64,000 nucleotides of DNA from Haloarcula marina. GTDB lineage: Archaea; Halobacteriota; Halobacteria; Halobacteriales; Haloarculaceae. The stretch is from NCBI RefSeq assembly GCF_024218775.1, contig NZ_CP100404.1, positions 1,364,001 through 1,428,000 on the forward strand. Direction: 5' to 3'. The position numbers and the translations under genes are program-made. Below are positions 1-64,000 of the stretch, piece by piece (within the stretch, counting starts at the first letter, position 1; the number at the start of each line of letters is the position of its first letter). The notes below the pieces were generated by a model, which searched no databases, was not told the DNA's origin, and saw nothing but the letters and a program-made list of their open reading frames with translations.

Positions 1-540
1 CGGACGAAACCTATCGTCGTCGTCGCGAACAAGGCCGACATCGCGCCCGAGGGCAACGTCGAGCGACTGCGCGAAGCCGCCGACATCGTGATTCCCGCGA
101 CGGCCGACGGCGAACTCGCCCTCCGGAAGGCCGCCGAGGCGGGCGTCGTCGACTACGACCCCGGCGACACCGACTTCGACATCGTCGGCGACGTGAGCGA
201 CCAGCAACGGCAGGGACTGGACCGCATCCGCGACGTGATGGCCGACTACGGCGGCACGGGCGTCCAGCAGGCGATGGACGCCGCCGTCTACGACTTGCTC
301 GACCACATCACGGCCTATCCGGTCCAGAACGACACGAAGTGGACCGACGGACAGGGGAACGTCCTCCCCGACGCTTTCCTCCTGCCCCGCGGGTCGACGC
401 CGAAAGACCTCGCGTACGCCGTCCACTCGGACATCGGCGAGGGGTACATCCACGCCGTCGACGCCCGCGAGGAACGGCGTATCAGCGACCAGACGGAGTT
501 AGATGAAGGGGCGGTCATCAAAATCGTGAGTTCGAACTAG
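1..540 (+). CDS. ychF: YchF/Obg-like redox-regulated ATPase, C-terminal part
   Basis: The gene is open from the first base, so only the last 179 residues are in the window. The visible part begins inside the P-loop NTPase domain: an NKAD motif (NKxD, base-recognition loop) is at visible residues 10-13. A helical stretch follows, and roughly the last 60 residues form a TGS domain ending in VIKIVSS. This order is typical of YchF, a ribosome-associated ATPase of the Obg superfamily. An internal GTG at base 88 is in frame but would cut the nucleotide-binding motif, so it is not the start. The TAG stop shares the tetranucleotide CTAG with the convergent prenyltransferase gene. Confidence 0.85.
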   Translation, partial: RTKPIVVVANKADIAPEGNVERLREAADIVIPATADGELALRKAAEAGVVDYDPGDTDFDIVGDVSDQQRQGLDRIRDVMADYGGTGVQQAMDAAVYDLLDHITAYPVQNDTKWTDGQGNVLPDAFLLPRGSTPKDLAYAVHSDIGEGYIHAVDAREERRISDQTELDEGAVIKIVSSN

Positions 541-1391
541 GCGAACGGCTGGAACCACACCGCCGCGACCAGAACGGCGAGAAAGAGATAGGACCCCCGA
601 ATCAGCAGCATCGTCGCCAGTTCCGACTCCGCGCGGCGAGCGATGGCGGCGACGAGACCGAAGACGGCGGCGGCCCCGGCGGCCGTCGGGGGGACGCCAG
701 ACAGCGTGACCGCGAGCGCGACGGTGCCGACCATCGCCGTAACGAGTAATCCTACCGCGAGGCGTCGCGCCCGACGCGGTCCGAGGACGACGGCGACCGT
801 TCGCTTCTGGATGGAACGGTCGTAGTCGTAGTCCTTCTCGTCGTCGATGATTTTGATGCCGGTCAGCAGGACGAGGAAGACGGCCGCGAGGCCGAGGACG
901 CGGGGGCTGAACGCCGTCGCCTGCGCGTAGTAGCCACCCAGTAGTGCCAGCGAGATGCCCGTGGGGTAGCCCATCGTCGCGCCGACGGGGTTCAGGTCCA
1001 GTTGTGGGGCGTGCGTGTAGCCGATGACCCACGTCGGGAGTGTCACGAGCGCCGTGCCGGGGCCGACGAGCGCCCAGAGGCCCACGAGACAGACGAGAAA
1101 GCCGATTCCCGCACCGACCAGTGCGCCCCGACAGCCATCGACCGTGAGGGGGTGGTCGTCGTCCTCGCCGCGGACGTGGAAGTCGACGTAGCCGTCCTTG
1201 ACGTGGGCGGTGTAGACGGCGAAGAACATCGCCCCGGCGTGGAGGGCGGCCACGCGGAGGTCGACGCCGCCAGCGAGGAGTGCACCGAACAGCGACGTCG
1301 CCAGCGGCGGGAGCATGAACACCGGGTGGACCTGCGAGGCGAGCGCACGGCCCGCGCCGAGCGCCCCCGATTCGTGTCGGGCGACTGCCAT
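537..1391 (-). CDS. UbiA family prenyltransferase
   Basis: A 284-residue polytopic membrane protein with about eight hydrophobic segments. Two aspartate-rich prenyl-diphosphate/Mg2+ sites of the UbiA fold are visible: one around D66-D70 (KDGYVD) and one around D183-D191 (DDEKDYDYD). The family transfers prenyl chains to aromatic or lipid acceptors, such as in menaquinone, bacterioruberin or archaeal lipid synthesis. The acceptor cannot be read from the sequence, and no quinone or carotenoid genes adjoin it. The start is ATG, with an A/T-rich box about 25-30 bases upstream. The stop overlaps that of the convergent YchF gene. Confidence 0.8.
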   Translation of the reverse strand: MAVARHESGALGAGRALASQVHPVFMLPPLATSLFGALLAGGVDLRVAALHAGAMFFAVYTAHVKDGYVDFHVRGEDDDHPLTVDGCRGALVGAGIGFLVCLVGLWALVGPGTALVTLPTWVIGYTHAPQLDLNPVGATMGYPTGISLALLGGYYAQATAFSPRVLGLAAVFLVLLTGIKIIDDEKDYDYDRSIQKRTVAVVLGPRRARRLAVGLLVTAMVGTVALAVTLSGVPPTAAGAAAVFGLVAAIARRAESELATMLLIRGSYLFLAVLVAAVWFQPFA

Positions 1392-1449
1392 ACTCTATCG
1401 TGGTCGCGAGTTGGCAAAAAGTCTCGTGCCGAGTGAGTGGCGCGGGTCG

Positions 1450-1827
1450 TTACCGCCAGTTGCTCCGGTCGAGGACGAACTGCGAGATGTGCGAGGCGAG
1501 GTCACGGCCCGCCTTCTCCGTCGGCGTATGGAGGTCGCCGGAGACGGCCCCGGCCTCCCCGCCGACGCCTTCCGCCTCGGAGATGGGGTCCGTTCCGGTA
1601 GGATACGGTCTGCGGGAACGGACGCGGTCGCGTAACTGCTGGACGGCGGTCGGCGATAGCTGTTTGTCGAGGTGTTGGAGGTCGTACTGGACGATGTAGC
1701 CGCGAGTCGCGACCCGGACGGCGATGACCGGTTGGCCGCGGTCCGCACAGCGGTCCCAAATCGTCCGTCGCTCGTCGCCCGTGGCGTACACCGGGACGTT
1801 CGACGGTGTGAGGTGGTCCATCGGCAT
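1450..1827 (-). CDS. conserved haloarchaeal hypothetical protein
   Basis: A 125-residue soluble protein I do not recognise as a named family. It opens with MPMDHL and is a mix of basic and acidic residues, with no signal peptide or membrane segment. An in-frame ATG at base 1821 is an alternative start two codons in. It lies 58 bases upstream of the UbiA gene on the same strand, so co-transcription is possible. This frame was preferred over the overlapping frames because its composition is that of a normal halophilic protein, whereas the others are rich in Arg, Ser and Pro. Function unknown. Confidence 0.5.
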   Translation of the reverse strand: MPMDHLTPSNVPVYATGDERRTIWDRCADRGQPVIAVRVATRGYIVQYDLQHLDKQLSPTAVQQLRDRVRSRRPYPTGTDPISEAEGVGGEAGAVSGDLHTPTEKAGRDLASHISQFVLDRSNWR

Positions 1828-1864
1828 ACCGTACGTATCGGAACCGTATCGACTCTTCGGCTAT

Positions 1865-2161
1865 CTACCGGAGCGTCGTGTAACTCAGGCCGACGATAGC
1901 GACGAACTGGAGCGACCGGAGGATGAGGACCGCCTGCTGGACGTGCGGGTCGCCAGCGTAGAAGCTCTGCATCGAGAAGAAGAAGTAGACGGCCACGGCG
2001 TTCTCGACGAGCATCGCGACGGCGAAGGCCAGCAACCCGGCGACGAGACCCGTTCGGAACGTCGCGTAGTTGCGGACCCAGATGCCGACCAGCGGCAACA
2101 GGAGGACGACGTTGAGGACCGCGAGGACGGCCGCCGCGGTAATCATCGGTCCCATCGCCAT
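1865..2161 (-). CDS. small haloarchaeal membrane protein partnered with an HTH regulator
   Basis: About 98 residues that are mostly hydrophobic, with three predicted transmembrane helices (near residues 5-25, 36-58 and 75-95). It follows a winged-helix regulator gene on the same strand. HTH regulators paired with small 3-TM proteins are common in haloarchaea (DUF7521-like pairs), and this resembles that arrangement; the family assignment is tentative. The start is ambiguous: a GTG ends at 2164, an ATG at 2161, and further ATGs follow. ATG 2161 is chosen because it overlaps the stop of a 12-codon mini-ORF in a TGATG junction. Confidence 0.55.
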   Translation of the reverse strand: MAMGPMITAAAVLAVLNVVLLLPLVGIWVRNYATFRTGLVAGLLAFAVAMLVENAVAVYFFFSMQSFYAGDPHVQQAVLILRSLQFVAIVGLSYTTLR

Positions 2162-2195
2162 CACCCGCTCACCGCCACGTTCGGCGTCTCGACGT

Positions 2196-2474
2196 TCATG
2201 CGTCCATCTGCTCCACGATTTCTTCGAAGGTGTCTCGGTAATTGTCGAAGCGGTCGGTCAGGAAGTACAGTTTCGCGTAGTCCTCGTCCCCGGACTCGAC
2301 GATGTCGTGTTTCTCCAGTTGCTCCATGTGGTGGCGAATCGTCTTGTAGCCAACGTCCAGTCGGTCCGCGAGTTCGTTCGCGTTCATCGGTCGCTCCGAG
2401 AGGGCGTCGATGATGCGCGCTCGGTTGGCCCCGCCGCGCGTCGCCGTCAGCAGGTACCAGAGCGCTTTCTCCAT
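2196..2474 (-). CDS. winged helix-turn-helix transcriptional regulator (ArsR-like)
   Basis: A 92-residue protein that is almost entirely one winged-helix domain. Recognition-helix motifs such as NANELADRLDVGYKTIRHHM sit at residues 31-50, followed by a wing with an acidic tip (SGDEDYAKLYFLT) and a short C-terminal helix that probably dimerises. The longer upstream frame is a shadow of the aminotransferase gene. The ATG at 2474 gives the normal haloarchaeal start MEKALW. A TATA-like AATACTTTG lies about 30 bases upstream. It is followed by the small membrane protein, which may be its sensor partner or target. The ligand is unknown. Confidence 0.75.
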   Translation of the reverse strand: MEKALWYLLTATRGGANRARIIDALSERPMNANELADRLDVGYKTIRHHMEQLEKHDIVESGDEDYAKLYFLTDRFDNYRDTFEEIVEQMDA

Positions 2475-2650
2475 GCCTCTATCCGTACTGCTCGCGCCCG
2501 TCTCAAAGTATTGTCTCTCCGCTGTCCGCTCGCGGGCGTCCCGCCGACTCCGGTCGTGTCCGTAGGCCACGGCAAGTTCGTCCTCGGAGAGGACGCCCAG
2601 CCTCAAAACCCTTCTTCGCAGTCCCTTCCGAGACTGTTCCAAATTCGGGG

Positions 2651-3772
2651 CTAGTCGAGGGCGGCCGTCGCCTCGGCCATGATGTCGATGGCCTCCTTCA
2701 GGGTCTCCGTGTCCGTCGCGTAGGAGATGCGCGCGTAGCCCGCGCCGTTCTCGCCGAAGGCGTCGCCGGGGACGACGACGACGCCCCGGTCGATGACCTC
2801 GTCGACCCACCCGTCGGGCACCTTCGGCATCGCGTAGAACGCCCCCTTCGGCGTGGGGCACTCCAGTCCCATCTCCTCGAAGCCCTCCAGCAGGAGGTTT
2901 CGGCGCTCCTCGAAGGCCTCGCGCATCTCCGCGACGGGGTCCTGCGGGCCGGAAAGCGCGGCCTCGGCGGCGAACTGGGCCGGTGCGGAGGCGCAGGCTT
3001 GAGCGTACTGGTGGACTCGGAGCATTCGTTCGATGCGGTCGTTCGACCCGGTGACCCACCCGAGTCGCCACCCGGTCATCGAGTAGGCCTTCGAACAGGC
3101 GTTGACGACGACGACGTTGCCCGTCTCGTCGAACTCCGCGGGCGAGCGGTGCTCGCCCTCGAACACCTGATGCTCGTACACTTCGTCGGATATACAGAGC
3201 ACGTCGTGTTCGTCGGCGATGCGGGCGAACTCGGCCATGTCTTCCGGCGACTGGACCGCGCCGGTCGGGTTCGCGGGGGAATTGACGACGAACGCCGCCG
3301 TCTCGTCGGTGATGGCCTCCTCGACGGTTTCTGGGGCCAGCGTCAGGTCGTCCCGCAGACCCACCGGTTTGGGCGTCCCGCCAGCGAGGTGAGTCAGCGC
3401 CTCGTAGGAGACGAACCCGGGGTCCGGGAAGATGACCTCTTCGCCTGCGTCGACGTGGGCCTCCAGGGCGATGTGGAGTGCTTCGCTCCCGCCGGAGGTG
3501 GCGATGACGTCCTCGGGGTCTACGTCCAAATCGTTGTCCCGAGCGTGTTTCTCGGCGATGGCCTCGCGGAGTTCCAGTGTCCCCTTGTTCGAGGTGTAGG
3601 CGTCCACTTTGCCCGCCTGAATCGCCTCGACGGCGGCCTCGCGGGCGTGGTCCGGCGTCGGGAAGTCCGGTTGTCCGAGTCCGAGGTTGATGGCGTCCTC
3701 GCCAGCGGCCTCGAACACCTCGCGGATGCCCGAAATCGACACCTGTTCGACACGGTGGGAGAAGTGAGTCAT
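2651..3772 (-). CDS. pyridoxal-phosphate aminotransferase, class I/II
   Basis: A 373-residue fold-type I aminotransferase. The Schiff-base lysine is K228 in SKAYSMTGWRLGW. The SPANPTG segment (about 165-171) carries the conserved Asn, and D196/Y199 in SDEVYE bind the cofactor ring and phenolic oxygen. A YARISYA segment near the C-terminus supplies the carboxylate-binding arginine. This set fits the aspartate/aromatic aminotransferase group; the amino-donor specificity cannot be told. The start is ATG, with a TATA-like AATTATCGG about 30 bases upstream. It stands alone, divided by 57 bases from the gene downstream. Confidence 0.9.
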   Translation of the reverse strand: MTHFSHRVEQVSISGIREVFEAAGEDAINLGLGQPDFPTPDHAREAAVEAIQAGKVDAYTSNKGTLELREAIAEKHARDNDLDVDPEDVIATSGGSEALHIALEAHVDAGEEVIFPDPGFVSYEALTHLAGGTPKPVGLRDDLTLAPETVEEAITDETAAFVVNSPANPTGAVQSPEDMAEFARIADEHDVLCISDEVYEHQVFEGEHRSPAEFDETGNVVVVNACSKAYSMTGWRLGWVTGSNDRIERMLRVHQYAQACASAPAQFAAEAALSGPQDPVAEMREAFEERRNLLLEGFEEMGLECPTPKGAFYAMPKVPDGWVDEVIDRGVVVVPGDAFGENGAGYARISYATDTETLKEAIDIMAEATAALD

Positions 3773-3832
3773 GCTCAGTGCTGCGGGAGGCGGGCCGATA
3801 ATTCTTCCCGATTCGGTCGGTGTTGCTCGCCG

Positions 3833-4219
3833 TCAGCACACGTCCACGTCGTCGCCGCCGACGCGGGTGGTCGTCGTTGGTGTCACGGCGTACGTGGCCC
3901 GCGAGGCGGTGTCGGCGAACACCCTGTCGTCGACGTCACCGACCGTGTAGGCGTACGGCACCGTCACGTCCACGTAGACGCCGCCGAGCGTCACCCGCCG
4001 TATCTCGGCGTCCCGGTCCGGACCCGCCCCCTCGTCGGCCCCCCAATCCGAGAGGCAGTCCGCTTGCTGTTCGAGTCGGTGGTCGACGTACTCGGTTTTG
4101 GCAGTCAGAGCGCGTCGTTCTGCGACCGTCGCACCGACGGCGAGGGCGGCGGTCACCAGAGCCACGAAGACCACGAGCGCGAGGGCATAGCGAAGGGGTC
4201 GTCGGGAGTGAGGCGGCAT
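3833..4219 (-). CDS. hypothetical protein with N-terminal membrane anchor
   Basis: About 128 residues. A basic N-terminus (PHSRRPLRY) precedes one hydrophobic helix of about 22 residues. The rest is an extracytoplasmic domain of about 95 residues with two cysteines, one near the middle and one as the final residue. This suggests a single-pass or signal-anchored protein. An in-frame GTG six codons upstream (base 4237) is an alternative start; the ATG is preferred because it places the arginines directly before the helix. I recognise no family. It lies between the aminotransferase and thiolase genes on the same strand. Confidence 0.55.
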   Translation of the reverse strand: MPPHSRRPLRYALALVVFVALVTAALAVGATVAERRALTAKTEYVDHRLEQQADCLSDWGADEGAGPDRDAEIRRVTLGGVYVDVTVPYAYTVGDVDDRVFADTASRATYAVTPTTTTRVGGDDVDVC

Positions 4220-4296
4220 CGTTGCCCCGACCTTCACGACCTGGGCCTGAAGAACCCGCGTTCGCTTCGACCGGCGTTTGAGCGTCCCTCCCCGTG

Positions 4297-5502
4297 CTAC
4301 CGAACGAGAGACATCGCTATCGCGCCCCCGCCGCCGACGCTCATCCCCACCACGCCTCTGTCGTGGTCTTCTCGCTCCATCGCGTACAGGAGCGTCGTCG
4401 TGAGGATGCCGCCGCTCGCGCCGATGGGGTGACCGAGCGCCACCGCGCCGCCCAGCGGATTGTGCTTCTCGGCGGGAATCCCCAGTTCGTCGGCGACGTA
4501 CACCATCTGCGCGGCGAACGCCTCGTTCAGTTCGAAGTGGTCCACGTCGTCGACGGTGAGGTCGTTCACCGCCAGCAGGTTCGAGACGGCGTCGGCCACT
4601 GCGAGCGAGAACTCGGCGGGGTCGCGGTAGGCGACGGCGTAGTCCTCGACGTGGGCCATCGGGCCGAGGCCCGCCGCGTCGACGGCGTCGGCGTCGCCGA
4701 GCAGTACCGCGCCCGCTCCGTCGGAGAGTTTCGAGGCGTTGCCCGCCGTGATTGTTCCCTCCTCGTCGAACGCCGGCGGGAGTTTCGCGAGTCCTTCGAC
4801 CGTCGTCTCGGGCCGCGGCCCCTCGTCCTCGGTGACGAGGTGGTCGCTCACGGTTTCACCGTCCGCTCGCTGGCCCGGTGGCCCAGCGCCCACCTCTACT
4901 GGGACCATCTCCTTCTCGAAGTGGCCGTGCTCGATGGCTTCGGCGGCGCGGTGGTTGCTGCGACGAGCGTACTCGTCCTGTTGCTCGCGGGTAATCTCGA
5001 AGCGCTCGGCGATGCGGTCGGTCAGCGTCCCCATGTGGGCGTCGTAGGTCGGGTCCCACAGCGAGTCGTGAATCATCGCGTCCACGAGCGTCGTGTCCCC
5101 GTGGCGGCGGCCGCCGCGCATCTCCCGGACGAGATAGGGCGCGTTCGACATCGACTCCATCCCGCCAGCGATGCAGAGGTCGGTCCGGCCCGCGTCGATG
5201 CGGTCGACGGCGTTCGCGATGGCGCGCAGTCCCGACCCCGATGCCTCGTTGGTCGTCGTCGCCGGACAACTGTCGGGCAACGGCGAGTCGACCACGACCT
5301 GTCGCGCCGGGACCTGCCCGACGCCCGCTTGGACGGCGGTGCCGAGACACACCCAGTCGACGCGTTCGTGGTCGACGCCGGTCCGGTCGAGCAGACCCTC
5401 GACGGCGGCGCGGCCGAGGTCCGTCGCGGACTTCTCCGAGAGTGCGCCGAGGAGTTTCCCGTGTGCGGTGCGAGCGCCGTCGACCACGACCACGTCGGTC
5501 AT
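4297..5502 (-). CDS. thiolase family protein (acetyl-CoA C-acyltransferase) with Ser in place of both catalytic Cys
   Basis: A 401-residue full-length thiolase fold. NEAF (N326-F329) and GHP (G357-P359, with the general base H358) are intact. At the nucleophile position, where thiolases read N-x-x-C-G-S-G, this protein has N85-E-A-S88-G-S-G. At the second cysteine, normally C-x-GGG, it has GMS388VGGG. Serine-nucleophile beta-ketothiolase subunits are known from haloarchaeal polyhydroxyalkanoate synthesis, from memory, so the protein may still be active. Those enzymes work with an adjacent OB-fold subunit, and none is encoded next to this gene. Likely roles are acyl-CoA condensation or cleavage, or a non-thiolytic relative. 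Confidence 0.8.
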   Translation of the reverse strand: MTDVVVVDGARTAHGKLLGALSEKSATDLGRAAVEGLLDRTGVDHERVDWVCLGTAVQAGVGQVPARQVVVDSPLPDSCPATTTNEASGSGLRAIANAVDRIDAGRTDLCIAGGMESMSNAPYLVREMRGGRRHGDTTLVDAMIHDSLWDPTYDAHMGTLTDRIAERFEITREQQDEYARRSNHRAAEAIEHGHFEKEMVPVEVGAGPPGQRADGETVSDHLVTEDEGPRPETTVEGLAKLPPAFDEEGTITAGNASKLSDGAGAVLLGDADAVDAAGLGPMAHVEDYAVAYRDPAEFSLAVADAVSNLLAVNDLTVDDVDHFELNEAFAAQMVYVADELGIPAEKHNPLGGAVALGHPIGASGGILTTTLLYAMEREDHDRGVVGMSVGGGGAIAMSLVR

Positions 5503-5543
5503 ACGCCGAAAATGACTCCGAATCTACAAGACTGTTCGCCCGC

Positions 5544-5708
5544 TCACTCCTCGGCGGCCGAGCGGAGCGAGTCGATGGCGACCTCCAGTCGCCGCAGGGT
5601 CGCGTCGGCGTCGGTGTACCCCCGCTCGTACTCTTCGAACGTCGCGTCGGCTTCCGAGAGGAACGTCGAGACGGCCGCGTCCAGTTCGGTGTCGTCGGTG
5701 TCGGACAT
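5544..5708 (-). CDS. small acidic helical protein
   Basis: A 54-residue open frame reading MSDTDDTELDAAVST and ending SLRSAAEE. It fills most of the space between the thiolase and the next regulator gene. It is acidic and predicted fully helical, with heptad-like spacing (FEEYERGYTDADATLRRLE). This is vaguely like exonuclease VII small subunits, but no xseA is nearby and I do not claim that identity. The ATG is 34 bases downstream of the regulator's stop on the same strand. The halophilic amino-acid composition and good fit to the gap support it as a real gene. Confidence 0.5.
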   Translation of the reverse strand: MSDTDDTELDAAVSTFLSEADATFEEYERGYTDADATLRRLEVAIDSLRSAAEE

Positions 5709-5742
5709 ACCTACACCGAGAACCCTCGGCGTGGAAAAGGTT

Positions 5743-6513
5743 TCACTGGGTCACGTCGTAGCCGACGTTCGCGTCCCGGAGGGCGTCGGTGACGCGGCCC
5801 ACGGTGTCCTGCGTGGCGACGACGACGGCGTCCAAACCCCGGGAAGCGGCGTCGGCCGCCACCTCGCCCGGCGCGAAGTACGTCGTCACGTCGACGCCCG
5901 CCGCTCGGAGAGCGACGACGGCTTCGACGCCCGCGGCGGTGACGATTGGGGCGTCGGCGCAGACGGCCGCGATGTCGGCGTCGCTCCCGTTCGGGGCCGA
6001 GCGGACGGTCGGCACTTGGACGACGCTGACGTGGCCCGGTTCGAGGTCGATGACGCCCTCGAACCCGGTGACGCCGACGACGGCCCCTTCCTCGGCGCTC
6101 GTCGTCGTCACGCCCGTCGCGCCCCCGTGGTCGCCGGGTGCGGCGTGAAGCAGGCCGTCGGCGAGCGATAGCGAGACCGTCTCCCCCTCGTCGAGGGCCG
6201 CCTCGGCGATAGCGGCGTCCTCCTGCACGCTCCCGAGAACGTCGTCTGTGACGTGGTCGACGAACCGCCGCATGTCCGAGGCCGACTGGAACACCCAGTC
6301 GACGCCTTCTTTGGTGACGCGGTAGCGCGAACGGCCCTCCTTCTCGACGAGGCCCTCGTCGACCAATTCGCGGATGTACTCGCTGACCGCCTGACTCGTC
6401 ACGCCGACGGCCTCCGCTATCTCTCCCTGGCTTACCGCGGGTTGGCGCTCCGCTATCTCGACGAGGATGCGAAAGCGCGTCGCGGCGCGCTTGTTTTCGA
6501 GGACGTCGACCAT
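5743..6513 (-). CDS. winged-helix transcriptional regulator with C-terminal ligand-like domain
   Basis: 256 residues. Residues 1-70 are a MarR/ArsR-type winged helix (recognition region QGEIAEAVGVTSQAVSEYI at 29-47; wing VEKEGRSRYRVTKEG). Residues 75-256 form an alpha/beta domain rich in Val, Ala and Asp, with repeated short strands; similar haloarchaeal proteins carry a domain of unknown function (DUF7839-like, from memory). It is divergent from the metallophosphoesterase gene with 83 bases between starts, so it may control that gene or itself. Inducer unknown. Confidence 0.7.
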   Translation of the reverse strand: MVDVLENKRAATRFRILVEIAERQPAVSQGEIAEAVGVTSQAVSEYIRELVDEGLVEKEGRSRYRVTKEGVDWVFQSASDMRRFVDHVTDDVLGSVQEDAAIAEAALDEGETVSLSLADGLLHAAPGDHGGATGVTTTSAEEGAVVGVTGFEGVIDLEPGHVSVVQVPTVRSAPNGSDADIAAVCADAPIVTAAGVEAVVALRAAGVDVTTYFAPGEVAADAASRGLDAVVVATQDTVGRVTDALRDANVGYDVTQ

Positions 6514-6596
6514 ACCCGCCTTCGGGAGGCGGCGGATAAAAATCCCATCGCCCCGCGGGCGTCAGGGATATGTGCGCGGCGTGCCGACTCGGACCG

Positions 6597-7277
6597 ATGG
6601 GACTGACCTACGACGACCGGGCGCTGATGCTGGGGGAGACGCTCGTACTCGCGGACCTCCACGTCGGCCGCGGCACGGGCGGCAATCTGGAGTTCCCGGT
6701 CGGTTCCGGGTCGGACATGGTCGAACGGGTGCGTTCGCTCGTCGACCGGCACGACCCCTCGACGGTGGTCGTCGCCGGTGACTTGCTCCACTCGTTCCGG
6801 ACGGTCCCGCGCACCGTCGAGCGAACCGTCGAGGGCCTGCAAGCCGCCTGTCGTGACGAGGGCGCGCGCCTCGTCGTCACGCCGGGCAACCACGACACCA
6901 TGCTCGACTCGGTGTGGGATGGCCCGACCGAACGCGAGTTCCGGGTCGGCGACACCGTCGTCCTCCACGGCCACGAGGCACCCGAGCAAGACGCCGCGCG
7001 CTACGTCGTCGGGCACGACCACCCGACCATCGAAATCGAAGGACAGCGGCGTCCGTGCTACCTCGTCGGCCCCGCCCAGTACGGCGACGGCGAGGTGGTG
7101 ATGCTCCCCTCGTTCAACAAACTCAACGCGGGCGTCGTCGTCAACCGTATGTCGGCTCGCGATTTCCAGTCGCCGCTGGTGACTGACGCCGACCGACTCG
7201 AACCGGTCGTCTGGGACGAGAGCGGCCGCGAGACGCTCTCCTTCCCCGCTCTCGGCGAGTTCCGACGGATGCTATAA
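6597..7277 (+). CDS. metallophosphoesterase (COG1407/ICC-like)
   Basis: 226 residues counted from the ATG at 6597; nine extra in-frame codons upstream look non-coding. The dinuclear-metal phosphoesterase motifs occur in order: DLHVG (D20-G24), GDLLH (61-65), GNHD (97-100), HGHE near 124 and GHDHP (139-143). This arrangement and length match the short archaeal calcineurin-like phosphoesterases often annotated as DNA-ligase-associated or ICC-like enzymes. The substrate cannot be deduced. It is cytoplasmic, and it diverges from the winged-helix regulator gene upstream. Confidence 0.85.
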   Translation: MGLTYDDRALMLGETLVLADLHVGRGTGGNLEFPVGSGSDMVERVRSLVDRHDPSTVVVAGDLLHSFRTVPRTVERTVEGLQAACRDEGARLVVTPGNHDTMLDSVWDGPTEREFRVGDTVVLHGHEAPEQDAARYVVGHDHPTIEIEGQRRPCYLVGPAQYGDGEVVMLPSFNKLNAGVVVNRMSARDFQSPLVTDADRLEPVVWDESGRETLSFPALGEFRRML

Positions 7278-7314
7278 CGGTAGCTATTTGGGCTACCGCG
7301 GTGGACCGTCGAAC

Positions 7315-7476
7315 ATGGTTCAGACAGGTGCCGCACTCGCGCTTATCGGCATAACGCTGCTCTCGCTGCTGTTGCTGTACTTCGCGACCATCAAGTACGT
7401 CTCGGCAGTACTGCTTGACGACGAAGAGGACCACGAGCAAGAGGGAAACCTGAGTAGCGGCGGTCGAACGGCGTAG
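7315..7476 (+). CDS. small single-pass membrane protein
   Basis: 53 residues. Residues 5-28 are a strong transmembrane helix (ALALIGITLLSLLLLYFAT), followed by an acidic tail (DDEEDHEQE) typical of a cytoplasmic haloarchaeal segment. The ATG at 7315 is preferred over an in-frame ATG nine codons upstream. It sits 37 bases downstream of the phosphoesterase gene on the same strand and converges with the FAD oxidoreductase gene. No family recognised. Confidence 0.6.
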   Translation: MVQTGAALALIGITLLSLLLLYFATIKYVSAVLLDDEEDHEQEGNLSSGGRTA

Positions 7477-7498
7477 GCCGCCGCGGCGATTCTATCTA

Positions 7499-8752
7499 CT
7501 ACGCGAGCAGGTCCGCAGCGACGCGGCCGCTCTCCAGCGCACCCTGTATCGACGACCAGCGAGTGTAATCGCCAGCCAGCGCGACAGGTCCCGCCGGTGC
7601 GTCGGGGTCCGGGAGCGAGTCGCGGAAGCCCGGTGGCTGTGGGAACTGGGCGAACGGGACGCGGTCGGTCCGCAGGAGTTCGAGGTCGCCGAAACTCGCC
7701 TCGGGATACCACGACCCCACCGCCTCTCTGACCTCGCTTGCCAGCGTCTCGTCGTCTTCCTCGGGGATTCCGAGGAACGTCGCGCTGTAGAGTTCCATCC
7801 CTTCGGGGGCGTACTCCGAGGCGACGGCCGACAGCGGCGCGACGGTGTTCGGTCGCTCGTCGGCGGCGTTGAGGACGATGCGCTTGCCCGTCTTCGGGGC
7901 CATGCTCGTGGGCAGCGAGAAGTACTGGGTGACACATCCGAGGGCGTCCGTCGGGATGCCGTCGACGGCGGTCAACTCGGTGGCCGTCGCGGGGTCCGTG
8001 GCAACGACGGCGGCGTCGGCCGTCAGCGTCTCCGACCCGACTTCGACGGTCGCCTCGTCGCCCTCGCCGCGGACGCCAGTCACGGCCCGGCCCGTCTCGA
8101 TGGTCGCGCCCGCGGCGACGGCGCGGTCGGCCAGTTGCTCGGGCATCGCCTGCATCCCGTCGGCGGGGACGAAAATCTCGCCCTCGGAGAGCATCTTGTA
8201 CGTGTACTCGAAGACGGCGCTGTCGGTCCCGAGCGAGCGGTCCAGCGTGATGCCGCCGTAGAAGGGCGCGGCGAACCGCTCGACGAACCGCTTGGAGAAC
8301 CCCTTTCGACCGAGATAGTCCGCGATGGTGGTGCCGCCGCCGTCGAGTATCGTTTCGGGGTCCCTGTCGGCGAGTTCTCGCTGGAGCCTGAACAGACGGA
8401 GTTTGTCGGCGGTCCGAACCTCTTGGTTGAACACCGTCTGCGGGGCCGCCGTGGGCTTGCGGAGCGGGTCCGACAGCACCGACCGGTGGTTCGGACGGGC
8501 GATAGTCGCGCCGGGGGTGAAGGGCCGCGGTGACAGCGCCTCCACGTCGAGTTCGCGCTGGACCGCGGGGTACGCCGAGAAGATGACCTGAAACCCGCGG
8601 TCGAACGTGTAGCCGTCCGCGCGGGCGGTGCGGACGCGGCCGCCCACGTCGTCGCGTTCCTCGAATACGGTCACGTCCAGTCCTGCCTCGGCGAGGTGGC
8701 GGGCCGCGACGAGGCCCGCGAGGCCACCACCGGCGACAACGGCGTCGGTCAT
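7499..8752 (-). CDS. FAD-dependent amine oxidase/phytoene desaturase-like oxidoreductase
   Basis: 417 residues from the ATG at 8752. The dinucleotide-binding motif VAGGGLAGLVAARHLAEAG is at residues 5-23, followed by ERDDVGGR, the second FAD-contact motif of the phytoene-desaturase/protoporphyrinogen-oxidase/amine-oxidase family. The C-terminal FAD motif is ALAGDYTRWSSIQGALESGR. An upstream in-frame TTG is an unlikely start. No phytoene synthase is adjacent, so the substrate (carotenoid, amine or porphyrin) is open. It is divergent from a threonine-synthase-like gene, with 82 bases between starts. Confidence 0.8.
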   Translation of the reverse strand: MTDAVVAGGGLAGLVAARHLAEAGLDVTVFEERDDVGGRVRTARADGYTFDRGFQVIFSAYPAVQRELDVEALSPRPFTPGATIARPNHRSVLSDPLRKPTAAPQTVFNQEVRTADKLRLFRLQRELADRDPETILDGGGTTIADYLGRKGFSKRFVERFAAPFYGGITLDRSLGTDSAVFEYTYKMLSEGEIFVPADGMQAMPEQLADRAVAAGATIETGRAVTGVRGEGDEATVEVGSETLTADAAVVATDPATATELTAVDGIPTDALGCVTQYFSLPTSMAPKTGKRIVLNAADERPNTVAPLSAVASEYAPEGMELYSATFLGIPEEDDETLASEVREAVGSWYPEASFGDLELLRTDRVPFAQFPQPPGFRDSLPDPDAPAGPVALAGDYTRWSSIQGALESGRVAADLLA

Positions 8753-8834
8753 AGCGTCCGGTTCGGACGCGTCCGCAAAGAGCGTGCTGGAGTGGACCGC
8801 ACGACACAAGGCGGTGCCGTCCCGAGGCGGGTGT

Positions 8835-9962
8835 ATGGAGACGACAGCGGCGTTTCGCGGCCTCGTCTGTACGGCGTGTGAAGAAGCAGTCGACCCCGGC
8901 GTGGAGCGCTGTCCCGACTGCGGCGGCGTGCTCGCGCCCGACTACGACCCCGACGCCGTCGAGACGACGGCGGCCCTGACCCCGTTCCCCGACCCGGTGG
9001 CCGTGAGTATCGACGACGGCGACACGCCGCTGGTGTCGGTCCCGGAACTGGCAGCGGAGTTGGGCGTCGACAGCGTCGGCATCAAGGACGAGGGGCGGAA
9101 TCCGACCGGGTCGCTCACCGACCGGAAACTCGCGCCCGCCGTCACCGCGGCGGCCCAGCAGGACGCAGACCGCGTGGCGACGCCCTCGACGGGCAACGGG
9201 GCACAGGCCGCCGCGGCCGCCGCGGCCCGCGCGGGTATCGACTCGAAGGGGTTCGTCCCCTCGCGGTGTCCGTTCGTCAACAAGGCGATGGTGAACGTCC
9301 ACGGCGGCGACATGCGCGTCGTCGAGGGCCGTTACTCGGACGCCGTCGCCGTCTTCGAGGACACCGACGAGGAATTCGCGCCGGTCGCTCCGGGCCACCC
9401 GTTCCGGATTCAGGGCGGCGTTTCGCTCGCGATGGAACTGCTGGACGACTGCGGGGGGACCGCTCCCGACGCCGTCGTCCACCCGACCGGCCACGGGGAG
9501 ACGCTGGTCGGCCTCGCCCGCGGGTTCGAACTCGCCGTCTCGGCGGGCCTCGCCGAGGGGGTCCCGCGTCTCTACGCCGCCCAACCGGAGTCGTCGGCGC
9601 CCATCGCCGACGCCGTCCGCGAGAGTGACGACGCCCCCAGTGAGGTCGAGTTCCCCGACACCATCGTCGGTCCCTTGGAAGTGCCCGCTCCGGCCGCCGG
9701 ACGCGCCGCCATCGGCGCCGTCGAATCGAGCGGGGGGGACGGCGTCGCAGTCTCCGACAAAGACACCCTGCAAGGGGCCGTCGACGGCTGTGAGATGGGG
9801 CCGGAAATCGGGGCGACCGGCGGGACGGCCGTCGGCGGCGTCCGGGCGCTGAGCGACCGGGACGCGTTCGACCCCGAGGACCGCGTCGTCCTCGTCAACC
9901 CCGTCGCCGGGAGCAAGGAGGGCGACCTCCTGCGCTCGCACCTCATGAGCCAGGGCCTCTGA
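8835..9962 (+). CDS. threonine-synthase-like protein lacking the PLP lysine
   Basis: 375 residues. An N-terminal zinc ribbon (C12-x2-C15 and C26-x2-C29) precedes a fold-type II PLP domain, as in archaeal threonine synthases. The segment normally reading NPTGSFKDRG here reads NPTGSLTDRK (89-98): the Schiff-base lysine position is T95. The phosphate or substrate loop STGNGAQ (118-124) and later glycine-rich stretches are kept. With no lysine at the site, normal PLP chemistry is not expected, though K98 lies three residues away. It may be a pseudo-enzyme or a regulatory paralogue. The upstream in-frame extension is antisense to the oxidoreductase and was not used. Confidence 0.75.
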   Translation: METTAAFRGLVCTACEEAVDPGVERCPDCGGVLAPDYDPDAVETTAALTPFPDPVAVSIDDGDTPLVSVPELAAELGVDSVGIKDEGRNPTGSLTDRKLAPAVTAAAQQDADRVATPSTGNGAQAAAAAAARAGIDSKGFVPSRCPFVNKAMVNVHGGDMRVVEGRYSDAVAVFEDTDEEFAPVAPGHPFRIQGGVSLAMELLDDCGGTAPDAVVHPTGHGETLVGLARGFELAVSAGLAEGVPRLYAAQPESSAPIADAVRESDDAPSEVEFPDTIVGPLEVPAPAAGRAAIGAVESSGGDGVAVSDKDTLQGAVDGCEMGPEIGATGGTAVGGVRALSDRDAFDPEDRVVLVNPVAGSKEGDLLRSHLMSQGL

Positions 9963-10001
9963 GGGCGGTAGCGATTTGTCGGCGGCGGCGGTTGTGGGGG
10001 T

Positions 10002-10448
10002 ATGGACCCCGACGTACTGCCCGACGATGCGTCCGCACTAGACCGGTTCTTCTGGGCGCGCCACGCCAACCCCAAGAGCGGGTGGTCCCGCGTGGCTTCC
10101 CTGCCCCTCCTGATGACGTGTCTCTACTACCGGAACTGGCGCGGCGTCGCGGTGACGCTGGCGTTCGTCCTGCTGAATCCGTTTCTGTTCTCGCCGCCCG
10201 AGGACGACAGCGCGTGGATGACCAAGGTGGTGTACGGTGAGCGACTGTGGACGCAGCAGGACCACGACCGGTTCGGCTATCCGGCGGTGCTGAACTACGG
10301 CAACGGCGCGGCCGCCGCGTACGCCGTCTACGCCGCGCTCCGCCGTCGTCCGGCAGAGATGGCGCTGGCGACGGCACTTTCGATGGCGCTCAAACTCTGG
10401 TTCGTCGCCGAGATGGTCCACCTCTACGAGGCCGAACGCGAGGAGTGA
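10002..10448 (+). CDS. DUF6653-like membrane protein
   Basis: 148 residues with three to four hydrophobic helices (near 33-45, 48-67, 100-115 and 120-138). The segment FFWARHANPKSGWSRV near the N-terminus is a characteristic conserved block of small haloarchaeal membrane proteins that I associate with DUF6653; the family name is from memory. It starts 39 bases after the threonine-synthase-like gene on the same strand. Function unknown. Confidence 0.65.
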   Translation: MDPDVLPDDASALDRFFWARHANPKSGWSRVASLPLLMTCLYYRNWRGVAVTLAFVLLNPFLFSPPEDDSAWMTKVVYGERLWTQQDHDRFGYPAVLNYGNGAAAAYAVYAALRRRPAEMALATALSMALKLWFVAEMVHLYEAEREE

Positions 10449-10502
10449 CGGCCCGAACGGCTTTGTGGCCGCTCCGCGAACCGTTCGCTCCACGAACAGG
10501 AA

Positions 10503-11288
10503 ATGTCCGCGGCGCTCCGCACTCTGCTGGTCGCCTGCCTCCTCCTGAGCGCCGGGTGTTCGTTTCTCGGACCGAACCCGGACAGTTACACGAGCACGTA
10601 CGACTACAGCATCGGCGTCGACGCCGACGAGACGCTCCGGAACGTGACGGTCCGTCTGCCCGTCCCGCAGGTCGACGGGACGCCGACGTACGAGGCGACT
10701 GACGTGGCGCCGAACGGGACGCTCGGTGGCGTCTTCGCCGTCTCGCTGGTCGAGACGCGGTACGGACCGATGCTGGAACTGACCGCCGACCGGTTCCCCG
10801 TCGAGACCCGGTATTACCGCTACGTCGAGGAGGACGGCGTCGGGAGACAGGAGCGCATCGACGCCGCGGAGTACGACCCCGAGAACCCAGACCACGCGAA
10901 GCGGACGCGCCGAACCGTGGCCACGTCGGTGTTCCGCGACGTGCCGTATCCCATCGAGACGCGGACGCCCGTCGGCGCGTCGGCGACGTTCTACCCCGGT
11001 GCGTCGGTCACGCGCACCCTGACCGCGTGTTCGTTCCCCTACCGGGACGAGACGGCGTGTTTCGAGTACGACGCGCCGGTGTACCTCGCGTACGACGCTC
11101 CGGAGTCCGCCCGCGTCGACGCCAGCGCGATGGTCGTCGGGTCCAACCAGTGGTTCAGCGGTGGCTGGACGGGTAACGACTACCACGACCGGGTCCACGC
11201 GAACGCGACGGGACCGCGGGACGGATGGGTGAACGCCTCGGGGCACACCGAGGCGGGGCGCGGAAACTACCCGTCGCCGGACCCCTGA
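10503..11288 (+). CDS. haloarchaeal lipoprotein
   Basis: 261 residues. A short N-terminal hydrophobic stretch ends in a lipobox (LLLSAGC, with Cys19 as the likely lipidation site), so the protein is predicted to be exported and anchored outside the membrane. The mature part is Asp/Glu-rich and strand-rich, with many NxT sites, and has two further cysteines in TACSFPYRDETACF. A conserved-looking VGSNQWFSGGWTGNDYH block lies near the C-terminus. No domain recognised. It converges with the J-domain gene, leaving two bases between stops. Confidence 0.75.
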   Translation: MSAALRTLLVACLLLSAGCSFLGPNPDSYTSTYDYSIGVDADETLRNVTVRLPVPQVDGTPTYEATDVAPNGTLGGVFAVSLVETRYGPMLELTADRFPVETRYYRYVEEDGVGRQERIDAAEYDPENPDHAKRTRRTVATSVFRDVPYPIETRTPVGASATFYPGASVTRTLTACSFPYRDETACFEYDAPVYLAYDAPESARVDASAMVVGSNQWFSGGWTGNDYHDRVHANATGPRDGWVNASGHTEAGRGNYPSPDP

Positions 11289-11290
11289 CG

Positions 11291-11890
11291 CTACGACGCG
11301 CGCTGTTTCGCCATGGTGTACGCCTCCCGGACGCGCTTGAAGTCGTCCTCGTCGCCGCCGTGGTCGGGATGGACCTCCTTCACGCGGTCACGGTAGGCCG
11401 ACTTCACTTCGGCGAGCGTCGCGTTCTGCCGCAGTCCCAACTCCGCGAACGCCTGTACGCCGGGGTCGGGCGACCGGTCGGGGTCCGGACCGAGCGATAC
11501 CTCCGGCGTCTCGAAGGGGAGTCTCGCGCCCAGATGAACGCCGGGCATCTCGTGTTCGACGAGGACGGGGACCGTCTCGGAGCGCTCGATGCGGTAGTAC
11601 GCCCGGGCGTCGAACGTGATTGCCACGTCCCGCTTCGGGAGGTAGAAGGCGACGTGTTGGCCCTCGACGAAGTGGTTCTCGGCGAACTGCTCGTCGATGG
11701 CGTGGAGGTACTCTCTGAGTTCGGTCCGCCGACGCTCCTCGCCGCCGTCGCGTAACTGTCTCGCGTGATTCTCCGCTGGGAACAGTCTGGCGGCGGCGAC
11801 AAACAAGCCCGCGACCACGACGCTCCCCGCCGCGCCTAAGAGGACGCCGAGGACGAGCCATTCGGGGAGCGCGCCGGGGTCTGCCTGCAC
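11291..11890 (-). CDS. membrane-anchored J-domain (DnaJ-like) protein
   Basis: 199 residues. Residues 12-34 form a transmembrane helix. Residues 40-130 are a cytoplasmic region of unknown type. Residues 148-199 are a J domain with the HPD tripeptide in VKEVHPDHGGDEDDFK. J domains stimulate the ATPase of Hsp70/DnaK, so this is a likely membrane-tethered co-chaperone. The J domain is at the C-terminus and there are no Cys-rich or Gly/Phe regions, unlike classical DnaJ. The start codon is GTG. It is followed on the same strand by nothing and preceded by the PAC2-type gene. Confidence 0.8.
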   Translation of the reverse strand: MQADPGALPEWLVLGVLLGAAGSVVVAGLFVAAARLFPAENHARQLRDGGEERRRTELREYLHAIDEQFAENHFVEGQHVAFYLPKRDVAITFDARAYYRIERSETVPVLVEHEMPGVHLGARLPFETPEVSLGPDPDRSPDPGVQAFAELGLRQNATLAEVKSAYRDRVKEVHPDHGGDEDDFKRVREAYTMAKQRAS

Positions 11891-11930
11891 GCGAATCCGT
11901 TAGGGGTCTGCGGTTAAGAAATTCTCGCTC

Positions 11931-12689
11931 TCAGCCGATGTAGCGCAGGTCTTCGTCCGTCGGCGACGGCGCGTTCTGCTGTTCCATCTCCTGAATCTTC
12001 CGGACGACTTCCTCCATCTCGTCGGCCCGCTCTTCGAGGGACTCGTAGTCGACTTCGAAGCCGACCACCTCCTCCAAGATTTTCAGCACCGCACGCGCGC
12101 TCTTGGGGTCGACCAGATAGCCCGACGTCTCGCCCATGAGACAGGTGGCCGGGACGCCGCGACGCTCGCCGAGGCCGAGCAATAGTCCCGAGACGCCGAC
12201 GATGCCGCCCGCGGGTTCGTCCTCGCGGAAGACGACACCCGCGTCTTCGAGCGTCTCGATGGCCTCGTCCGTCGTGGTCGCACCGAGCACGTCGTACTCC
12301 TCGATGAGTTCGCCGGTAGGGACGCCGCCGAGGGCGAATATCTCCTCGACACCGAACTCTTCGCCGATGTCGAGAATGGTGTCGGTCAGGCCGTAGTGGC
12401 CCGCGCCGTCCTGTGCCTGATGGTCGCCCGAGAGGACGAGCATATCGCGACCGTTCTCGGGTGTGACCGCGTGGAACTCCGCGCAGGCCAACTGTGCGCG
12501 GCCCTCGTCGACGGTGACCTGCGGGGGGAAGTGCGTCGAGTAGACGCGGCGGACGAGTTCGCTGTCCAGTTCTTCGAGTAAGTGCTCGGCGGCGAGTTTT
12601 CCGACGTGGCCGACGCCCGGGAGCCCCTCGATGAGGACGGGGTCTGCCAGTTCGGGGTCGGCGAGTACCTCGATGTCGAATTCGTCCAT
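11931..12689 (-). CDS. PAC2-family proteasome assembly chaperone homologue
   Basis: 252 residues of the PAC2 fold, with VLIEGLPGVGHVGKLAAEHL at residues 18-37, ALGGVPTG in the middle, and a C-terminal coiled coil (SLEERADEMEEVVRKIQEM). Archaeal members (PbaA/PbaB relatives) have been linked to proteasome assembly. It is the last gene of an operon transcribed L44e, S27e, aIF2-alpha, Nop10, PAC2; only five bases separate it from nop10. The genome's proteasome ATPase gene is also in this window, at 40.6 kb. Confidence 0.85.
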   Translation of the reverse strand: MDEFDIEVLADPELADPVLIEGLPGVGHVGKLAAEHLLEELDSELVRRVYSTHFPPQVTVDEGRAQLACAEFHAVTPENGRDMLVLSGDHQAQDGAGHYGLTDTILDIGEEFGVEEIFALGGVPTGELIEEYDVLGATTTDEAIETLEDAGVVFREDEPAGGIVGVSGLLLGLGERRGVPATCLMGETSGYLVDPKSARAVLKILEEVVGFEVDYESLEERADEMEEVVRKIQEMEQQNAPSPTDEDLRYIG

Positions 12690-12694
12690 ACCGC

Positions 12695-12877
12695 CTACGT
12701 GCGGTTGCGGCGCTTAAGTGAACGTCGATACTCGCCGTGTGGGTCCGTCGGGTCGAACGGTGCGGGGGCGCTGTTGACGGCGTCGGCCCCGCACTCCGGA
12801 CAAGAATCGGTAAGCGTGTACACCGGGCCGTCGTGTTCGGACTTCCACGCCGAACACACCCGGATGTCCGCCTTCAT
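12695..12877 (-). CDS. nop10: H/ACA ribonucleoprotein component Nop10
   Basis: 60 residues with the archaeal Nop10 pattern: one cysteine near residue 8, then a zinc-binding C-x2-C (CPECG) at about 26-29, and the tail FDPTDPHGEYRRSLKRR that contacts Cbf5. Nop10 is a core protein of the H/ACA particle that directs pseudouridylation of rRNA. It lies between aIF2-alpha and PAC2 with gaps of three and five bases, so it is co-translated in the ribosomal operon. Gar1, another subunit of the same particle, is encoded at 61.4 kb. Confidence 0.95.
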   Translation of the reverse strand: MKADIRVCSAWKSEHDGPVYTLTDSCPECGADAVNSAPAPFDPTDPHGEYRRSLKRRNRT

Positions 12878-12880
12878 TCG

Positions 12881-13681
12881 CTATTCGTCGTCTTCGTGGC
12901 GTTCGCGGTGGAACTGACCGGTCCCGTCGTGTTGTTCGACGACGGCGCGAGCGCGGGCGGCGCTCTCTTCGAGCGCTCCCTCGGCAGTCTTGTAGTCGGG
13001 CGCCTTCACCTGGATGCGGTACTCGGGAGACCCGACGTAGGTGACTTCGAGTTCGATTTCCTCGGGCACTTCGCCGTTGCCCTCGGCGGCTTTCAGCGCC
13101 TCTTTGATGACGTCGACGCCGTCGTTCTCGGGACACGTCAGGTCGACGTAGCCCGTGACGTTGACGTAGGGCACGGAGACGTTGTTGCGGGCCGTCTCCA
13201 CGATGGCCTCGATTTCGTCGTCGTCGAGGTCGGTGTCGTCGAGCGCCTCGTCACCGTGGATAGCCGCCGCCTCGAAGCCGTCGTACAGCGACCCGAAGTC
13301 GGCCAGCAGAGCGTTGGCGATGGCACCGTACGTCTCGTCGTCGATGTCCTCGCCGAAGGCCAGTTCCATCCAGTTGTCGGCCTTCTGCTCGTTCTTCCAC
13401 TCCTGAATCTTCTCTTTGCGCTGGTGGTCGTTGACGTCCTTGATGGAGAGGTCTATCTGCTGGGACCCCTCGTCGACGTCTAACACCTTGGCGACGACCG
13501 TCTGACCCTCGTTGACGTGGTCGCGGACGTTCTTTATCCATCCGCTGGCGACCTCGGAGATGTGACAGAGGCCACGCTTGCCCTCGTACTCTTCGAGGTC
13601 GACGAACACGCCGAAGTCCTCGATCTCGTCGACCTTGCCGACGACGAGTTCGCTCGGTTCTGGCCAGCCGCTGTATTTCAT
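12881..13681 (-). CDS. translation initiation factor aIF2 subunit alpha
   Basis: 266 residues. The N-terminal S1/OB domain (residues 10-85, with [17 protein letters not shown]) is followed by a central helical domain and a C-terminal alpha/beta domain (about 175-265) that binds the gamma subunit. This is the standard three-domain layout of archaeal eIF2-alpha. The heterotrimer delivers initiator Met-tRNA to the ribosome; an initiator tRNA gene lies in the same window at 18.4 kb. It begins one base after S27e ends, in the L44e operon. Confidence 0.95.
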
Positions 13682-13682
13682 C

Positions 13683-13856
13683 CTATCGGGCCTCGACGAC
13701 GGCGGTCACTTCGCCTTCGATGTCGGCCTTCCCGCCGGTCGGGCGGGCGAGGGTGTGGCCACAGACGGCACACGTTACCTCGCTCGCGGCTTTCTCGAAG
13801 AGAGTCTGTTCGTTCTCGCAGTCCGGACAGGCGACGGTGACGAAACTACCTGCCAT
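13683..13856 (-). CDS. rps27e: 30S ribosomal protein S27e
   Basis: 57 residues with a C4 zinc ribbon: CPDC near residues 10-13 and CAVC near 29-32. The length and the [13 protein letters not shown] start match archaeal S27e. The ATG at 13856 is chosen over an in-frame ATG twelve codons upstream that would lie inside L44e. It starts two bases after the L44e stop and ends one base before the aIF2-alpha start. This is the conserved archaeal order L44e-S27e-aIF2-alpha-Nop10. Confidence 0.95.
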
Positions 13857-13858
13857 GA

Positions 13859-14137
13859 TTACTCCTGGAAGGTGAGTCGCCCGGCGCGCCATCCCTCGCG
13901 GAGATGGGCCTTGCCGCAGTCCGAGCAGCGGTACTTGAGGTCCGTCTTCTTCGTGGGCTTGTCCCCGCCGGGGACTTTCGAGAACTTACCGTCGTTCCCG
14001 ATACCGGAGTTGCGCTCACGCTGGCGGTCGATCCACTTCATCCCGGTCTCGCGACCGGAACGGACCTTCTCGACCTCGTGTTCGTGGTGCTCGTTACAGT
14101 GCGGACAGTACGTATTGAATCGTCGCGGCATCTCCAT
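13859..14137 (-). CDS. rpl44e: 50S ribosomal protein L44e
   Basis: 92 residues. Two CxxC pairs form the zinc site: CPHC at 11-14 and CSDC at about 71-74. The basic central segment [18 protein letters not shown] and the length match archaeal L44e. It is the first gene of the five-gene operon; a TATA-like box lies 36-43 bases before the ATG, allowing a short leader. It is divergent from the HAH_0734-type gene. Confidence 0.95.
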
Positions 14138-14172
14138 AGATATCGACCTTACGGAGCGATTTGGCGTGGTCG

Positions 14173-14180
14173 CTTAAAAC
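14173..14180 (-). promoter_or_regulatory. probable promoter of the L44e operon
   Basis: Read on the minus strand, GTTTTAAG lies about 39 bases before the L44e ATG, following a purine-rich BRE-like stretch. The spacing predicts a leader of about 14 nt. Confidence 0.4.
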
Positions 14181-14245
14181 CCGTTTGGTTCGGAGTCGGG
14201 CCGCCGTCCGTCCATGCGGACAACTCACGCGCTCGCCTTCGAAGT

Positions 14246-14253
14246 CACTAAGT
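14246..14253 (+). promoter_or_regulatory. probable promoter of the HAH_0734-type gene
   Basis: CACTAAGT is centred 27 bases before the ATG at 14277, the distance expected for a leaderless haloarchaeal transcript. Its position argues for the ATG at 14277 rather than the in-frame ATG at 14214. Confidence 0.4.
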
Positions 14254-14276
14254 ACGCTGTTTCCGAAGCCGTTCGC

Positions 14277-14543
14277 ATGAAGAAGCTCATCATCCACGGG
14301 GACCCCGGCCTCCGGAAGGGCGGCCGCATCGAGTACGACGGCGCGGAGTACGAGGTGTTCTCGGTCACGCGGCAGGGTGACTGGCACGGCCCCGAGCGGC
14401 CGCAACTGTGGTGTACTATCGGCTCCGAAGACGAAGAGGAGACGTTCCAGACCCAGGAGTACATCCCCATGCACCTCGATACGGAGAACGTCGACGCCGA
14501 GGCCGTCACCGTCCTCCGCGAACGCGCGCCGCCCGCCGAGTAA
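14277..14543 (+). CDS. HAH_0734 family protein (function unknown)
   Basis: 88 residues beginning MKKLIIHGDPGLRKGG. It is a small acidic strand-rich protein of the conserved haloarchaeal HAH_0734 type (name from memory), usually found beside the L44e gene as here. It has no cysteines, membrane segment or signal. The conserved RKGGRIEYDGAEYEV segment may form a small beta-barrel. The start was chosen from the leaderless promoter spacing and the family N-terminus; 21 further in-frame codons upstream are probably untranslated. It converges with the DUF2298 gene; the copied 91-bp unit lies between them. Confidence 0.7.
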   Translation: MKKLIIHGDPGLRKGGRIEYDGAEYEVFSVTRQGDWHGPERPQLWCTIGSEDEEETFQTQEYIPMHLDTENVDAEAVTVLRERAPPAE

Positions 14544-14544
14544 C

Positions 14545-14726
14545 GCGGCTCAGAGCTGTTCTTGGTGGACGCGGTAGATGACGACGCCGCCGGACCGTTT
14601 TACCGGCGTCACGCCCGAGAGGTGGTCGATAGTCAGCGGCTCAGAGCTGTTCTTGGTGGACGCGGTAGATGACGACGCCGCCGGACCGTTTTACCGGCGT
14701 CACGCCCGAGAGGTGGTCGATAGTCA
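14545..14726. repeat. perfect tandem duplication, two 91-bp units
   Basis: Bases 14545-14635 and 14636-14726 are identical over all 91 positions, each beginning GCGGCTCAGAGCTGTTC and ending GGTCGATAGTCA. The second unit contains the last 28 codons and stop of the DUF2298 gene (minus strand); the first unit is a non-coding copy just beyond the stop. The unit length is not a multiple of three. The identity implies a very recent event or an assembly duplication. Confidence 0.95.
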
Positions 14727-16962
14727 CGTCGCCGTAGCGCGCTCGCTCGGCCGGGCCGACGTAGACGTACCGCACGTCGTACTCACGTAAGAGCGCGCGC
14801 TGTCGGGTCGATGCCCCGGTGTATATCGCTTCGACGTCCGCGACTCGATTCTGATAGACGCTGTCGTTGCGATACTGCGCCTCGTGGAACCACCCGGCCA
14901 CGGTGGGCAGGCCGGTCAGACTCGCCGGTGCGCTCGCGCCTTCGCCGTCGTCGGGGTTCCACCGGTAGCCTGCCGGGGCGGCCGTGACGATCGTCGGTCG
15001 CCCCTCGACGGTCCGGTCCAGCCAGCGGATGGCCTCGGCTTCTCTCGGGTGGTCCTCGTTCAGATAGGCCGTCCCGTTCAGGGTCGCGGGTCCGGTCGCC
15101 TCCGCGTGGTTCGAGAGCGCGAACGCGCCGTACAACGAGGTGGAGACGACCAGCAGGGCCACGAGCGCGCGCGTGCCCACGCTGGTCCACTGCCGTCGCG
15201 ACTCCGCGCTCGGCCGCCAGCGGGCGACCAGCCACGCCAGCACCGGCCCGACGGCGGCGGCCCACAGCACCCACACCTGCATGTACGTCTTGAACACCGT
15301 GTTCATCCGGCCGATGTTCTCCTTCACGAAGACGAACTCGACCAAGAGGACCAGTCCCGCGCCCGCGAGGATGAGCACCGCCTCGAAGTCCATCGGACCG
15401 TCGCCCCCGTCGGCCAACGTCGGGAACGCCGGGAGCGTTCGCTCCAGTCTCGGGGACCGAGCCAACAGCCAGGTTCCGACGAGTAGCGGCCCGAGCAGAC
15501 CGACGGCGGCCACGTCGAGTGTGGCGCCGAGGAAGACGAGGCCGACCGTTGCGAGACCGGCGATGCGCGCCCGGCGGGTCCCCAGCGCGCTTCCGACCTG
15601 CGCGTAGAGGTAGAGACCGAACGGGACGAGGAACACGCCGTGAACCGCCAGCAGTTCCAGCAGCGAGGTTCGGTCCGGGAGGACGGCGATTTCACGGCCG
15701 CTCGCGGCCCCCAACCAGAACGGCAGCGACCACAGGAGGCCGATGGCGACGATACCGACGGCGACGGCGACTGCGATGCCGATTCGCAGTCCCTCGTGGC
15801 CGAGGCCGTCGAACCGCAGGCGTTCGCCGACGCTGTTAGGGAGGAGCGTCGTGGGGTCGGCGGGCGCGACGGCGACGGTCAGCATTGCCAGCCCCGCCAC
15901 CGACGGGAACGACCACGTGTTCGTCACGGCCATCAACCCGGCGACGGCGGGGAGCGCGCCGAACAACAGCGCCAGCCGACGCCGCCACTCGACGGCGGGC
16001 GTCTGGAAGTAGCTGAGACACAGCGCGGCCGCCAACAGCAAAAAGCCCGTACTCATCATGTGGGCGTGCATGTCGCCGTTGAGCCACGCGAACAGGGGGA
16101 ACTCGTCGATGACGAACGCGGCGCTCGGTTCGTACGTCACGAAGTCCGCGGCGTCGTCGGTGATGACACGGCTGGCGTCCCAGTAACTGAACTGTCCCGG
16201 GCCGGCCGCCAACCCGTCGAGTTCGTAGCCAGCGTTGGTCGCCACCCACCGTGCGGGGCCGTCCGGTAACAGCCAGATGAGGAATCTGGCGGGCGTCGAG
16301 AAGTTGCTGGCGATGCCGACGAAAAAGGCCGACAGCGCGGCCGCGAGACGACGCGGGACGCCCCGGTCGGCGGCGATGGCCCCAGCGAGGCCGTACGTCG
16401 CCGTCACGAGCGTCGCGTAGAAGCCCGCGAGCGCGAGGTTGTAGGCGTACTGGCCCGCGGTTCCCGTCAAGCGGGTGAGGATAGCGGCGACGAGGTGGCC
16501 GCCGTAGTAGTACGCGACCGGTTCGCCCGCGAACCACATGTCCTCCGGCGGCAGGCTATCGGCCCGGAGGAGGGACTGCAAGAGACCGAAGTCGAGGAAC
16601 TTCTCGCCGCCGATGGGGATTATCACGGGGTCGAGCGCCCGTATCGCGACGAGGAAGCAGAAGGCGAGTGTGAACACGCCAGCGACTTCGGCGTAAGCGC
16701 GGCCGTCTACCGGGTCGACCGTGCGCACGGCCACCGCGGCGGCGGCCACGAGGACGACGAGTCCGCCCCAGACGCCAGCGGTGAGCGAGATGCGGCCGAC
16801 GAAGTAGGTCACGAGCCACAGTATCGTCAGCGCGACCGGAATCCCGAAGGCGACGCCGCGGTCGGCGAAACGGGGGAACAGGACGGCGGCGACAGTCGCA
16901 CCGACGTAACACAACAGCAGATAAAGCGCGAGCCAGAGGGCGACGAGGCCGTACTCCATCAC
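14641..16962 (-). CDS. DUF2298 (Chlor_Arch_YYY type) polytopic membrane protein
   Basis: 773 residues with more than ten membrane helices. The tyrosine triplet of this family is in EPVAYYYGGH near residue 150. The family, named for the YYY motif, consists of large membrane proteins resembling GT-C glycosyltransferases; its biochemical role is not established. A soluble region of about 130 residues closes the protein. The start is ATG (16962 or 16959). A TATA-like box lies 25 bases upstream and is divergent from the GT2 gene, which may act in the same surface-glycan process. The last codons lie within a tandemly duplicated segment. Confidence 0.85.
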   Translation of the reverse strand: MMEYGLVALWLALYLLLCYVGATVAAVLFPRFADRGVAFGIPVALTILWLVTYFVGRISLTAGVWGGLVVLVAAAAVAVRTVDPVDGRAYAEVAGVFTLAFCFLVAIRALDPVIIPIGGEKFLDFGLLQSLLRADSLPPEDMWFAGEPVAYYYGGHLVAAILTRLTGTAGQYAYNLALAGFYATLVTATYGLAGAIAADRGVPRRLAAALSAFFVGIASNFSTPARFLIWLLPDGPARWVATNAGYELDGLAAGPGQFSYWDASRVITDDAADFVTYEPSAAFVIDEFPLFAWLNGDMHAHMMSTGFLLLAAALCLSYFQTPAVEWRRRLALLFGALPAVAGLMAVTNTWSFPSVAGLAMLTVAVAPADPTTLLPNSVGERLRFDGLGHEGLRIGIAVAVAVGIVAIGLLWSLPFWLGAASGREIAVLPDRTSLLELLAVHGVFLVPFGLYLYAQVGSALGTRRARIAGLATVGLVFLGATLDVAAVGLLGPLLVGTWLLARSPRLERTLPAFPTLADGGDGPMDFEAVLILAGAGLVLLVEFVFVKENIGRMNTVFKTYMQVWVLWAAAVGPVLAWLVARWRPSAESRRQWTSVGTRALVALLVVSTSLYGAFALSNHAEATGPATLNGTAYLNEDHPREAEAIRWLDRTVEGRPTIVTAAPAGYRWNPDDGEGASAPASLTGLPTVAGWFHEAQYRNDSVYQNRVADVEAIYTGASTRQRALLREYDVRYVYVGPAERARYGDVTIDHLSGVTPVKRSGGVVIYRVHQEQL

Positions 16963-16982
16963 ACGAGAGAGCGCGACGCTGG

Positions 16983-16990
16983 CCTATACG
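16983..16990 (-). promoter_or_regulatory. probable promoter of the DUF2298 gene
   Basis: On the minus strand CGTATAGG is centred 25 bases before the ATG at 16962, consistent with leaderless transcription. It forms a divergent pair with the box at 17033. Confidence 0.4.
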
Positions 16991-17032
16991 TCTTTTGCAC
17001 CCTCGCGCGCGAGTCCGGTCACGGTCCGAACT

Positions 17033-17040
17033 GTTTTTAC
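17033..17040 (+). promoter_or_regulatory. probable promoter of the GT2-GtrA operon
   Basis: GTTTTTAC is centred 28 bases before the ATG at 17065, supporting that start and a leaderless transcript. Confidence 0.4.
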
Positions 17041-17064
17041 TCGGCGGCGGTGGATGCCAACACA

Positions 17065-17832
17065 ATGTCGCGTTCCGTCGGCGTGGTCGTCCCAGCCTTC
17101 CGGCCCGACGTCCCCCAACTCCGGGCGTACGTCGCGGCTATCGACGAGACGCTCGCTCCGGAGACGATTCTCGTCGAACTCGACGCGCCCCGCCACGGGG
17201 TCGTCGACCGACTCGCGGACGTTCCGGCCCGCATCGAGACAGTTCCATACCGCCGCGGGAAAGGTGCGGCCGTCACCGCGGGGTTCGAGCGCCTGTCGAC
17301 GGACGTGCTCGTCTTCGCCGACGCCGACGGGTCGACGCCGGTCCGTTCGCTCGAACGCGTCGTCAGCGGGGTCCGCGACGGCGACACCGACCTCGCCGTC
17401 GGGTCGCGCCGCCACCCCGATTCCGCCGTCACCAGTCACCAGACGTTCGCCCGCCGATTCCTCGGCGACGGCTTCGCCTGGCTGGCCGGTCGCCTGCTCG
17501 ACGTGTCCCTGTACGACTACCAGTGCGGCGCGAAGGCCATCGACGCTGGCGCGTGGGCGCAGGTGCGCGCGCACCTCTACGAACCCGGCTTCGCGTGGGA
17601 CGTGGAACTCGTCGCCATCGCGGGCGCGCTGGACCTCCGAGTCACGGAGGTACCCATCGCCTGGGAGGACCAGCCGGGGTCGACCGTCTCCCCGATTCGG
17701 GATTCGGCGGCGCTGTTCCGCGCGCTACTGGCGGCCCGCCACCGGGCGAAACAGCTCCGCGACGACCGCCTGCACACAGCCATCGCCGCGCGTCGGGAGG
17801 ACCCGACGGCGCTCGTCGAACGGGAGCGATGA
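17065..17832 (+). CDS. family 2 glycosyltransferase (dolichyl-phosphate sugar synthase-like)
   Basis: 255 residues of the GT-A fold. VGVVVPAFRPD opens the nucleotide-sugar domain; the metal-binding DxD appears as FADADGS near residues 92-98; and YDYQCGAKAI around 150 and EPGFAWDVELVAIA around 172 match the acceptor and catalytic blocks of dolichol-phosphate glucosyl/mannosyltransferases. A 17-kDa GtrA-like protein is encoded in an ATGA overlap, as in lipid-sugar flippase pairs. Likely role: charging a polyprenyl phosphate for surface glycans. The long in-frame region before 17065 is antisense to the DUF2298 gene and was discarded. Confidence 0.85.
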   Translation: MSRSVGVVVPAFRPDVPQLRAYVAAIDETLAPETILVELDAPRHGVVDRLADVPARIETVPYRRGKGAAVTAGFERLSTDVLVFADADGSTPVRSLERVVSGVRDGDTDLAVGSRRHPDSAVTSHQTFARRFLGDGFAWLAGRLLDVSLYDYQCGAKAIDAGAWAQVRAHLYEPGFAWDVELVAIAGALDLRVTEVPIAWEDQPGSTVSPIRDSAALFRALLAARHRAKQLRDDRLHTAIAARREDPTALVERER

Positions 17833-18320
17833 GCGGCCCCGGCGACAGGCTCAGGGACGCGGTTCCGGCGCGGTTCGAGTCGCTCGTCTCCGCGGTCCGG
17901 TTCGGCCAGTTCGCGTCCGTCGGCGTCGTCGGCGCGCTCAGCGACAACACCGTGCTCGCCGTTCTCCGTCTCGGCTTCGGTGTTCCCGAACTCTGGGCGA
18001 AAGCCGCGGGCATCGAGACGGCCATCGTCGTGATGTTTCTCGTCAACGAACACTGGACGTTCTCCGCGCAGGGGGCCGACGGCATCGTGCCGTTCGCCAA
18101 ACGCCTCGGGAAGTCACACCTCGTCCGCTCGGGCGGCGCGCTCGTCCAACTGGCCGTCTACTGGGTGTTGACCCAATGGCTCGCTGTCGAACTCGTCATC
18201 GCGGGCACGGATCTGTGGTTCCTCGCGGCCAGTCCCATCGCCATCGCCGTCGCCATGCTGGTCAACTACGTCTTCGAGAGCCTCTTTACCTGGAAGGTCC
18301 ACCAGCGCGACGCGACGTAG
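17829..18320 (+). CDS. GtrA family membrane protein
   Basis: 163 residues with four hydrophobic helices (about 28-48, 58-77, 100-118 and 130-155). It has the GtrA pattern: VRFGQFASVGVVGALSDN near residue 23, FLVNEHWTFS near 70, and NYVFESLFTWKV at the end. GtrA proteins act with GT2 enzymes on lipid-linked sugars, possibly as flippases. The start codon overlaps the stop of the glycosyltransferase gene (ATGA), indicating translational coupling. Confidence 0.85.
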   Translation: MSGPGDRLRDAVPARFESLVSAVRFGQFASVGVVGALSDNTVLAVLRLGFGVPELWAKAAGIETAIVVMFLVNEHWTFSAQGADGIVPFAKRLGKSHLVRSGGALVQLAVYWVLTQWLAVELVIAGTDLWFLAASPIAIAVAMLVNYVFESLFTWKVHQRDAT

Positions 18321-18358
18321 CGCGTGACTAATTCACGGACGGCGTTCGAATCACAACC

Positions 18359-18366
18359 CTTAATGA
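18359..18366 (+). promoter_or_regulatory. probable promoter of the tRNA-Met gene
   Basis: CTTAATGA is centred 26 bases before the first base of the tRNA, the spacing expected for an archaeal TATA box and direct 5' initiation near the mature end. Confidence 0.45.
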
Positions 18367-18388
18367 GGGGCCTCGGATATGAAGAGGT

Positions 18389-18463
18389 AGCGGGATGGGA
18401 TAGCCAGGAGATTCCGGCGGGCTCATAACCCGCAGATCGGTAGTTCAAATCTACCTCCCGCTA
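18389..18463 (+). tRNA. initiator tRNA-Met (CAT)
   Basis: 75 nt without an intron or encoded CCA. The acceptor stem pairs AGCGGGA with TCCCGCT, giving the A1-U72 end typical of archaeal initiators. The anticodon arm is GCGGG-CTCATAA-CCCGC with CAT in the loop and three consecutive G-C pairs next to the loop, another initiator feature. The T arm is GGTAG-TTCAAAT-CTACC, followed by discriminator A. It lies between GtrA and hpt. Confidence 0.95.
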
Positions 18464-18471
18464 TGTTCTAT

Positions 18472-18491
18472 CGCTCACAATATCGTGAGCG
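18472..18491. other. hairpin just downstream of the tRNA
   Basis: CGCTCAC and GTGAGCG form a perfect 7-bp stem around a six-base loop, starting nine bases after the tRNA. It could be a 3'-processing or termination element, or coincidence. The remaining bases up to 18727 contain no convincing gene; a 62-codon frame there is rich in Arg and Cys and was rejected. Confidence 0.4.
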
Positions 18492-18727
18492 TCGGATTCA
18501 CACGAGTCGATTTGAATCTCGATAGTCGCGCACAGCGAACGACGCCGCCGCCACGCCCTGTCTTCACGGACCTTCGTGAGCGTGTATTCTTCGGTCACGG
18601 TAGCTTGAACGAGAGAACACCGAGCGATAGCGGGGTGTATATTTCCCACCCACGACGAAGGCCGTCGTTGTCGGCATCGGCAATCGCGAGCAGTTCGGAG
18701 AAAGAGACCGGTTCCCGAGAGCGTCCC

Positions 18728-19297
18728 TCAGTCGTCCCCGGTCTCGTCGACGATGACGACTTCGCCGTCTTCGACGGTGACGTTGATGAGGGTCTTCGCG
18801 TCGTAACCCGCCTCGTCGAGTTTGTTGACGCCGTCGGCCTTCTTGATGACGCAGACGATGTCACAGATGTCCGCGCCGATGTCTTCGAGCGCGCCGGTCA
18901 GGGCGGCGAGGGTGCCGCCGGTCGAGAGCACGTCGTCGAGGACGAGGACGCGGTCGCCCTCGTACACGTCGTTGACGTACATCTCGTTCTCGGAGTAGCC
19001 GGTGACCTGCGAGAGCGCGACTTCGCCGTCGAGGCCGTACTGGCGCTTGCGGACGACGACCAGCGGGATGTCGGTCATCAGGGAGACGGCCGTCGAGAGG
19101 TGGATGCCCATCGCCGCGGGCGTGACGATTTTGTCGACGTTTTCGAGTTCCGCCTTGCGGATGATTTTGATGACGATTTCCCGGAGGAGTTCCGGGCGGA
19201 GCATGGGGACGCCGTCGCTGATGGGGTGGACGAAGTAGTGATAGCCGTCTTTCTCGATAATCGGCGCGTCCAACAGCGACTGCTTGAGTCGGTCCAT
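18728..19297 (-). CDS. hpt: hypoxanthine/guanine phosphoribosyltransferase family protein
   Basis: 189 residues of the type I phosphoribosyltransferase fold. The PRPP-binding motif [17 protein letters not shown] is near residues 117-133. [10 protein letters not shown] precedes it, and the [15 protein letters not shown] start is that of archaeal HGPRTases (Apt/Hpt group). The enzyme joins purine bases to PRPP in purine salvage. An A/T-rich box lies about 27 bases before the ATG. Base specificity cannot be fixed by reading; haloarchaeal relatives have been called both hypoxanthine- and adenine-type. Confidence 0.9.
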
Positions 19298-19340
19298 GGC
19301 GACGGTACTGTGAGAGCGTACAAAAATTCGTCGTCAACGG

Positions 19341-21212
19341 TTAGGCCAGCGGGAGCAGGTCGCCCGCCGTTCGGACTATCGGCAACGCCTGTGCGCCGCC
19401 GACCGGATAGTACTCGACGGCGGCGAGACAGGTGAAGAGGAGGGCAGCACTCGTCGCGAGTGCCAACAGGACCGCGCCGAGTTGTCCGTAGCGACCTTCG
19501 CTCCGTCCGGCGAGCGCCCAGAGGCCGAGTGGTGCGGCCGCCGACAGCGAGAGGAGCGCGTGCAGTTGGAACGCCTCGCCGAGACCAGCGGCACCGAGGG
19601 CGACGGCGACGACGACCAATTGCCCGCCGACGAACACGCAAGCGGCGAGCGTCCAGCAGAACAGGCGCCAGTGGCCGGTGAGCGCCTCTCGGACTGGTGG
19701 TAGCCGGAGGACGCCGTACACACCCAGCGGGAACAACACGAACAGATACCGCGCGGTCACCTGCGCGTGGACCGGCAATCGGGTCGCATAGAGGAGCGCG
19801 AACCCGACTGCCGCGAGGACGGCGAAGCAGTCGACGACCCGCGTCGCAGAAAGCGTCCGGTCGGGGAGCGAGGCCCGCGGCCACCACCGACGTATCGTCG
19901 GGACGAGCGCCGTGACGGCGGCCAGAATCGGCGCGGACTCCAGTACGGAGAGGTTCACCGCCTCTTCGTTCGACCGGTTCAACACGTCCGGACTGGACCC
20001 GGACCGAACGTAGGCGTGAAAGATGTCGCCGGGTTGCCGGAGCGCCGTCTCGAACCCCAGGACGAGTTCACCGACGAGCAGTGTCAGCGGTGACAGCGCG
20101 GTTTCGAGGGCGTCGGCGAGCGGTGCGAACGGGCTTTCGCCGCCGTTCCGCGCCGCGGTCCCGCCACCACTCGCGGCCGTCGTCTCGCCCGTCGCCCCCG
20201 TCGCCGCGAGGAGTCGAGGCGGCCGGAGCGGCGAGTCCGCGATGAGCGTGTTCGTGATGAAAAAGGGGACGAGCGAGACGGCGAAGGCGGCCGTGAGGAC
20301 GGCGAGCGTCCGCGGGCTATTGTCGTCGGCGGTCCCCACGTCGGCGGCGGCGAGGCACGTCCCCAGCAAGAGCGCCTCCGGCGCGTGGACCCACGCGTAC
20401 AGGCCGACGAGGGCGTACGCGAGCGCCCGGAACGCGAGTGGGTTTTCGACCACCGCTCCGTCGGCATGCACGCGACTCCGATACAGCGCGTAGGCGATGC
20501 CCAGAACCACTGTCGCGGTGATGACGTGGCGTTTCGGCACGGTGGCCCAGAACGCCAGCGGCGTGCCGAGGGCGAACAGGAGCGCACCGAGCAGGCCGAC
20601 CCGGGGCGTGTGAACGTGGCCGAGCAGTCGATAGAGGAGAACCGGGCCGAAGGCGGCGACGGTCAGGTGAAACAGTTGGAGGGCGTGGAGATGCGACTTC
20701 GCCGCCAGCGGTTCGGCGAGGGCGACGTTCGCCGCGAACACGACGAGGACACCGCCGCTCCCGAGGACGCGCACCCAGCGCCGTCCCGTGAGGTGGCCAA
20801 CCTGGACGACCAGCGCCAACAGCGCGAGCGACCACAGTGCGAGGACGCCGATTCGCGGCGCGACGACGTTCCCCAGCGCATCGATGGCCCAGAGAAACGG
20901 CAGCGAGAGAACGATGACGCCGTAGTTCCGTGAGAGCAGTTCGCCGCCGTAGGTCCGGACGCCCGGCGTCTCCAGCCCCGGGCCGTAGACGGCTTCGGTC
21001 AGGACGAGACGCCCGTTCGAGAGGCTATAGAGTCCGTTCGCGAGCGCGTAGCTGTCGTTGATGAACACGCTGGTTCGCCAGCACACGGCGAACAGACAGG
21101 CGCTGGCGAGGAATATCGCCAGCCCCGTCCGGTCGCCGAAGACGGCCGCTCGGACGGTCGACCAGATGCCGGAACGCGACCACGTCCATCGCTCGACGCT
21201 ATCGACGCTCAT
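19341..21212 (-). CDS. large polytopic membrane protein, possibly GT-C-like
   Basis: 623 residues with about twelve hydrophobic helices and a hydrophilic loop near residues 335-370 (Gly/Ala/Thr-rich). A short acidic/Asn motif (VFINDSYA) follows the first helix. The topology resembles GT-C glycosyltransferases of surface glycan synthesis, but I see no decisive motif, so the function stays open. It is translated directly after the 161-residue protein with a four-base overlap (ATGA), so both probably act together in or outside the membrane. Confidence 0.7.
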   Translation of the reverse strand: MSVDSVERWTWSRSGIWSTVRAAVFGDRTGLAIFLASACLFAVCWRTSVFINDSYALANGLYSLSNGRLVLTEAVYGPGLETPGVRTYGGELLSRNYGVIVLSLPFLWAIDALGNVVAPRIGVLALWSLALLALVVQVGHLTGRRWVRVLGSGGVLVVFAANVALAEPLAAKSHLHALQLFHLTVAAFGPVLLYRLLGHVHTPRVGLLGALLFALGTPLAFWATVPKRHVITATVVLGIAYALYRSRVHADGAVVENPLAFRALAYALVGLYAWVHAPEALLLGTCLAAADVGTADDNSPRTLAVLTAAFAVSLVPFFITNTLIADSPLRPPRLLAATGATGETTAASGGGTAARNGGESPFAPLADALETALSPLTLLVGELVLGFETALRQPGDIFHAYVRSGSSPDVLNRSNEEAVNLSVLESAPILAAVTALVPTIRRWWPRASLPDRTLSATRVVDCFAVLAAVGFALLYATRLPVHAQVTARYLFVLFPLGVYGVLRLPPVREALTGHWRLFCWTLAACVFVGGQLVVVAVALGAAGLGEAFQLHALLSLSAAAPLGLWALAGRSEGRYGQLGAVLLALATSAALLFTCLAAVEYYPVGGAQALPIVRTAGDLLPLA

Positions 21213-21694
21213 TCGTCCACCTCGACGGTGAGGTTTCGCTCGGCGACCAGTCGACGGCTTCGCGAGTCTTCGACGACGACGCCAATCGTCCCGCGGTACG
21301 TCTGTCGGTCGATGCGCTCGGGTGCGAAGTTATCGGCGTCCATCGTCACTTCGTAGCGCTCGGCGACGGACGCGTCGAGAAAGTGGACCGTCGAGCGCGT
21401 GTAGCCGATGTCGTCGATATTCAGTCGGTACACGAGCATCGGGGTGCCGGTGAGCGCGTCGAACTGCACCGTCCCCGGCGGCACGGTGAGGTAGTACCCG
21501 CGTTGCCCGAACGACCCGCGCTCCAGCGTCGCCCGGTCGGGCAACGTCGCCGACGAGACGTTCGCCGTCCCCTCGCCGTACGCGACGCTCCGCTCCGTCG
21601 TCAGCGTGACGCCCGGAACGAGCGGTCCCGAGACGGCCGCCGTCACGAGGACGACGATAGCCACTCCGAGGACGGCGGCGCGCGAGTAATCCAT
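21209..21694 (-). CDS. hypothetical exported/anchored protein
   Basis: 161 residues. One N-terminal hydrophobic helix (residues 7-28) is followed by an extracytoplasmic beta-rich domain with NVS and NLT glycosylation-type sites. The segment RGYYLTVPPGTVQFDAL and the end RRLVAERNLTVEVDE suggest an immunoglobulin-like sandwich. It is the first gene of a pair with the polytopic protein. A TATA-like GCTTTTATCAC lies about 30 bases before the ATG. No family name can be given. Confidence 0.6.
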   Translation of the reverse strand: MDYSRAAVLGVAIVVLVTAAVSGPLVPGVTLTTERSVAYGEGTANVSSATLPDRATLERGSFGQRGYYLTVPPGTVQFDALTGTPMLVYRLNIDDIGYTRSTVHFLDASVAERYEVTMDADNFAPERIDRQTYRGTIGVVVEDSRSRRLVAERNLTVEVDE

Positions 21695-21758
21695 CGTTAC
21701 CTGTCTCTGGAGAGGTGGTGATAAAAGCGTCGTGGCGTAGCCGTCGCTGGCCGGGGTG

Positions 21759-21764
21759 AAAAAA
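21759..21764 (-). terminator. oligo-T terminator after pilin A
   Basis: Six consecutive T on the minus strand, 23 bases past the stop of the pilin gene at 21787, without a needed hairpin: the usual archaeal intrinsic termination signal. Confidence 0.5.
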
Positions 21765-21786
21765 TGAGAGAAGTGCGGTCGTTCAG

Positions 21787-22275
21787 TTACGCCTGCGGTC
21801 CGGAGTCCTGCGCGAGGGTTGCGGAGTTGTCTCCCTCGGGCGGTTCGTAGATGATACGGACTTCGTAGTCATTGCTCAGGGATGCGGTAATACTTGAACC
21901 GGCCGAGACATCCGTCGTCCCTTCTGCATCGTTCCAGGTTTGGGTTTCGTTACCGTCAGCTAAGTAGACTCTTGGTCCGCTTGCTTGGGCAGAAACCCAC
22001 CCATCTCCACGGATGTACAGACTGTTACCTTGGATGGTATCGCCACCGTCGTGGGTGACGGACAGAACGCCGTTACTCGCACTGTAACCCGTTGCATCTC
22101 CGTCGTAGTCGAACGCGAAACTGGCCTGCGGAGTCGTCTGCTGTGCTTGGTCGCCGAGTCCGAGGACGAACGACGCGATAACGGCGGCGAGGATGACGGT
22201 GATAGCCACCATCAGGATGACCCCGATAACCGGCGAGACAGCGTCGTCGTCGTGGATGAGTTGTTTCAAATCCAT
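21787..22275 (-). CDS. type IV pilin-like protein A
   Basis: 162 residues. A short basic/acidic leader (MDLKQLIHDDDA) precedes the conserved pilin core VSPVIGVILMVAITVILAA, the haloarchaeal PilA-type N-terminus cut by the PibD/archaeal prepilin peptidase before the hydrophobic helix. The exposed domain is beta-rich and acidic (FAFDYDGDATG, TVSVTHDGGDTI-like repeats), with a conserved SVTHDGGDTIQG block shared with pilins B and C. The six upstream in-frame codons are ignored because MDLK is the family start. It is preceded by a promoter with an inverted repeat and about 100 bases of leader. Confidence 0.85.
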   Translation of the reverse strand: MDLKQLIHDDDAVSPVIGVILMVAITVILAAVIASFVLGLGDQAQQTTPQASFAFDYDGDATGYSASNGVLSVTHDGGDTIQGNSLYIRGDGWVSAQASGPRVYLADGNETQTWNDAEGTTDVSAGSSITASLSNDYEVRIIYEPPEGDNSATLAQDSGPQA

Positions 22276-22394
22276 TGTTGTGTCCATATGCACACCGCAT
22301 GTCGGTCCTTACGAGCGATAACCCGATCCTACTCCCACCACACGGTTCGGTGTTGCTCGTAGAGGTGTGCTGATTCGTTCTCATGACGGCGGCT

Positions 22395-22439
22395 GACTTA
22401 TACCCACACCACGTTTTAGCGCTTCAACGGCGGCTTGAA
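22395..22439 (-). promoter_or_regulatory. pilin A promoter with inverted-repeat operator
   Basis: On the minus strand, TTCAA-N7-TTGAA (22423-22439) lies just upstream of a TATA box GGTATAAGT (22396-22404). The same 45-base arrangement, with identical spacing, lies upstream of pilin B. Transcription would start near 22372, leaving a leader of about 100 nt before the ATG. The intergenic region runs from 22276 to 22541 and shows no gene. Confidence 0.65.
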
Positions 22440-22541
22440 CGGCTTCAGGAGCTGTCTAATCTCGATATTCACGCCTGTTCAGCGAATCAAAGTGGTGGGT
22501 GGCGGATTTCGATTATCAGACGTGATTCTCGGACGGTGCAA

Positions 22542-23123
22542 TTAGTCATCGTCGTCGTACTGACGGGTCATGTACTCCGTGAGCGTCATCTCGCGGCCGA
22601 GGAACGTGTGGTACAGCGCCGACCCGGTCAGGACGACGGCCATCACCGTCGCCCAGACGAGCGGCGGGATGAGGGTGAAGGGGTAGACGCCGACCCACAG
22701 GACGACGACGACGGCGAGACTGACCGCGCCGAAAGAGAGGTAGTACTCCCGCCACGGGAACTCGCTTCCGGGGACGATTTCCAGGTAGACCGTCAACTCC
22801 TCGGTCTGCGGCGTCGTCGCGATAACGCCAGCGTCGGCGTCGTAGTCCACGATACCTGTCTCGTCCATCCGCGGCAGGTGTGTCTGTTGCAGCGTCGTGT
22901 AGACGCGCTTGCGTTGGGTGCTCGACACCTCGCCCTCGGGGCAGTCGTACTCCAGCGAGGCGACGTGGTCGGCGAGGTCGCCGAGGTCAACGGGACCGCC
23001 GTTCTCCCGGAGGTACTGGAGCGTGTAGCGCCGCCGCTCGTTCTGCAACACGTCGAAAATCTCGCCTTTCGAGAGCGCGTCCTCTGCTGGCGTGACGGAC
23101 GGGCGCTCGGTCTGCTGACTCAC
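22542..23123 (-). CDS. DUF7344 domain protein: HTH-like regulator with two membrane helices
   Basis: 193 residues from a GTG start. Residues 18-110 match the haloarchaeal DUF7344 domain, a winged-helix-like fold (KGEIFDVLQNERRRYTLQYL at 19-38; RVYTTLQQTHLPRMDETGIV further on). Residues 130-180 contain two membrane helices, and the tail ends in DDDD. Domains of this type are widespread beside haloarchaeal pilin and surface genes and are suspected DNA-binding regulators. It lies between pilin genes B and A, making it the best local candidate for sensing or controlling them. A TATA-like GGTTATTACC is about 70 bases upstream. Confidence 0.75.
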   Translation of the reverse strand: MSQQTERPSVTPAEDALSKGEIFDVLQNERRRYTLQYLRENGGPVDLGDLADHVASLEYDCPEGEVSSTQRKRVYTTLQQTHLPRMDETGIVDYDADAGVIATTPQTEELTVYLEIVPGSEFPWREYYLSFGAVSLAVVVVLWVGVYPFTLIPPLVWATVMAVVLTGSALYHTFLGREMTLTEYMTRQYDDDD

Positions 23124-23210
23124 GATTCGGTCTCACCCCGACACGCGATACCGAGCACCGGCATGTGTCCTACATCTGTGAGTCGATGGTAATAACCACA
23201 GCGGTCCGGG

Positions 23211-23226
23211 TGAAAGCGAAAAATGA
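23211..23226 (-). terminator. T-rich terminator after pilin B
   Basis: The minus strand reads CTCATTTTTCGCTTTC immediately after the pilin B stop, a T-rich tract typical of archaeal termination. Confidence 0.4.
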
Positions 23227-23236
23227 GTCGACGACC

Positions 23237-23719
23237 TTACGCGTCAGGCCCGTTCCACTCGCCGAGAGTGGCCGAAGTGCCGTCGGCGTTGTAGACGACG
23301 CGGACCGTCGCCGGACTCAGGTCGAGGTTACCACTGCCACTGGTGAAGTCACCCGTGGCGTCGATGGTTTCAGACGTCCCCGCACTGACATCGGTCACGC
23401 TATCGAAAGTGGAGCCGTCGTAACTTCCAATATCGCTTCCTGCTTCGTTTTGAGCCCCCGAGACGACGATGTTGAGGTCCTCGGATCGGATGGTGTCACC
23501 CCCGTCGTGGACGATAGTTAGGGAGTCGTCGCCCCCACTGTTGTCTTCGAAGTCGAAACTGAAGCTCGCTTGCGGTGCGGTGTTGCTCAGGTTGTCGCCG
23601 AGTCCGAGAACGAACGTGGCGATGACGGCAGCGAGGATGACAGTGATAGCCACCATCAGGATGACCCCGATAACCGGCGAGACAGCGTCGTCGTCGTGAA
23701 TGAGTCGTTTCAGATCCAT
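23237..23719 (-). CDS. type IV pilin-like protein B
   Basis: 160 residues. The leader MDLKRLIHDDDA is followed by the invariant pilin helix starting VSPVIGVILMV, then a globular domain with the FSFDFED, TIVHDGGDTIRSEDLNIVVSG and DSVTDVSAGTSETID blocks. The first 100 and last 30 residues are nearly identical to pilin C, while a short central stretch differs. The ending LDLSPATVRVVYNADG is shared with C. Its own promoter carries the same inverted repeat as pilin A. Probably a subunit of an adhesion pilus; the assembly ATPase and PilC are not in the window. Confidence 0.85.
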   Translation of the reverse strand: MDLKRLIHDDDAVSPVIGVILMVAITVILAAVIATFVLGLGDNLSNTAPQASFSFDFEDNSGGDDSLTIVHDGGDTIRSEDLNIVVSGAQNEAGSDIGSYDGSTFDSVTDVSAGTSETIDATGDFTSGSGNLDLSPATVRVVYNADGTSATLGEWNGPDA

Positions 23720-23833
23720 GGTTGTATCTACACACCGTGGGCTGAATAGGCGAGCCGTTAATCGGAACCTACTCCGGCTTGGTGGGGTAGGTCGCTCGCA
23801 GTGGTGTGCTGAGTCGTCTACAGACGGTCGGGT

Positions 23834-23878
23834 GACTTATACCCACACTACGCTTTAGCAGTTCAATCCAGGCTTGAA
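23834..23878 (-). promoter_or_regulatory. pilin B promoter with inverted-repeat operator
   Basis: TTCAA-N7-TTGAA at 23862-23878 lies upstream of the TATA box GGTATAAGT (23835-23843) on the minus strand. Most bases between the two elements match the pilin A promoter, and the spacing is the same (25 bases between fixed points), although the seven central bases of the repeat differ. Confidence 0.65.
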
Positions 23879-24072
23879 TCCGTTTGCTCGCATCGGAGCA
23901 CGGTCCGTTCGATTCTCGATTCAGAGAGCGAAATCCGCAAGACGGTAGTACTCCGTATCATCGATGATTCTCGCGACAACGTTTGGACGCACATCGCCGA
24001 CGTGTCCGTTCGCGTCTGCATGTCAGCCCGGTACTGGACGGATAGTGTCGCGACTCTGTTGTCTCTCAGCGC

Positions 24073-24090
24073 AAAAATCGAAAATGAAAC
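24073..24090 (-). terminator. T-rich terminator after pilin C
   Basis: On the minus strand two T tracts (TTTCATTTT and ATTTTT) follow the pilin C stop within about 25 bases. Confidence 0.4.
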
Positions 24091-24097
24091 GCGGGAA

Positions 24098-24586
24098 TTA
24101 CGCGTCAGGTCCGTCCCACTCGCCGAGAGTGGCAGAAGTGCCGTCGGCGTTGTAGACGACGCGGACCGTCGCCGGACTCAGGTCGAGGTCCACTGAGCTA
24201 ATGGCCGAGAACTGACTTTCGTCGTCGATAGTCTCCGACGTTCCCGCACTCACGTCGGTAACGCTATCGAATGTGCTGCCAGTGTACGTCCCGGCATCAG
24301 TATCTGAACCCTCCACATTTGCACCGGAGACGACGATGTTCAGGTCTTCGGACCGAATCGTGTCACCACCGTCGTGGACGATAGTCAGCGAATCGTCGCC
24401 GCTGGCGTCGTTCTCGAAGTCGAAGGAGAAACTGGCCTGCGGCGCGGTGTTGCTGACCTGGTCACCCAGGCCGAGGACGAACGTGGCGATGACGGCGGCG
24501 AGGATGACGGTGATGGCCACCATCAGGATGACCCCGATGACCGGTGACACCGCATCGTCGTCGTCGAAGAAACGTTTGAGTTCCAT
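24098..24586 (-). CDS. type IV pilin-like protein C
   Basis: 162 residues. The leader MELKRFFDDDDA precedes the pilin core helix. The globular domain is a close copy of pilin B (FSFDFEN, HDGGDTIRSEDLNIVVSG, SVTDVSAGTSETID, LDLSPATVRVVYNADG), with a different middle segment after VVSG and before LDLSPA. Its upstream region lacks the TTCAA repeat; instead a strong A/T box (TATTTATG, 24684-24691 on the minus strand) lies about 100 bases before the ATG. It stands downstream of the Mrp antiporter operon but has its own promoter. Confidence 0.85.
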   Translation of the reverse strand: MELKRFFDDDDAVSPVIGVILMVAITVILAAVIATFVLGLGDQVSNTAPQASFSFDFENDASGDDSLTIVHDGGDTIRSEDLNIVVSGANVEGSDTDAGTYTGSTFDSVTDVSAGTSETIDDESQFSAISSVDLDLSPATVRVVYNADGTSATLGEWDGPDA

Positions 24587-24683
24587 GGTTAGTTATCCGA
24601 CACGCGTCGTCGACCACCCGCCGACCGTCAGTCGGCGGCGCACTCGGACGCGCGCTTATTTCCGACTATGCGTATCTGGATAC

Positions 24684-24691
24684 ATAAATAT
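24684..24691 (-). promoter_or_regulatory. probable promoter of pilin C
   Basis: TATTTATG on the minus strand is the most A/T-rich box between the antiporter operon and pilin C. A short inverted repeat GTATC-TG-GATAC (24672-24683) lies directly downstream, between the box and the expected start site near 24660. Confidence 0.4.
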
Positions 24692-24775
24692 GCAGTTCAC
24701 CTCAGCGTTCGTTCAGCCTGAGTTTCATCTAGTCTCTACCCGAAGTAGCCGGTTCCTACCGGTAAACGGCGGTCG

Positions 24776-26560
24776 TCACAGGACCAGCAACGCCACCGTG
24801 ACGAACACGGCGAGGACGAGGACGCTGAACCCGATACCGGCCCTGAGCGGGTGCGTGTCTTCCTCGTCGCCGTCGAGGCGGTCGTAGACCGTTACCGGGT
24901 CCGTGACGGCCATCGTAAAGCCGCTGACCGCGCGCACGACGAGTCGGTCGACGGCGGCGTACAGTTCGGTGACGCCGACGACGAGGGCACGGGTGCCGTA
25001 GAACACGGCGGGGTTGTACAGCGAGTCGATGTCGGGAACGCGGCCGAGTTTCGAGAGGGGTTTCTTCGTCACGGTGAACCCGACGAGTCCGGCGGCGGCG
25101 AGGGCGACTCCCTCGACGAGGTGGTCGACGGTGTAGGTGGTGTAGACGTGTGAGACCACGGCTTCGTCTGTCACGTCGAAGGGGAGGATGGCGAACAGCG
25201 CGCCATCGAAGATGCCGTAGGCGACGCACAGCACCGCGACGGTGACCATCGCGACGCTCTGCCCGCGGTTGGCGTCTTTCACGCTCCCGTCGTACTCGCC
25301 GTGGAAGAACGCGTAGTAGCCGAACTTGATGAACGACATGAACGTGCCGACGCCCCCGAGGAGGAGGAGCCATTCGAGCGTGGTCCGGCCGCCCGCGTAT
25401 AGCGGTCCCTCGACGAAGTCGTAGTGGCTTCCGGCGATGACGATGCCCTTGCTGACGAAGCCGTTGAAGCCGGGGAACCCGGCGATGGACAGCGCCGCGA
25501 CGGTGAAGGCCGCGGCCGTGATGGGCATCTCGCGGGCGAGGCCGCCGAGTTTCTTCAGGCTCTCTTCGCCGGTGCGGTAGACGACGACGCCCGCGGTCAT
25601 GAACAGCAGGCCCTTGTAGAGGATGTGGTTGAACACGTGCGCGAACGCGCCCGCCTGTGCGAGCGTCGTCCCGATGCCGACACCCGCAATCATGTAGCCG
25701 ACCTGCGACTGGATGTGATAGGAGAGCAGGCGGCGCATATCGTTCTGGAACAGCGCGAACGTCGCGCCGAAGACGGCCATCCCGCCGCCCATGTACGCGA
25801 TGGCGACGTGACCCTCCGGGAACGCCCGGTACATCCCGTAGACGCCGGTCTTCGTGGTGAACACGCAGAGGAAGACGGAGGCGGCGATGTGCGGGCGCGG
25901 GTAGGTGTCGGGAAGCCACGCGTGCAGGCCGATGAAGCCGACGTTGACGCCGATGCCGACGGCGGCCAGCGCCGCGGGGAGGCCCGGTGTGATGCCCGCG
26001 GCGGCCGGACCGCCGGGGACAGACGCGAACAGGAACGTCCCTTTCGCGACGTACGTCTGGAGGATGGCGGCCATCAGCAGGGTGCCGCCCAGACCGTGTA
26101 AGAGCGCGTAGCGGAAGCCCGCGCGGACCGCCGCGCCGCGGTAGTGCCAGACCAGCAGCGTGCTGGTGACGGCCATCAGTTCCCAGAAGAACAGCAGAGT
26201 GAGCCAGTCCCCCGCGAAGACGGCGCCGAAACTCGTCGCGACGTAGGACAGCGCGAACGCCGTCTGGACGTTCTCGGCCTCGCTCGCGTAGGAGTAGAGG
26301 ACGGCGACGGCCCCGATGAGGCCGAAGATGAGCCCCATCAGCCGCGAGAACTCGTCGACGTTGAGCAGGACGGCCTCGAAGCCGAGGAACGTCGTCTGGA
26401 GGTGTGCGCCGGCGGGGACGAACCACGCCCACGCCAGCGCCGCCGCCGTCGAGATGACGCCGAGCGCGTGCCCGCTCCGCCGTGGCAACCGAGAGACGAG
26501 TATCGCCACGGCCAGCAGGACGACGACCGGTGGGACCATCGTCAGCGGTCCGGTCGCCAT
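24776..26560 (-). CDS. Mrp/Mnh antiporter subunit, MrpA/D-like (NuoL type)
   Basis: 594 residues with about fourteen membrane helices of the proton-conducting NuoL/M/N fold. The essential lysines and histidines of the family occur in short polar breaks in helices, for example FFWELMAV (Glu near 128) and FVSKGIVIAG; FNHILYKGLLFM is the conserved block with a lysine in helix 8. It is the last gene of the antiporter operon. The start overlaps the stop of the previous D-like gene. It differs most from the other two D-like proteins and may replace the large MrpA subunit's channel. Confidence 0.8.
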   Translation of the reverse strand: MATGPLTMVPPVVVLLAVAILVSRLPRRSGHALGVISTAAALAWAWFVPAGAHLQTTFLGFEAVLLNVDEFSRLMGLIFGLIGAVAVLYSYASEAENVQTAFALSYVATSFGAVFAGDWLTLLFFWELMAVTSTLLVWHYRGAAVRAGFRYALLHGLGGTLLMAAILQTYVAKGTFLFASVPGGPAAAGITPGLPAALAAVGIGVNVGFIGLHAWLPDTYPRPHIAASVFLCVFTTKTGVYGMYRAFPEGHVAIAYMGGGMAVFGATFALFQNDMRRLLSYHIQSQVGYMIAGVGIGTTLAQAGAFAHVFNHILYKGLLFMTAGVVVYRTGEESLKKLGGLAREMPITAAAFTVAALSIAGFPGFNGFVSKGIVIAGSHYDFVEGPLYAGGRTTLEWLLLLGGVGTFMSFIKFGYYAFFHGEYDGSVKDANRGQSVAMVTVAVLCVAYGIFDGALFAILPFDVTDEAVVSHVYTTYTVDHLVEGVALAAAGLVGFTVTKKPLSKLGRVPDIDSLYNPAVFYGTRALVVGVTELYAAVDRLVVRAVSGFTMAVTDPVTVYDRLDGDEEDTHPLRAGIGFSVLVLAVFVTVALLVL

Positions 26561-28266
26561 CAGGCGACCACCCCCGGAAGGTTACCGACGATAGTCTCGA
26601 CGATGCGCAGGAAGACCACCGCGCGCGGCGCAACGCCGAGCAACAGCGACAGCGTCGCCGCCGTCAGGATGGGGCCGAGCATGAACCACGTGCTCTCGGC
26701 CCCGCGCCAGTTGCGCTGGTCCCAGCCCTCGGCGGGCGGGCCGCCGTGGTGTTCCACGTCTTCGTGGCGCTTGCCGAGGTGGTCGACGTGTTGCGGGTCC
26801 GGAATCTCGTCGTCCTCGCCGTCGCCGTCCGCCTCGTGGTCGGCATCGACGGTGGCGGTTTCGGCGTCGCCGCCGTCCGTGGCGAGCGAACGGCCGCCGA
26901 AGGCCGCCTCGATGAGGGGTTTGTCGTCGTAGTCGTCCTCGGACTCGAAGTAGGCCTGATAGACGATGGGCCAGAAGTACGCGATGTTGAGGACCCCTGA
27001 AACCAGCAGCGCCGCGGCGAAGACGAGGCCGCCGCCGTCTAACGCGCCGATGACGAGGTACCACTTGCTGACGAACCCGGCGACCAGCGGGATTCCGGCC
27101 ATCCCCGCGGCGGCGATTGCGAAGGCGGCCATCGTCAGTGGCATCCGCTTCCCGATGCCGGCCATGTCGCTGATGTCGTCGGTGTGTGTCTCGACGTGAA
27201 TCGCGCCCGCACAGAAGAACAGCGTGAGCTTCATGAACGCGTGGGCGGGGATGTGGAGCAACCCGCCGACGAGCGCGTCCCCCTCCAAGAGTGCGAGTCC
27301 CAGTACGATGTAGGACAGTTGGCTAATCGTCGAGTAAGCCAGCCGTCGCTTGAGGTTGTCCTGCCTGAGCGCGATGACGCTCGCGGTCAGCAGGGTAAAG
27401 GCGGCGAGCGCCGCGAGCGGCAGGTCGACGCCGAGGTTCGCCATCGTCTCGGTCCCGAACACGTCCAGTACGACGCGGGCGATGCCGAACACGCCGCTCT
27501 TGACGACGGCGACGGCGTGGAGCAGGCCCGAGACGGGCGTCGGCGCGACCATCGCGTCCGGGAGCCACGAGTGGGCGGGCATCAGCGCCGCCTTGACGCC
27601 GAACCCGGCCGCGAGCAGCGCGAACGCCGCGCGAGCGAGCATCGGGTCGGCCGTCGCCAGCGCCTCGATGCCGCCCGGCGTGAACGCCGTCGTTCCGGTC
27701 AGGAAGAAGACCAGCGCGGTGCCGCCGAGGACGGCGACGCCGCCGCCGAAGGTGTAGGTGAGGTACTTCCGGCCCGCGGCGCGGGCCTCGTCCGTCTCGT
27801 CGTGGGTGACGAGCGGATACGTCGACACCGTCAGCAGTTCGTAGAAGACGAACAGCGTCAGGAGGTTCGCGCTGAAGGCGACGCCGACGGCGCTCGCGAG
27901 ACTGGCCGCGAACGAGGCGAAGTAGCGCGTCTGGGCGTGTTCGCTCAACCCACGCATGTAGCCGATGCTGTAAAAACTCGTGACTATCCACAGGAGGCTA
28001 GCGAGGCCCGCAAAGAGGATGCCGAGCGGGTCGGCCCGCAAGGCGAGTTCGATGCCGGTGGCGAACTGGCCGAACGAGAAGACGTACTGGGTCCCCGAGA
28101 GCACGCCGGGGACCATGCTCGCCACGATGGCGAACTTCGCGGCGGCGACGGCGAGGGTGACGCCTTCCCGGACGTTCGGTCGTGACTTCAGCGAGAGGAT
28201 GACGGGGATGGCCAGCGCCGAGACGAGCACAGCGAGCAGCGGTCGGAGTGAGGCAACGTCAGTCAT
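26560..28266 (-). CDS. Mrp/Mnh antiporter subunit, MrpD-like with hydrophilic insert
   Basis: 568 residues of the NuoL/M/N fold, with FVFYELLTVSTYPLVTHDE (Glu in helix 5), the HAFMKLTLFFCAGAI block (Lys) and MPAHSWLPDAMVAPTP. Near residues 440-490 it carries an unusually long acidic and His/Asp-rich loop (DADHEADGDGEDDEIPDPQHVDHLGKRHEDVEHH region), not found in its neighbour. Probably a proton-translocating subunit of the Na+/H+ antiporter. It overlaps the next gene by one base and the previous gene by four. Confidence 0.85.
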   Translation of the reverse strand: MTDVASLRPLLAVLVSALAIPVILSLKSRPNVREGVTLAVAAAKFAIVASMVPGVLSGTQYVFSFGQFATGIELALRADPLGILFAGLASLLWIVTSFYSIGYMRGLSEHAQTRYFASFAASLASAVGVAFSANLLTLFVFYELLTVSTYPLVTHDETDEARAAGRKYLTYTFGGGVAVLGGTALVFFLTGTTAFTPGGIEALATADPMLARAAFALLAAGFGVKAALMPAHSWLPDAMVAPTPVSGLLHAVAVVKSGVFGIARVVLDVFGTETMANLGVDLPLAALAAFTLLTASVIALRQDNLKRRLAYSTISQLSYIVLGLALLEGDALVGGLLHIPAHAFMKLTLFFCAGAIHVETHTDDISDMAGIGKRMPLTMAAFAIAAAGMAGIPLVAGFVSKWYLVIGALDGGGLVFAAALLVSGVLNIAYFWPIVYQAYFESEDDYDDKPLIEAAFGGRSLATDGGDAETATVDADHEADGDGEDDEIPDPQHVDHLGKRHEDVEHHGGPPAEGWDQRNWRGAESTWFMLGPILTAATLSLLLGVAPRAVVFLRIVETIVGNLPGVVA

Positions 28267-29741
28267 TGGTTCAGAAGGGGTGGGAGTGTCTCCAGCAACT
28301 GTTCGATGGCCGGAACGGCCGCGGTCAGTGCGACGGCGAGGACGGCCGCGGCGACGACGACGGTAATCATCCCCGTCGACACCGGCGAGTCACCGCCGTC
28401 CGCGACGGCCGTCTCCTCGCGGATGGTCGGTTCGGCGAAGTAGAGGCGTTCGACCAGTCGGGCGAAGTACGCCAGCGTCAGGAGCGTACTCGCCAGCAGG
28501 ACGGCCACGACGGGCCAGGCGTTGGCCTCGACGGCCCCGACGACGATGTACCACTTGCCGACGAACCCGACAGCGGGGGGCACGCCGACCATCGCCAAGG
28601 CGAGGACGGCGAACGAACCAGCGGCGAGGGGGGTCCGCGCGGCCATCCCGGCGTAGCCACCGACGGTGGTCGCGCCGGTCCGCCGTTCGATGATGCCGCT
28701 GGCGGCGAACAGGCCGCCTTTCATCACGGCGTGGCCGACGAGGTGGACCGTCGCGCCGACGACGGCGATGGGCGTCGCGATGGTAAACCCGGCGACGACG
28801 AGGCCGAACTGCGACACCGACGAGTACGCGAGCATCCGCTGGACGCTGCTTTGGGAGACGGCCAGCGCGCTTCCGGCGACGATGCTCACGCAGGCCAGTC
28901 CGAGCAGCGCCCACTGGGCGACGGGCACGGCGTCGAGGAACTGGACGGTGAAGACCGAGAACAGGAGGCGGGCGAGCGCGTACGCCGAGACGGTCGAGAC
29001 GAGCGCGGAGATGTACGCGCTGACCGTGTCCGGCGCGTTCGCGTAGGCGTCCGGTTGCCACGTGTGTAGCGGGAACAGTGCGACTTTGACCGTGAGGCCG
29101 CCGACCATCAGGCCGAACGCGGTCAGCACGAGCGTCGAGTCGTAGCCGACGGCCGCCAGTTTGTCCGCGAGGTCGGCCATGTTGAGCGTCCCCGTCGCGG
29201 CCAGCGCGTAGCCGACGCCCAGTAAGTACAGCGACGCGCCGATGGTTCCGACGATGAGGTACTTCAGCGCGGCGACGGCGGCGTTCGCCTCCCGGCCGCT
29301 GGCGACGAGGCCGTAGGCCGCCAGTCCCGTGATTTCGAGGAAGACGTAGAGGTTGAACACGTCGCCCGTGATGCTCATCCCGGTGAGACCGGTGGCGAGC
29401 AGGAGGAACTGGCTGTAGAAGGCGTTCGAGCGGGGGCCTGCGCTGCGTGCGTACGCGAGGACGCCGAGCGAGACGACGCTCACGAGGGCGACGAGCGCGA
29501 CGGAGAGGCCGTCGACGACGAGTTCGATGCCGTACGGGGCGGCGAACCCGCCGACGGCGTAGGAGACGACGCCGTCGGTCCAGACGGTCCAGCCGAGCAG
29601 TCCGGCCAGCACCGTGTGACAGAGCATCGCCGCCGTGGCGACGTACCACCCGATACGGTCGGTGTAGAAACTCGCGACCAGCGGTAGGGTACCGCCGACG
29701 ATAGGCAAGACGACCAGCAGGACGGGCAGGTGTTCAATCAT
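28263..29741 (-). CDS. mnhD: Mrp/Mnh antiporter subunit D
   Basis: 492 residues, close to the usual MrpD length. Conserved features are FLEITGLAAYGLVASG (Glu in the helix), ALKYLIVGTIGASLYLLGVG, FPLHTWQPDAYANAPDTVSA and GHAVMKGGLFAASGII (Lys). It is a polytopic membrane protein acting in proton/cation exchange. Its start overlaps the MnhC stop by eight bases and its stop overlaps the next gene's start by four, in a fully coupled operon. Confidence 0.88.
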   Translation of the reverse strand: MIEHLPVLLVVLPIVGGTLPLVASFYTDRIGWYVATAAMLCHTVLAGLLGWTVWTDGVVSYAVGGFAAPYGIELVVDGLSVALVALVSVVSLGVLAYARSAGPRSNAFYSQFLLLATGLTGMSITGDVFNLYVFLEITGLAAYGLVASGREANAAVAALKYLIVGTIGASLYLLGVGYALAATGTLNMADLADKLAAVGYDSTLVLTAFGLMVGGLTVKVALFPLHTWQPDAYANAPDTVSAYISALVSTVSAYALARLLFSVFTVQFLDAVPVAQWALLGLACVSIVAGSALAVSQSSVQRMLAYSSVSQFGLVVAGFTIATPIAVVGATVHLVGHAVMKGGLFAASGIIERRTGATTVGGYAGMAARTPLAAGSFAVLALAMVGVPPAVGFVGKWYIVVGAVEANAWPVVAVLLASTLLTLAYFARLVERLYFAEPTIREETAVADGGDSPVSTGMITVVVAAAVLAVALTAAVPAIEQLLETLPPLLNQ

Positions 29742-30105
29742 AGTAGAGTTGCTCCAGTGTCTCTTCGTCGAGCGTGCCGTACTCCGAGTAGATGCGGACG
29801 ATGAGTGCGAGCGCCACCGCCGTCAGACTCACCCCGACAACGATGGCCGTCAGGATGAGGACGTGCGGAAGCGGACTCACGTACGGGCCGCCGCCCTCCG
29901 TGACGACCGGCGGGTTTCCGCCCGTCCGGTACGCGAGCGTGATGAAAAAGAGGAAGATGCCAGTCTGGAAGACGTTCATCCCGATGACCTTCTTCACGAG
30001 GTTGGGCGACTCGACGACCGTGTAGAGGCCGATGCCCAGCAAGAGGACGACGGCGTAGTAGTTGTACCGCGACGCGAGCAGGTCCAGTTGGAGTAGTTCG
30101 TTCAT
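29734..30105 (-). CDS. mnhC: Mrp/Mnh antiporter subunit C (NuoK-like)
   Basis: 123 residues with three helices. LYTVVESPNLVKKVIGMNVFQTGIFLFFI matches NuoK/MnhC, and the acidic tail ends in LEQLYYD. The ATG at 30105 overlaps the MnhB stop in ATGA; the longer in-frame upstream region is a shadow. Forms part of the membrane core of the antiporter. Confidence 0.9.
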   Translation of the reverse strand: MNELLQLDLLASRYNYYAVVLLLGIGLYTVVESPNLVKKVIGMNVFQTGIFLFFITLAYRTGGNPPVVTEGGGPYVSPLPHVLILTAIVVGVSLTAVALALIVRIYSEYGTLDEETLEQLYYD

Positions 30106-30572
30106 GCATCTCCCTCCTCGTCGACGGCGTGGCCGAATCCGGCGGCGAGCACGAAGAACAGGCCGATGGCCACGGCGGCGACGATGCCGCCGATACCCAG
30201 TTCGACCAGTTCGATGCCGTACTTGCTGGCGTGTGAGTTGAGGAACTCGTACTCGGTGTACTGGAGGAACTGCCCGCCCAGCAGCATCGCGCCGAGGCCG
30301 ATGCTGGTGAACACGAGGACGCCGCCCGACGCGAGCGCCGCGACGACGCGCACGTCGACCCACTGTCGGGTCGACTCGATGCCGTAAGCGAACGCGAGCA
30401 TCATCACGACGGAGCCAGCGATGACGCCGCCTTGGAAGCCGCCGCCCGGCGTGTCCGCGCCGTGGAACATGATGAACAGTGCGAACGTGAGGACGAACGG
30501 CGCGACGACGCGCACTGTCGTCATGATGATGGTGCTCTCGACGTACAGGCCGGGTCGGTCGTCGAAGCTCAT
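30102..30572 (-). CDS. mnhB: Mrp/Mnh antiporter subunit B (MnhB domain)
   Basis: 156 residues with four helices. The signature FHGADTPGGGFQGGVIAGS is near residue 37-55, exactly the MnhB family pattern. The ATG at 30572 overlaps the preceding gene's stop. The protein is the stand-alone MrpB subunit rather than a MrpA C-terminal domain. Confidence 0.92.
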   Translation of the reverse strand: MSFDDRPGLYVESTIIMTTVRVVAPFVLTFALFIMFHGADTPGGGFQGGVIAGSVVMMLAFAYGIESTRQWVDVRVVAALASGGVLVFTSIGLGAMLLGGQFLQYTEYEFLNSHASKYGIELVELGIGGIVAAVAIGLFFVLAAGFGHAVDEEGDA

Positions 30573-31108
30573 GCGAACACCTCCCGACGGAGGACGCTGA
30601 GCGCGACGACGCCCGCCGCGAAGACGACGACGGCCTCGCCGAGCGTGTCGAAGCCACGGTAGGCCGCGAGGACGGCCGTCACGGAGTTCTCCACATCGGT
30701 CTGCTCGTAGGCGTTTTCGAGGTAGTACTGGGTCACCTCGCCCCCGACGACGGGCGAACTCGGGTCGCCGATGGCCGGGAGCGCCGGGACCGTCGCCGCC
30801 ATCACGGCGACGAACCCGCCGACCAACAGCACCGTCCGGAGGTTGACCGATTCGAGCAGTCGGTCGGGGTCGGGCGTCACGGTGTTGGCGAGGGCGAGCA
30901 AGAACAGGATGGTCATGATGCCCGCGCCGACCGCCGCTTCGGTCAGGCCCACGTCCGGGGCCTGCAACATGAGCCACAGGACCGAGACGCCGAGACTGTA
31001 CGCGGCGAAGGCCATCACGGCCGCGAGCGTATCCCGGAGCAGCGCGGCCCCCAGCGCACACCCGACGACGAAGACGAGCAGCGCGAGTTCGACCAGCGGC
31101 GGGTTCAT
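30569..31108 (-). CDS. DUF4040/MbhD-E-like antiporter subunit
   Basis: 179 residues. The first half is a DUF4040 (MbhD-like) domain, with MLQAPDVGLTEAAVGAGI at about 47-64. The second half resembles the MnhB-N/MbhE domain: FDTLGEAVVVFAAGVVALSVLR near 153-174. In bacteria these segments are fused to the end of MrpA; here they are a separate gene, as in archaeal Mbh/Mbs-type complexes. Four-base overlaps link it to MnhG and MnhB. Confidence 0.85.
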   Translation of the reverse strand: MNPPLVELALLVFVVGCALGAALLRDTLAAVMAFAAYSLGVSVLWLMLQAPDVGLTEAAVGAGIMTILFLLALANTVTPDPDRLLESVNLRTVLLVGGFVAVMAATVPALPAIGDPSSPVVGGEVTQYYLENAYEQTDVENSVTAVLAAYRGFDTLGEAVVVFAAGVVALSVLRREVFA

Positions 31109-31422
31109 GATTCGCCCTCCTCGTCGACGGTCCACGGCTCGATACCTTGGTCCTGTGCGGCCCGGGCGATGGCGTGGGCCGCCGTCGGGTTGGTGAGGAA
31201 CATGAACGTCAGGAGGAAGACCGCCTTGATGGTCGAGAGGTCCGTCTGGAGCGCGAGCGCCGCCGCGCCGACGGCCAGGACGGCCCCGAGGGTGTCGCTC
31301 TTCGAGGCGGCGTGCGCGCGGGTGTACACGTCCGGCAGGCGGACGATGCCCAGCGCCGCGACGCCCCCGAAGAACGCACCGAGGACGGCGAGGCCGACGA
31401 TGGCCCATTCGACGGGCGTCAC
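31105..31422 (-). CDS. mnhG: Mrp/Mnh antiporter subunit G
   Basis: 105 residues from a GTG start. Three helices and the MnhG signature GIVRLPDVYTRAHAASKSDT at residues 25-44, then FLTNPTAAHAIARAA. The stop overlaps the DUF4040 gene and the start overlaps MnhF by four bases. It is a small membrane subunit needed for antiporter assembly. Confidence 0.92.
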   Translation of the reverse strand: MTPVEWAIVGLAVLGAFFGGVAALGIVRLPDVYTRAHAASKSDTLGAVLAVGAAALALQTDLSTIKAVFLLTFMFLTNPTAAHAIARAAQDQGIEPWTVDEEGES

Positions 31423-31694
31423 AGCACCCCTCCGTGTTCGACGTTGAACTTCGAGAACGCTATCGAGAGCAGGAAGTTCAGCAGGGCGTAGACGAGCGCC
31501 ACGTCGAGGAACACCGGTTCGTCGAACGCCGCCGAGACGAGCGCGATGGCGATGACGGTGTTCGTCCCCATGACGTTGACTGCGATGACTCTGTCGTGGA
31601 TGGTCGGGCCGACGAACACGCGGTACAGCGCGACGACGGCGAAGACGACGAACGCCGCGGCGACGGCCAGCAGGGCCGTGGCGAACTCAACCAT
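31419..31694 (-). CDS. mnhF: Mrp/Mnh antiporter subunit F
   Basis: 91 residues with three helices. YRVFVGPTIHDRVIAVNVMG at residues 24-43 is the MnhF/PhaF signature. The ATG at 31694 overlaps the MnhE stop by eight bases; the longer frame upstream is antisense-like Arg/Ser/Ala-rich sequence and was dropped. Confidence 0.92.
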   Translation of the reverse strand: MVEFATALLAVAAAFVVFAVVALYRVFVGPTIHDRVIAVNVMGTNTVIAIALVSAAFDEPVFLDVALVYALLNFLLSIAFSKFNVEHGGVL

Positions 31695-32733
31695 CTTGGC
31701 CCTCCCCGTCGTCCCCGCGCTCGCGGGGCGACGCGATTGCGGCCGCTTCGCGGCCGTAGAAGACGAAGCGGACGGCCCGCTCCAGTCCACCTTCGAAGAG
31801 GTCGGTCCGTGCGCCGCCGGTGAGCGAGTGGATGGCGAACGCGCGGTCGGTGACGTCCACCGTTAGCGTCCCCGGCGTGAGCGTGATGCTGTTGGCGAGC
31901 GTCGTCACCGGCGCGTCGCCCCACACCGCGGCCCGCAACTCGACGATTTTCGGGTCGATGGGGAGGCTGGGGTGGAGGACGACGTACGCGATTTGGAGGT
32001 TCGCGACGGCGATCTCCTTCAGCAGGTACGGCACGAACAGCGCCATCCGGGCGAGTTGTCGTCCCACGCGGAAGACCGAGGGCTGTTGGCTGAACGCGAC
32101 CGGAGCCAGCAGTACCGAGACCAGCGTCGCGGTGAGGAACCCGGTGAAGAAGTCCAGCGGCTTCCACGAACTCAGGAGCATGTAGAACAGGTACGACGCG
32201 CCGAAGACGGTGAGGTACTTCGGGAGCGACGCGGCGCGGGCGAGGACCGTCCCCTGCGCCCGTCGTTCGACGGGGGCGCGCTCGATGTCGATGTCGTCGC
32301 GCGCGAGTTCGATTTCCAGCGGTCGCAACATCGGTGTCGCGCCGCCGGGGCTGTACTCGGGGTCTAAGACGATGCGGTCTACTCCTACGTCGGCCGCGTA
32401 GCCGAGAATCGCGTCGGCGTAGTCGCCGGGGCTGAACAGATAGCGGTCCGCGCCGACCACGTCGGTGTGGACCGAGATGCCCGATGGCGGGTCTTCGCCG
32501 AGGTCCTCGTCGACCCAGACCTCGACGCGTTCGAGGAGGTCCGTCGCTTCGCTGAGTTCCTCGATGGCGTCGGGGTCGACCGAGCGGGTGCTGGCGACGT
32601 CGACGAAGTGGAGTTCGACCGGTCCGTCAGTGGCCGCGGTCTGGGCCTCGTCGACGACGTAGGCGACGGTGTTACGCATCGTCACCGAGTCGTCGACCGG
32701 GACCAGCAGACGGCGGGCGTCGGATGCAGTCAC
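31687..32733 (-). CDS. mnhE: universal-stress-protein-like domain fused to Mrp/Mnh subunit E
   Basis: 348 residues from a GTG start, about twice the usual MnhE length. Residues 1-140 resemble a UspA fold (RRLLVPVDDSVTMRNTVAYV at the start, a VGVDRIVLDPEYSPGG end). Residues 170-335 are the MnhE membrane domain (ASYLFYMLLSSWKPLDFFTG; NLQIAYVVLHP; SITLTPGTLTVDV). The fusion suggests a nucleotide- or stress-responsive cytoplasmic domain attached to the antiporter. It is the first of nine tightly coupled genes (mnhE, F, G, DUF4040, B, C and three D-like). Confidence 0.88.
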   Translation of the reverse strand: MTASDARRLLVPVDDSVTMRNTVAYVVDEAQTAATDGPVELHFVDVASTRSVDPDAIEELSEATDLLERVEVWVDEDLGEDPPSGISVHTDVVGADRYLFSPGDYADAILGYAADVGVDRIVLDPEYSPGGATPMLRPLEIELARDDIDIERAPVERRAQGTVLARAASLPKYLTVFGASYLFYMLLSSWKPLDFFTGFLTATLVSVLLAPVAFSQQPSVFRVGRQLARMALFVPYLLKEIAVANLQIAYVVLHPSLPIDPKIVELRAAVWGDAPVTTLANSITLTPGTLTVDVTDRAFAIHSLTGGARTDLFEGGLERAVRFVFYGREAAAIASPRERGDDGEGQDG

Positions 32734-32826
32734 GGTAGTTCCTTGAGAATCCTGTCTGTGTGTGTCTGACGAGCGCTACAGTCGTTATCCGAAGCGAACA
32801 ACGGAATACGCAAAACTATTTCGCAA

Positions 32827-34005
32827 TCACTCGGCCGCGGGTGGGTGTTCGCCCAGTTCGACGGCCAGTTCGCGGGCCACACGGTCACCGAGTCCCCCCT
32901 TGTCGCCGACGTACTCGCTGTCGTCGTCGGCCCAGACCAGAAGCGCCCTGGTCTCCGCGTCGCCCATCACGCTCACGTCGTTGGCGACGACGAAGGCCAG
33001 TCCCGCCCGGTCGAGGAGTTCCCGCGCCCGCGAGCGAAGGCGGTCATCGCCGCCTTCGGACTCGACTTTGAAGCCGACGATGGCGAGGTCCGGGTGAGCC
33101 TCGCGGACCGTGTCGATGAGTTTGGGCGTCGGTTCGAGTTCGAGGGTCAGGCGGTCCTGTCCACTCGCTATCTTCTCGTCGACGCGTTCGACCGTGTAGT
33201 CGGAGATTGCGGCGGCGGAGACGAGCGCGTCGGCGTGTTCGGCCGCGTCGGTGACGGCGGCGGTCATCTCGGCGGCCGACTCGACCCGTTCGACGGTCGC
33301 GTACGGCACGTCGGGACCGTCGTGGACGAGCGTCACGTCCGCGCCCGCGACGTAACACGCCCGAGCGACGGCCCGCCCGGTCCGGCCCGACGCACGGTTC
33401 GAGAGGGTCCGGACCGGGTCGACCGACTCGGTGGTTCCGCCGGAGGTGACGACGACGTGGCGGCCCGCGAGCGGTCGGTTCCCGGCGGCCCGTGCGACGC
33501 CGGTCACGATGGCTTCCTCGCTGGCTATCTTCGCCTTCCCCTCCTCGATGCGCGGGTCGACGAAGTCGACGCCCCACGACTCGACGCGCTCGATGGCGTC
33601 CATGACCCCGGGGTGGTCGTACATCGGTTCGTGCATCGCTGGCGCGACGACCACGGGCACGCCCGCGCCGAGCGCCGTCGTCGCACAGGTCGTCACCGGC
33701 GTGTCGTCGATGGCCGCGGCCACCTTCCCGACGGTGTTGGCCGTCGCGGGTGCCAACAAGAGCACGTCGCCCCACCCGTCGACGCCGCAGAGGTCGACGT
33801 GTTCGACTCGACCGGTCAGTTCGGTCACTACGTCGTGCTCGGTGGCGAATTCGACGGCCCACGGGTGGACGATGCTCGTCGCGCTGTCTGTCATCACGGC
33901 CCGGACGTTCGCCCCCTCGCGGCGCAACTCGTGGGCCAGTTCCACCGTCTTGACCGCGGCGATGGAGCCTGAAACCCCCAACACGACGTTGACTCCCTGC
34001 AACAT
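32827..34005 (-). CDS. coaBC: CoaBC: phosphopantothenoylcysteine decarboxylase / phosphopantothenate-cysteine ligase
   Basis: 392 residues. The N-terminal flavin-dependent decarboxylase half (about 1-185) starts NVVLGVSGSIAAVKTVEL and carries the lid motif APAMHEPMYDHP near 123-134. The ligase half (about 190-390) begins HVVVTSGGTTESVDPVR and includes the SAAAISDYTV and KLIDTVR blocks. The two steps give 4'-phosphopantetheine in coenzyme A synthesis. The gene is monocistronic: 93 bases separate it from mnhE and 39 from the DUF7519 gene upstream. Confidence 0.92.
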   Translation of the reverse strand: MLQGVNVVLGVSGSIAAVKTVELAHELRREGANVRAVMTDSATSIVHPWAVEFATEHDVVTELTGRVEHVDLCGVDGWGDVLLLAPATANTVGKVAAAIDDTPVTTCATTALGAGVPVVVAPAMHEPMYDHPGVMDAIERVESWGVDFVDPRIEEGKAKIASEEAIVTGVARAAGNRPLAGRHVVVTSGGTTESVDPVRTLSNRASGRTGRAVARACYVAGADVTLVHDGPDVPYATVERVESAAEMTAAVTDAAEHADALVSAAAISDYTVERVDEKIASGQDRLTLELEPTPKLIDTVREAHPDLAIVGFKVESEGGDDRLRSRARELLDRAGLAFVVANDVSVMGDAETRALLVWADDDSEYVGDKGGLGDRVARELAVELGEHPPAAE

Positions 34006-34044
34006 GGCTCGCCCTTCGCCGTCCGGGGCTAAAAGTCCCGGTTC

Positions 34045-35553
34045 TCACTCGCCGCTCGGCCGCCCGCCACGAAGCGCCGACGCGGCGGCGAAAGCGAGTA
34101 TCGCGACCAGCACCAGTCCGAGGGCGACGACCGAGCGCCACGCGGCGGCTTGCGTCGCGGGTGGCGCGAGTGCGGGCACCAGGAGATAGCGCGCGGCGAC
34201 GGCCACGCCGACGGCCACCGCGAGGACGAGGACGCTCCCGGTCGCGTGGACGAACTGGCTGTCGGTCGATTCGGCGGCCCGACCCAGCGTCGCTCCGATG
34301 CCGCTCGCGTGCGTGCCGAGGTCCCAGACCAGCAGCGACGCGGCCACGCCGCCGACGACGAGGGGCGTCCCCACGCCGAGTTCCGCGGCCCAGAGCGTCG
34401 CCCCGAACAGCAGCGCGCTCCCGAGTGAGAACCCGGCCGTCGACGACGAGAGGACGCCGTACGCCGCCAACAGGTTCGCGGATTGGAGGGCGAGACCGAC
34501 GACGAGAAGCGCCGCGACCACGCTACAGAGGACGACGGCGGCGGGGCCGACCACGGCGCTCATCCCGGTCGCGGGAGCGCCGAACAGCGAGGCGCCGAGA
34601 GCGGTCGCGACGGCGGTGCCGACGAGGACCACCGCGGTGGTGAACAGCCCACCGGCCTGCAACGCGAGGGTCTCGGCTGGTGATTCGCCGAGCCAATCGG
34701 CGACCCAGTAGCGGGCCACGTCGGCGAGAAGGACGGTACAGAGCGCGACGGCTATCGCCGCCACGAGGACGTGCAGCGGACCGGACAGCAGGACACGCAG
34801 GACCTGACCGAGCACGGGGAGACCATCGAGGAACGTCGCGAACAGCGCCCGGACGGCGGGCACGAACAGGAGGACGCACTCGGCGGCGACGAGCGCCCAG
34901 ACCGTCTTCGGGACCTCTCTCGGCACGGTGCTGGCCTCGTCGAGCGTCCGGAGCGTGCCGTTGCGGGCCGCGCCCTCCGCCGGAAGCCAATCGTCGAGGA
35001 CCGGCGTCACCTTGGACAGCAGCCAACTGGTGCCGAGGACGGCCAGTTGGAGCGAGACGAACGCGCCGAAGGGGTCGGCGACGGCCACGGCGAGGGTCAT
35101 CACGGCAACGGCGGTGAGGATGTTGAACTCCGCGTTCAGGTTCAGGAGGACGGCGACGACGACGCCGACGAGCAGGGCGTTCCCGCTCTCGCGGAGCGCG
35201 GTCCCCAGCGCTTCGGTGGCGGTGATGCCCGTCGCCGCGTCGACGACCACGCAGAGGACGGCCCACCAGCAGAGGAGGTGGACCGGCAGGGCGTAGCTTC
35301 CCGCCGCGAGGAGGGTCGCCGCGCCGAGGGCGAGCGTCCCGAGGACGAGACCGCCGCTCCCGACCGCGACGCGCGCGTTCGTCTCGCCGTCGAGCGCCCA
35401 GACCCCCGCGGCGACCAGTAGCGCGCCCGTCACGCCCGCCGCAACCGGAAGGGGTCCGTCGATGGCGAGGCCGAGGGCGACGGCGAGTGCAACCGCGACG
35501 GTCCCCGCCAACGCGGCGGTCGGTTCGACAGGTCGGGTGTCGGCGTCGGTCAC
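34045..35553 (-). CDS. DUF7519 family polytopic membrane protein
   Basis: About 502 residues with twelve or more hydrophobic helices, rich in Ala, Val and Leu. It closes the operon DUF4129-DUF7269-DUF58-DUF7519, a recurrent haloarchaeal set (DUF7519 assignment from memory and position). The start chosen is the GTG at 35553, which overlaps the DUF58 stop as GTGA, the same junction used by the other genes of this operon; a GTG three codons upstream (35562) is the alternative. No catalytic motif seen. Probably acts with the DUF58 and DUF4129 proteins at the membrane. Confidence 0.75.
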   Translation of the reverse strand: MTDADTRPVEPTAALAGTVAVALAVALGLAIDGPLPVAAGVTGALLVAAGVWALDGETNARVAVGSGGLVLGTLALGAATLLAAGSYALPVHLLCWWAVLCVVVDAATGITATEALGTALRESGNALLVGVVVAVLLNLNAEFNILTAVAVMTLAVAVADPFGAFVSLQLAVLGTSWLLSKVTPVLDDWLPAEGAARNGTLRTLDEASTVPREVPKTVWALVAAECVLLFVPAVRALFATFLDGLPVLGQVLRVLLSGPLHVLVAAIAVALCTVLLADVARYWVADWLGESPAETLALQAGGLFTTAVVLVGTAVATALGASLFGAPATGMSAVVGPAAVVLCSVVAALLVVGLALQSANLLAAYGVLSSSTAGFSLGSALLFGATLWAAELGVGTPLVVGGVAASLLVWDLGTHASGIGATLGRAAESTDSQFVHATGSVLVLAVAVGVAVAARYLLVPALAPPATQAAAWRSVVALGLVLVAILAFAAASALRGGRPSGE

Positions 35554-36842
35554 TGCGACCACCCCGCCGAGGCCCGCGCGAGCGCCGCCGCCAATGGGTC
35601 GGTCGGCGTCCAGTCGACCACCCTGACCGTCCGCCGGAGGTCGTCCAGTCGTTCGTCGCGGTCGAACTCGGCCAGCGTCCCGCCCGGCGTCCCCGTGTCG
35701 GTGAGGTCGGGGCTAATTACCGTCACCGCGTGCCCGCGGGCGGCGAGTCGCTTCGCGGCGTCCGCCGCCTCCTCGTCCAACAGCGGCGTACAGAACACGA
35801 CCTGGGCCTCCCCGGGCACCCGCCGGGAAAGTCGCTCGACGCGCTCCCTCTCCTTCACCGACGCCGGAGAAGTGTCGCCCCCACGGGGTTCGGTCAGAAC
35901 CGTCGTCGCGGAACCGTCGGCCATCGACCCGTCGACGGACTCGCGGACGAACTCCGTGAGGCGGCGCTGCTGCGTCCGGCCCGCGCCCGGCGTGAGGTAC
36001 GCGTCCCCGCCGAACCGCGCCGCGCCGACGCGGTCGTTCTCGGCCAGGAACGTCGCCGCCAGTCGCTCGGCGGCGTACGCACAGAACTGCGCGGCAGTGG
36101 GGCTTTCGGGCCGGGCCGAGCGGTGGTATCGGGCGTCCACGAGCAGGACCACCGTCGCGGCCGACCGCTCCCGGTACTCGACGGTCGCTAACTCCGTCGT
36201 CCGCGCGAACCGCTTCCAGTCGATACGGCGCATCGGGTCTGCGGTGTGGTACTCGCGGACGCCGTAGAAGGCCACCCCGTCGCCGCCGCTCTCGGTCTCC
36301 ACCTGCCCCGCTCGCGGGAGGGTCTGCGCCGGGAGCGGCGGAGTCCCAACGTCGGCCGAACTCTCGATGGCCGTCTCCACGAGCGCCGTCTCCCGTCGCT
36401 CTGTCGTCCCGCTCAGGTCCCGGCAGACGACGGTCGTCTCGCCGAAGACGTGGTCGCCGCGGCGGGCCTCGACGGCGTACGTGACCGAGTCGCTCGCGCC
36501 GGACTCCAGCGTGGTCCCCATGCTCGGCGTCCCGTCGACGACGCTGAGTCGCTCGGGAACGCCGTCGACGAGGCGCACGTCGGGGAGGTAGCGGCGGCCG
36601 TCGTTCCGAACCGTCACGGTCACGCTCACCGTCTCGCCGGGTCGCGGGTTCGCGGTGTCGATAGACCGCTCGACGGTCAGTTCCGGGACCGGGTCGCTGG
36701 TCGCCGCCTCGTAGGCGGCGTACACGAGGCCGACGGTCGACGCCAGGAAGATGGCCGCGTTGCCGGTGACGACGCCGATAGCACCGGTGACAAGCGCAAC
36801 CGAGAGGCCGACCGCGGGCCGTCCGCCGTGACGGTCGGTCAC
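35550..36842 (-). CDS. DUF58 domain protein
   Basis: 430 residues. Two N-terminal membrane helices (about 10-45), a DUF11/CARDB-like extracellular beta domain (50-180), and the DUF58 vWA-like domain with the hallmark YHTADPMRRIDWKRFART near 207-224. DUF58 proteins usually work with MoxR AAA+ ATPases in chaperone-like or surface assembly tasks. GTG start with GTGA overlap to DUF7269. A MoxR gene is not in this operon. Confidence 0.88.
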   Translation of the reverse strand: MTDRHGGRPAVGLSVALVTGAIGVVTGNAAIFLASTVGLVYAAYEAATSDPVPELTVERSIDTANPRPGETVSVTVTVRNDGRRYLPDVRLVDGVPERLSVVDGTPSMGTTLESGASDSVTYAVEARRGDHVFGETTVVCRDLSGTTERRETALVETAIESSADVGTPPLPAQTLPRAGQVETESGGDGVAFYGVREYHTADPMRRIDWKRFARTTELATVEYRERSAATVVLLVDARYHRSARPESPTAAQFCAYAAERLAATFLAENDRVGAARFGGDAYLTPGAGRTQQRRLTEFVRESVDGSMADGSATTVLTEPRGGDTSPASVKERERVERLSRRVPGEAQVVFCTPLLDEEAADAAKRLAARGHAVTVISPDLTDTGTPGGTLAEFDRDERLDDLRRTVRVVDWTPTDPLAAALARASAGWSQ

Positions 36843-37621
36843 GCAGACTCGCCCTCCCGGAGGCGGCGAATCTCGGAGATAGTCGCCCGTACCTTCCTGT
36901 CGAAGCCCTCGCCGCTGGCCCAGTCGCGGAGTCGCATCGGGAGCGGCAGGGCCGGAACCTCGTCACCGCCGACGAACTGCGCGGCGCGCCGGTCGTCCGT
37001 CCACGTACCCGTCTCCACGGCGCGCTCGGCGTCCGCGGCTGAACACCCTGTGGCCCGGACGAGAGAGTGCTCGACCGTCGCTCGGAGGTGTCGCCGAACG
37101 TCGGCCGCGTAGCTGAGTTGGACGCCATGGTGCGGGTCGACCCGGCCGTCAATTGCCGTCAGTAGCCGGTCGAACTCCGCGCCGACGAGGGCGCTCTCGT
37201 CCTCGCCGTCGGTAGGCCCGGTTGCGCCGGTCGGCCCTCCGAACTCGGTTTCGTCGGCCTCGCTCCGCCCCGCCCGACGTGCGACGCCGTACGCGCCGCC
37301 GAGTCCGGCTACGGCGGCCAGTGCGGCGGCCGCGACTCGGAGCGTCGCCGTCGCGCCCGCGCCCCCGAGCGCACCGAGCAAGCCCGGGACTGTCGCGACG
37401 ACGACGGCCGCCGCGAGCGAGACGACGCCGACGACGGCGAACGGTATCCAGCGTCGTCCGGGGTCGTCGGCGTCGGTGGTTCCGTCGATGCGCGTCCGGG
37501 CCGTTATCTCCGAGTCGGATGACTGCATCCCGACGCGCGACCGCTGAGTGTCGGCCCGGGTCGCGCCCTCCGTTTCGTCCTCCGTCTCGGCGCTCCGGTC
37601 TCGCTGTGCGGTCCGGCTCAC
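36839..37621 (-). CDS. DUF7269 family protein
   Basis: 260 residues. A long acidic N-terminal tail (1-58) leads to two membrane helices (about 60-80 and 88-110), then a helical cytoplasmic domain ending in RKVRATISEIRRLREG. It lies between DUF4129 and DUF58 with four-base overlaps at each end. The family name comes from position and memory. Function unknown; no enzyme motif seen. Confidence 0.7.
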   Translation of the reverse strand: MSRTAQRDRSAETEDETEGATRADTQRSRVGMQSSDSEITARTRIDGTTDADDPGRRWIPFAVVGVVSLAAAVVVATVPGLLGALGGAGATATLRVAAAALAAVAGLGGAYGVARRAGRSEADETEFGGPTGATGPTDGEDESALVGAEFDRLLTAIDGRVDPHHGVQLSYAADVRRHLRATVEHSLVRATGCSAADAERAVETGTWTDDRRAAQFVGGDEVPALPLPMRLRDWASGEGFDRKVRATISEIRRLREGESA

Positions 37622-38601
37622 GAGTCGTCACCCCGGTCGAAGATACCTTCAATGGCGTCTCTCGCAGCCGTAATCCGGTCGTTCGTTTCGGACGCGCCGC
37701 CGTAGGCGACGGCCCGGAACAGGTCGGTCAGCCGCCACACCGGCCCGGCGGGCAGACCGCTGTCGACGGCCCGCCGAGCGTACTCCCCGGGCGTCGTCGC
37801 GTCGGGGTTCGACACCGGGACGGCACCGACGAGTCGTTCCCACGCCTCGCGAACCGATAGCGGGCCGGTGTCGGTCGCCCCGGATTCGTCGGGGGCTGGC
37901 GGGATGTCGGTCGCGTTTCGGGCGTCCTCCGTCGTCGGGTCGTCGGGCCGGAGGAATGCAGGGCGGTCGAAGCCGCCACGGAGGGGCGCGAGGAATCCGC
38001 CGCCGCGGAGGCCGGTAAGGGAGCGAACCGGCGCGGCGATGAGGGCGACGGCGGCGGCCGGAAGTGCGGCGAGCGAGCGGCCGAGGACCCGTCCTATCGG
38101 ACCGATACCGGCGGCAAGGCCGCGACCGACGCCGCGGACCGCGCTCCCGACGCCGCGTGCCACGGTCGCGAGCGCCGAGGACCCGGTGAGTAGGATGGCC
38201 GTCGTGACCTGCGGAATCCGCTGGACGATGGCGGGTAGCCGGAGACGGGCGAGGAGCGAGGTGAGGACGCCGCCGTCGACTCCCTCCGAGGAGCGCACGG
38301 CGAGGACGCCGACGTAGCCGACGGCGGCGAGACCGAGCAACGCGAAGAACGTCGAGAGCCACGAGAAATCCGGAAGCCCGCCGCCACCGCCAGTCGAAGC
38401 GTCGGGGACGGGCGTTGGGGTCGGCGTGGGAGTTGCCGTCGGTGTCGGGGTCGGGGTCGGTGTGGCCCTCGGCGTCGATGCCTCGACCGGAGCGGGCTGG
38501 TCGAGGCCGACGTCGAGAGCCGCCGGAAACAGCGCTGTCGCGAACACGACGGCACAGACACAGAGGAGGGCGAGAGCCGCACGGACGAGGGTAGAGGGCA
38601 C
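37618..38601 (-). CDS. DUF4129 domain protein with signal peptide
   Basis: 327 residues from a GTG start. A signal peptide (residues 1-28) is followed by a Pro/Thr spacer of alternating TP ([14 protein letters not shown]), a membrane helix near 85-105, and a C-terminal DUF4129 domain (about 245-325; REAWERLVGAV, TTPGEYARRAVDSGLP and LTDLFRAVAYGG). DUF4129 occurs at the C-terminus of transglutaminase-like proteins, but no transglutaminase core is present here. First gene of the DUF58 operon; a TATA-like AATACTTTAG lies about 28 bases upstream. Confidence 0.82.
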   Translation of the reverse strand: MPSTLVRAALALLCVCAVVFATALFPAALDVGLDQPAPVEASTPRATPTPTPTPTATPTPTPTPVPDASTGGGGGLPDFSWLSTFFALLGLAAVGYVGVLAVRSSEGVDGGVLTSLLARLRLPAIVQRIPQVTTAILLTGSSALATVARGVGSAVRGVGRGLAAGIGPIGRVLGRSLAALPAAAVALIAAPVRSLTGLRGGGFLAPLRGGFDRPAFLRPDDPTTEDARNATDIPPAPDESGATDTGPLSVREAWERLVGAVPVSNPDATTPGEYARRAVDSGLPAGPVWRLTDLFRAVAYGGASETNDRITAARDAIEGIFDRGDDS

Positions 38602-38707
38602 TGGCCGTAAATTTCTGCCAATGAATCTAAAGTATTCCCCTCGCTTCGACGGGAATCGAAGTCACCAGAAGGATTTTGATGGGTTGCCGACAACTCTAAG
38701 AAGACGA

Positions 38708-39751
38708 ATGGGGACACTCACCCGCCGAATTCTGTTCACCCTCTCTCTGCTGTTGGCCGTCGACCTCGCGGTGGTGCTGACGGTGGCGGCCCTGCTGACG
38801 CCGTGGCTCGCCCCGCTCCGTGCCGCTCTCGCTCGCGTGCTCCCGGTGGGGTCGGCTATCGCGTGGTGGGTCGCGGTCGTCGCGCCGTCGCTGCTCGCCT
38901 TCGTCTGGGCGCAACTGCGCTATACGCGCCGACAGACGCTCGCGGCCGTGGATGCCAGCGTGGTGGGTCCGGAGGCTTACCCCGCCCTCCACGACCGGGT
39001 CCAGCGACTCTGCCAGCAGGCGGACATGTCCGTTCCCACGCTCGCCGTCGCCGAGAGTTCGGTCCCGAACAGTTTCGCGGTCGGCACGTTCGGGAGCGCC
39101 ACTGTCGTCGTCAGCGAGGGACTGCTGTCGACGCTCGACGGGGCGGCACTCGACGCCGTCCTCGCTCACGAGTTGATGCACGTCAAGAATCGCGACGCGA
39201 CGGTGATGACCCTCGCGAGTTTCCTCCCCGCGCTCACGAACGGCGAGTACGGCCCGCTCGACGACCTACTCCCCGGATTCCCCAGCCGTCGGGTCGTCTT
39301 CGGTGCCGTCGGTCTCGCTGTCGCCGCGGTACTGAGCGTCCGGTTCGTCGACGCACCGGTCGGGTCGCTCGAATTCGCACTCGCCGTCGCGTTCCTGTTC
39401 GCCGCGACGGTCGGTCTTGGCGGGGTCCTGTTGGGCGTGTTCACCGCGCCCGTCGTCGTCCTCGCGCGCTCGCTGTCGCGGGCCCGCGAGTTCGCGGCCG
39501 ACCGGAGCGCCGCCAGACTCACCGGAAATCCGTCGGCACTGGTCGAGGCGCTTGAACGACTGGACGACGGGGCGGCGGCGACACCCGAGCGAGACAAGCG
39601 CCGCGCCTACGACGGGGTTCGCGGCCTCTGCTTCTTACCACATGGATTCGAGCGGTCGCCGCCCGACGACACGTTCCACGTCGAAACCCGCTCGCATCCG
39701 CCGACCGACGAGCGTATCGCTCGGCTCCGTCGCGTCGAAATCGAGTTGTGA
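38708..39751 (+). CDS. M48 family (HtpX-like) zinc metalloprotease
   Basis: 347 residues. Two membrane helices near the N-terminus (about 8-35 and 50-75), then the M48 peptidase domain with HELMH at residues 154-158 (HExxH zinc motif) and REFAADRSA near 260 carrying the third zinc ligand (E/D). Two more hydrophobic segments lie between. HtpX-like proteins degrade misfolded membrane proteins. It is divergent from the DUF58 operon (106 bases between starts). In-frame sequence before 38708 is antisense to DUF4129 and was discarded. Confidence 0.9.
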   Translation: MGTLTRRILFTLSLLLAVDLAVVLTVAALLTPWLAPLRAALARVLPVGSAIAWWVAVVAPSLLAFVWAQLRYTRRQTLAAVDASVVGPEAYPALHDRVQRLCQQADMSVPTLAVAESSVPNSFAVGTFGSATVVVSEGLLSTLDGAALDAVLAHELMHVKNRDATVMTLASFLPALTNGEYGPLDDLLPGFPSRRVVFGAVGLAVAAVLSVRFVDAPVGSLEFALAVAFLFAATVGLGGVLLGVFTAPVVVLARSLSRAREFAADRSAARLTGNPSALVEALERLDDGAAATPERDKRRAYDGVRGLCFLPHGFERSPPDDTFHVETRSHPPTDERIARLRRVEIEL

Positions 39752-39753
39752 CG

Positions 39754-40491
39754 CTACTCGTCGTCGGCGATGCTGGGGTGCATCGTCGGTTCGCCCGGCA
39801 TCGGTTCCTCGAAGTAGCGCTTCATCATTTCGAGTGACTCCTCCTCGCGTCGCTGGCGCTCCGCCTCGGATATCTCTTCACATCCCGGCGGCACCTCCCG
39901 ACCGCGGTCGGTGAAGTAGCCCTCCGGGGCCGTCCAGTCGTGGTAGAAGTCCACGTCGCTGTCCTCGACCAGCGCCAATCCGACCTGCGCACCGTGGCCC
40001 GCGGCGACGATTGTCTGATGGTGCTGTTCGGCCAGTCGTCCCGCGGCGTAGAGGCCGTCGACGCTCGTTCGTCCGCCGTCGTCGACGCCGACGAACTCCT
40101 TGCTCCCGCGGTCGACGAACTCGAGGTCGAGGCCGTGCAGATAGCTCGCGTCCGACCACGACGCCGCGACGACGTACGTCGACTCGAACTCTTCGCCGTC
40201 GGCGGTGGCCGTCTCGAAGCCGTCGTCGGTGGGCGTCACGCGAGTCACCTCGCCGTCGGTGAACCACCCGCCCGCCCGGCGGACCTGCGCCCGCATCAGT
40301 TCGAGCAGGAGTCGCGGGTTGATACCGGCCGGGAAACCCGGATAGTTTTCGAGATGCGCGTTCCGGTTCAGAATCGACTCGCCCGTCGAGACGATACGCG
40401 TCGAGACGCCTGCTCGTGCGGTGAACAGCGCCGCGGAGAGGCCCGCGACACCGCCACCGACGACGACGACAGACTCCGGTTCTTCAGGCAT
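39754..40491 (-). CDS. small FAD-dependent pyridine-nucleotide-disulfide-type oxidoreductase
   Basis: 245 residues from the ATG at 40491. The FAD motif VVVVGGGVAGLSAALFTARAG is at residues 9-29, and a second FAD-contact GLYAAGRLAEQHHQTIVAAGHG lies near 165. It resembles thioredoxin reductase but lacks the NADPH-binding domain's second glycine-rich motif and has no CxxC disulfide, so it cannot be a classical reductase. Similar short haloarchaeal proteins exist. A long acidic, Glu/Arg-rich C-terminus follows. The stop is two bases from that of the convergent HtpX gene. Confidence 0.8.
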   Translation of the reverse strand: MPEEPESVVVVGGGVAGLSAALFTARAGVSTRIVSTGESILNRNAHLENYPGFPAGINPRLLLELMRAQVRRAGGWFTDGEVTRVTPTDDGFETATADGEEFESTYVVAASWSDASYLHGLDLEFVDRGSKEFVGVDDGGRTSVDGLYAAGRLAEQHHQTIVAAGHGAQVGLALVEDSDVDFYHDWTAPEGYFTDRGREVPPGCEEISEAERQRREEESLEMMKRYFEEPMPGEPTMHPSIADDE

Positions 40492-40612
40492 GCGCGGCGA
40501 TAGCCCACGGCGGGACAGAAAACTGCCGGTTCGGATTCTCAATCCGGGATGGCCAAATGCGAGGGTTATAGGCCTTCTGCTGGCCGTATCGAAATCTGGG
40601 ACTACCCGAAGC

Positions 40613-40622
40613 CTCATAATGA
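40613..40622 (+). promoter_or_regulatory. probable promoter of the PAN gene
   Basis: CTCATAATGA is centred about 28 bases before the ATG at 40645, supporting that start over the longer in-frame ORF and suggesting a leaderless transcript. Confidence 0.35.
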
Positions 40623-40644
40623 TTCACCCACTAGAGATTGCGTA

Positions 40645-41859
40645 ATGACCGACACCGTCGACGAGGTGGACCTGCCGTACGACGAGGACGCCTCGAAACA
40701 GAAGAAAATAGAGGCGCTGCAGGAACGCCTCGAGGTGCTCGAAGGACAGAACGAGGAGATGCGAGACAAACTGCTGGACGCCAACGCCGAGAACAACAAG
40801 TTCCAGCAGAAACTCGAACGCCTCACCCACGAGAACAAGAAACTGAAGCAGTCGCCACTGTTCGTCGCGACGGTGCAGGAACTCAGCGACGACGGCGTCA
40901 TCATCAAACAGCACGGCAACAATCAGGAGGCGCTCACCGACGTGACCGACGAGATGCGCGAAGACCTCTCGCCGGACGACCGGGTCGCCGTCAACAACTC
41001 TCTCTCTATCGTCAAGCAACTCGACAGCGAAACGGACGTGCGCGCCCGCGTGATGCAGGTGGACCAGTCGCCGGACGTGACCTTCGCCGACATCGGCGGC
41101 ATCGAGGAACAGATGGAGGAGGTCCGGGAGACGGTCGAGATGCCGCTCATCAGCCCCGAAATGTTCGAAGACGTGGGCATCGACCCCCCGAGCGGCGTCC
41201 TCCTGCACGGCCCGCCCGGCACCGGCAAGACGATGCTGGCGAAGGCCGTCGCCAACGAGACCGACGCCACCTTCATCAAGATGGCCGGGTCGGAACTCGT
41301 CCACAAGTTCATCGGCGAGGGCGCGAAACTCGTCCGGGATCTGTTCGAACTCGCCCGGCAGGAGGAACCAGCGGTCGTCTTCATCGACGAAATCGACGCT
41401 ATCGCGGCCAAGCGGACGGACTCGAAGACCTCCGGCGACGCCGAGGTCCAGCGGACGATGATGCAACTGCTCTCGGAGATGGACGGCTTCGACGACCGCG
41501 GCGAAATCCGCATCATCGCCGCCACGAACCGCTTCGATATGCTCGACCGCGCTATCCTCCGCCCGGGCCGCTTCGACCGCCTTATCGAGGTCCCCAAGCC
41601 GGACTTCGAAGGTCGCAAGCAAATCTTCCAGATTCACACCCGCGGCATGAACGTCGCCGACGACGTGGACTTCGAGGAACTGGCCGAAACCGTCGAGGAG
41701 GCATCCGGCGCCGACGTGAAAGCCATCTGTACGGAGGCGGGGATGTTCGCTATCCGCGACGACCGCACGGAGGTCACCATGACCGACTTCCTCGACGCGT
41801 GGGAGAAGATTCAGCAGGAAGAGGAGGAGGACGACGACGTCTCCCGGACGTTCGCCTGA
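40645..41859 (+). CDS. pan: proteasome-activating nucleotidase (PAN)
   Basis: 404 residues. A coiled coil (about 15-70) and an OB domain (70-140) precede the AAA+ module: Walker A GPPGTGKT at 189-196, Walker B VVFIDEID at about 244-251, and the second-region arginines in ILRPGRFDR. PAN unfolds proteins for the 20S proteasome. The C-terminus ends VSRTFA; it has Phe, not Tyr, at the position of the Hb-Y-X gate-opening motif. The start was set by an upstream TATA-like box and by the normal family N-terminus. Confidence 0.95.
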   Translation: MTDTVDEVDLPYDEDASKQKKIEALQERLEVLEGQNEEMRDKLLDANAENNKFQQKLERLTHENKKLKQSPLFVATVQELSDDGVIIKQHGNNQEALTDVTDEMREDLSPDDRVAVNNSLSIVKQLDSETDVRARVMQVDQSPDVTFADIGGIEEQMEEVRETVEMPLISPEMFEDVGIDPPSGVLLHGPPGTGKTMLAKAVANETDATFIKMAGSELVHKFIGEGAKLVRDLFELARQEEPAVVFIDEIDAIAAKRTDSKTSGDAEVQRTMMQLLSEMDGFDDRGEIRIIAATNRFDMLDRAILRPGRFDRLIEVPKPDFEGRKQIFQIHTRGMNVADDVDFEELAETVEEASGADVKAICTEAGMFAIRDDRTEVTMTDFLDAWEKIQQEEEEDDDVSRTFA

Positions 41860-41922
41860 GCCCTCGATAGCCGCTTTTCTCGTTCCAGAACACGGAAACC
41901 GTTCGCTTCCCGAGTGGGACGT

Positions 41923-42573
41923 ATGGCAGTCGCAGACAGACTCCAGTCGCGCGCCCGTGCATCACCACGGCTCGTCACCGCCGCCGCCTCCGTCGTCGGA
42001 TACGCACTCGTCTTCGCCACGTTCGGCGGCGTCCTCCCGTTCCCGTCCATCAGCGACCAGACGGTCATCCTCCTCTCGGACGCTATCGCTGTCGTCAACG
42101 CCGCCGCGTTGAGCGCCATCGTCGTCGGCGTCTACTTCATCAAGACGAACCAGATACGCAAGCACCGCGCGGCGATGCTGACCGCCTTCGGTCTCATCCT
42201 CGCGTTCCTCGTGATGTACCTCTTGAAGGTCGGCGGCGGCTTCGAGAAGGAGATTCAGGCGACGGGACTCGTCTGGGGCGCTTACATCGTGATGCTCGCC
42301 ATCCACATCCTCCTGTCGGCGGTGTCCGTCCCCGTCGTGGTCCACGCTGTCGTCCTCGGAGTCACGCACTCCGTCGCGGAACTCCGCGAGACGGCCCACG
42401 CACGCGTCGGCCGCATCGCCGTCGCCGCGTGGGGCCTGAGCCTCTTCCTCGGCCTCGTGACGTACGTGATGCTCAACCACGTCTACGGCTGGGTCCCCCG
42501 GGGCGAAGCGGCGCTGTTGTTCGCGGTCGCCGGGCCGTCGCTCCGCGACGGACTGTTCTCGACCGACGACTAA
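41923..42573 (+). CDS. DUF420 domain membrane protein
   Basis: 216 residues from the ATG at 41923 (three in-frame codons upstream are dropped). Five or six helices, with HRAAMLTAFGLILAFLVMYLLK and AIHILLSAVSVPVVVHAVVLG; the histidines in these segments are characteristic of DUF420 (CtaM-like) proteins, which in bacteria help cytochrome oxidase function. The oxidase subunit genes are 16 kb away at 59 kb. Function in archaea is not established. Confidence 0.8.
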   Translation: MAVADRLQSRARASPRLVTAAASVVGYALVFATFGGVLPFPSISDQTVILLSDAIAVVNAAALSAIVVGVYFIKTNQIRKHRAAMLTAFGLILAFLVMYLLKVGGGFEKEIQATGLVWGAYIVMLAIHILLSAVSVPVVVHAVVLGVTHSVAELRETAHARVGRIAVAAWGLSLFLGLVTYVMLNHVYGWVPRGEAALLFAVAGPSLRDGLFSTDD

Positions 42574-42656
42574 CTGACTCGGTGCCCTCGTTCACCGGCG
42601 ACGGCTGTCGCTCACCGGTCGCGAAAGAAAGAGACGTTCCAGACGGGACGGTCCCG

Positions 42657-44774
42657 TTATTCGTCGCGGCGCGTCGCGAGGAGCGCGGCGGCCACGATGG
42701 CCAGCAGCGCAACGACGGCGGTGAAGCCGGGGCCGGACCCTTCCGTGGTCACGGTGGCCGTGGGTTCGCTCTCGCCGCCGCTGTCGCTGTCGTCGTTCTC
42801 CCCGCTACTGTCGCTGTCTTCGGTACCGCCGTCGGAGTCCGATCCGCTCGACGAATCGTCGCCTTGATCGTCTTCGACGGATTCAGTCGCGGTTTCGGTC
42901 TCCGGTGCTTCAGTCTCCGTCTCGTCCTCGGTGGACTCGGTTTCGGATTCCGTCGCCGGTTCGTCGGTTTCCGTCTCCGTATCGTCGTCAACGTTACCGG
43001 CGTCGCCGCCGCCACCGCTGCTGCCGCCGGAACTACCACCGGACGTTCCGTCCTCGGTCACCGTGACGATGGTGCTCTGTGAGCCGATGGTCACCTCGTT
43101 GTTTCGGACGTACTTGAACTCGTGCTCGAAGGTGACAGTGTCGGTACTGCCTGCGTTGACCGTGATTTCCTTCGTGTCCCTGAGCGTGCCGTTGACTTTC
43201 AGTTCGGCGGTGTAGGTTCCGCTCGCGTCACCGCTGTTCTGGATGTCGGCCGTGATAGTCGTCGCCTCGTCCTCGGTGGTCGAACTCGGGGCCGAAATCG
43301 AGGTGACGCTGAAGATGGACCGGGCTTGCACGTCGACCGTCTCGGTCTGTCGACCGACGCGGACCGTCGTCGACCCGGACCCGTCGTGGGTCGCTTCGAA
43401 GGAGACGGTGGTCGTCGAGTCGGCCGCGATGTCGATTTGTTGCACGTCTTGGGCCGACGTATCGTCGCCGACGACGACGCCCCAGTTCGGCGACGCACTG
43501 GTCGAACCGGTGTTCTCGAACGTCGCGTCGACGGTGAACGGTGACGCTTGCTCCGCGGTATCGGGCGCTGAGACTGACGTTACACGTAGCGCGGCGAACT
43601 TCTCCACCGTGCCGTCGTCGGTACCGATGAACATGTCGGTTCCGGAGATGGCGGGCGCAGTCGCGACGGTGTCGCCGTTCGGTTCCACCTGGAAGCGCCC
43701 TTCGCCAGCGTCGGCGTCGATGACGGTGATGTTGCCGTTGTCACCGGCGGCGAAGACGGTATCGTTCGCCGTCGAGACGGCGATACCGAGTGTCCCCGCG
43801 GTGTCGTACGTCTCCGTCCAGACGGCCGAACCGCTGGAATCGATGTCGTGGGCGGCGACGATGCCGCTCTGTGACCCGACGACGGCCACGCCCTTGTGGA
43901 TGGCGGGGCTGGAGAAGACGCCGTCGTAGGTTGAGGTGTCGCTCCACTGCTGGTTGCCGTCGAAGTCGTAGGCGGCGACCGTGCCGTCGGTCGCGGTGAC
44001 GACGACGGTCTCCGTTTCGTCGTGGACGGCGGGCGCGTTGATAGCGCCACCGGCCACGTCGACCTGCCACTGCTCGTTGCCGTCACCGCTGTCGAGGCGG
44101 TGGAGTGCCCCGCTGCGGTCGCCGACGAACAGCGCGTCGTTATCCTCGTCGAGCGCGGGCGTCGTCCGACCGGCCGCCGAGCCGAGGTCGTGGGACCAAC
44201 TCAGCGAGCCGTCGGAGGCGTACGCGTAGACGAAGCCGTCGTTGCTGGCGACGTAGACGGTTCCGTCGCTGGCGACGGTGGCCGACCCGTAGATAGCACC
44301 GTTCGGGTCACTCGCCTCCCAGTTCTGCGACCCGTCGCTCGCGTCGAGACTGTAGACGTAGCCGTCCTCGGTCGCCGCGTAGACAGCCCCGTCGTGGACG
44401 GCGGGCGTGCCGTACACTTGGCCGTTCACCGTCGCGGACCACGTCTCGGAGCCGTCGGCGACGCTGTAGGCGCGCACTTCGTCGTCGTCACCGACGTAGA
44501 CCGTGCCGTCGACGACGGCCGGACTGGACGCGATGTCTGTCCCGTCGCCGCTGTCGGTCCCCCACTCGAAGTTGAGGCCGCCGAACTGGACGGGCGTCGT
44601 CGTGTTGCCGGTGTTGGTCGTGTCTGCTTGATAACTGCTCCACGCGCCGGTGTTACCCGCGTTCCCGGTGTGAGAGGATGCCGCGACGGAACCGAGCATT
44701 CCGGCGGGAGCCGCTGCGACCGTCAGCACTGCCAAGACGAGCGCGACGAGCGCCCGTCGTGAGGTATCGCTCAT
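42657..44774 (-). CDS. cell-surface PQQ-like beta-propeller protein with PGF-CTERM anchor
   Basis: 705 residues. A signal peptide (1-32) is followed by a PQQ-like propeller (about 45-395) with repeated blades such as GTVYVGDDDEVRAYSVADGS. Two CARDB-like beta domains follow (about 400-590), then a very acidic Ser/Thr/Glu/Asp spacer (595-675) and a terminal GPGFTAVVALLAIVAAALL helix with RRDE. That is the PGF-CTERM signal processed by archaeosortase, so the protein is lipid-anchored at the surface. Its start codon overlaps the stop of the GH97 gene upstream (ATGA), indicating joint expression and probably a role in binding the glycosidase substrate or product. Confidence 0.85.
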   Translation of the reverse strand: MSDTSRRALVALVLAVLTVAAAPAGMLGSVAASSHTGNAGNTGAWSSYQADTTNTGNTTTPVQFGGLNFEWGTDSGDGTDIASSPAVVDGTVYVGDDDEVRAYSVADGSETWSATVNGQVYGTPAVHDGAVYAATEDGYVYSLDASDGSQNWEASDPNGAIYGSATVASDGTVYVASNDGFVYAYASDGSLSWSHDLGSAAGRTTPALDEDNDALFVGDRSGALHRLDSGDGNEQWQVDVAGGAINAPAVHDETETVVVTATDGTVAAYDFDGNQQWSDTSTYDGVFSSPAIHKGVAVVGSQSGIVAAHDIDSSGSAVWTETYDTAGTLGIAVSTANDTVFAAGDNGNITVIDADAGEGRFQVEPNGDTVATAPAISGTDMFIGTDDGTVEKFAALRVTSVSAPDTAEQASPFTVDATFENTGSTSASPNWGVVVGDDTSAQDVQQIDIAADSTTTVSFEATHDGSGSTTVRVGRQTETVDVQARSIFSVTSISAPSSTTEDEATTITADIQNSGDASGTYTAELKVNGTLRDTKEITVNAGSTDTVTFEHEFKYVRNNEVTIGSQSTIVTVTEDGTSGGSSGGSSGGGGDAGNVDDDTETETDEPATESETESTEDETETEAPETETATESVEDDQGDDSSSGSDSDGGTEDSDSSGENDDSDSGGESEPTATVTTEGSGPGFTAVVALLAIVAAALLATRRDE

Positions 44775-47700
44775 TTGTTCGCCTCCCGTGCGAGTTCCCG
44801 CACGTCAGCATAGTCCGGCACCACCCCGTCGGTGCCGGGAATCGCGCTGTTGTTGTTGTACGCGTCCTGCACTGTCTCGAAGTGGGCGCTGGTCACCGGA
44901 CCCTGACCCGCGACTGCCTCACGGACGCTGTTCGTGACGGCCTCGCCGTCGACGAACGGGATGTCGTAGCCGTCGAAGTCGTCGCTGCCGGTGATATCCG
45001 AAGCGGTCGGGTCGAGCACGTCGGCCTGCGAGACGCCGTCGGGCAGGACGATGTCGAGGATGTTGTTGTGAGTGTAGTTCGGCGGTGCACCGCCGAAGTC
45101 GTATTTACTATTCACATTGCCGTCAGATTCGACTTTCCGAACACCAGCGGTATATTCATCATCTCCAGCATAGCTGAACATCATCGGAACGATGTCCGAG
45201 CCGCGGATGCCGGACGGAATCGCGCTCTGTGGCACCACGATTTCGATGGCGCTGTACTCGGGGATGGCCCGCGTACTCACGCCGCTGTCGGCGTCGGCGA
45301 CGACGTTCCAACTGCCGTCCTCGACGACCGGAATCGTCGCCTCGCTGTTCGGGACGTTGGTCGTCGCCGCGAACCCGTGGGCGACGATGCGGCGGTGGTA
45401 GCTCTCCCCGAAGATGTTCTGGGGGCTGTCGTAGGCGTGGACACCCTCTCGGCTGTAGGTGTTCGCGTTCGACGCGGCCGGGTCGCGGATGTATATCTGG
45501 ACGTGCTGAAGCCCGTAGCCGTAGTCCCCGCCGAAGGGGTCACGAATCTGCGGCACCTGAACGAGGAATCGGTAGTCGCTGCCGTCCTCGTAGATGTCCA
45601 CCTGCTGGATGTCGTGGTCCTCGGGCGTGATGTCGCCCGTCGACGGGTAGCTGAAGGCGTTATCGCCGTCGGAGGACGTAGCGGGACCGTACTGGTCGCC
45701 GGTGTCGTCTTCGAGCGAGGCGATACGCTCGACGCTCGTGCCGAGTCGGTCCTTGTACAGCGGCGTGAACGGTATCTGCGCCTTGCTCTCGGCATCGTAG
45801 GCCAGCGCATCGGACTGGCTCACGCCGGGCGGTGTGAGCATGTCGAGGACGCGCGGCGCGTTGCTCTGTGCGTTCGCGTCCGCGCCGCCGAAGACGTACT
45901 CGCCGTTGTCCACGTTGACCGAGCGGAACGAACCGAAGTCCTCGGACCCGACGACGGGCGCGACTTCGGTGTTGACGATGTCGATATCGTCCACGTCGCT
46001 CTTCGAGACGGAGAGGATAGCCGTATTCCCGTCGAGGTTGACGAGCTTGCTCACCGACCCGATGTCGTTGCCCTGGGCGTCGATGACGCCGCCGCCGAAG
46101 CCGCTGGCGTCGACGCGGTAGTGCCACCCGGACTCGAAGTCCGTCGTGACAGAGAGGTCGCCGTTCTCCGTGGCGGTCCCACCCGACAGGGACGGGTCGC
46201 GCAGATAGACGACGAAGTAGTGCGGCGAGAAATCGCCGCCGAAGGCGTCGTAGAGGCTGTCGACCTCGAAGGCGAACAGGTAGTTCGTGTCGGACTCGTA
46301 CACCTTGAAGCTCTTGAGGTCGAACGCGCCGTCTTGGAAGGCGCTGTTGGTCGGGTAGGTGTACCCGCCCGGTCCGTCGTCGTCGCCGTCGGGGTCGGTG
46401 AACTCGGCGACCAAGACACCGGGAGTCACGGTGACCGTCGCCGACGCGAGGTCAGCGTCGGTCTGGAGGTCCTTCAGGACCACGTCGTAGGTCCCGGGCG
46501 AGGAGAACGTGTACCCGAAGTTGAAGTCCTTGTCCGACGCGCCGGGAGCGAGACGGATGTTCTCGATAGCGTCGACGGAGCCGTCGACCTGAATGCCGAC
46601 GGTCGTCCCGCCGATGTAGTCCCCGGTGTTCGACCCGGTCGCAGTGATGAACTGCTGGTCGAGGTCGGGGCCGGTCGAGATGTTGAAACTCACGGTCTGC
46701 GAGGGGAGCGAGTACGCCGAGAGGTTCGACGCCTCACTCGACGATGCGGGGGTCAGTCGGAAGGCCGTCCCGCCGCTGCGAGCCATCGAGGCGAGGACCG
46801 TGTCGCCGCTACTGACGATGGACTCGGTCTGGCGAATCTCGGTCGGGTTCGTGTCCACGTCGATACCGGCTTCGTCGGTGTACATCTCCATCTTCCAGCC
46901 GTTGGACTGGCTGGCGAGGAAGTCGAGCGTGACGTTGATTGCGCGGCCGTTGCCGTCGGTCATCGCGCCGACGTACCACTCGTTGCCCTGCTTGCGGGCG
47001 GTGACGATGTACTCGCCGATGGACGCGTCGAGGACGCGCGTCTCGTCCCAGCCCCCGGCCGGGACGTCTTCGATGTACTTGAAGTCGGGCTTGGAAGCGA
47101 CGTTCTCGTTCGCCACCATGCCGTCGGTCAGGGCGGTGTAGTCCGCCGGGAACGGCGCGCTGCCGCCCTGTGCGGAGATGCCGACGGTGTTCAGGTTGAA
47201 CCCGCCCACGTCGCCGGAGAAGGAATCTCCGTCGGTGTAGTTGAGTTCGACGTCGATGGTGTTCTCGCCCGACTGGAGGTCAACGTCGACCGTGTGAATC
47301 TGCCAGTCGTCCCACGCGTTGGTGAACTGCGGCGTAATCTTGCCGTCGCCGCCGTCGTAGGCGCTACCGTTGACCTTCAGCGTCGCCTGACACTCGCCGT
47401 TGTTCAGGACACGCGGCGCGTTGGTCCCGTCCGACCCGTTCGAGGCGTACCGCAGGTGCAGGGTGTAGGTACCAGCCCCCGAGTCGTTGTCGACGGTGAA
47501 ACTGACTTTCGACCCCGAGGGTGCGTTGTTGGGGTCGACGGCGACGTAGTGCGTCCCGAAGGCGTTGCGCCAGTCGTCGCCGGTAATCAGGCCGTCCAAG
47601 ACGCCCGAGGGTGCTTGGACGTACTCGCCGATACCGAACGACTCGTCGATGTACGCCTCGACCCGGTCGGCAGCCATCTGGATGCCCGCGTTGTAGGTCG

Positions 47701-49585
47701 GGTACATCGCGAGCTGTTTCGCCCGCGTGGTCTGAATCTGGTCGCCGGTGTCGTCGTTGAACGTGATGTCGAAGATGCCGGGCTGATAGCTCGTCGGCCC
47801 GGCCAGCATCCGCGTGAACGGAAGCGTGACGTGGTGTTCGCGGCCGACGTTGGACCCGAGCGCGCCGAACCCGTCGTACTCCTGGGCTTTCACGACCTCT
47901 CGCGCGGCGACGTTCGGGTACGTCCGCATCTCGCCGGTCGGCTTGATGCCCTCGTGAATCTCCAGCATCTGTCGCTCGCCCGCCGCCGCCTGAATCACGG
48001 TGCGGTGATGGTTGACCGCGAGTTGGCAGTGCTGGTTGTGACTCGGCGACGACTGGTTGTCCCCGAACAGGCCGGGGTCGGAGACGTAGCCGTTCTTGAT
48101 GGAGCGGATGCCTTGGTCGTCGTACTGCGAGAAGATGTCGTCCGTCTCGATTTCGTTCTCGTAGTTCGGGAGGTTCCCCGACGTCTCGTTGTGGATGGTG
48201 AACTCCACGGGGTTCGAGAGGTTCGCCCCGTAGGTCGTAATCTCCGGCACGTCGAAGTCCGGGTAGGAGTCGGCGACGCCCATCTCCAGCGACGCGCCCG
48301 TGTCGCTGGCGTCGGACCCATAGGAGTCCCATCCCACGTTCCACCCCTCTGCCAGCACGCTGTCGATGCTGTTCTCGCTGGCGAAGTGCATGTACCGCTT
48401 CATGCGCTCTGTGCGCGCACCGTGGATGTACGCCGCGGGGTCGTTGCCGTTGTTCGAAACTTCGCTATCGGTCTTGTACTCCCACCGCGCGTTGCCCGCG
48501 ATCATCGTCCACCAGATGCCGATGTACTTCCGGGGCGTCAGCCAACTCGTGTCGACGCCGCCGTTCCCGTCGCTCGGGAGCACGTCGTCGTCGCGGTCCT
48601 CGTTCAGCAGCGGGATGAGTTGTGATTCGACGAGGTCACCCGGACTCGTGGCGAACTGAACGGTGCGCCACGGCGTCGCGTTCGGGGCCTGCAGCGAGGC
48701 CTTCGTATCGTCCGGGAGCGGCGCGAGTTGCGTCGAGAACGTCGTGCCGCCGTCGTCGGCGTCGGCGGCGAGCGACGCCGTCGAGTAGTCGTCGAGGTTC
48801 GCCTCGTGAACGCTCATGTAGGCGTTCTCGCCCGCCTTGACGGTCAACGGCGTGTGTGCCCCCGTACGAATCTCGTTGTCGGTCGGTCGAATCGTCCGCG
48901 TGCCAGCGTCGATTTCGCTGAGTTTCGATTCGGTGTACTCCTGTTCGAACCGCGGGTTGACGAACTCGTTCGTAATCCACCACGCCGTGTAGTCTCCCGC
49001 GAAGTTGAACTGCGTGTTCTCTGAACTGACGACGAGGTTGCCGCTGTTGGCGGCGAAGTCGTCGTCGAAGACGAACCGGAAGCCGAGGCCGTCGTCGAAG
49101 ACGCGGAGTTCGAGGTTGCCCGACCGACCGGGGGCGCTCGACTCTTCGAGGCCGAGTCGAAGGTAGTTGTAGTCCTCCGAGACGCTCGTGAACTCCCCCC
49201 ATTCGGGCGTCCAACTTTCCGTGGCCGTCCCGCTCTCGCTGCCGGTGACGGTGATGCTGGCACCGCTGGTGCCGTCGGCGCTGGCTCCGAACGTCGCCTG
49301 ATTCTGGAAGTCGAAGCCCAGATTCGACGACTGGATGTACGTCGTGTCGTTGAACGCGACACTGTAGGTCGGTGTCCCACCCGATACGTCGACAGTTACC
49401 CCGATGCTGCCGTCGGGCGACGCGACAGTCTGCGTGTCGCTGTCGTCCCCACCAGTGACCTGTGCGGCCACCGATTCGGGCACGTCTTGCGTGTACGCCG
49501 CCGCTGCCACGAGCGACGCCACGCCGCCGAGGAACTCCCGGCGCTTGAGCCCATTAAGAGTTTGTTTGGATTGTCTACTAACCAT
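44771..49585 (-). CDS. GH97 glycoside hydrolase, Tat-exported, with inserted CBM-like and two DOMON-like domains
   Basis: 1604 residues. A Tat signal (KRREFLGG at residues 14-21) starts the protein. The GH97 N-terminal sandwich (SPDGSIGVTVDV near 50) leads to the barrel. The motif HNETS (near 465), IHEG (near 543) and EYDGFG (near 568) match the glutamates of inverting GH97 (SusB group), and IKNGYVSD lacks the Asp nucleophile of retaining members. A carbohydrate-binding-like module is inserted at about 690-800. Two glucodextranase-type DOMON domains follow (about 1058-1265 and 1278-1525). Likely an extracellular alpha-glucosidase; sugar specificity unproved. The ATG at 49585 was chosen by the Tat signal. 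Confidence 0.88.
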   Translation of the reverse strand: MVSRQSKQTLNGLKRREFLGGVASLVAAAAYTQDVPESVAAQVTGGDDSDTQTVASPDGSIGVTVDVSGGTPTYSVAFNDTTYIQSSNLGFDFQNQATFGASADGTSGASITVTGSESGTATESWTPEWGEFTSVSEDYNYLRLGLEESSAPGRSGNLELRVFDDGLGFRFVFDDDFAANSGNLVVSSENTQFNFAGDYTAWWITNEFVNPRFEQEYTESKLSEIDAGTRTIRPTDNEIRTGAHTPLTVKAGENAYMSVHEANLDDYSTASLAADADDGGTTFSTQLAPLPDDTKASLQAPNATPWRTVQFATSPGDLVESQLIPLLNEDRDDDVLPSDGNGGVDTSWLTPRKYIGIWWTMIAGNARWEYKTDSEVSNNGNDPAAYIHGARTERMKRYMHFASENSIDSVLAEGWNVGWDSYGSDASDTGASLEMGVADSYPDFDVPEITTYGANLSNPVEFTIHNETSGNLPNYENEIETDDIFSQYDDQGIRSIKNGYVSDPGLFGDNQSSPSHNQHCQLAVNHHRTVIQAAAGERQMLEIHEGIKPTGEMRTYPNVAAREVVKAQEYDGFGALGSNVGREHHVTLPFTRMLAGPTSYQPGIFDITFNDDTGDQIQTTRAKQLAMYPTYNAGIQMAADRVEAYIDESFGIGEYVQAPSGVLDGLITGDDWRNAFGTHYVAVDPNNAPSGSKVSFTVDNDSGAGTYTLHLRYASNGSDGTNAPRVLNNGECQATLKVNGSAYDGGDGKITPQFTNAWDDWQIHTVDVDLQSGENTIDVELNYTDGDSFSGDVGGFNLNTVGISAQGGSAPFPADYTALTDGMVANENVASKPDFKYIEDVPAGGWDETRVLDASIGEYIVTARKQGNEWYVGAMTDGNGRAINVTLDFLASQSNGWKMEMYTDEAGIDVDTNPTEIRQTESIVSSGDTVLASMARSGGTAFRLTPASSSEASNLSAYSLPSQTVSFNISTGPDLDQQFITATGSNTGDYIGGTTVGIQVDGSVDAIENIRLAPGASDKDFNFGYTFSSPGTYDVVLKDLQTDADLASATVTVTPGVLVAEFTDPDGDDDGPGGYTYPTNSAFQDGAFDLKSFKVYESDTNYLFAFEVDSLYDAFGGDFSPHYFVVYLRDPSLSGGTATENGDLSVTTDFESGWHYRVDASGFGGGVIDAQGNDIGSVSKLVNLDGNTAILSVSKSDVDDIDIVNTEVAPVVGSEDFGSFRSVNVDNGEYVFGGADANAQSNAPRVLDMLTPPGVSQSDALAYDAESKAQIPFTPLYKDRLGTSVERIASLEDDTGDQYGPATSSDGDNAFSYPSTGDITPEDHDIQQVDIYEDGSDYRFLVQVPQIRDPFGGDYGYGLQHVQIYIRDPAASNANTYSREGVHAYDSPQNIFGESYHRRIVAHGFAATTNVPNSEATIPVVEDGSWNVVADADSGVSTRAIPEYSAIEIVVPQSAIPSGIRGSDIVPMMFSYAGDDEYTAGVRKVESDGNVNSKYDFGGAPPNYTHNNILDIVLPDGVSQADVLDPTASDITGSDDFDGYDIPFVDGEAVTNSVREAVAGQGPVTSAHFETVQDAYNNNSAIPGTDGVVPDYADVRELAREANK

Positions 49586-49694
49586 TTCCACCTCAGTAAG
49601 ATGAGTTATGCACCATAAATCCAACGATTATGGACGTTGATGAAGAACTATTTCGTCGCCTATCTCAACTTTCCGCGAGGTTAATTCAATCTCG

Positions 49695-49730
49695 GCCGCC
49701 GACGTTCGGCGGCGGGCGGACCGTAAAAAA
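49695..49730 (-). terminator. T-tract and hairpin after the second GH97 gene
   Basis: On the minus strand a run of six T (49725-49730) follows the stop at 49778 by about 48 bases. A perfect 8-bp stem GCCGCCGA/TCGGCGGC with a three-base loop (49695-49713) lies just beyond. The rest of the 192-bp gap (49586-49777) contains the promoter region of the GH97 gene at 49585 and shows no gene. Confidence 0.5.
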
Positions 49731-49777
49731 CGAAAGCAGACCTCGATAACCGAATGTCGGTCTCGTGTGAGTTCGCC

Positions 49778-52700
49778 TTACAGCGACGTGAACGGCAGCG
49801 ACGCCAGCGTCGACCCGTCGTAGGCGAGCGCGCTGGATTGGCTCACGCCGTCGGGGGTCACCATGTCGATGATGCTGGGGGCGTTGCCGACGGCCCCGGA
49901 CTGCGCGCCGCCGAACTGCCACTGGGTCGCGCTCTCTTGTACGTCGCGGAACGCGCCGTAGTCCTCGGAACCGACGACGGGCACGACTTCGGCGTTCTCG
50001 ATGTCCACGTTGCTCATCGTGCTCTGGGCGACGGACAGCGTGACCGTGTTCGCACCGAGATCGACGCTCAGTCCGGGCGTGCTGAGGCTGTTGCCCGCCG
50101 CGTCGATGACGCCCTGACTGTAGCCGCTGGCGTCGACGCGGTAGTGCCACGCCGCGTCGAACTCGGCGGTGACGTTCAGGTCGCCGTTCTCCGTCGCCGA
50201 CCCGCCCGACAGCGAGGGGTCGCGGAGCCAGACGACGAAGTAGTGCGGCGAGAAGTTCCCCGAACTGAAGGCGTCGTAGAGGTTCGACACCTCGAAGGTG
50301 AAGTCGTAGGTGGAACTGGTCTCATCGACGTCGAACGAGAGCAGGTCGAACGCGCCGTCCTCGAAGGAACTGTCGGTCGGGTAGGTGTACGCGCCCGGTC
50401 CGGCGTCGTCGCCCGACGCGTCGCCGAGACTCGACGAGAAGGTTCTCGAAGACGACTCGGCGGGCACGAGACGGAGCGCCGTCCCGCCGCCCGCGCCCAT
50501 CGAGAAGGTGATACTGTCTCCGGCCGCGACGTTCGATTCGGTAATGGCGACGTCCGTGGGGTTGGTGTCCACGTCCGTCCCGGCCGCGTCGGCGTACTTC
50601 GTCATCGTCCAGCCGTCGGGCTGACTGGCGAGGAAGTCGAGCGAGACGGTCACGTCGCGGGCCGTCTCGTCGGTCATCGCGCCGACGTACCACTCGTCGC
50701 CCGAGCGCTTCGCCGTCACGATGTAGTCGCCAATTTCGCCGTCGACGGCCACCGTCTCGTCCCAACTCGCGGGGACGTTCTCGATGTAGTCGAACTCGGG
50801 TTCGGTGTCGAAGTTCTCCTTGCTCGGGTCGACGTTGGCGTAGTCCGCCGCGACGGGCGACCCCGCGCCAACGTCGCTGACGGCCACGGAGTTGAGGTTG
50901 AAGCCCCCCACGTCGCCGCCGGTCCAGGTACCGCTGCCGTCGGTGCTGTAGTTCAGTTCGACGGCAACGGTGTTGTCGCCCGCGTCGAGCGATACCGTGG
51001 TCGTATGGATGCCCCAGTCGTCCCAGTAGTTGGTATAGCTGGGCTGAATTTTCTGGGTGCTCCCGTTGACCGACAGCGTCGCCTCCGGGCCGCCATTGTC
51101 GATGACCCGCTGGGAGTTCGCCGAGGAGTCGCTGGCGTACCGGAAGTGCAGGTCGTAGTCGCCCGCGCTCGGGACGTTCTTGACCGTGAAGGTCACCGAC
51201 GCCCCCGAGGGTTCGCGGTTCGGGTCGACCGGGACGTAGTGCGCGCCGTAGGCGTTGCGCCACTTATCGGCGGTAATCATCCCGTCCAACTCGCCCGACT
51301 GGGCCTGCACGAACTCGCCGACTTCGAGGCTCGAGTCGACGTAGGCCTCGATGCGGTCGGCGGCCATCTGGATGCCGCCGAGGTAGGTGGGGTACATCGC
51401 GAGTTGTTTCGCTCGCGTGGTCTGAATCTGGTCGCCCTCGTCGTCGTTGAACGTGATGTCGAAGATACCGGGCTGATAGCTCGTCGGCCCCGCCAGCATC
51501 CGCGTGTAGGGTAGCAGGACGTGGTGGTCGCGGCCGACGTTTGACCCGAGCGCGCCGAACCCGTCGTACTCCTGGGCTTTCACGACCTCTCGCGCGGCGA
51601 CGTTCGGGTACGTCCGAATCTCCCCCGTCGGTTTGATGCCCTCGTGAATCTCCAGCATCTGCCGGTCGGCCGCCGCCTGCTCGATGACGAGTCGATGGTG
51701 GTTGACCGCGAGTTGGCAGTGTTGGTTGTGCGTCGCGTACGTGCCGTCGCCTTCGAAGCCGAGGCCCGGGTCGGAGACGTAGCCGTTCTTGATGGAGCGG
51801 ATGCCCTCGTCCTCGTACTCCTGGAAGATGCCGTTGTTCTGAATCTCGTCCTCGTAGTTGACGATGTTCCCGGCCGTCTCGTTGTGGATGGTCATCTCCA
51901 CCGAGTTAGAGAGGGCCGCGCCGTAGTCAGTCACTTCCGGCACGTCGAAGTCCGGGTAGGAGTCGGCCACCCCCATCTCCAATCCGGACCCGTCGCCCGG
52001 ATACGTGTCCCACCCTTGATTCCATCCCTCGACGAGGACGCTGTCCATCCCGTTCTGACTGGCGAAGGACATGTAGCGTTTCATCCGTTCGGTTCGCGCC
52101 CCGTGGATGTACGCCGCCGGGTCCCCCGAAATCTCGCTGTCGGACTTGTACTCCCAGTTGGCCGACCCGGCGATCATCGTCCACCAGATGCCGACGTACT
52201 TCCGTGCGGTTATCCAGTCGGTGTCGACGCTCCCCCCAGCGGTCGGTAGCACGGACTCGTCGAGCGGATCCGCCAGCAGCGGAATCAACTGCGATTCCAC
52301 TAGTTCACCCGGAGTGGAGCCGATTTGGACCGTCCGCCACGGCGTGACGTGCGGGGCCGACGCCGACACCTTCGTCCCGTCGGGAAGCGGCGCGAGTTCC
52401 GTCGCCATGTTCTTACTGCCGGTGTCAGATTTCGAGGCGAGCGACATCGACGCGTAATCGTCGAGATTCGACTCGTGGACACTCAGATACGTGCCGTCGC
52501 TGGCCTGCATCGTCACCGGTGTGTGCGCCCCCGACCGGACCGTGTTGTCGTTCGGCCGAATCGTTCGCGACCCGGCGTCGATGCCGCTCAGGTTCGTCTC
52601 GTTGTACTCCTGTTCGAAGCGCGGATTGACGAACTCGTTTCTGATCCACCACGCCGTGTAGTCCTCGCTGAAGTTGAACTCCGTGTTCTCGGAGGTGATG

Positions 52701-53239
52701 GCGAAGTCTCCGAACTCGGAATCGAACGCCCACTGGAACCCGAGGCCGTCGTCGAACACCCGGATGCGGAGGTTCGCCGACCGGCCCGGACTGGCCGTCT
52801 CTTCCAGACCGATGGTCAGGTAATTGTAGTCTTCGGAGACGGACGCAAAGTCCCCCCACTGGGGCGTCCAGTTCTCCGTCGCCGTGCCGCTGTCAGTGCC
52901 AGTCACCGTGATGTCCGGGCCCGTGCCGCTGATGGCCGTCCCGAACGCCGCTTGGTTCGCGAAGTTGAACCCGAGCGGCGACGGGTCGATGTAAGTCGTG
53001 CCGTTCGCCGAGACGCTGTACGTCGGAACGCCCGAGGAGAGGTCGACGGTCATCTCGATGGATCCGTCCGGCGATGTCACGCTCTGAACGTCTGAACTGT
53101 CCCCCGAAGTCACCTGCGCGGCGACTTCCGCCGGAACGTCCCTCGAGTACGCTGCCGCCGCCAGTAGCCCGGTCACCCCACCGAGGAAATCCCGTCGGTT
53201 CAGTCCGCTGCCACTACCACCGAATGGATTCTCTGCCAT
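49778..53239 (-). CDS. second GH97 glycoside hydrolase, Tat-exported, one DOMON-like domain
   Basis: 1153 residues. The Tat signal NRRDFLGG is at residues 14-21. The domain plan is that of the neighbour: GH97 core with HNETA (near 455), IHEG (near 535) and EYDGFG, an inserted CBM-like module (about 680-790), then one DOMON-like domain (about 933-1143) ending SLPFTSL. It lacks the second DOMON and the tail of its paralogue. IKNGYVSD again lacks a retaining nucleophile. The two genes are collinear and clearly arose by duplication. Expected to act outside the cell on alpha-glucans; specificity unknown. Confidence 0.87.
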   Translation of the reverse strand: MAENPFGGSGSGLNRRDFLGGVTGLLAAAAYSRDVPAEVAAQVTSGDSSDVQSVTSPDGSIEMTVDLSSGVPTYSVSANGTTYIDPSPLGFNFANQAAFGTAISGTGPDITVTGTDSGTATENWTPQWGDFASVSEDYNYLTIGLEETASPGRSANLRIRVFDDGLGFQWAFDSEFGDFAITSENTEFNFSEDYTAWWIRNEFVNPRFEQEYNETNLSGIDAGSRTIRPNDNTVRSGAHTPVTMQASDGTYLSVHESNLDDYASMSLASKSDTGSKNMATELAPLPDGTKVSASAPHVTPWRTVQIGSTPGELVESQLIPLLADPLDESVLPTAGGSVDTDWITARKYVGIWWTMIAGSANWEYKSDSEISGDPAAYIHGARTERMKRYMSFASQNGMDSVLVEGWNQGWDTYPGDGSGLEMGVADSYPDFDVPEVTDYGAALSNSVEMTIHNETAGNIVNYEDEIQNNGIFQEYEDEGIRSIKNGYVSDPGLGFEGDGTYATHNQHCQLAVNHHRLVIEQAAADRQMLEIHEGIKPTGEIRTYPNVAAREVVKAQEYDGFGALGSNVGRDHHVLLPYTRMLAGPTSYQPGIFDITFNDDEGDQIQTTRAKQLAMYPTYLGGIQMAADRIEAYVDSSLEVGEFVQAQSGELDGMITADKWRNAYGAHYVPVDPNREPSGASVTFTVKNVPSAGDYDLHFRYASDSSANSQRVIDNGGPEATLSVNGSTQKIQPSYTNYWDDWGIHTTTVSLDAGDNTVAVELNYSTDGSGTWTGGDVGGFNLNSVAVSDVGAGSPVAADYANVDPSKENFDTEPEFDYIENVPASWDETVAVDGEIGDYIVTAKRSGDEWYVGAMTDETARDVTVSLDFLASQPDGWTMTKYADAAGTDVDTNPTDVAITESNVAAGDSITFSMGAGGGTALRLVPAESSSRTFSSSLGDASGDDAGPGAYTYPTDSSFEDGAFDLLSFDVDETSSTYDFTFEVSNLYDAFSSGNFSPHYFVVWLRDPSLSGGSATENGDLNVTAEFDAAWHYRVDASGYSQGVIDAAGNSLSTPGLSVDLGANTVTLSVAQSTMSNVDIENAEVVPVVGSEDYGAFRDVQESATQWQFGGAQSGAVGNAPSIIDMVTPDGVSQSSALAYDGSTLASLPFTSL

Positions 53240-53538
53240 GCCAACTGGCGGAATAACAATTATAATAGTAAACCTTTCGGATGTGGGCTATTGTCACCCC
53301 TCATATATGTCGGCAACTAGATAAGAAATCTATCGCTCGAAAGTCCACAATACGTTTGTTTCAGATGCTGTACGGACTAATCCGGTCGTAGACCGCACTG
53401 CTTTGCGTCGTCGTCTACTGGCGTATGACGTGATTAAATATCCGGCAATACTTACAAAATCAACCGATGAGGGTCCGTACAGAACCTGGCGCGCGGTCGG
53501 GCGCGCCCCGTCAGCCCCCAGTCCGGATTGGCGCTGAT
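53240..53538. other. 299-bp A/T-rich intergenic region upstream of the second GH97 gene
   Basis: No gene is seen. Bases 53240-53460 are visibly A/T-richer than the rest of the window and hold the GH97 promoter (TTTACTATTATAATT on the minus strand about 23-37 bases before the ATG) and a short inverted repeat TAGAT-N5-ATCTA at 53318-53332, a possible operator. The other end is the 3' side of the ABC permease. Confidence 0.45.
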
Positions 53539-54279
53539 TCAGTCCGTCCGTGGCAGGAGTCGCGCGCCGACGAGGAACGCCACCACCGCGCACGCGGTCA
53601 GGACCGTCAGCGCCGGAAGCGCGTTGCCGCCCGTCGACGTGGCCGCGCGCACGCCCCGCGAGAAGTACGTCAGCGGCGAGAGCCACGTCGGAAGCCACGC
53701 CGGGAGCAGGGAGGGGGGAACGAACGTCTCGGACAGGAACAACAGCGGCAGGGCGATGGCGTTGCTCGCGGAGATGACGCCGTCCTGTGAGTCGGCGAGG
53801 CTGCCGAGCATCGCACCGACGCCACAGAACAGACCCACGCCGACGGCGACGAACGGGAGCAAGAGCGGCGACGGTCGAATCTGCGCCCCGGTCAGGACCA
53901 CCATCAGACCGAGGATGAGTATCCCAGCGAGGCCGATGATGACGACGTTGACGAGCGTCTGTGCGAGGAGCCACTCCGGTCGAGTGAGCGGCGTCGTCGC
54001 CAGTTTCTCGAAGCGGTTGCCGTCGCGGTGCCGCGCGACTTCGCTCCCGACCCGGGACAGCGGCGTGAACAGCACGACGACGGCGAGGTAGCCGGGAACG
54101 TAGTACGCCGGTGGTTCGGTGAACAGGCCGCCCCCGCCTGGCCGCGTCTGGACCAACACGCCGAAGATGACGACGATGATGAGCGGGAAGAAGAACGTGA
54201 AGAAGACGGCCGTCCGGCGGCGGAGAAATGCCAGCGCTGCCGCCCGCGACTCCGAGCGGAGTCGGCCGAGACGGCTCAT
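53539..54279 (-). CDS. ABC-2 type transporter permease
   Basis: 246 residues with six helices. The N-terminus is basic and cytoplasmic. FFFPLIIVVIFGVLV, then NRFEKLATTPLTRPEWLLAQ (the coupling-type loop of ABC-2 exporters), and FLSETFVPPSLLPAWLPTWLSPLTY near 190. It forms the membrane half of an exporter whose ATPase gene overlaps its start by four bases. The substrate is unknown; the position next to haem and oxidase genes suggests a part in respiratory-enzyme maturation. Confidence 0.88.
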   Translation of the reverse strand: MSRLGRLRSESRAAALAFLRRRTAVFFTFFFPLIIVVIFGVLVQTRPGGGGLFTEPPAYYVPGYLAVVVLFTPLSRVGSEVARHRDGNRFEKLATTPLTRPEWLLAQTLVNVVIIGLAGILILGLMVVLTGAQIRPSPLLLPFVAVGVGLFCGVGAMLGSLADSQDGVISASNAIALPLLFLSETFVPPSLLPAWLPTWLSPLTYFSRGVRAATSTGGNALPALTVLTACAVVAFLVGARLLPRTD

Positions 54280-55217
54280 TGCGGGCCTCCCGACGCGGCG
54301 GCCGTCGCCTGTGGTTCACCGCCGCGGCCGACGCCGGTGCCGGTCAGTTCGAGATACACCGCTTCGAGGTCGGGTTCGGTCCACGTCAGGCCGTCGTAGC
54401 CGACGCCAGCGCCCTCGAGAGCGTCGACGACGCCACCGATGGACTCCGGGCGGACGCCGTAGACGACCAACTGCCCGTTCCGAAGGGCGGTCCGCGCGGG
54501 GTAGTCGATAGCCGAAACGGCGTCCTCGTCGAACGTGCCGTCGACGAGGAGTTGGCTGTCGCCGCCGTGGTCGGCTATCAACTGCTCGGGGTCGTCCAGC
54601 GCGGCGAGTCGGCCGTCGGCGAGCAAGCCGACGCGGTCGGCGAGTCGTTCGGCCTCCTCCATGTAGTGTGTCGTCACGAGGATAGTGACGCCCCGGTCGG
54701 CGAGGCCCTCGAGCAACTCCCAGATGGCCTGCCGACCCGCTGGGTCGATGCCCGTCGTCGGTTCGTCCAACACGAGCAGGTCGGGGTCGTTGATGAGCGC
54801 CGTCGCCACGCAGGTCCGACGCTGTTGGCCCCCCGAGAGGTTCTCGTAGGTGGTGTCGGCGGTGTCCGCGAGTCCCACGTCCGCCAGCACGGCGTCCACG
54901 TCTCGCGTCTCGTCGTACAGTCCGGCGTAGTAGGCGACGAGTTCGCGGGCGGTCAGGCGTTCGTGGGGCGAGAACGACTGCGGGAGCAGGCCGATTCGGC
55001 TCCGGTCCACTGCGCGGGGTGACTCGCCGAACAGTTCGACACGCCCCTCGGCGTCGGTGGTCCCCGTCAGCGCCCGGACCAGCGTCGTCTTCCCCGCGCC
55101 GTTGGGGCCGACCAGCGCGAGGACTTCCCCCGCTGTCGCTGTCAGCGACACGCCGTCCAGCGCGACCGTGTCGCCGTACCTCCGTTGCACGTCCTCGGCG
55201 ACCAGTACCTCGTCCAT
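54276..55217 (-). CDS. ABC transporter ATP-binding protein
   Basis: 313 residues. Walker A GPNGAGKTT near residues 38-46, the signature LSGGQQRR near 127, Walker B LLVLDEPTTGID near 147-158, and the switch histidine in LVTTHYME. The C-terminal 80 residues are an extra domain typical of drug/ABC-2 exporter ATPases. It is coupled with the permease gene. It begins the set ATPase, permease, downstream of the SelW-like and CtaB genes on the same strand. Confidence 0.9.
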   Translation of the reverse strand: MDEVLVAEDVQRRYGDTVALDGVSLTATAGEVLALVGPNGAGKTTLVRALTGTTDAEGRVELFGESPRAVDRSRIGLLPQSFSPHERLTARELVAYYAGLYDETRDVDAVLADVGLADTADTTYENLSGGQQRRTCVATALINDPDLLVLDEPTTGIDPAGRQAIWELLEGLADRGVTILVTTHYMEEAERLADRVGLLADGRLAALDDPEQLIADHGGDSQLLVDGTFDEDAVSAIDYPARTALRNGQLVVYGVRPESIGGVVDALEGAGVGYDGLTWTEPDLEAVYLELTGTGVGRGGEPQATAAASGGPQ

Positions 55218-55265
55218 ATCTGCCCGTCCGGTATCGCCGCCGAAAGCGGTTCCGTTCTGTCGACG

Positions 55266-55502
55266 CTACAGACTGGCGCGCACGGCGCGGACGATGTCGT
55301 CCACGTCGTAGTCGTCTTCGTCCTTGTCGTACACCGCCTCGCCGTCGACGGTCACGCGGAACACGCCGTGTGACCCCATCACCAAACTCACCTTATCCAA
55401 CTCGCCTTCGAGGCCGTTGAGAATCGCGCGCTCGACGGCCAGCGCTCGGTCGAGGAATCCACACGGGACGCAGTACTCGATTTCGACTTCGACGTTCGAC
55501 AT
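55266..55502 (-). CDS. Rdx/SelW-like thioredoxin-fold protein with CVPC
   Basis: 78 residues. C11-V-P-C14 directly follows strand 1 (VEIEY), the redox CxxC position of the SelT/SelW/SelH (Rdx) family; Cys replaces selenocysteine. The helix LDRALAVERAIL, the strand VSLVMGSHGVFRVTVDGE, and the terminal helix DDIVRAVRASL match the fold. Members are small thiol oxidoreductases. In this position, between DUF7546 and an ABC exporter beside oxidase assembly genes, a role in thiol/copper chemistry for oxidase maturation is plausible but inferred. Confidence 0.75.
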   Translation of the reverse strand: MSNVEVEIEYCVPCGFLDRALAVERAILNGLEGELDKVSLVMGSHGVFRVTVDGEAVYDKDEDDYDVDDIVRAVRASL

Positions 55503-55541
55503 GCGCGCGGGTACGCTCTCGCGGGAGAAAAACGCCCGCCC

Positions 55542-56216
55542 TCAGCGGCCGAACGGCCGCCAGTACAGGAGCGCGACGGAGAGGAGGTACACCACAGTCG
55601 CCGCGCCGTACGATTGGGGGACCAACTGGCCGACGACGGCCGCCGTCCCGCCGAGGACGCTGGAGACCACCGGGACGAGAATCCCGAGGACGCAGGAGAC
55701 ACACGAGAACAGGCCGGTCAGCGTCCCCCACGAGAGGCCCGCCGAGTCCAGCACCATCACGTAGACGAGATACGACAGGGCGGCGTAGCCGACCAGTTTG
55801 TACGGGATGAGCGTCACCGACACGACTTCGCCGAAGTACGCAAGCATCGGGTTCCACCCCGGCGGGAGGTACAGCAGGTTGAACTGGAAGTACGACTCGA
55901 TGCCGGGCGACCCCGGGCGGACGATACCGCCGATGGCCGCCAGTACGAGGAAGTACGCGCCCGCGACGAGCATTCCCTTACGGCGTTGGGACTGCGAGAC
56001 GGGCGGTGGCGTCGTCTTGACGATAGCCAGCAGGCCGACGTTTATCCAGACCAGCGGGTAGACGTACTGGGCGATGCCGGTCAGCGAGGTGGCCGTCGTC
56101 CCGCCGAAGAGGACGTGGAATGCGACCAGCAGGAGTTCCGTATTGAGGAGGAGCGCGCCGTACAGCAGCGTCTCGCGGTCGAGCGAGAAGTCGGGTCGGC
56201 GAGTGAGCGTGCTCAT
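55542..56216 (-). CDS. DUF7546-like membrane protein
   Basis: 224 residues with six or seven helices. A motif SCVSCVLGI near 171-179 has two closely placed cysteines inside a helix, which could bind metal or act in redox exchange. It is encoded immediately after CtaB (four-base ATGA overlap), a pairing I associate with haloarchaeal DUF7546 proteins from memory. Function unknown; the neighbourhood suggests haem-copper oxidase assembly. The longer in-frame ORF upstream is antisense-type sequence and was not used. Confidence 0.72.
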   Translation of the reverse strand: MSTLTRRPDFSLDRETLLYGALLLNTELLLVAFHVLFGGTTATSLTGIAQYVYPLVWINVGLLAIVKTTPPPVSQSQRRKGMLVAGAYFLVLAAIGGIVRPGSPGIESYFQFNLLYLPPGWNPMLAYFGEVVSVTLIPYKLVGYAALSYLVYVMVLDSAGLSWGTLTGLFSCVSCVLGILVPVVSSVLGGTAAVVGQLVPQSYGAATVVYLLSVALLYWRPFGR

Positions 56217-57619
56217 ATCGCGAGGGCATCGACGACGATGGCCACGAGCAAGAGCCCGAGGTAGGTGTTCGAAGCGTGGAACGCCCGGAACGCCGCCGCT
56301 TCGGTCTGTTCGCGGTGGAGGCGGACGACCGTCCACAGGAAGACGGCCCCGAACGCCACCGAGGTCAGCGCGTACAGCCATCCGAGCGAGGTCAGCGCCG
56401 CCAGCACGCCCGAGGCGACCAGCGTCGCGCCGAGGTAGTAGACGATGTGTTTCCGCGTCGTCGTCTCGCCGCGAACGACGGGCATCATCGGGAAGCCGCC
56501 CTGCTCGTAGTCGTCCTTGTACGCCAGCGCGAGGTTGTAGAAGTGCGCGGGGGTCCAGAGGAAGATGACCGTCGCCAGCACGATACCGGGGAGGCCGACG
56601 GTTCCGGCGACGGCGACCCAGCCGATGAGCGCCGGGAGCGCCCCAGCGGCCCCGCCGATGACCGTGTTCTGGACGGTGTTGGGCTTCAGCACGAGCGTGT
56701 AGATGACGCTGTAAAAGAGGATGGCGGCCAGACCGAGGGCTGCGGCCAGCAGGTTCACCTGCCAGAACAGCCACAGCGACGTCGCGGAGAGGACGAGACC
56801 GAAGGCCATCGCGTTGCGCACCGGAATCTGGTGGGTCGCGATGGGGCGGTCGGAGGTCCGGTCCATCCGCTTGTCGATGTCGCGTTCGAGGACGTGGTTG
56901 AACGTCCCGGAGGCTCCGATAGAGAGGACGCCGCCGCCGAGGGTCAGCAGGACGGTCCGAACGGTGAGGTCGGTCCCCGTCGCCCCCGTCGCCAGCGCCA
57001 TCCCCGCGGCGGCCACGAGACACAGCAGCCACATCAGCCGCGGCTTCATCAGTCGGAAGTACGCGGAGACGGTGGCGACGACGCGCTCACGCGCGGAGAG
57101 AGACGCCGCCGAGACGGGGCGCTCGTCGTTTTCCTCGGGCATCGGTGCGGGCGAGAGGTCGGTGACCGGTTCTTCCTCGTCGTCACCGGTCTCGGCTTCC
57201 AGATGCCACGCCAGCGCGAGGACGAACGCGCCGAAAATCGCCATCCCGACCGCGAGGTGCGCGCCGGGGAGTTGGCCCGCCGCGCCCGAGGTAGCGACGA
57301 ACGCGCCGAGCGCGATTTGGAGGGGGTACAGCGCGAGGCCCGCCACCAGCGTGGCCTTGACGCGACGGGACGCGTCGGTTCGCAGACCGAGGCCGACGGT
57401 CACGAGGGCGAGGACGCCGACTATTGCCGCAGTCAGGCGGTGCCCGCGGGCGATGAGCAGTTCGGGCTCCGAGAGGGAGACCGGACCGCGACACAGCGGC
57501 CACGTGGTGCACGTCGCCACCGCGTCGGTGATGGCGGCCGTCGCACCGGCGATGACCAGCAGATAGACGCCGACGGCAGTCGCCGCCAACAGTCCGGCGA
57601 AGGTCCGGCTTGCAGCCAT
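56213..57619 (-). CDS. ctaB: CtaA-half/CtaB fusion: haem O synthase (protohaem farnesyltransferase)
   Basis: 468 residues. Residues 1-145 have four helices matching one half of the CtaA/Cox15 haem A synthase (CTTWPLCRG near 38 and ARGHRLTAA near 57, with conserved Cys/His). Residues 185-465 form the CtaB UbiA-type domain with NHVLERDIDKRMDRT near 252, the prenyl-diphosphate motif, and LKPNTVQNTVIGGAAGALP. CtaB makes haem O and CtaA makes haem A for cytochrome oxidase. Only half of CtaA is present, so it may dimerise or work with another CtaA elsewhere. Coupled by overlap to the DUF7546-like gene. Confidence 0.9.
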   Translation of the reverse strand: MAASRTFAGLLAATAVGVYLLVIAGATAAITDAVATCTTWPLCRGPVSLSEPELLIARGHRLTAAIVGVLALVTVGLGLRTDASRRVKATLVAGLALYPLQIALGAFVATSGAAGQLPGAHLAVGMAIFGAFVLALAWHLEAETGDDEEEPVTDLSPAPMPEENDERPVSAASLSARERVVATVSAYFRLMKPRLMWLLCLVAAAGMALATGATGTDLTVRTVLLTLGGGVLSIGASGTFNHVLERDIDKRMDRTSDRPIATHQIPVRNAMAFGLVLSATSLWLFWQVNLLAAALGLAAILFYSVIYTLVLKPNTVQNTVIGGAAGALPALIGWVAVAGTVGLPGIVLATVIFLWTPAHFYNLALAYKDDYEQGGFPMMPVVRGETTTRKHIVYYLGATLVASGVLAALTSLGWLYALTSVAFGAVFLWTVVRLHREQTEAAAFRAFHASNTYLGLLLVAIVVDALAI

Positions 57620-57705
57620 TAGTTACGACTTTGTCGGCGGACACTTAGACTCCTCGCTTTTTCGCTCGAACCCCACTGTGGCACCGAAACGAGGCGGGAC
57701 CCCGG

Positions 57706-58620
57706 CTACGATCCGGTGACCGTCGCGCCCGTCTGCCACTGGAAGACGAGTTGCTGAATCTCGCCGTCGGTGATAGTCTCGCCGCCGGTCCCCGGCACCT
57801 CCGCGCCCGTCTGCCACCAGAAGACGGCCTGCTGGATTTCGTCGTCCTCGATGGTTGCGTCGTCGCCGGACCCGTAACTGGCGACGGCCTCCGTCACGGT
57901 GGTCGGTTGGACGGTGACGTTGACGGTGTCGGTGTCCGTCGCACCGCTCTCGTCGGTGACGGTCACCTCGAAGGTGAGCGTCGTCGCGGAATCGACGGCG
58001 GGCGACGTGAACGTGGGCGTCGCCGTGTCGGCGTCGGTCAGCGTGACTCCCGTGTTGGTCGCTTCGGTCCACCTGTAGGTCAGCGGGTCGCCGTCGGGGT
58101 CCGCCGACCCGGTGGCGTTCAGTTCGACCGCGGTCACCTCGGCGACAGTCCGGTCGTCCCCCGCGTCGGCCGTCGGCGGCCGGTTCGCCTGCTCGATGGT
58201 GAGAGTGGTCGTCTCAGTGTCGTCCTCGGAGAGGACTCCGTGTGCGTAGTCGCCGGGCACGAGGCCGCTCGTATCGATGCCGGTGAACTCGACGGTCGTA
58301 CTCTCCCCGCCGTCGAGCGTCACGTCCTCGGTGACGACGGCGCTCTCGTCGCTGAGTTGGCCGTCACCGTCCGTGTCGTCCAGTTCACCTTCCCAGCCCT
58401 CGGGGAACTCGAGTTGCAGTTGGGGCGCACCCGTGTCGGCAGACGTCTCGAACGTCGTCGTCAGAGTCACTTCGTCGCCGGGGAGCGCGGTCGTGGCCGT
58501 CGTCGACTGCGTGACGCTGGCGGTCTGGGCCGCCGCGACACCGGCGAAGCCGTCCGTCGCGAGGACGACGAGCGCCGCCACGACGACTGCGGATACGGAA
58601 CGAGATGTGCGAGCGGTCAC
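57706..58620 (-). CDS. secreted PKD/REJ-type protein with dockerin-like C-terminus
   Basis: 304 residues from the GTG at 58620 (VTARTSRSV, then a hydrophobic signal peptide cut near AAAQTA). An upstream in-frame GTG at 58728 would add 36 poor residues. The body has beta domains: a WIAG-like strand-rich part (about 35-130) and a PKD-like part with PPTADAGDDRTVAE (near 140-235). The last 55 residues hold two copies of a dockerin-like motif, DDEIQQAVFWWQTGAEV and DGEIQQLVFQWQTGATV. No cohesin is evident in the window. It is divergent from coxB. Confidence 0.7.
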   Translation of the reverse strand: MTARTSRSVSAVVVAALVVLATDGFAGVAAAQTASVTQSTTATTALPGDEVTLTTTFETSADTGAPQLQLEFPEGWEGELDDTDGDGQLSDESAVVTEDVTLDGGESTTVEFTGIDTSGLVPGDYAHGVLSEDDTETTTLTIEQANRPPTADAGDDRTVAEVTAVELNATGSADPDGDPLTYRWTEATNTGVTLTDADTATPTFTSPAVDSATTLTFEVTVTDESGATDTDTVNVTVQPTTVTEAVASYGSGDDATIEDDEIQQAVFWWQTGAEVPGTGGETITDGEIQQLVFQWQTGATVTGS

Positions 58621-58945
58621 GGTGTCGTCACCTACCCGTCCTCCCGCGTCAGCGGTCCGTCGGGCAATTGTGAGCGCCGCGTTCGGCGCGATACTGGAGA
58701 GCGTCTGATGGGCATACGTGCGATACACCGGCCATATCAGGCTTCGTAATCGCGGATAACTGGCCTATAGCGGCTCGCCCGGAACACGTTCCGCTCACCC
58801 CGTGTTTCGAGGTCGGTTTGTGGCCGCTATCTGCCTGAGAAACCCCCTCCTAATCGACGTGCCGACGCCCTGTCTGTCGCCGGACGAGACGGGGTCCGAA
58901 AGTCAAGACAGCAGTTATTTATCCCCGAAATCCTAAGCCGCGACC
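58621..58945. other. 325-bp intergenic region between the dockerin-like gene and coxB
   Basis: Contains the coxB promoter (58915-58922), the likely promoter or leader of the dockerin-like gene and a perfect 6-bp stem GCGCCG-CGTT-CGGCGC at 58674-58689. The frame extending the dockerin-like gene to 58728 overlaps this region. No other gene is seen. Confidence 0.5.
58915..58922 (+). promoter_or_regulatory. probable promoter of coxB
   Basis: TTATTTAT is centred 27-28 bases before the coxB ATG, so the mRNA is expected to be leaderless. It is among the clearest TATA boxes in the window. Confidence 0.55.
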
Positions 58946-59689
58946 ATGACCCGGAGACGCGTCGGTCTTGTCGCTCTGTTCGGCGCGGCGTTGCTCGCGC
59001 TCGCCGCCGAACCGGTCGCAGCACAGCCGTCCGCCTCGACGACGGTCGAGCAGATTTGGGAGCTGAACCTGAACCTGCTGTACGTCGCCATTCCGATTAC
59101 CGTGTTGGTCGAGGGGATTCTCATCTACACCGTCTGGCGGTTCCGCAATCAGGACGAACCGCTCCCGACGATGGAGAACCGTCGCCTCGAAATCACGTGG
59201 ACCGTCGCGACGGCCATCATCCTCCTGTTCGTCGGCGTCGCCTCCTATCAGGTGCTCGCGAGCCCCTACGTCACCGCCGAAGCGGGGGCCCAAGCCGACA
59301 TCCAACAGGAGAACCCCGAACACATCGAGGTGCAGGCCTACCGCTACGGCTGGTCGTTCTACTACAACGGCTCCAGTTTCCAGGACAACGCGGCGGCCAC
59401 GTCGACCGGAACACTCCGCATGCCAGCGGACAGGGAGGTCCGGTTACGCATCACCTCGCGTGACTGGCTCCACGCCTTCCACGTCCCGAGCCTCGGGCTG
59501 AAGTCCGACGCGTTCCCCGGCCAGTACAACCGTCTCCGTACGGTCCCGACCGAACCGGGGACCTACCAACTGTACTGCGCCGAGTACTGTGGCTCCGGCC
59601 ACTCGAGGATGCTTGGCGAAGTCGTCGTGATGCCGCCCGACGAGTACGACCAGTGGATTGCCGACCAGCAGAACCAGTCCAGTAACTGA
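58946..59689 (+). CDS. coxB: cytochrome c oxidase subunit II
   Basis: 247 residues. Signal sequence (1-27), two transmembrane helices (about 47-67 and 87-107), then the cupredoxin domain with the CuA ligands: His in DWLHAFHV near 175, and C-x-E-x-x-C-x-x-x-H-x-x-M as CAEYCGSGHSRM near residues 212-223. YRYGWSFYY (near 131) is the usual electron-entry aromatic patch. Subunit II carries electrons from a copper protein or cytochrome to subunit I, which is not in the window. Leaderless start; it converges with the CAP-domain gene. Confidence 0.95.
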   Translation: MTRRRVGLVALFGAALLALAAEPVAAQPSASTTVEQIWELNLNLLYVAIPITVLVEGILIYTVWRFRNQDEPLPTMENRRLEITWTVATAIILLFVGVASYQVLASPYVTAEAGAQADIQQENPEHIEVQAYRYGWSFYYNGSSFQDNAAATSTGTLRMPADREVRLRITSRDWLHAFHVPSLGLKSDAFPGQYNRLRTVPTEPGTYQLYCAEYCGSGHSRMLGEVVVMPPDEYDQWIADQQNQSSN

Positions 59690-60176
59690 CGCCTGCGGCC
59701 TCGTTCTCTCGCCGTTCTCACACGATTCCGTCGCTCCCCCGGACCGTTCGTGTTTGTACTCCGTCGCCTCACTCTCTCGGCCGTGTGTCGTCTCACGCTC
59801 GTTCTCGCACTCACTCGAAGCAGTTCACTGCGGGCCGTCGCGTCAGACAGACGCGCCCGACGAAGTGGTCACCCTATCCGAGCGAGCGGTATCCGCTCGC
59901 TCGACGAGCACTGTCGAACAAGCAGACGCCCTCGACCCACGGACGTTGTCCTCGCACGCGGTGTCGCGCTCGACTCACTCGTCGGCCGTACTCGGTCCCG
60001 TCTCTCGGCGTCAAGCGACCGGGACGCTGTTCGGCGTCGGCACCGCGCTCCCGTCGCTGTCGGCGTGAGTGTCGCTCCCTGCGTCGGACCCTTCGGGGCG
60101 AAGCGAGTTGTTCGCTCGTCAGGTAGCCGCTCTCCAGAATGCGTCCGTCGTTTCGAACCGCGAAAAACCGGTCCGG
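59690..60176. other. 487-bp region without a recognisable gene
   Basis: It lies between the stops of two convergent genes. All open frames are rich in Ser, Arg and His and lack the acidic composition of halophile proteins; frames of 136 and 157 codons were rejected. It holds a 10-bp perfect hairpin at 59880-59902 and many short CTCGC and GCGAG-type runs. It may be a decayed gene or a structured non-coding RNA; no proof of either. Confidence 0.6.
59880..59902. other. 10-bp perfect hairpin with a 3-base loop
   Basis: GAGCGAGCGG pairs completely with CCGCTCGCTC around TAT. It lies in the middle of the otherwise unexplained gap between coxB and the CAP-domain gene, about 190 bases after the coxB stop. 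Confidence 0.75.
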
Positions 60177-60995
60177 TCAGCCGCAGATGTTCGCCGTCGC
60201 GTACACGTCGCCCGAGTCGGTGACGTTGATGCCGATGCCCATCCGGGCGGCGTTCGCGTAGGTGAGGCGGTCGCGGTACGGTTGCGTGTCGAACCAGGAG
60301 TCGACGATGGCGCGAGCGACCTCTCGGTTCCCGGCGTTGAACTGCTCTTGGCCGTCTTCGGTGTAGACCTGTCCGGCGACGGTGCGGTCGATTGCCTCGA
60401 AGTTGTTGCCGTCGGGATATCGGACGTACGACTTTCCAGCGGCCTGGAACGTACAGGCGCTGTAGAGGTCGCTCTGGCGGTATCGGTCGGCACTGTCGAC
60501 GCCGTCGATTTCGTGGACGGTCCGCCCTTCGGCCGCCATCGCGTCACTGTGGCCCTCGGCCATCACTGCGATACGGTCCGCGGTGTTCCCGTTCGGGGAC
60601 ATGGGGTCGAGGCGGCGCTGTTGTCGCTCCTCGTTGATGAATTCGGCGACGTGTGCTGCGATTTTGCTCTCGCTGTAGTACCGCGGTGGGACGTACGCTT
60701 CCTGCTCTGTCTCGACCGGCGTCGGGGTTGGCGTCGCCGTCGCCGTCCCGTCTGGCGTCGTCTCGTTCGTCGCTGTACCATTGTCCACAGAGCCGTTGGA
60801 GGCGGACCCGTTGGTCGGCGTCGCTGTACTCGTCTGCGCCGCGCCGCCGTCATCGCCGCCACCGCTGTCCGAACCACTTGAATCGGTCTGTGGTTCGGCG
60901 TCCTGTCCACCGAGTTGCATCCCGACGAAGATACCACCGCCGAAGGAGGCGAGGACCAACAGGACGGCGATGCCCAGCACGGTTTTGTTGACCAT
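60177..60995 (-). CDS. membrane-anchored CAP (SCP/PR-1) domain protein
   Basis: 272 residues. An N-terminal transmembrane anchor (6-28) is followed by a Ser/Thr/Gly/Asn-rich spacer with many N-x-S/T sites (about 35-100) and a CAP domain (about 110-272): [10 protein letters not shown] near 118, [17 protein letters not shown] near 147 (the cavity His/Glu region), [15 protein letters not shown] near 232, and the end [12 protein letters not shown] proteins in prokaryotes are extracellular, often sporulation- or wall-linked; function here unknown. Confidence 0.85.
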
Positions 60996-61071
60996 CGTAC
61001 GAAGTCATATCCCATTTGGTTATGTATGTTTCCCTCATGCGACGGCCGACGCACGTCGGATGTCGGAAAGG

Positions 61072-61079
61072 CACATAAG
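61072..61079 (+). promoter_or_regulatory. probable promoter of the SRP19-Gar1 operon
   Basis: CACATAAG is centred 25-26 bases before the SRP19 ATG at 61101, consistent with a leaderless transcript and with choosing that start. Confidence 0.4.
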
Positions 61080-61100
61080 CCAGCGGGGGCCACGTCCGGT

Positions 61101-61379
61101 ATGGTCGAGAACGTCATCTGGCCTGCGGCATTCGACGCGGACTGTTCGCGCAGCGAGGGGCGACGCGTCTCCCGGGGCCTCGCGGTCGAGGAGCCGACGG
61201 TCGACGAGATTGCCAAGGCGGTCCAGCAGGTCGGTTACGACGCGGTCATCGAACGCGAGAAGACCTATCCGAGAGAGTACGAGACTCGGGGCAGAGTCCT
61301 CGTGAAGAACGCCGACGACGCCACGAAGACGGACCTGCTGGGTGCCGTTGCGGCGTACCTACAGGCGCTCCGCGAATGA
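61101..61379 (+). CDS. srp19: signal recognition particle subunit SRP19
   Basis: 92 residues. [20 protein letters not shown] at residues 3-22 is the characteristic RNA-binding start, and [14 protein letters not shown] near 54-67 is the second RNA-contact block. SRP19 stabilises 7S RNA for SRP54 loading in archaeal protein targeting. The upstream in-frame region is antisense to the CAP gene and was not used. The gene is coupled to gar1 by an ATGA overlap. Confidence 0.95.
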
Positions 61380-61603
61380 GGCGCGTCGGGTCGGTCGTCA
61401 GAGTCGCGCAAGGGCTGGCAATCGTCCGCGCGCCCGACGCGGAGTACGCCGATGTCGGGACCGATATCGTCGACGACCAACTCCGGACCGTCGGCTCCGT
61501 CGTCGACGTGTTCGGTCCCGTCGAGAAGCCGTACATGGCCGTTTCGCCGGGGTCGAACGTCCACCTGCCCGGACTGGTGGGGTCGGCGCTGTACGCACGC
61601 TGA
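61376..61603 (+). CDS. gar1: H/ACA ribonucleoprotein component Gar1
   Basis: 75 residues, a minimal Gar1-type beta-barrel: [17 protein letters not shown] at the start, then [19 protein letters not shown], the conserved loop that binds Cbf5. Gar1 with Nop10, Cbf5 and L7Ae forms the pseudouridylation particle; nop10 is at 12.7 kb. It overlaps the SRP19 stop by four bases. Confidence 0.92.
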
Positions 61604-61651
61604 GCAGACGGCTCCGTAACCCTCAAAGTCGGTCCTCTCGGACGTATCGGC

Positions 61652-62692
61652 ATGGATACACGCTGGCGCGTCGCCGCGGGATGTGGACTCATCGCGCTCA
61701 TCTTCCTGTTCGTGCAGTTGGGTGCGTTGGCGCTCGTCGAACCGTTCAAGAGCGCTGGCTATCAGGCCGTCGAGGACCCGTCGGACCCGACGAACAGCGT
61801 CCTCTACATCGGTGGCATCCTCGTCGCGACGGCGGTGATGTTGCTCGCGTTCAAGTACGACGCAGACCAGTTGATTCGCGGCCTTGTCGTCTTCTCGGGG
61901 GCGTGGCTCTCGCTGTACGTCTTTCGCGTCCTCGTCCCACCCGTCGTGACGGTGGGCGGATTCAACGTCCTCGCCATCGGACTGGCGGCCGCGCTCGGCG
62001 TCGCACTACTGGTCCACCCGGAGTGGTACGTCATCGACGCCGCCGGAGCGGTGATGGGCGCGGCGGGCGCGGGACTGTTCGGCATCAGTTTCGGTATCCT
62101 CCCGGCGCTCGTCTTGCTCACGGTGCTCGCGGTGTACGACGCCATCAGCGTCTACGGCACCGAACACATGTTGACGCTGGCCTCGGGCGTGATGGACCTG
62201 AAGGTCCCCGTCGTCCTCGTCATCCCGCTGTCGCTGTCGTACTCGTTCCTCGACGCGCCGACGCCGAATCCGACCGCGGACGCCGCCGCTGATGGCGGAG
62301 ATGGCGTGTCGGCCCCCGAACCGGCGGTCGACGAGCGCGAACCGGATACGGGCGACGACGGAGAGAGGGCCCACGAAGACGGCGGGCCGCTGGACCGCGA
62401 CGCCCTGTTTATCGGCCTCGGCGACGCCGTCATCCCGACGGTGCTGGTAGCGAGTGCGGCCTTCTTCGCGCCGGAGGGCGTCGCCACCGTCCTCGGGATA
62501 CCCCTCCCGTCGCTGACCGCGATGGTCGGGACGTTCGTCGGCCTGTCGATACTGCTCTGGATGGTCCTCAAGGGCCGTGCGCACGCCGGGCTACCGCTAC
62601 TCAACGGCGGCACCATCGCGGGCTACGTCTTGGGCGCGTTCGCCGCGGGTATCACGCTCGTCGACGCCCTCGGACTCGCTCCGTACCTCTAG
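61652..62692 (+). CDS. presenilin-type intramembrane aspartyl protease (PSH)
   Basis: 346 residues with nine predicted helices. Catalytic aspartates are in YD (Y162-D163, VYDAISVYGTE) and in GLGD (255-258, FIGLGDAVIP); a PAL-like GLPLLNGG lies near 307-316. Between helices 6 and 7 is a long acidic loop (about 200-250), as in presenilin. Such proteases cut single-pass membrane helices. The gene follows SRP19-Gar1 by 48 bases on the same strand and converges with the next gene, sharing CTAG as stop. Confidence 0.9.
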   Translation: MDTRWRVAAGCGLIALIFLFVQLGALALVEPFKSAGYQAVEDPSDPTNSVLYIGGILVATAVMLLAFKYDADQLIRGLVVFSGAWLSLYVFRVLVPPVVTVGGFNVLAIGLAAALGVALLVHPEWYVIDAAGAVMGAAGAGLFGISFGILPALVLLTVLAVYDAISVYGTEHMLTLASGVMDLKVPVVLVIPLSLSYSFLDAPTPNPTADAAADGGDGVSAPEPAVDEREPDTGDDGERAHEDGGPLDRDALFIGLGDAVIPTVLVASAAFFAPEGVATVLGIPLPSLTAMVGTFVGLSILLWMVLKGRAHAGLPLLNGGTIAGYVLGAFAAGITLVDALGLAPYL

Positions 62693-63690
62693 TCCATCGC
62701 GCGACTCGCGGGCGCGAACGGAATCTCCTCGCCGACCTCTTCGTCGCTGGCGCGGTCGTACAGCATCTTCCCCGCCGCCACCGTCTCGATGGCCGTCCCG
62801 CCGGAGTCGAAGACCGTGATTTCGTCGGGACTGGTGCGGCCGTCGGCGTGGCCCGCGACGACCTCCCCCAGTTCCGCGTGAATGTGGGCTTCGTCGACGA
62901 CGCCTTCCTCCATCGCGTGGATAAACGACCCGGCGTCCTGCGTGACCCGGTCGCGGAGGTCCGGGACGTACGTCGCTCGCTCGATGGTCGTCGCGTCTAA
63001 CTCCCGCTTTTCGGGGTGATACTGTCCCATCGCGGTGACGTGCGCGCCCGCTTCGAGCACGTCGCCGTCGAAAACCGGTTCGCTCGCGTTCGTCGCCGTC
63101 ACGACCACGTCCGCGCCTTCGACGGCGGCCGCGGAGGACGCGACGGCCGCCACGGTGGCGTCCAATGCCTCGTTCATCTCGGCGGCGAAGGACTCCCGGT
63201 GAGCCTGCGTCGGCGAGTACACTTCGACGCGGTCGAAATCGCGAACGGTCGCGGCCGCGCGGACCTGCCCGCGGGCCTGCGCGCCGCTCCCGATGACGGC
63301 GAGGTCCGTCGCGTCCCGGCGCGCGAGGGCGTCGATACCCACGGCACCGGCCGCGCCGGTCTTCAGCGGATTCATACTCGCGCCGTCGAGCAGGGCCAAC
63401 GGGTCGCCGGACTCGGCGTCGAAGATGGGGAGCGCGAAGTGTGCGTCCCGACCGCCGAATCCGGCGGCGTAGGTGTACCCACCCATCGCGCCCGTCTCGG
63501 GGAGAATCGCGAGGTAACCGGTGAGCATCCCGGCGGGGTCGTCGTTGAACAGCGTCGTCCGCGGTTCGGCGGGCGCGCCGTCGCCGCGCTCTCGATACCC
63601 CTCCCGAACGGGGTCGACGTAGTCGGCGGGACCCGCGAGGGAGGCTATCTCGTCGCTCGTGAGGAACAGGGCAGTCGCGTCGGTCGACAT
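62689..63690 (-). CDS. ornithine cyclodeaminase/alanine dehydrogenase family protein
   Basis: 333 residues. Start region with KTGAAGAVGIDALARRDATDLAVIGSGAQARGQ: the Lys in MNPLKTGAAGA (near 107-113) is the family's NAD/substrate lysine, and VIGSGAQARGQ near 132-142 is the nucleotide-binding glycine motif. DSGGTAIETVA near 295 is also conserved. Family members are NAD-dependent enzymes of ornithine, alanine or imino-acid metabolism; the substrate is undecided. The stop overlaps the presenilin gene's stop. The start is ATG 78 bases from the next gene. Confidence 0.88.
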   Translation of the reverse strand: MSTDATALFLTSDEIASLAGPADYVDPVREGYRERGDGAPAEPRTTLFNDDPAGMLTGYLAILPETGAMGGYTYAAGFGGRDAHFALPIFDAESGDPLALLDGASMNPLKTGAAGAVGIDALARRDATDLAVIGSGAQARGQVRAAATVRDFDRVEVYSPTQAHRESFAAEMNEALDATVAAVASSAAAVEGADVVVTATNASEPVFDGDVLEAGAHVTAMGQYHPEKRELDATTIERATYVPDLRDRVTQDAGSFIHAMEEGVVDEAHIHAELGEVVAGHADGRTSPDEITVFDSGGTAIETVAAGKMLYDRASDEEVGEEIPFAPASRAMD

Positions 63691-63768
63691 ACCTCCATCT
63701 TCGGTCGACCGGTCCTTAACCTCGGTGGCGACAGAGCGGCGGAAAAATTGGATGACGGGTACCGACGG

Positions 63769-63990
63769 TCAGTCGGCGGTCTGGAGCGGTTCGGTCTGTG
63801 CGGTCGACTCGGTGGGGACCGGGTCGACCGGTGCGCGGACGAACATCGCGTGGCCGATGAGGCCGACGGCGACGACCGAAGCCATCGGAATCGCGGTGGT
63901 AATCGCGAAGCCAGCAATCGTGAGCGCACCAGTGATTCCAGCCATTGCGAGCGGGATGAGACCGAGGACAATGTCGTAGTAACCCGTCAT
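63769..63990 (-). CDS. small haloarchaeal membrane protein
   Basis: 73 residues with two helices (about 5-27 and 32-50), joined by a short turn, and a short charged tail ending PLQTAD. It is almost entirely hydrophobic with Gly and Ala spaced as in helix-packed proteins. I do not recognise a family. It lies upstream of the ornithine cyclodeaminase gene on the same strand. The upstream region runs off the window. Confidence 0.65.
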   Translation of the reverse strand: MTGYYDIVLGLIPLAMAGITGALTIAGFAITTAIPMASVVAVGLIGHAMFVRAPVDPVPTESTAQTEPLQTAD

Positions 63991-64000
63991 AAGTGTGAAT

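Follow-up and report, generated by a model that had tools for sequence, protein, structure and literature searches.

Within the window, the 64,000-nucleotide stretch of the chromosomal contig (C1) of the Haloarcula marina assembly analysed here, a gene encoding a DUF2298 membrane protein and a DUF7098 gene run towards each other and meet at two adjoining 91-bp units that are identical at 91/91 positions (Table 1). The first unit starts two bases after the TAA stop codon of DUF7098 (14541-14543), the stop codon of DUF2298 (14643-14641) lies inside the second unit, and the spacer between the two stops is 97 nt. The preliminary description of this DNA had reported an exact 91-bp tandem duplication at the end of the DUF2298 gene, and both its exactness and its location are borne out; the 28 codons that were assigned to the coding unit are, more precisely, 27 whole codons and two bases of the 28th, followed by the stop and 5 nt past it, and the convergent DUF7098 gene had gone unmentioned there. 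That the copy does not extend the protein was likewise correct, as the extra unit lies beyond the stop.

Table 1. Features at the 91-bp repeat pair, in coordinates of the window.
Feature	Position	Strand	Description
Convergent DUF7098 gene (PF23384)	14280..14543	+	87 aa from conserved start, intact
First 91-bp copy	14545..14635		Non-coding, 3' of both the DUF2298 and the DUF7098 stop; exact match to 14636-14726
Only new junction of the pair	14635..14636		Blunt, overhang 0; breakpoints without significant homology
Second 91-bp copy	14636..14726		DUF2298 3' end: 27 codons + 2 nt, stop, 5 nt beyond
DUF2298 membrane protein gene	14641..16962	-	773 aa, intact; Pfam PF10060, E 7e-144

Exactness and breakpoints of the pair

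The bases that flank each unit differ, both before and after it, and the run of matches at period 91 is therefore exactly 91 bases long, making the pair blunt, with an overhang of 0 and no flanking homology beyond the unit. A chance origin of two exact copies of this length is far out of reach, and the pair occurs only once in the genome (3.74 Mb, three contigs), across which no further copies of the unit were found. Exact microhomology at the breakpoints is zero, where a short direct repeat would be expected under slippage. We considered slippage driven by homology between the AGTAACG and AGTCACG of the two breakpoints and rejected it, since 775 of 5000 random places reach as high a score as this imperfect similarity, AGT(A/C)ACG, which is no stronger than chance would give; its weakness also counts against a real duplication.

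Deleting either copy leaves DUF7098 and DUF2298 both intact and convergent, with 6 nt between their stops. The extra unit sits past both stops, so that neither reading frame nor promoter is altered by the number of units. As to age, identity over 91 bases limits the divergence of the copies to at most about 3.2% (95%), and two plasmids of H. marina are ~0.65% apart; a real duplication therefore need not postdate the split of the H. marina strains, and to call it "very recent" on the strength of the identity, as had been done, goes too far.

The same locus in relatives

A search of 31 other genomes of the genus recovered the locus in 29, and a broader scan of relatives supplied a wider sample of 79 named loci. 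The convergent DUF7098/DUF2298 pair is kept in 29/29 of the same-genus loci, with stops -4 to 81 nt apart; among the named loci a convergent DUF7098 is present in 58/79, with gaps that range from -23 to 944 nt and exceed 97 in 11 cases. We searched downstream of the gene for its last 60 nt in all 29 genus and 79 named loci and found no copy, the best ungapped match being 31/60 in relatives versus 60/60 in the window. The single-copy state thus holds in close relatives (29/29 and 79/79), which is expected of an artefact too, and by these comparisons the 91-bp duplicate is confined to this lineage or to the assembly at hand.

These comparisons bear on the reading to which we give the least credence, namely that the pair is a functional or switch-like repeat in which a varying number of units would alter RNA ends, antisense overlap or the expression of the convergent genes. 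What speaks for it is solely the position between two convergent genes, where the copy would extend both 3' ends and would make read-through from DUF7098 antisense to the end of DUF2298; against it stand the presence of just two units and the lack of a gene-end copy in every one of the relatives' loci, among which unit number shows no variation. An RNA element, a terminator or a special fold was rejected as well: the Rfam search of the locus returned no match, a scan built for bacteria found no terminator-like site there, and the predicted RNA fold is ordinary (z 0.24 on the plus strand, 1.96 on the minus strand). The suggestion that this is an "unstable, phase-variable-like" site hence finds no support in two units that are without counterpart in relatives, and it is undercut by the reasoning of the preliminary description itself, according to which copy number leaves the protein unchanged.

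Exact tandem pairs elsewhere

Exact tandem matches were scanned stretch by stretch, a procedure by which pairs straddling the seams between stretches could be missed. In the 1.94 Mb of C1 that were covered (58%, overlaps removed), no tandem repeat other than the window pair has a period above 72; the rest have periods between 15 and 36 or multiples of such values, and contig C2, scanned whole, contains no exact blunt pair. The window also holds imperfect repeats with periods of 6-54 bp (42766-42987 and 38399-38477), as well as a tRNA-Met gene (CAT) on the plus strand (18388-18464), which probably accounts for short matches to other haloarchaeal plasmids.

The 79 loci of relatives (649,831 bases) yielded three tandem hits, one of them an imperfect repeat of 75 bp whose overhang is 47. 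The other two, on Haloferax contigs, are exact blunt pairs of 82 bp (L077) and 79 bp (L104), each with one N placed precisely at its junction, for which reason they are very likely overlapping contig ends that were joined without being merged. In these public contigs the two pairs surround a tRNA-Met gene (L077 1426-1589; L104 1432-1589). Besides the window's own, the survey thus met three exact blunt pairs of at least 79 bp, the third being that of contig C3 described below, and all of them show signs of a bad join; that every other exact blunt pair of similar size should do so argues against a real duplication in the window.

A probable redundant end in contig C3

C3, an 18,001-bp contig of the same assembly, carries an exact blunt pair at 8335-8491 and 8492-8648 (157/157, overhang 0), located where an integrase gene ends. 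The contig is a separate version (L157, 1-18001) of a 17.9-kb element that C1 contains twice, head-to-tail, at 2843903-2861779 and 2861761-2879625 (L200, L201). This element encodes a phage-type integrase, its tandem copies share a 19-bp end and adjoin a tRNA-Pro(GGG) gene at C1:2843845-2843916, and a comparison with a phage collection gave no match. Apart from two one-base gaps, C3 equals C1:2861623-2879625, a span that takes in the final 157 bp of the first element copy and reaches to the end of the second, and the 157 bp are present once in each of the two chromosomal copies. The simplest reading of this arrangement is that C3 would be a redundant-ended contig that was circularised untrimmed and then rotated. 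The two chromosomal copies themselves differ by 1 mismatch and 21 gap openings over 17,882 columns, a gap-rich and mismatch-poor difference that resembles what consensus errors of long reads would leave in a repeat.

The record of C1 opens 23 bp ahead of an ORF, that of C3 50 bp ahead of one and that of C2 some 95 bp ahead of a ParA gene, the last as read from the annotation of strain YSSS71. With an ORF shortly after its first base, each of the three contigs looks as though it had been rotated, and seams are therefore to be expected inside the records.

Repeats on H. marina plasmids

The first 20 kb of C2 match the Haloarcula marina YSSS71 plasmid NZ_CP100408.1 at 99.2% identity, so that the genome probably belongs to another strain of H. 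marina. The full comparison, from which alignments of fewer than 1,500 columns or below 95% identity were dropped, comprises 260,398 aligned columns with 1,692 mismatches (about 99.35% identity). The two plasmids differ by two tandem duplications, of 44 and 54 bp, and that small duplications do distinguish H. marina strains speaks for a real event in the window. The 44-bp duplication (C2:241419-241506; L181), which is absent from the YSSS71 plasmid and is likely a slippage event, has CTGTCT at both ends; in contrast to the window pair, it comes with a flanking match of 6 bp and with one mismatch between its copies, which tells against the window pair being of the same real kind. More generally, in the seven repeats that were measured on these two plasmids, some of which number more than two copies, the period match extends 6 to 84 bp past a single unit, whereas the overhang is 0 in the pairs of the window and of C3.

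Origin of the 91-bp pair

With a confidence somewhat above even, we regard the 91-bp pair as an artefact of assembly joining, which is the most likely of the three readings; our gradings of these are judgements and not computed probabilities. The artefact is favoured because the pair is exact, blunt, unique in the scanned part of C1 and similar to that of C3, and because the three other such pairs bear join signatures. The preliminary description had rightly posed a choice between a recent event and an assembly artefact, and evidence from this very assembly leans towards a faulty join. Two ends sharing 91 bases would have been joined with the overlap left in, these being probably both termini of the circular chromosome contig, and rotation of the record would then have placed the seam at 1,378,635 of C1. 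In that case the unit would occur once in the true sequence, and the convergent DUF7098 and DUF2298 would be separated by 6 nt. We infer that C1 has, at the 91-bp pair, the same fault as C3.

Such overlaps are kept elsewhere in this assembly in C3 (157 bp) and not in C2, and it counts against the artefact that the fault is not a general one, since the whole of C2 is without an exact blunt pair. The overlaps of 91 and 157 bp are also unequal, so that no single k-mer length covers both, and we rejected a common k-mer overlap for all seams on this ground. The idea of one closure pair per replicon was also discarded, as the 44-bp pair of C2 has flanking homology and a mismatch.

Other points, too, run counter to an artefact. 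A short blunt duplication can be genuine, and both genes at the locus are spared, an outcome seen in only 20.7% of random 91-bp placements (10,317/49,899, in a stretch of H. marina plasmid). The latter equally supports the main alternative, a real, recent and selectively neutral tandem duplication without flanking homology, to which we assign a smaller though considerable likelihood. By end joining of a staggered break or by template switching, the last 91 bp of DUF2298 would have been copied into the 6-nt gap before DUF7098, and the copy would have been retained because neither gene was damaged, each merely acquiring a longer 3' untranslated region. The gaps of -4 to 81 nt within the genus (29/29) also favour this alternative, as they indicate that the spacer tolerates changes in length. 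It seems very doubtful, in turn, that we are dealing with a homology-free haloarchaeal duplication that has given near-abutting convergent genes a 97-nt spacer and both of their transcripts a new complementary 3' stretch.

If the pair is a join artefact, it offers a simple screen, in which, for finished genomes, an exact repeat of two copies that has no flanking homology at all is taken as a suspected seam; if it is real, it is an ordinary neutral duplication. Our literature search yielded background only, with nothing on the 91-bp locus among the results listed.

Comparison with known systems

Phase-variable tandem repeats, or contingency loci, are made up of tandem units near a gene. The window pair differs from them in consisting of two long units beyond a stop codon, whose number would change neither frame nor promoter and which are invariant in relatives in that none has a second copy, and nothing favours phase variation here.

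A closer likeness is to the spontaneous tandem duplications of prokaryotes, with which the pair shares two head-to-tail copies, a neutral position and the absence of any broken gene. Work on Salmonella deduced that true spontaneous duplications have 11 bp or more of microhomology at the junction (PMC3411829); the window pair, without flanking microhomology, is unlike the duplications held to be true there and unlike the measured repeats of C2 and of the YSSS71 plasmid, a contrast that favours the artefact.

The remaining comparison is with the untrimmed end overlap of circular contigs. Two reports (PMC4699355, PMC9980784), the former with respect to long-read assemblies, describe overlapping ends in contigs of circles and a rotation by which the duplicated bases come to lie in the middle. 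The likeness consists in exact duplicated bases at the meeting ends that rotation would have moved inward, and C3 fits this picture. The 91-bp pair differs in having intact genes on both sides, and for C1 it is a candidate only for a seam of this kind.

Follow-up and report, generated by a model that had tools for sequence, protein, structure and literature searches.

By architecture, and not by sequence comparison, the closest functional parallel to the site described here is ArnR of Sulfolobus. ArnR and ArnR1 of Sulfolobus acidocaldarius are membrane-bound one-component regulators with an N-terminal helix-turn-helix and activate the archaellum and pili; binding needs both members of a pair of inverted repeats that lie between -43 and -84 at the archaellum promoter, ahead of the core promoter of a type-IV-pilus-like gene (PMC6396743). 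Archaeal Lrp activators occupy dimer sites just upstream of the promoter, two or three turns apart, and in the operators of Ptr2, LysM and Ss-LrpB promoter-proximal dimer sites whole helical turns apart serve activation (PMC2995911). In Haloferax volcanii the surface-structure regulator CsmR binds a semi-palindrome adjoining the TATA box, TATCA-N4-TGATA, at targets which include archaellum, chemotaxis and cell-shape genes (PMC13286277). The winged-helix protein EarA of Methanococcus maripaludis activates a type-IV-pilus-like operon from upstream of the archaellum (fla) promoter (PMC5512572; PMC6396743, PMC13286277), and the promoter of the protease gene sptA of Natrinema sp. J7-2 contains GAAAT-N7-ATTTC and other repeats (PMC6085418). 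In the literature searched, the adhesion pilins of haloarchaea are assigned neither a transcriptional regulator of their own nor an operator.

Here, we analysed a pilin locus within a window of 64 kb of Haloarcula DNA (the whole stretch examined), in which two of three pilin genes are preceded by the dyad TTCAA-N7-TTGAA and a protein of the DUF7344 family is encoded between pilins. The candidate regulator resembles ArnR in its N-terminal winged helix, and the dyads, like the ArnR boxes, are inverted repeats ahead of the core promoter in type-IV-pilus-like genes. The ArnR box itself (TCGAC-N5-GTCGA, from a different phylum) is another site than the pilin dyad, and of the two systems ArnR is the one for which binding has been demonstrated. 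The dyads form a ladder like that of the Lrp operators, but Pfam does not place the candidate reader among the Lrp/AsnC proteins. The pilin dyad differs from the CsmR site in both sequence and spacing. EarA has several binding sites of its own and serves the archaellum, not pilins, and for sptA no array in helical register is described, unlike the pilin dyads.

Results

Dyads upstream of pilins A and B

Pilins A and B are each preceded by an exact inverted repeat, TTCAAGCCGCCGTTGAA (TTCAA-GCCGCCG-TTGAA) and TTCAAGCCTGGATTGAA (TTCAA-GCCTGGA-TTGAA), respectively (Table 1), as a sequence-only reading of this DNA had reported. That reading described the repeat as followed by 20 bases and then GGTATAAGT; the spacing is indeed identical for the two genes, but the 20 bases lead to TATAAG and 18 to GGTATAAGT. 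The intervening bases, said to be largely conserved, do contain a block kept between repeat and TATA box, TAAAACGT for A and TAAAGCGT for B. The seven bases inside the repeat, said to differ, do so at four positions, while the other three (GCC) are common to A and B. TTCAA-N7-TTGAA is absent upstream of pilin C, again as described. A second dyad 21 bp further upstream is weak for pilin A and absent for pilin B.

With up to one mismatch allowed, the two dyads are the sole sites in the window (0.16 expected), and none of 100 shuffles of the window yielded two. Whole-genome scans, performed by pattern and by region, returned six exact copies of TTCAA-N7-TTGAA and no match to the reversed control; the four copies besides the pilin A and B dyads are covered by open reading frames and have no TATA box in register. 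An Rfam search of the pilin locus gave nothing above the gathering score.

Table 1. Coordinates of the features of the pilin locus in the window.
Feature	Position	Strand	Remark
Operator dyad, pilin A (putative)	22423..22439	-	same register in 27 A-type promoters
Weak upstream half-site CTGAA, pilin A	22444..22448	-	where other Haloarcula have a well-formed second dyad, 21 bp up
Conserved element TAAAACGT (consensus TRAAACGT), pilin A	22411..22418	-	16 bases before TATA box; T, A, A, G, T invariant in 27 promoters
TATA box TATAAG, pilin A	22397..22402	-	sequence and promoter alignment
Predicted 5' leader, pilin A mRNA	22276..22373	-	start inferred from TATA box
Complementary leader ends, pilin A	GCACACC 22364-22370, GGTGTGC 22290-22296	-	
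Pilin A, type IV pilin	21787..22275	-	Pilin_N, PF07790
DUF7344 protein, candidate dyad reader	22542..23123	-	PF24035; winged-helix model; synteny
Operator dyad, pilin B (putative)	23862..23878	-	ends 20 bases before TATA box
Element TAAAGCGT, pilin B, TRAAACGT equivalent	23850..23857	-	promoter alignment
TATA box TATAAG, pilin B	23836..23841	-	sequence and promoter alignment
Predicted 5' leader, pilin B mRNA	23720..23812	-	start inferred
Basal leader helix, pilin B	GCACACC 23803-23809 with GGTGTGT 23730-23736	-	
Pilin B: A-type promoter, leader and N-terminus with C-type body	23237..23719	-	identity pattern
Pilin C: dyad absent, own promoter, own hairpin leader	24098..24586	-	
hpt-like gene	18728-19297		still in window

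Conservation and helical register

Pilin genes were searched in 32 Haloarcula genomes and 40 loci were fetched, in which the order C-type pilin, DUF7344 gene, A-type pilin recurs. The exact repeat lies within 330 bases upstream of roughly 30 of the 76 Haloarcula pilin genes. The promoters of 27 A-type genes, two of them from a sister genus, align without gaps across 70 bases as CTTGAA-N4-TTCAA-N7-TTGAA-N4-TRAAACGT-N8-TATAAG, with four of five letters invariant in the TTGAA arm, and three invariant and a fourth nearly so in the TTCAA arm. Several genomes contain a second dyad 21 bp up, composed of TTCAA, TACAA or TCCAA, N7, and TTGAA or a near variant. When 113 Haloarcula pilin upstream regions were grouped by shared words into 57 clusters and one region was drawn per cluster, TTCAA-N7-TTGAA occurred 15.5 times per draw compared to 0.02 in dinucleotide shuffles, the clusters being not fully independent because some A-type clusters remain distant relatives. 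The next commonest arrangements were those expected of dyads repeating at 20-21 bp.

Outside Haloarcula, 68 clusters contained 9 dyads with up to one mismatch (0.41 in shuffled sequences), and among spacings of 2 to 7 only N7 stood out, with 9 versus 3 at N3 and 0 at the others. Four related genera have weaker dyads before pilins, placed in the same register: the sister genus (g4) has kept the gene order, with a double dyad in degenerate form at 20 and 41, and the pilins of g87, g11 and g15 have dyads at 28-31, 20/41 and 50-51.

Between the A-type dyads and the TATA box there are 20 bases, and the dyads of stand-alone pilins with near-leaderless promoters end 30-31, 50-52 and 71-72 bases before it. 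Dyads are often doubled with a period of ~21 bp, and several stand-alone pilins carry two or three rungs. Since these distances differ in this manner, the dyads lie on one face of the helix (phase concentration R ~0.95; Rayleigh P ~2e-5 with the A-type promoters collapsed to one point and a few exact dyads at 100-247 bases from the TATA box left out). We read this ladder as the signature of proteins placed on one helix face relative to the basal complex. The site is two-fold symmetric with conserved sequence and spacing, as in a dimeric operator, and its position relative to the TATA box is constrained in unrelated promoters of one regulon. At one locus (L209 6573) two divergent pilin genes have one dyad between them, 50 bases from the TATA box of the first and 100 from that of the second.

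In A-type promoters the element TRAAACGT matches the dyad in its degree of conservation; it also occurs near the TATA boxes of some stand-alone pilins and is possibly a second control element. Pilin C orthologues have no dyad in every Haloarcula examined, with the exception of an MNPKQLL-type gene of two genomes, which fits the earlier suggestion that pilin C is under separate control. C-type promoters in many Haloarcula contain their own conserved block, ~TTACAG..TCTGATAATACAGGTGCAGACTTATATA, upstream of the TATA box (e.g. L040, L043, L046), as would be expected if pilin C had a regulator of its own.

Specificity for pilin genes

The sequence-only reading had staked its proposal on conservation of the repeat before orthologous pilins and on its not being scattered widely away from promoters, and both points held. 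Among 391 Halobacteria genomes of 86 genera, the pattern dyad-N14..24-TATAAG gave 16 matches in 15 genomes, every one in Haloarcula, at the pilin locus and with a 20-base gap, compared to zero for the control pattern. A pattern with a 31-base gap had three matches in 292 genomes, all before Haloarcula pilins. The register is kept before orthologous and non-orthologous pilins. The 32 Haloarcula genomes contain 91 exact sites versus 38 for the reversed control, at least about 35 of the 91 being linked to pilins. Exact dyads away from pilins had a TATA box in register in 0 of 30 cases and were nearly all inside reading frames. A repeat scattered over the genome is ruled out, the copies elsewhere not being at promoters. 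Across all GTDB genomes, dyad-N20-TATAAGT was found in 111 stretches, mostly of AT-rich bacteria as chance predicts, and six of these loci, including those of named Haloarcula and Halomicroarcula species, also encode a DUF7344 orthologue. From this distribution we take the dyad to be a control site of Haloarcula and close relatives that serves pilin genes almost exclusively.

The DUF7344 protein

The helix-turn-helix protein that had been noted at this locus matches PF24035 (DUF7344) with 105.2 bits against a curated cut-off of 27.8; this is its sole Pfam match, the AsnC/RAM ligand domain being absent. Its N-terminal domain was modelled as a winged helix (pLDDT ~84-89) resembling RosR, MarR and ArsR-type regulators with Z about 9-10. 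The C-terminal part has hydrophobic stretches in the alignment, to which the model assigns low-confidence helices (125-145 and 154-189), and these segments are probably membrane-spanning. A comparison with PDB sequences returned nothing relevant, and DUF7344 was not mentioned in the papers searched. The family is present in nearly all Halobacteria genomes searched.

A close orthologue was found in 29 of the 32 Haloarcula genomes; elsewhere in the family sample it occurs in g4, g11, g87 and g15. The gene lies between the two pilins in the fetched Haloarcula A-loci (25 loci with the gene) and inside the pilin locus in the other four genera as well. Among the Haloarculaceae genomes other than Haloarcula, a ladder dyad preceded at least one pilin in 10 of the 11 with a DUF7344 orthologue versus 1 of the 22 without (shuffled expectation ~0.1 for each group; Fisher P 1e-6, phylogeny ignored), with the ladder positions fixed after the Haloarcula data and some outgroup loci had been seen. 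The co-occurrence across genera may be a single event in one clade. Synteny and co-occurrence, both correlational, support the proposed link between DUF7344 and the dyads, but two observations do not: no DUF7344 gene lies within about 6 kb of the dyad-bearing stand-alone pilins, and in families f3 and f7 the orthologue, 53-62% identical, is encoded away from pilins, with no dyads in 16 pilin upstream regions from a partial sample of six genomes. Differences in the recognition helix are not supported as the source of specificity, because this region is nearly identical whether or not the orthologue is linked to pilins, and paralogues have a similar one.

Leader RNA and chimeric pilins

In A-type genes the start predicted from the TATA box falls within a few bases of GCACACC, and its complement, GGUGUGC, is found some 10-20 bases ahead of the start codon. 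Folding predicted a helix between the 5' end and the stretch preceding the AUG in 55 of 60 leader clusters of the family, compared to 23.7 expected from shuffles (mean z -2.0); the calculation relied on a single energy model, on inferred starts and on a permissive criterion for closing. The inner helices vary among A, B and their relatives while pairing is kept, and RNAalifold on the plain leader alignment found the basal helix alone. The whole leaders of long-leader pilin mRNAs are predicted hairpins which begin at the 5' end and close just before the start codon.

Pilin B looks chimeric, because upstream it is 63% identical to A, over 181 bases, and 48% identical to C, whereas its body is 78% identical to C and 54% to A. 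In the Haloarcula genome G007 (locus L060) a C-type promoter and start are joined to an A-like body, which is the reverse counterpart of the pilin B event. This genome has neither the DUF7344 gene nor dyads, and we do not count it as an independent loss since the fused pilin suggests that one deletion removed both.

Discussion

The recurrence, register and pilin specificity of TTCAA-N7-TTGAA indicate that it is almost certainly a real transcription operator. The site of a dimeric regulator, as proposed in the sequence-only reading, is still its best interpretation given the conserved register, and the doubling at ~21 bp and the helical phasing extend that proposal. The best overall explanation, to which we assign a probability of roughly 0.6, is a pilin-dedicated, dimeric, activating regulator with DUF7344 as the best candidate. 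Such a regulator would bind TTCAA-N7-TTGAA as a dimer, and where a second dyad lies ~21 bp up, two dimers could sit side by side on one helix face and cooperate. From 20 or 30-31 bp before the TATA box it would most likely help TBP/TFB assemble, and we hold activation to be probable. The reader would be the locus's own DUF7344 protein, a winged helix with hydrophobic segments that probably cross the membrane; such a protein could tie pilin transcription to a membrane event, and on the genomic evidence we lean slightly towards this assignment.

The principal competitor is an unlinked regulator, e.g. of the Lrp/AsnC type, with DUF7344 being a neighbour in another role. We regard this as possible yet doubtful: two-turn spacing of dimer sites is known for archaeal Lrp proteins (PMC2995911), the haloarchaeal CsmR acts from a TATA-adjoining semi-palindrome at many scattered targets (PMC13286277), and both the stand-alone dyad pilins and the f3/f7 orthologues fit it, but DUF7344 is found inside the dyad-bearing pilin locus in five genera, the dyads outside Haloarcula track the presence of its orthologue, and the CsmR site is a different one. 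It is unlikely that the dyads bind a repressor which keeps the pilin genes off. Although the direction of effect is not readable from sequence and some haloarchaeal promoters have repressor sites at or beside the BRE (discussed in PMC6085418), at the loci examined the dyads are clear of the TATA box and start site and stay in helical phase from 20 to 72 bp upstream; because they do not overlap TATA box or start and keep this phase, contact with TBP/TFB suits them better than occlusion.

Two further explanations concern the history of the genes. Recombination sites moving promoter-leader cassettes between pilin genes would account for chimeric pilins such as pilin B and the fused pilin of G007, but the pilin B junction is in or near the conserved start of the pilin coding region, where ordinary homologous recombination suffices, and helical phasing with the TATA box is unexpected of a recombination site, which makes this explanation very improbable. 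That the repeat merely survives from the recent duplication giving rise to pilins A and B has hardly any credibility left: their promoters and leaders are indeed common by descent, as the identity over 181 bases indicates, but dyad, spacing and phasing recur before pilins whose upstream regions are otherwise unlike, across five genera and many genomes, and the recurrence in non-redundant clusters and in other genera rules such an artefact out.

No earlier report of the dyad was found in the literature searched, most subscription journals being outside its scope. We regard the dyad as a new operator, of a general kind already known, and as probably marking a new regulon of that kind. An operator of fixed register found across the genus makes pilin regulation testable in Haloarcula, some species of which can be cultured, suggests a first concrete role for the large DUF7344 winged-helix family and may provide a euryarchaeal parallel to ArnR. 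More tentatively, Haloarculaceae might possess a two-layer pilin switch, in which a membrane-tethered DUF7344 activator on the dyad ladder is combined with a long-leader hairpin mRNA and cassettes are exchanged by recombination at the pilin start. If so, the DUF7344 family would include membrane-anchored transcription factors, a haloarchaeal analogue of ArnR.

In families f3 and f7 the DUF7344 orthologue lies between coaBC-like and hpt-like genes, or beside hpt, and pilins are absent there (L235-L253). Since the window still has an hpt-like gene (Table 1), pilins probably joined this older coaBC-DUF7344-hpt neighbourhood in Haloarculaceae.
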